Shown: positions 1-11,062 of the stretch, piece by piece
Layout: each line of letters starts with the position of its first letter
Position numbering within the stretch: position 1 is the stretch's first letter
The notes under the pieces: generated by a model
Database searches by the model: none
What the model saw: the letters and a program-made list of their open reading frames with translations, nothing else
Told to the model about the DNA's origin: nothing
Translations under genes and position numbers: made by a program
Source of the DNA: an uncultured Succinatimonas sp.
GTDB lineage: Bacteria > Pseudomonadota > Gammaproteobacteria > Enterobacterales > Succinivibrionaceae
Length of the DNA stretch: 11,062 nucleotides
Direction of reading: 5' to 3'
NCBI GenBank assembly: GCA_900552905.1
Contig: USBR01000035.1
Coordinates: 1-11,062 of the forward strand

Positions 1-71
1 GAATTTTGTAACGAAAAAAAAGCTTAGAGAGGACTTAGAAAGTAAGAAGGGTAATGTATCTGAACAAATGT

Positions 72-102
72 AAAAAGCCATCTGTAAAAAATACAGATGG
101 CT
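72..102 (-). terminator. Rho-independent terminator closing the operon
   Basis: A perfect 11-bp stem (AGCCATCTGTA at 76-86 with TACAGATGGCT at 92-102) surrounds a 5-nt loop. In the minus-strand transcript it is followed by a run of U (complement of 72-76). It starts 7 nt after the last stop codon. On the plus strand there is no U-tract, so it acts one way. Bases 1-71 beyond it hold no supported feature. Confidence 0.88.
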
Positions 103-109
103 CAAGCGT

Positions 110-604
110 TTACATGGAACCGCCTAAAGCGTCATTGAGCTCGGCGACCTCACGCTGTAAGGTCTCATATTCCTGCTGCTTTTGCAAAATAGAAGCATTA
201 TCAGGAGTATTGCGCATATTATTAATTTGCGCCTGAGCATTATCAAACTTCTTCTTTAAAGAAGAGTTTAAAGATTGCTTTTGCGCTAAGCGCTGTTGCA
301 TAGCAGAAAGATCTTGATTGAGCTTATCTAAGTTCTTACGCTTTTGCTCATATTTAGCATGCACTAAAGAGCTTTCCTTTAATAAAGCCTCACTTTGTGC
401 AGCTAATGCCTGTTGCTCTGCTTTTAAGGCAGCAATATCAGCTTTTTTATCTTCAACACGTTGCTCATAAGAGCCTGAGAAGACACACCCCATCTTATTT
501 AAAAGGCTCGGATCGCCAATTGACGGATCGCATTCCTCAGGAGTCATAGTACAAGCACTTAAAAGACAAGCTGAAGCAATTACGGTTAGAAATTTAACTT
601 TCAT
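110..604 (-). CDS. Small coiled-coil lipoprotein
   Basis: This is a 164-residue lipoprotein. The lipobox is LSAC with Cys18, followed by Thr, so outer-membrane sorting is expected. A short Cys-containing segment (C25, C40; CDPSIGDPSLLNKMGCVFSG) precedes a charged coiled coil covering ~48-158. I recall similar small lipoproteins beside SrfA/PpkA-type genes, but I cannot name a function. It is the last gene of the operon, 12 nt after the other lipoprotein, with a GGATGA ribosome binding site, and its TAA is directly followed by the terminator. The two lipoproteins could form a coiled-coil pair or dock on the coiled coils of the FGE-like and VWA proteins; this is a guess. Confidence 0.85.
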   Translation of the reverse strand: MKVKFLTVIASACLLSACTMTPEECDPSIGDPSLLNKMGCVFSGSYEQRVEDKKADIAALKAEQQALAAQSEALLKESSLVHAKYEQKRKNLDKLNQDLSAMQQRLAQKQSLNSSLKKKFDNAQAQINNMRNTPDNASILQKQQEYETLQREVAELNDALGGSM

Positions 605-616
605 AAATCATCCATT

Positions 617-1324
617 TTAGCCACGAGCTAAACGATTTCTCTGAGAGGTGTAATCCTCAGAGATAGCGTATAAATTGTCACGCTCGGCCTTAAGTGAAGC
701 AATCTTAGTATCAAGCTCTGACAGCTTTTTCTTATCAGCTGCAGAGGTGCTGCTGGTCTGATACTGATCGCGAGCATACTTATAGGACTCGATCTTAGAA
801 TCGATACCCTCAACCTGCTCCTTGATGTAGGCAATATTAGCATCCATCTCACTGCTCTTCTGCTGCAGAGCCTTCTTATCAGCCTGTCCGGCAGCGACCT
901 TCTTCTCTAAAGCAGCCACAGCCTCGGTATCGCGCTTGATGAGGTCAGAAGCAGCTTTATTGACGCCTTTAACGGAATCGATATCTTTAACAACCATTTC
1001 CTTAGTGGCATCAAGCTGCTTTTCGGTGGTAGCATAATTAGATCTTACATTATCGAAGACATAGTTAGTAGCAATACCAACAGCACAACCAGAAGCACCG
1101 GCAATAGCAGCACAGGCAAGCTTATTATCAGCATTAGATAACATGCAACCTAAAACACCGATACCGGCACCGGCTAAACAGGACTTAATGCCTGAATCAG
1201 AGAAAAACTTAGCACCGCTCTCTTTTAAAGCAGGATCAACTTCAGCTGAACTAGAACCCTGATTAGCGCAGCCACTAGCTAAAACTGCAGCAAGAACAAC
1301 ACTTAATAAAGTCTTTTTAATCAT
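617..1324 (-). CDS. Glycine-zipper, coiled-coil lipoprotein, TagQ-like
   Basis: This is a 235-residue lipoprotein. The signal ends in VLASGC with the lipidated Cys at 19. The next residue is Ala, so the Lol pathway should carry it to the outer membrane. Residues ~42-90 are a small, Gly/Ala/Cys-rich hydrophobic stretch with glycine-zipper spacing (CLAGAGIGVLGCM, then CAAIAGASGCAVGIATNYV). It has four cysteines between about 49 and 80. From ~93 to 235 the protein is a Lys/Glu/Asp-rich coiled coil. TagQ of P. aeruginosa is the outer-membrane lipoprotein that retains TagR there, and position in an operon with TagR/S/T-like genes suggests the same role. The similarity in layout is an inference and not an alignment. 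The start has GAGGAA upstream in a 17-nt gap after srfA. Confidence 0.85.
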   Translation of the reverse strand: MIKKTLLSVVLAAVLASGCANQGSSSAEVDPALKESGAKFFSDSGIKSCLAGAGIGVLGCMLSNADNKLACAAIAGASGCAVGIATNYVFDNVRSNYATTEKQLDATKEMVVKDIDSVKGVNKAASDLIKRDTEAVAALEKKVAAGQADKKALQQKSSEMDANIAYIKEQVEGIDSKIESYKYARDQYQTSSTSAADKKKLSELDTKIASLKAERDNLYAISEDYTSQRNRLARG

Positions 1325-1341
1325 TTTTAATTCCTCAAATT

Positions 1342-3150
1342 TTATTTTCTAAGTTCAATGTTAAAACTGCTTTCATCGGACTTACCTTGTGAATAAACAG
1401 CTTTACATTGACTATCATTATTAGTGCCAGGGGCGCATTTAATCCTAGGCATAGTATATGAGCTCTTATCAGAGCAGATAGCCACAGCTTCATTTTCTAT
1501 CTGTAACTGGCCTGATACGATCTTGCCGTCCACTGGCGTTATACACTTTACTCCATTTTGACGCATAATTGTAGCCTTTCCCTTACCATTAGCATCAAAA
1601 CTATATTCTAAGTTGACAGGCTTTCCAGAATTTGCGTCTATAAGCGGGGATTTAACCTTCCAAGTGCCTTCAAGTTTCTTAACTGAACCTTGCTCTACAT
1701 CGCTTTGAGATAAATTCAAAGGCTTTGTATTAGCAAAAGGATCTGAGGAACTAGAAGCTGTATTTGTTGCATTAGCATCATCCTCCTCATCACTTAAAGT
1801 AGGAGGAATTACAGTCTGAGTGAGAGGCTCCTGCTGAGCTTGTGGCGTTTGAACCTGCTCTTGATTTACAGGATCAATCGGTGCATTGTTCTCAGTATTT
1901 TCTTTAGTGGCACTCAGGTTCTCCTGAACACTCTCAGGATCTACAACTAAATTAGGGGCGCCAACTTCTTTTTTTGCATTAGGCGTAACTACGTTCTCTT
2001 CATTAGGCGTAACTACATTCTCAGCATTAGGATCTAAAAACGCTTTAGGATCATAAAGAGGTGAATTAGGATCAATCACTAAATTACCCTCAGGATCTAA
2101 ATGCACCCCTTCGATATCCTGACCGTTGATAGCAATAGAACCGTCATCTTTAAAATCAAGCTTTAGATTGTCGACTAAAACGCCATTATCATCGCTGACA
2201 GTATAGGTACCATCAGGATTTTTCTTAAAATAATAGCGCTTAGAGTTAAAGACATAGCTAAACTCATCTTGCTGAGGAATAACTACAGCTTTAGGATCTG
2301 TTAGCTCAGCTTTCGGATCTGTTAGCTCAACGTTCGAGTCTTTTACCTCAGCTTGCGGGACGGTTACCTCAACTTTAGGATCGTTGACTAAATTAGGCTG
2401 TTGCTCTTTTACTACTACCTGCTTTTGTACCGGATCTGATGCTACTGGCACTACTATTTCTTTATTTAAAAGGTACTTCCACAAGAAGTAGCCCAAAAGT
2501 AATAGAAGTAGTAATAATAAGAGTAAAAGCCACCATAAATTGCGTCTAAAAAAACCCGCCTTTGCTACAGGAGCAGCTCCCGTAGCCACTCTCTTATAAG
2601 TTTCATTACGCTTATAGAGATCTCGATGCAAAGGTTCAAAAGGAGCGCCCTTTAAAGACAGGCGATCTTTAGTAAAGCCCCAAAAGGTAATTACCGGCTG
2701 ACCGTTGACAATGAAAAGACAATCATTGTCAGGAAAATGCAGGGCAGGTAAAACATCATTATCCTTTGAGCCATTGATAAAGTGTTCAAAGAGCTTGTCA
2801 TTTGAGGTCAAAGCCATAGCTTTAAGATCTAAACCATAATTGACGAGCTTCTCTGACATACGCTCCATCTTATCTAAAGCTTTACGCTTTTCATCGATAG
2901 AGGCACTTTGCCAGCGTACAATTTCATAATCCTCGCCTTTAGGACTATCAAAAGGCACAAACCAATCTAAATACTCCCCACCTTGTGAGGCCTTTGGAAT
3001 GGCTAAAAAACGAGTGATCTCCGGGCCTAATTGCTTTTCACGCTCTAAAGCATTACGAAAGGCTTCGGCTGATTTCCATACTAAAACACCGTCTTGACCA
3101 ATAGCGGCATATTTATTGATAGGGCCACTATTTAAAATCACCGAACGCAT
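1342..3150 (-). CDS. SrfA family membrane protein
   Basis: This is a 602-residue bitopic inner-membrane protein. The N-terminal ~200 residues match the SrfA family as I know it: YAAIGQDGVLVWKSAEAFRNAL near 14-35, FLAIPKASQGGEYLDWFVPF at ~48-67, and a strand with VNGQPVITFWGF at ~148-159. Next come FRRNLWW and a poly-leucine helix (~205-227), also typical of the family. A low-complexity spacer (~230-490) is rich in Asp, Pro, Asn and Val with short repeats (ELTDPKA twice; VVTPN-type). A C-terminal domain (~490-602) begins KKLEGTWKVKSPLIDANSGKP and carries four cysteines (536, 559, 572, 582). SrfA is known from srfABC loci of enterics, where it sits with SrfB and SrfC; its molecular role is unclear. 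The ATG lies 2 nt after the VWA stop, and AAGGAG, in the last VWA codons, is the ribosome binding site. Neither SrfB nor SrfC is in the window. Assignment rests on recalled family sequence. Confidence 0.82.
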   Translation of the reverse strand: MRSVILNSGPINKYAAIGQDGVLVWKSAEAFRNALEREKQLGPEITRFLAIPKASQGGEYLDWFVPFDSPKGEDYEIVRWQSASIDEKRKALDKMERMSEKLVNYGLDLKAMALTSNDKLFEHFINGSKDNDVLPALHFPDNDCLFIVNGQPVITFWGFTKDRLSLKGAPFEPLHRDLYKRNETYKRVATGAAPVAKAGFFRRNLWWLLLLLLLLLLLLGYFLWKYLLNKEIVVPVASDPVQKQVVVKEQQPNLVNDPKVEVTVPQAEVKDSNVELTDPKAELTDPKAVVIPQQDEFSYVFNSKRYYFKKNPDGTYTVSDDNGVLVDNLKLDFKDDGSIAINGQDIEGVHLDPEGNLVIDPNSPLYDPKAFLDPNAENVVTPNEENVVTPNAKKEVGAPNLVVDPESVQENLSATKENTENNAPIDPVNQEQVQTPQAQQEPLTQTVIPPTLSDEEDDANATNTASSSSDPFANTKPLNLSQSDVEQGSVKKLEGTWKVKSPLIDANSGKPVNLEYSFDANGKGKATIMRQNGVKCITPVDGKIVSGQLQIENEAVAICSDKSSYTMPRIKCAPGTNNDSQCKAVYSQGKSDESSFNIELRK

Positions 3151-3165
3151 ATTTACTCCTTACAA
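3151..3165 (-). promoter_or_regulatory. Perfect SD for srfA embedded in the VWA gene's final codons
   Basis: The mRNA reads AAGGAGTAAATATG, so the last two VWA codons (Lys-Glu) plus stop supply the SD of srfA at normal spacing. It fixes the srfA start at 3150 and suggests that the two membrane-anchored proteins are made in a linked ratio. Confidence 0.7.
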
Positions 3166-4928
3166 ACCTTTTGCACACTAGCGCCTGCGGCTTTGAGCTG
3201 AGATACAATCTGAGAGGCATTTTTCGGACTAAAGACCTTGCCTCCGGTATATTTGGCAATACAGGCAGCCTGCGAGGCATTACTGCCAATTAAAATGGTA
3301 TGGATCTTAAGCTTAGGCTTAAGAGCATGGATACGCTTAGCTAGCGAACAGACACTCATATTTGCGGTAAAAGGACAAGTATCCTCACCATCTGAGATAA
3401 GCACGCCTACAGCCTCAGCATTAACACCATCAACCATATTCATTAATGCCTGCAGACCATTTATAAGTGGGGTCTTACCGTCATAACGATAAGGATTGAT
3501 ATTGCGGATCTGCTGTCTGAGGGCACTACGACGAGTACCGGCATAGAAGCCGTGTTGCTTAGCCACAGGACAGCCATTAATTTCCACTAAACCGATACTG
3601 ACGTTTTTATCGGTATTTTGTACTAAAGCCTCAGAGGCACGAATTGCCGCCGATAAACGACTCTCGCCACCGCCTACATCACGCTCGAGCATCGATTCTG
3701 AACCATCAAAAGCGATAACAAGCTGTGGCATTTTGCCTTCTTTACGCAAAATCTCACATTTAGGCAGTCCCTTAGTCGAGTTTTGCGTACTTGTCGCCTG
3801 ATTTTTAACCTCTAAAGCCTTACGCTCTTGATCGCTTTTTTCTTGTTCAAGCTGAGCTTTACGAGCCGCTTCAGCTTTCTTTTGCTCCTCTAAAAGTCGC
3901 GCCTCTTCAGCTTTTTTCTGCTCTTCTAAAGCCTTAAGACGCGCCGCTTCCTCAGCTTTCTTTTGCTCTTCTAAAGCTTTAAGACGCGCCGCTTCTTCGG
4001 CTTTTTTCTGCTCTTCTAAAGCCTTAAGGCGTGCCGCTTCCTCAGCTTTCTTTTGTTCTTCTAAAGCTTTAAGGCGCTCCTCTTCCGCTTTTTTCTGCTC
4101 TTCTAAGGCTTTCTTTTGCTCTTCCTGAGCCTTAAGGGCAGCCTCCTGCGCTAAACGTGCCTCTTCTTCGGCCTTAAGCTTTTGTGCATTAGCCTCATCA
4201 AGAGCCTGCTTAGCTAAAGCTAATTCCTTATCATGCTCTTTTTGTAAAGCATCTTTATCAAGATAGGCTACAAGCTTATCAATATCGCTCTGTATCCTTT
4301 GATGTTGCGCTACAGCCTCAGGATAACCACGAAAAGCATTCCATCTATCTAAAAGCGTCCCTTCCTGAGGCCACGGTCTTAAGTAAAACCACCATAAAAG
4401 GCCTAAAAGCAGCAGTAAGAGTAAAAAAGCTAATAGGCATAAATAATGATGATTTTTAGCTGGAGCTGCCGATGCGGCTAGAGCTTTAGCATAATCAGCA
4501 AAAACCGCTGTCTCAGGCTCTTTGAGCATATAGGGCAAAAATACCGGAATAGAATTGCCTAAGATAAAGCATTGCGGGCTTTTTTCTAAAATCAGTGCTA
4601 AATCATATCGCTCAGACTCTAAAACTTCATTTGCTAAAGGAGTTTCAGCGCGTAAAAAATCGACAAAGAGCTGTAATCTCTCAGCATAGATCCCATAGAG
4701 ATTAGGATTAGTGCGCTTTAAAGTCGCAAGCGCTATTTCCTCGCTTTGTCCTTGCAAGCTAGTATTAAAGCTTATAAAGCTCCCCTCACAGATTACCTTA
4801 GGTAAGGAGCTCATAATTTCAGAGGAAAAGTGTCGCGACAATTCCTCCTGCCAAAGCGTCATATGCCTACAGATCTGTTGCGACTTTACGCCTAAAGAGT
4901 CTTGGGCGATACGATTTAGTCTAATCAT
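3153..4928 (-). CDS. Inner-membrane VWA protein on a TolA-like coiled-coil stalk
   Basis: This 591-residue protein probably has its N-terminus in the cytoplasm and its C-terminus in the periplasm. Residues 1 to ~155 are a domain I do not recognise. A Leu-rich membrane helix follows at ~160-183, ending in WWFYLRPWP. A long Ala/Glu/Lys/Gln helix then runs ~205-375, including 15-residue repeats (286-345) of the LKALEEQKKAEEAAR type, much like the periplasm-spanning stalk of TolA. The VWA domain is ~390-591. Its MIDAS is complete: D408-G-S410-E-S412, T486 in GKTPL, and D513 in ISDGEDTC. Cysteines at ~391, 453, 518, 527, 556 and 589 suggest disulfides, supporting a periplasmic location. The gene starts 8 nt after the FGE-like gene and ends 2 nt before srfA. 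TerY-like names may be given for the VWA domain, but there is no other link to tellurite resistance. A role as a tethered, metal-dependent adhesion or scaffold arm is inferred. Confidence 0.87.
   Translation of the reverse strand: MIRLNRIAQDSLGVKSQQICRHMTLWQEELSRHFSSEIMSSLPKVICEGSFISFNTSLQGQSEEIALATLKRTNPNLYGIYAERLQLFVDFLRAETPLANEVLESERYDLALILEKSPQCFILGNSIPVFLPYMLKEPETAVFADYAKALAASAAPAKNHHYLCLLAFLLLLLLLGLLWWFYLRPWPQEGTLLDRWNAFRGYPEAVAQHQRIQSDIDKLVAYLDKDALQKEHDKELALAKQALDEANAQKLKAEEEARLAQEAALKAQEEQKKALEEQKKAEEERLKALEEQKKAEEAARLKALEEQKKAEEAARLKALEEQKKAEEAARLKALEEQKKAEEARLLEEQKKAEAARKAQLEQEKSDQERKALEVKNQATSTQNSTKGLPKCEILRKEGKMPQLVIAFDGSESMLERDVGGGESRLSAAIRASEALVQNTDKNVSIGLVEINGCPVAKQHGFYAGTRRSALRQQIRNINPYRYDGKTPLINGLQALMNMVDGVNAEAVGVLISDGEDTCPFTANMSVCSLAKRIHALKPKLKIHTILIGSNASQAACIAKYTGGKVFSPKNASQIVSQLKAAGASVQKVCKE
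3894..4073 (-). repeat. 45-bp tandem repeats encoding the VWA protein's helical stalk
   Basis: Four consecutive 45-nt units encode LKALEEQKKAEEAAR (residues 286-300, 301-315, 316-330), the fourth (331-345) diverging at its end. A partial unit precedes them. The protein repeats are identical in three copies, while the DNA differs at synonymous positions, so the array is not a very recent duplication. Charge spacing fits a stable, extended single helix or coiled coil. Confidence 0.9.
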
Positions 4929-4936
4929 CAGGATAC

Positions 4937-6559
4937 CTATTTTTTATCCTTAACTAAGCTAAAGCATTTATCTACCCACAATTTGTGGTTAGCATCTCTA
5001 TCCTTATTAAGGGTAGGATAGGTCTTAATGGCATCATAATAGACGTCAATGAAATCATCTAAACCCGCATTATTTTGGCCCTGTGATTTTTTCGCTGTGG
5101 TTAAGAGATCTTTTAACATGCTCAAATTATAGGTTTCAGCAGCCTGTGACATGGTATCGCCATAATAGGTAACTAAACCTGTGAGCACTTTCTCCTCAGT
5201 TTTTAAAGTGTCCTCATGTTTAGCTTTAAGCTCACAGCCCTTAGGATCGGTTTGACAGCGACGTGTGGCGATATTTAACAGCGATTTTCTAATACCAATA
5301 TCGATATTTTGAGCGGCAATAGAACGACAGAGGAAGCCGCCTAAACGTAAATTTGAGGTGGCAGCTTGACGTCTTTCCTCATTCATCTGGGCATTGATAT
5401 CGCTAATCTGAGCTCTTAGAGCATTAAGCTGCGATACTAGCTTTTTATTAAGCTCTGAATCTCCATTACTTTTAAGCTTATCGTTCTTAGATTGTGTCTC
5501 TAATTCGCTAATTTGAGCTTTAAGAGAGTCGATCATCGCTAAAGTTTTAGCTTTATCCTCAGCTTTAGTGCTATCAGCCTCGTTTGATTCTGTACCTAAA
5601 GCCTCAATTTGCGCATTGAGAGCCTTAACGGACTTGGTGTCATGAGCCACACTCAAGGCTAAAACCAATCTACCGCCTAAATCACCACTGCGATTTTCCT
5701 TACCATTAATAAAATAAGGGCGCTCGGCACGCGTGGCATTAGATAAAGAGCTTTGAGGTGATTTAAAACTACCGCCACGCACCGTCATACCGCCACTTTG
5801 GCCTAAAAGACGATTAGTTCTCACGGCCTTAAAGGGCTCTTGGCACATCTCAAAGACATTACCTAAAATATCGTAAATACCCAGAGGATTAGGCTTTTTT
5901 AAACCCGGTAACTGTAATTTACCATTAGCTGAAGTCGGTCCTTGATACCAAGCATAGGCTCCTAGATCGTCATCACCTAAAGGCGGCAGATTTTCATTAA
6001 ATTCGCTCTTTGAAACATTCAAACCACCACGGGCGGCAAATTCCCACTCAGCATCGGTAGGTAAACGTGCATATGCATGCTCCTTACCATTTTTCGGCGC
6101 GTCAGCGGCTTTTTGCAGATACAGAGAATAACGACGAGCGGCCTCATTTAAATCAAAATAGGAAATATTGACAGCAGGTAATGCTCCCTTACGCTCAACT
6201 GTAGTCGGGCATTTATCTTGATTCATTAAAGCTTTATACTGAAAATCCATAAGCTCATATTTGGAGATCAGATAATAAAAGCCCTGATCATCTAAAAAGC
6301 CACCTTGTACATAGAGGCGATTGGGTTTTTGAGCTAAGGGGCTCTTATTATCAAGCGAGCCTGCTTGAAACGAGGCATCAGCACTCTTATTTTGATTATT
6401 GAGGGTAGTATAGACCTTACGAAAAACCATGGTCTGATTGCAGGGCATAGATACCACCACATCCTCACCATCAGGCTGCGGATTGCTAAAATCGGCTGCG
6501 TTAGCTGCATTTACCGACAAAATAGCCACTGCTAAAGCTAAAGTTTTACCAAATGTCAT
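4937..6559 (-). CDS. Secreted FGE-sulfatase (SUMF1)-fold protein with coiled-coil tail, TagR-like, catalytic cysteines missing
   Basis: This is a 540-residue periplasmic protein with a signal peptide (1 to ~21, VNAANA/ADF). The FGE/SUMF1 fold covers ~80-302 and shows LPTDAEWEFAARGG (~166-179), NPLGIYDILGNVFEM (~224-238) and RGGSF (261-265). True formylglycine-generating enzymes carry two active cysteines just after the RGGS motif. Here those positions read S267 and L272, and the usual GFRC ending is GGRLV, so it is probably a binding protein and not an oxidase. Residues ~308-402 form a coiled coil. The last ~130 residues are helical with cysteines at ~411, 435, 442 and 532. In P. aeruginosa the FGE-like TagR works in the periplasm upstream of PpkA, and the neighbouring ABC pair here supports the same role. 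The start has GAGG 8 nt upstream, inside the end of the permease gene. Confidence 0.88.
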   Translation of the reverse strand: MTFGKTLALAVAILSVNAANAADFSNPQPDGEDVVVSMPCNQTMVFRKVYTTLNNQNKSADASFQAGSLDNKSPLAQKPNRLYVQGGFLDDQGFYYLISKYELMDFQYKALMNQDKCPTTVERKGALPAVNISYFDLNEAARRYSLYLQKAADAPKNGKEHAYARLPTDAEWEFAARGGLNVSKSEFNENLPPLGDDDLGAYAWYQGPTSANGKLQLPGLKKPNPLGIYDILGNVFEMCQEPFKAVRTNRLLGQSGGMTVRGGSFKSPQSSLSNATRAERPYFINGKENRSGDLGGRLVLALSVAHDTKSVKALNAQIEALGTESNEADSTKAEDKAKTLAMIDSLKAQISELETQSKNDKLKSNGDSELNKKLVSQLNALRAQISDINAQMNEERRQAATSNLRLGGFLCRSIAAQNIDIGIRKSLLNIATRRCQTDPKGCELKAKHEDTLKTEEKVLTGLVTYYGDTMSQAAETYNLSMLKDLLTTAKKSQGQNNAGLDDFIDVYYDAIKTYPTLNKDRDANHKLWVDKCFSLVKDKK

Positions 6560-6562
6560 GAT

Positions 6563-7756
6563 CTAAGCCTCTCTTAAAGTTGTGGCGATACCGCTGTTTA
6601 CAATTTTGAATTTAACGCTGATCAGGGAAATGATAGCGGCCACGCTCAAAGACATAGCTAAAGCCACACTCACATGCCACCATGTCAGCACACTTACGGA
6701 TTCGCCTTGATTTAAATTGCTAGCAAAATAAAGATTAAAGATACTCTGTCCTAGATAGAAAAGACCTAAAGCCAAAGCAAAAGCCATAAAGGCTAAAAAT
6801 AGATTTTGACAGAGCACTAATAGGGTAATTTTATAGGGGCTAAAGCCCATCAAACGCAGTAAAGCTAAACTTTGATGTTGCCTACTGATATTTGAAAAGA
6901 CTAAGCCTGAAAGCGTAATCGCGCCGCCTATAATTGATACTAGGGCAATTACGAGGAAAATAATATTTAACACTCGCGCTATAGCTTTTACATTTTCAAT
7001 AGCGGCACTTTCATCGCGAATATTATAGTTTTGACGCAATTGCGCAGCTAAAGGGATCACATCATCGATGCTCTTAGCATAGATACGCGCTCTAGCAAAA
7101 CTCTGACGCAAAGAATTAGGTTTTGAACCATCGCCAAAGAGCTTAGGCTCATAACCGTCACGATAATCTTCCATAGCTAAAATCACATCTTTAGCTAAGT
7201 AAATAAGCGTGCGTGAAGTCGTAGCCCGTGACAGTACTCCCGCCACTTTAAAACTTTCAATACCGTTTTGCTTGCGCCCATCGACTATACGCGAGATCAC
7301 AAGCTTAATCTCATCGCCACTTTTAACCCCTAAATCAGAGGCTAAAGATGCAGATAAGAAGGCCTCATTATCAGCTAAAACATGATCGATTTTACTAAAG
7401 CTTACTAAAGGATCACCTTCTTTAGTTGGCACAGCTTCAATATTGCTCTTAAACTTTGAAGAGGATTTAAGATTGCAAGTAAGACTTAAAGCACGGGTTA
7501 ATTCCACATAAAAGCCCACATGCGGATTTTTAGCTAAATCCTCAAAAAAATCAGGCTCAAGAGTATAGCCTGAGAGCATTTTGATCTCTAAATTATTAGG
7601 ATTAGCCGCTAAATCATGCTCAGCCTTACTGATAATACCAAAGCGTAAGGAAAATAAGAGCAATAAGGGCGCTATCACCGCGGTCATAGCCATGATGATA
7701 CATAGACTCATAAGTCTATCGGCATTAAGCGATCTTAAAGATAAGGAAAAGATCAT
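6563..7756 (-). CDS. FtsX/LolC-type ABC permease, TagS-like
   Basis: This 397-residue inner-membrane protein has the FtsX/MacB plan. TM1 is at ~15-37, a large periplasmic domain of ~210 residues follows, and TM2 (~263-288), TM3 (~309-335) and TM4 (~360-382) are at the C-terminal end. The family's conserved cytoplasmic loop is seen as LLRLMGFSP (~299-307). I chose the ATG at 7756 because its ATGA overlaps the TGA stop of the ATPase by 4 nt and a GGAG lies 5 nt upstream. A GTG at 7771 would add five residues and is less likely. Such permeases usually transmit ATP hydrolysis as mechanical movement to periplasmic partners and do not form a channel. The partner here is probably the FGE-like protein encoded 3 nt downstream, or the lipoproteins. 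The matching P. aeruginosa protein is TagS. Confidence 0.92.
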   Translation of the reverse strand: MIFSLSLRSLNADRLMSLCIIMAMTAVIAPLLLLFSLRFGIISKAEHDLAANPNNLEIKMLSGYTLEPDFFEDLAKNPHVGFYVELTRALSLTCNLKSSSKFKSNIEAVPTKEGDPLVSFSKIDHVLADNEAFLSASLASDLGVKSGDEIKLVISRIVDGRKQNGIESFKVAGVLSRATTSRTLIYLAKDVILAMEDYRDGYEPKLFGDGSKPNSLRQSFARARIYAKSIDDVIPLAAQLRQNYNIRDESAAIENVKAIARVLNIIFLVIALVSIIGGAITLSGLVFSNISRQHQSLALLRLMGFSPYKITLLVLCQNLFLAFMAFALALGLFYLGQSIFNLYFASNLNQGESVSVLTWWHVSVALAMSLSVAAIISLISVKFKIVNSGIATTLREA

Positions 7757-7775
7757 ATTTGCTCCATACACTTAA
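7753..7775 (-). promoter_or_regulatory. ATGA stop/start overlap with internal GGAG, coupling ATPase and permease
   Basis: The permease ATG (7756-7754) shares bases with the ATPase TGA (7755-7753). GGAG (complement of 7763-7766), inside the last ATPase codons, is the ribosome binding site, 5 nt from the ATG. This decides the permease start and implies translational coupling, which suits subunits of one complex. Confidence 0.75.
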
Positions 7776-8469
7776 AGACACTGTGATTATCTGAGCTCTC
7801 TTTTCCATCATAAGCACAATTATAAAGACCATGTCTTATAACCGCCTCGGTATCATGGGTGACTACTAAGACGGCAATATTGAGACTTTTAGCGCACTCG
7901 ATAATGCTCTCAAAAATCTTCTCGGCATTGACGGGATCTAAAGCTGAGGTCGGCTCATCGATGAGCACTACTTGCGGACGATGGGCTAAGGCTCTAAAGA
8001 ATACCGCTCTTTGTCTTTGACCTATGGAGAGTTGATGGGGTTTAAGCTTTAAAAGCTTGTCCATATCAAAGCGCTTAAGCTGTGGCATTAATGCGTCGAT
8101 ATAGGCGTTAACTTCACTGCGCTTTAGATCACCATGAGCTAAGCGTATTTGTAGCTTTAAATTATCTTCAAAGCTTAAATACGGTAATAATCCACCTGAC
8201 TGCGGCATATAGCCTAAAACTTGCGCGCGCCTACGTGCTTTTTGTGCTTCAGAAAGTGAGCTTAAATCCTCACCTTCAAAGCAAAATTTAGTCGCTGTAA
8301 ATTGCGGGCGCAATAAGCCTATACACTCTAATAAAGTCGATTTACCTGAGCCTGACACTCCTGTGAGGGCACATACCTGCCCCTTTTCAAGGCTCAGGGC
8401 CGTGAGCGTGATGGTAAAGGCACGCTCATCGGCATAGACATAGCTTAAATTTTCAATTTCTAAAAGCAT
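7753..8469 (-). CDS. ABC transporter ATPase, TagT/LolD-like
   Basis: This is a 238-residue cytoplasmic ATPase that should energise the permease encoded next to it. All ABC motifs are intact: Walker A GVSGSGKST (~37-45), Q-loop MPQSG (Q90), signature LSIGQ (~147-151), Walker B VVLIDEP (~167-173) and the switch His in VTHD (H205). I chose the ATG at 8469, whose product begins MLLEIENLSYVY, the normal ABC beginning. The frame is open up to 8520, but that extension (MSLRLYIQ...) is unlike the family and overlaps the end of the VWA gene. The ATG is 4 nt after the VWA stop, with only a weak SD. In P. aeruginosa the equivalent ATPase next to an FtsX-like permease and an FGE-like protein is TagT. LolD and MacB-type ATPases are close relatives. 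The neighbours favour a TagT-like role over lipoprotein export, though the sequence alone does not settle this. Confidence 0.93.
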   Translation of the reverse strand: MLLEIENLSYVYADERAFTITLTALSLEKGQVCALTGVSGSGKSTLLECIGLLRPQFTATKFCFEGEDLSSLSEAQKARRRAQVLGYMPQSGGLLPYLSFEDNLKLQIRLAHGDLKRSEVNAYIDALMPQLKRFDMDKLLKLKPHQLSIGQRQRAVFFRALAHRPQVVLIDEPTSALDPVNAEKIFESIIECAKSLNIAVLVVTHDTEAVIRHGLYNCAYDGKESSDNHSVFKCMEQI

Positions 8470-8473
8470 AGAC

Positions 8474-10408
8474 TTAAGGCAGCATATCAAAAGGAATTGG
8501 ATATACAGCCTCAGACTCATCGGCCTTAGAGTTAAGCTTTAGCCAGCGTGAGGTATCGTCATTAGCTTTCTGATAGTATTGAATTTTGCTCTCTAAATCG
8601 GCAATGGTCTGATTTTGCTCATCAGCGCCCATACTTGCCCAAGTATCCTCATCAAGATCGGAAATCAAGCTCTTATACGGCAGACCATCAAGATATTCAT
8701 CTAAAAGGCCTAACTCGGATAATTTTAAAGTTGAGCTTTGTGACAGTTGATTAGGATCACGACCTAAGCTTACAGCAATGGAGCGTAACTGAGAGAACAT
8801 TGCCTCAGGCTCTAACATACCGGTATTAGCAGCTTCCAAAATTTGAGAGGTGATCTGCTTTAGATTACTCAGCTGTAACTTATTTAATAAGGTTACAGGG
8901 GTAGCGGTAATACTAGAGTGCTCAAATAAGTCTCTATCACTCATCCAGCCTTCAAAGAAGGTTGGAGCTTTGGTATTTTGAGTAGAACCTAAATAGGCTA
9001 ATTGCATGGCCTTACCTAAAAGTTCGGTATCTTTGAGCATTTGATCTTGCTCATCGTTAGCACTATTAGCAGAGCCTGCAGTTAAATCACCACTACTTGC
9101 CTGCATTACCTGAATGGTTAAAGATTGAGCTAACTCATCGACACGCTTACCAAAGGCATTTACATCACCAGCCTTTACCGGATAGTAAAGGGATTTATTG
9201 ATGACCTTATTAAAGGTTAATTCCTCATATTGAGCTTTAGCCTTGTCATGATTGTGATTGCGCTTACCTGAAGCGGTTAAGAGGTGTAAAGCATAGATAG
9301 CCGCACCATGATGCTCAGCTTCGGCACGTAATTCCTTAGCATCAAGACCTGTTGATGAATGCTTATTATTACCTTCAATGGCACCAGCATCGGTAATTAA
9401 GACGATATAACGACCGCCATAATTATTCCAATTGATCTTATCTAAGGCCTCGCTAATACCACTATAAGCATCCTCATCAAAAAGCGAGCTTGAAACTTTA
9501 GCTTGATTTAAAGTCTTAAGCTTAGCCATGAGATCCTCACGGTTATTAGCCTCACCTGGAGCTACATACATCTTTGAGGTGTATTCAAGACCCGGAACTG
9601 CTTTGACATCGGATCTAAAAGAGACGATACCAAAGTGTACGCTATCTTGTAAATTTTCCTTTTCAATTTGATCATAGATATCAGATACAGCCTTACGGGT
9701 TCTATCGATATACGGTTGCATGGAAATTGAAGAGTCGATAACAAAGACTACTGCAGCCTTAAAAGCCTTAAGCTCGGATGCTACCGGATCGCTTGACTTA
9801 TTAGTTTTAACTGTAGCTTTATCGGAAACTGAACCTATGTGTAAAAGACGGGTATAGTTACCGTCAGCGAACATAGACTCCTGTGCCTCTAATATTGGCA
9901 GGAGATAGAAATTCTTTTTCCAATCTACATAGGTGGCAGGCTCGATACTGACAACACCCGGGGCACTTTCCCCTTTTTCAGCATGCTCGAGCAATGACAA
10001 TAAGGCCTGACTTTGATCAGGACTATCGTTTTCTACAAAGTTTAATAAAGACTGATCGGTATCAAAGATCAAAGAACGCTTACGAGCGGCCGGATTTGTG
10101 AACATCAAGGCGCTTTGCATCTTCCAATCGATAACGCAATCAGTCTTTAAATAACCTTCAATCTTACCCTTAGTATCATTACCTACAGCCACGAAATCGC
10201 CATCGCGCTCATAGACATAATATTGATTGAAAGTAGGCACTAAAGGACCATCAGTATCGGTCTTATTAGCGTATAACGGGCAAGGGGCGGTAGTTAACAC
10301 GCGCTGATATAAGCTCTCCTTACCTTCCATTTTTAAAGGCTCGGCAGCATTAACCTGTGAGACAACTAGCATCACAGATGCTAAACTCAGAATTTTTTTT
10401 AACTGCAT
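8474..10408 (-). CDS. Secreted VWA-domain protein resembling the periplasmic half of T6SS kinase PpkA
   Basis: This is a 644-residue protein with a cleavable signal peptide (residues 1 to ~21, ending VNA/AEP), so it is periplasmic. Residues ~33-95 look like a bacterial SH3-like module. The segment that follows, with DWKMQ...AxMFTNPAARKRSLIF at ~94-115, resembles as I recall it the region before the VWA domain in PpkA. The VWA domain spans ~217-430. Its metal site (MIDAS) has D225-S-S227-I-S229 in VFVIDSSISMQPYIDRTR and the second Asp at D340 (LITD). The usual MIDAS Thr position has a DEDA motif (311-314) instead, as in VWA subclasses with a PED-like loop. The C-terminal ~200 residues are helical. 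In P. aeruginosa this region is fused to a cytoplasmic kinase and a membrane helix; here it stands alone. The start gives a good signal peptide, but its SD is unusually placed. The stop is 4 nt before the ABC ATPase gene. Family assignment is from remembered similarity and not from an alignment. Confidence 0.85.
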   Translation of the reverse strand: MQLKKILSLASVMLVVSQVNAAEPLKMEGKESLYQRVLTTAPCPLYANKTDTDGPLVPTFNQYYVYERDGDFVAVGNDTKGKIEGYLKTDCVIDWKMQSALMFTNPAARKRSLIFDTDQSLLNFVENDSPDQSQALLSLLEHAEKGESAPGVVSIEPATYVDWKKNFYLLPILEAQESMFADGNYTRLLHIGSVSDKATVKTNKSSDPVASELKAFKAAVVFVIDSSISMQPYIDRTRKAVSDIYDQIEKENLQDSVHFGIVSFRSDVKAVPGLEYTSKMYVAPGEANNREDLMAKLKTLNQAKVSSSLFDEDAYSGISEALDKINWNNYGGRYIVLITDAGAIEGNNKHSSTGLDAKELRAEAEHHGAAIYALHLLTASGKRNHNHDKAKAQYEELTFNKVINKSLYYPVKAGDVNAFGKRVDELAQSLTIQVMQASSGDLTAGSANSANDEQDQMLKDTELLGKAMQLAYLGSTQNTKAPTFFEGWMSDRDLFEHSSITATPVTLLNKLQLSNLKQITSQILEAANTGMLEPEAMFSQLRSIAVSLGRDPNQLSQSSTLKLSELGLLDEYLDGLPYKSLISDLDEDTWASMGADEQNQTIADLESKIQYYQKANDDTSRWLKLNSKADESEAVYPIPFDMLP

Positions 10409-10451
10409 ATTCTCAACTGCATCATCTTAAAAGATTGATGCAGTCCTCCTT
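10409..10451 (-). promoter_or_regulatory. Strong Shine-Dalgarno separated from the VWA gene start by a hairpin
   Basis: In the mRNA, AAGGAGGA (complement of 10444-10451) is followed at once by an 8-bp stem, ACTGCATC/GATGCAGT (10437-10444 with 10416-10423). Inside the stem is a short ATCT/AGAT extension. About seven nt then remain before the ATG at 10408. In linear distance the SD is ~35 nt from the ATG, too far for normal initiation. With the hairpin folded the distance is about 7-8 nt. There is no U-tract after the stem, so it is not a terminator. I see no convincing promoter in this 72-nt gap. Confidence 0.55.
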
Positions 10452-10480
10452 AAAAAATTTACACCAAATCTTAAAACTCT

Positions 10481-11062
10481 TTACTTTTGTAATTTATCTA
10501 AAGCACTCTGAGCTTCAGGATTATTTCCACTCTCTAAGACTTTTTGATACCAGTAAATTGCACTATTAGCATCTTTTAAAATGCAATTATTGCCATAAAA
10601 TACATTAGGATCAGCGTACTTAGCATATAACATGGCTAAATTAGAATTACCTTTACGACCTAAAGAAGTTATCAGGCGCTTAGCTAAATCACAACGACCG
10701 TTAACTAAAGCATCCTGAGCTAATTGCTCTAACTGCTCAGGTTTAGGGCTTGAAGCTAAGCAATTTTTAAGTAAAAGCGCATCATTAGTCTCAGTTAATT
10801 TGCAGGCATTATTAGTTTCCTCAGACTCAGTAGTAGCAGCTTCTGGTTCTGCACCCTGAGCTTGTTGCTGAGGCTCTTCTACCTTAGTTTCATCGACATT
10901 GACTTCTGGAGCAAAAGACTTCTTAGTATTAGGTTTCTCAACTACTGTTTCATTAGCCTGAGGCTCTTCTGCTACAGGCTCATTAGCCTTAGGCTCTTCT
11001 GCTATAGGCTCATTTACCTTAGGCTCTTCTGCAGCAGGCTCATTAGCCTTAGGTTCTTCTGC
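10481..11062 (-). CDS. C-terminal part of a Pro/Glu-repeat protein with a Sel1/TPR-like tail (5' end outside window)
   Basis: An open frame runs from the right edge (codons in phase from base 11062) to a TAA at 10481-10483, giving 193 residues with no visible start. The first ~40 residues are four copies of a 10-residue Pro/Glu/Ala repeat of the form AEEPKANEPx. An acidic Gln/Glu-rich linker follows up to about residue 85. The rest is helical and has four cysteines (about residues 87, 101, 124 and 160), which suggests disulfides and an oxidising compartment. The tail, with AIYWYQKVLESGNNPEAQSAL at about 168-188, looks like a Sel1/TPR-type helix pair. It sits 72 nt upstream of the PpkA-like VWA gene in the same direction, so it is probably co-transcribed. 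By context it could be the periplasmic end of a membrane-anchored Ser/Thr kinase, which this type of locus would need, but no kinase motif lies inside the window. The function is therefore not assigned. Confidence 0.8.
   Translation of the reverse strand, partial: AEEPKANEPAAEEPKVNEPIAEEPKANEPVAEEPQANETVVEKPNTKKSFAPEVNVDETKVEEPQQQAQGAEPEAATTESEETNNACKLTETNDALLLKNCLASSPKPEQLEQLAQDALVNGRCDLAKRLITSLGRKGNSNLAMLYAKYADPNVFYGNNCILKDANSAIYWYQKVLESGNNPEAQSALDKLQK
10943..11062 (-). repeat. 30-bp tandem repeat encoding a 10-residue Pro/Glu unit
   Basis: Four consecutive 30-nt units (11062-11033, 11032-11003, 11002-10973, 10972-10943) encode AEEPKANEPx-type decapeptides. The array reaches the window edge, so the full copy number is unknown. 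The last unit (Q for K, T for P) is degenerate. It lies in the stalk of the truncated upstream gene and most likely forms an extended, rigid periplasmic spacer. Confidence 0.85.

Follow-up and report, generated by a model that had tools for sequence, protein, structure and literature searches.

A kinase-free PpkA ectodomain in a TagRST-type operon with SrfA suggests an envelope machine linked to SrfB and SrfC

What does a TagQRST-like gene set do when it shares an operon with srfA and two VWA-protein genes, and no T6SS genes are in sight? An 11,062-nucleotide stretch of DNA from an uncultured Succinatimonas sp., a gut-type bacterium (the stretch is called the window), raises this question for proteins that, to our knowledge, have no agreed function: SrfA, SrfB and SrfC are said to have been annotated as virulence factors ever since work in Salmonella. 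In Pseudomonas aeruginosa, the TagQRST-PpkA pathway is described, in the excerpted text of PMC11881912, as sensing outer-membrane damage.

The window holds nine genes on one strand, closed by a strong terminator (Table 1). The widest intergenic gap, 72 bp, lies upstream of the VWA1 gene, and the remainder measure 2 to 17 bp apart from the overlap of the ABC and FtsX genes. A preliminary description made from the letters alone had given the open reading frames, their order, strand and tight packing, and the terminator, as we find them, and profile searches bear out the families it named: VWA, ABC ATPase, FtsX permease, FGE domain, stalked VWA, SrfA and two lipoprotein-like products. The ninth gene, SEL, at the right edge, went unnamed there. 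Since the same arrangement recurs in Proteus, in Xenorhabdus and in genomes from the phylum of a Desulfovibrionaceae MAG, it is not a chance assembly. Anti-phage defence was considered and set aside: PADLOC was run on seven of the nine proteins, and its only matches were to the ABC ATPase, where general ATPase domains account for them (mad3 scoring highest at 88 bits), and to the LP1 coiled coil.

Table 1. Coordinates of the features in the window and the evidence for each
Feature	Position	Strand	Evidence
Intrinsic terminator	75..103	-	Hairpin fold (103-75), -18.9 kcal/mol, z -5.9; equalled by 0/200 shuffles
LP2, short coiled-coil lipoprotein, lipobox LSAC	110..604	-	ORF; similar genes present in relatives
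LP1, likely lipoprotein (ASGC by eye)	617..1324	-	hhalign with TagQ family
SrfA	1342..3150	-	NF040486 match
VWA2, TolA-like stalk and C-terminal VWA	3153..4928	-	Profile matches, hydropathy
TagR-like FGE-fold protein	4937..6559	-	PF03781 4e-24
TagS-like FtsX permease	6563..7756	-	PF02687 and hydropathy; start refined to 7756 (ATGA overlapping ABC stop)
TagT-like ABC ATPase (LolD/MacB class)	7753..8469	-	Domain matches; start refined to 8469 (ATG, 4 bp past VWA1 stop)
VWA1, kinase-free equivalent of the PpkA periplasmic half	8474..10408	-	PF00092 2e-7; alignment with L031 PpkA
SEL, C-terminal part only (cut by window edge)	10481..11062	-	ORF; relatives' homologues

VWA1 offers the clearest entry to the problem. 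The 644-aa protein has a signal-peptide-like start, no TM segment and a MIDAS motif (DSSIS), and its residues 15-644 align with residues 381-1006 of the PpkA of a T6SS locus, L031, at 34% identity (E 8e-99). That PpkA crosses the membrane at 330-348, and VWA1 aligns solely with the ectodomain beyond; a Pfam search of all 644 aa returned no Pkinase domain. Judged by this alignment, VWA1 is the entire periplasmic half of PpkA minus the kinase. A PpkA kinase, for which the preliminary description had suggested looking to the right, is thus far not supported, and 14 of the 15 Succinivibrionaceae genomes searched, out of 37 with a full-length TagR-like gene, gave no Pkinase match at E<=1e-10. Kinases do occur somewhere in two srf genomes outside the family (two in G003, one in G225), and none was seen in the srf stretches examined of either.

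Across the window's phylum, at least 15 of 398 genomes carry a VWA1-type protein. Both phylum searches scored at most three candidates per genome, so carriers may be missed and the counts are lower bounds. Six of the 15 are kinase-fused, every one beside TssM, TagF, PppA and TagQ genes; the other nine are kinase-free, and eight of these come with SrfB/SrfC (seven adjacent, one on broken contigs). In the Desulfovibrio-type phylum none of 28 loci is kinase-fused, and SrfBC adjoin 17. A FastTree phylogeny of the four-gene core places the T6SS set in a separate clade (13 tips, support 1.0) and groups the window, at support 1.000, with three srf loci of Succinivibrionaceae. Its 50 tips exclude L107, which duplicates L043, L019, whose VWA1 is split, and any locus with fewer than three of the four genes; the tree label 'kinase' on L044 is erroneous, there being no kinase-HMM match, and the Srf label on L023 reflects an incomplete SrfC next to a contig end. 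Gene maps were built on tblastn, supplemented for later loci by HMMs made from the proteins of this analysis, because longest-ORF calling failed in GC-rich relatives.

The remainder of the core—TagT ATPase, TagS FtsX permease and TagR FGE-fold protein, all within one operon here—shares 35, 31 and 26% identity, respectively, with its L031 counterparts. The ATPase retains both Walker A and LSxGQ, and the permease is predicted to have four TM segments, the first two of which are separated by a large domain. The TagR-like protein carries the FGE fold (PF03781, 86 bits against a cut-off of 23.3), but in an alignment with FGE structures 6muj and 2q17 it has S and L in the columns that hold C after RGGS. 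We take those two cysteines to be catalytic in FGE; because both are replaced, the TagR-like protein is likely a pseudoenzyme.

Around this core the operon encodes three predicted single-pass proteins. The preliminary assignment of SrfA held against its curated profile (NF040486, 4.8e-65, 220.7 bits, cut-off 150), and the protein comprises an N-terminal domain, one TM segment (205-223), a Pro/Glu/Asp-rich linker and a C-terminal domain. VWA2 shares the N-terminal domain, a kinship that profiles alone detect, direct BLAST between the window's SrfA and VWA2 giving no link; there follow one TM region, a TolA-like stalk of 45/90-bp repeat units (3894-4106) and a C-terminal VWA with MIDAS DGSES. 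SEL, predicted to span the inner membrane, has a Glu/Pro repeat linker and then a helical domain, called Sel1-like by eye and without a Pfam match. It is 46.5% identical to the 5032-6057 product of L043, whose TM segment is at 166-184, and the predicted model of its L028 relative shows an N-terminal beta-sandwich and a helical C-terminal domain, with one helix of TM length (182-204) between them. An FHA-like domain was considered for SEL and provisionally set aside: at its N-terminus the model looks like beta-sandwiches of the Ig type, and no PDB structure matched at E<=1e-3, a weak result that does not prove such a domain absent.

The counterpart of TagQ is at most a remote one. LP1, a small Gly/Ala segment plus a coiled coil whose ASGC misses the strict lipobox pattern, aligns with the TagQ family by hhalign (97.3%, E 2.7e-11; control 0.4%) and appears to be a remote TagQ relative, whereas a direct match to the TagQ model NF041250 was not obtained at E<=0.01.

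What may lie beyond the SEL gene is suggested by relatives. In L043, L001 and L108/L109, the window's nearest neighbours in the tree, SrfB (PF07520) and SrfC (PF10139) are encoded directly upstream, rather than the full T6SS cluster that the preliminary description had weighed. All 37 Succinivibrionaceae genomes with a full-length TagR-like gene carry SrfA and SrfB matches, and in 29 of them SrfB and TagR share a contig, 8.0 to 14.4 kb apart. The co-occurrence of SrfA with TagR, and with it a conserved module that includes the Srf proteins, is borne out; that these are parts of one trans-envelope machine, as had been proposed, stays an inference as regards joint function. The module is not always present where SrfB or SrfBC are found: of the seven genomes with SrfB in a class sample of 229, three gave no TagR match at E<=1e-20 (SrfC was not found in the stretch examined in two of the three), and 10 of 47 SrfB-positive Succinivibrionaceae lack a full-length TagR-like gene. 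The coupling is therefore non-obligatory, or the MAGs are incomplete. Conversely, 12 of 43 loci in the two phylum samples carry the module with no recognized cytoplasmic partner, at least four of them cut by contig ends.

The predicted model of a relative's SrfC contains a GTPase domain fold with a P-loop, and its best matches are bacterial dynamins and mitofusins. Mean pLDDT is 72.8, with a poor C-terminal third; whole-chain TM-scores are low and only four matches reach Foldseek E<=0.001. On the strength of this model SrfC, which is not encoded within the window, is probably a dynamin-like GTPase, though one with just 9 to 15% identity to SynDLP, the C. jejuni DLP pair, BDLP and IniA, and with some 285 residues separating two motifs. 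A search of solved structures with the SrfC sequence returned six antibody chains, which we judge to be noise. The SrfB motifs DIGNSR and DIGGGTTD are, we assume, of actin/Hsp70 type; no relative of SrfB was found among solved structures by sequence. Xenorhabdus SrfA, SrfB and SrfC co-precipitate when expressed in E. coli, according to the excerpted text of PMC6950479.

The absence of T6SS genes noted at the outset is true of the window, and the wider claim, that the module is able to exist without T6SS, holds in relatives whose genomes lack TssC. Among the same 37 Succinivibrionaceae TssC is absent from 19 and present in 18; in four genomes, each assembled as roughly one contig, SrfBC and the module are present but TssC is not; and SrfB and TssC show no association in 56 genomes (p 0.72, computed ignoring kinship). 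PppA, TagF and TssM are absent from the window and were not found in mapped SrfBC loci; the PppA-like phosphatase anticipated with the module turned up, in the loci examined, only beside T6SS. The window-type module resembles the TagQRST-PpkA-PppA pathway of the Pseudomonas H1-T6SS in its core order—PpkA ectodomain, TagT, TagS, TagR, with a lipoprotein next in many loci—but differs in lacking the kinase domain and in clade, and SrfB-SrfC-SEL occupy the positions of PppA, TagF and TssM in the window's relatives.

Taken together, these parts suggest to us, at a little short of an even chance, a trans-envelope machine in which a kinase-free TagQRST-type sensor of damage or tension drives membrane remodelling by SrfB and SrfC. 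The lipoproteins and TagR would detect outer-membrane disturbance, and the ABC pair, in the manner of MacB/LolCDE, would spend cytoplasmic ATP on moving or resetting the periplasmic complex. Where in PpkA the ectodomain would gather kinases, that of VWA1 would engage the stalked proteins VWA2, SrfA and SEL; their cytoplasmic domains would recruit SrfB and SrfC, and these would bend or tether the inner membrane at that point, or repair it. The remodelling step is proposed by analogy.

An alternative we consider unlikely is an ABC mechanotransmission exporter of the LolCDE/MacB kind: the operon would move a lipoprotein or envelope substrate, with the Srf and VWA proteins as assembly factors. The highest scores of the ATPase are with LolD, bacteriocin-export, DevA and DarD models, each of them under its cut-off; the permease topology and the closing pair of lipoprotein-like genes would suit such a role, as would the module copies without a recognized partner. 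Yet no outer-membrane channel or HlyD-type adaptor exceeds its curated cut-off in the window (LP1 reaches 16.7 bits with an HlyD model, cut-off 208.65, through its coiled coil), the same parts serve signalling in P. aeruginosa (excerpts of PMC11881912), and the stalked single-pass proteins and SrfBC stay unexplained.

Less probable still is a role of SrfABC against eukaryotic cells, as effectors or as a tripartite toxin, with release controlled or powered by the Tag-like module. The accessible portions of two papers speak for it, reporting that SrfABC of Xenorhabdus are cytotoxic to insect and HeLa cells (PMC6950479) and proposing, in 2013, PpkA-triggered export of SrfC (PMC3608642). Against it stand a PpkA-like protein without a kinase, and the lack of TssC, the only secretion marker considered, in 19 of the 37 Succinivibrionaceae genomes that have the operon. 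SrfA is moreover a predicted single-pass membrane protein with a domain in common with VWA2, and a dynamin-like SrfC and a SrfB with actin/Hsp70-type motifs are both typical of cytoplasmic machines. That the operon serves in trans as an accessory to a T6SS whose genes lie elsewhere is highly improbable and already largely contradicted. Although TssC occurs in 18 of the 37 genomes and in 24 of 36 carrying loci of mixed type, it is missing from the other 19 and from the four near-single-contig genomes and is not associated with SrfB; VWA1, moreover, has no kinase, and no PppA was found in the srf loci.

Returning to the sensor-driven remodelling machine, the Srf proteins may be the bacterium's own membrane machine and not a component of a secretion weapon. 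A bolder extension, which we regard as doubtful, would make the T6SS 'tit-for-tat' sensor a single application of an older or wider envelope-damage module that lacks a kinase and is more commonly partnered by the dynamin SrfC and the actin-like ATPase SrfB; SrfABC would then act in self-repair or remodelling after outer-membrane injury, not virulence secretion, with the PpkA kinase as one output domain that can be exchanged for others. With Srf proteins that travel with a PpkA ectodomain free of its kinase, and a probable dynamin in SrfC, an obscure locus becomes a testable envelope machine.

The srf-tag link itself, offered as new in the preliminary description, is not: the accessible text of PMC3608642 places srfABC beside tag-type genes in host-associated Deltaproteobacteria (2013), with T6SS machinery in only one genome, and that of PMC6950479 does so for Xenorhabdus stockiae (2019). 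These accounts name a ppkA gene or genes of 'T6SS post-translational control' and propose effector or toxin roles; in the portions accessible, compared without their gene order, neither a kinase-free ppkA-like protein nor a dynamin-like SrfC appears. What we add is the reading of VWA1 as a kinase-free PpkA ectodomain, the split between kinase-fused loci with T6SS and kinase-free loci with SrfBC, and the prediction that SrfC is dynamin-like.

The VWA1-TagT-TagS-TagR core would be both what senses damage in the T6SS response and the constant piece, with outputs varying around it: kinase and T6SS, SrfB/SrfC, tubulin, or none recognized. The tubulin, of a Tubulin_2 type that we take to be that of FtsZl1, is encoded upstream of the same core in two relatives (L022, by Pfam, and L046, 31% similar to that of L022); none is found in the window by Pfam or in mapped SrfBC loci. 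The published FtsZl1/vWA/GTPase membrane-remodelling system (PMC2875224, 2010), in whose text 'ABC transporter' has 0 mentions and where tubulin stands in place of the SrfB/SrfC of the window's relatives, likewise brings together a vWA protein, a GTPase, a cytoskeletal NTPase and envelope proteins.

VWA1, the first von Willebrand protein of the operon, is by sequence what PpkA would be without its kinase. Its residues 15–644 align with residues 381–1006 of Pseudomonas PpkA (34% identity, E 8e-99); the PpkA transmembrane segment (330–348) lies ahead of the aligned part, and a signal-peptide-like segment at the VWA1 N-terminus stands in place of the PpkA kinase and transmembrane part. A profile for VWA1-type proteins found 15 carriers among 398 genomes of Pseudomonadota. 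Six encode kinase-fused ORFs of 1017 to 1189 aa, all six with a kinase-HMM match and all flanked by TssM, TagF, PppA and TagQ (L132–L137). The other nine are kinase-free, and SrfB and SrfC adjoin the core—VWA1, TagT-like ABC ATPase, TagS-like FtsX permease and TagR-like FGE-domain protein—in seven (L107, L125–L130). G102, also kinase-free, has its core and its SrfABC at two different contig ends, the latter together with the start of a gene like SEL (the single-pass protein cut by the right edge of the window) (L115, L116); G329 has no recognised partner at its locus (L131). Across 395 genomes from the phylum of the Desulfovibrionaceae MAG G025, 25 encode a VWA1-type protein; none of the 28 loci examined there matched the kinase HMM, and SrfB/SrfC adjoin the core in 17 and not in 11; contig ends cut off at least four of these 11 (L139, L155, L161, L162) on the upstream side.

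A FastTree phylogeny of VWA1, ABC, FtsX and FGE (50 tips, midpoint-rooted) gathers the T6SS loci in a clade of 13 tips (support 1.0). The window falls with Succinivibrionaceae loci, grouping among srf loci with L108 (0.999), then L001 (0.996), then L043 (1.000). Strict monophyly does not hold for the srf loci: L022 is nested among them and L023 falls outside.

The window holds nine tightly packed minus-strand genes: SEL (3' end only), VWA1, ABC ATPase, FtsX permease, FGE-domain protein, stalked VWA2, SrfA and two lipoprotein-like genes, closed by a hairpin terminator (z -5.9). The refined ABC start lies 4 bp past the VWA1 stop, and the refined FtsX start overlaps the ABC stop as ATGA. PF00092, ABC_tran, PF02687, PF03781 and PF13519 are represented, SrfA model NF040486 is matched far above cut-off, and the best named homologues come from Succinivibrio, Anaerobiospirillum and Aeromonadales MAGs. 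Both in-frame repeat tracts are likely variable in length. Several FGE-domain proteins with Sel1 repeats (among P0099–P0113) share about 44–48% identity with the window FGE domain over ~60% of it.

Coordinates of features in the window and in related loci
Sequence	Positions	Strand	Feature
Window	1342-3150	minus	SrfA
Window	3153-4928	minus	VWA2
Window	3894-4124		45/90 bp in-frame tandem repeats, Lys/Glu/Ala stalk
Window	8474-10408	minus	VWA1
Window	10950-11062		30 bp in-frame tandem repeat, Glu/Pro linker
L004 (Aggregatibacter kilianii)	12880-18707		three tandem VWA2-like genes plus a fourth, SrfA-like gene
L018 (Allochromatium warmingii)	4324-5973		free-standing Ser/Thr kinase gene
L022 (Methylococcaceae MAG)	1602-4598		Tubulin_2-type protein (by Pfam)
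L046 (Magnetospirillum)	1956-4982		Tubulin_2-type protein (by similarity)
L154	7284-9335		ABC ATPase and permease, apparently one reading frame
L159	10905-12980		ABC ATPase and permease, apparently one reading frame

In the nearest relatives on longer contigs, SrfB (PF07520), SrfC (PF10139) and a full SEL immediately precede the core, as assigned by Pfam for L043 and by tblastn for L001 and L108/L109. The order SrfB-SrfC-SEL-VWA1-TagT-TagS-TagR recurs in tblastn maps of Proteus, Xenorhabdus, Aggregatibacter, Pantoea, Atlantibacter, Siccibacter, several Pseudomonas and one Burkholderiaceae MAG. Lipoprotein genes follow the core in most such relatives; in the tblastn maps none was found downstream in the Pantoea, Atlantibacter and Siccibacter loci (L005, L006, L013), nor was VWA2 found in these or in Proteus and Xenorhabdus (L028, L014). 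VWA2 and SrfA precede the lipoproteins in the window, L043 and L108, and SrfA lies upstream of SrfB in other loci (L125, L127). At least the first and fourth of the L004 genes match the N-terminal part of the SrfA model. L112 and L113 (G157, G288) have SrfB alone, with neither SrfC nor a tag-type core detected. Many Succinivibrionaceae SrfB ORFs span about 1270–1420 aa, versus 983–1049 in the six other SrfB genomes of the class sample, and their profile match is often interrupted near profile position 125, which suggests an insertion.

Among 56 Succinivibrionaceae genomes—mostly fragmented like MAGs, the absence of one gene from one genome being weak evidence—SrfB occurs in 47, TssC in 31, SrfA in 43 (34 above cut-off) and a TagR-type match in 47, 37 of them at E<1e-110 (strong TagR). 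All 37 match SrfA and SrfB, with SrfB and TagR on one contig in 29 (gap 8.0–14.4 kb) and on separate contigs in eight; ten SrfB genomes lack a strong TagR match. TssC is absent from 19 of the 37 and present in 18, and SrfB and TssC show no association across the 56 (p 0.72, kinship ignored). A class sample of 229 genomes holds SrfB in seven, TagR-type matches (E<=1e-20) in six and TssC in 46; SrfB and TagR-type matches coincide in four genomes versus 0.18 expected (p 5e-6, kinship ignored). SrfBC and the core share one contig of about whole-genome size in G225, G696, G668 and G600, all lacking TssC; the distance to TagR in G225 is about 250 kb. TssC was present in 24 of the 36 genomes tested behind the initial loci, which were of mixed type. 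Pkinase (E<=1e-10) was absent from 14 of the 15 strong TagR genomes searched (of 37), G001 alone having one match; the T6SS control G030 had four, and the srf genomes G003 and G225, outside the family, two and one.

Associations of this kind have been reported before. Host-associated Deltaproteobacteria carry srfABC with tagQ, ppkA, ligA and mostly tagRST, T6SS machinery being reported in only one of those genomes (PMC3608642), and T6SS control genes adjoin srfABC in X. stockiae (PMC6950479). None of the titles and abstract openings listed by searches on SrfB/SrfC in the open-licence literature, preprints excluded, suggests a kinase-free PpkA or a dynamin assignment of SrfC.

TagQRST-PpkA of P. 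aeruginosa reacts to outer-membrane breaches (PMC11881912). The window module shares its sensing and ATPase parts but has no kinase domain; we therefore infer an output that would be mechanical or by direct contact. SrfA, SrfB and SrfC co-precipitate from E. coli expressing the Xenorhabdus operon (PMC6950479), and it would be natural for the single-pass stalk proteins to connect SrfB and SrfC to the module. By analogy with the role proposed for FtsZl1/vWA/GTPase loci (PMC2875224), the predicted dynamin-like SrfC may act in membrane remodelling or repair.

The core also has other partners. The L018 kinase gene lies immediately ahead of a kinase-free VWA1 and core, which reads as a split version of PpkA, and in L022 and L046, where the Tubulin_2-type protein lies upstream of the core, the cytoplasmic NTPase appears to have been exchanged. 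Succinivibrionaceae and the phylum of the Desulfovibrionaceae MAG also have a second type of locus, made up of the core and lipoproteins with no recognised partner (L119, L121–L123, L131, L138, L140, L152); the FtsX of this type is longer in most loci. L154 and L159, whose ABC ATPase and permease appear fused into a single frame, are second-copy loci.
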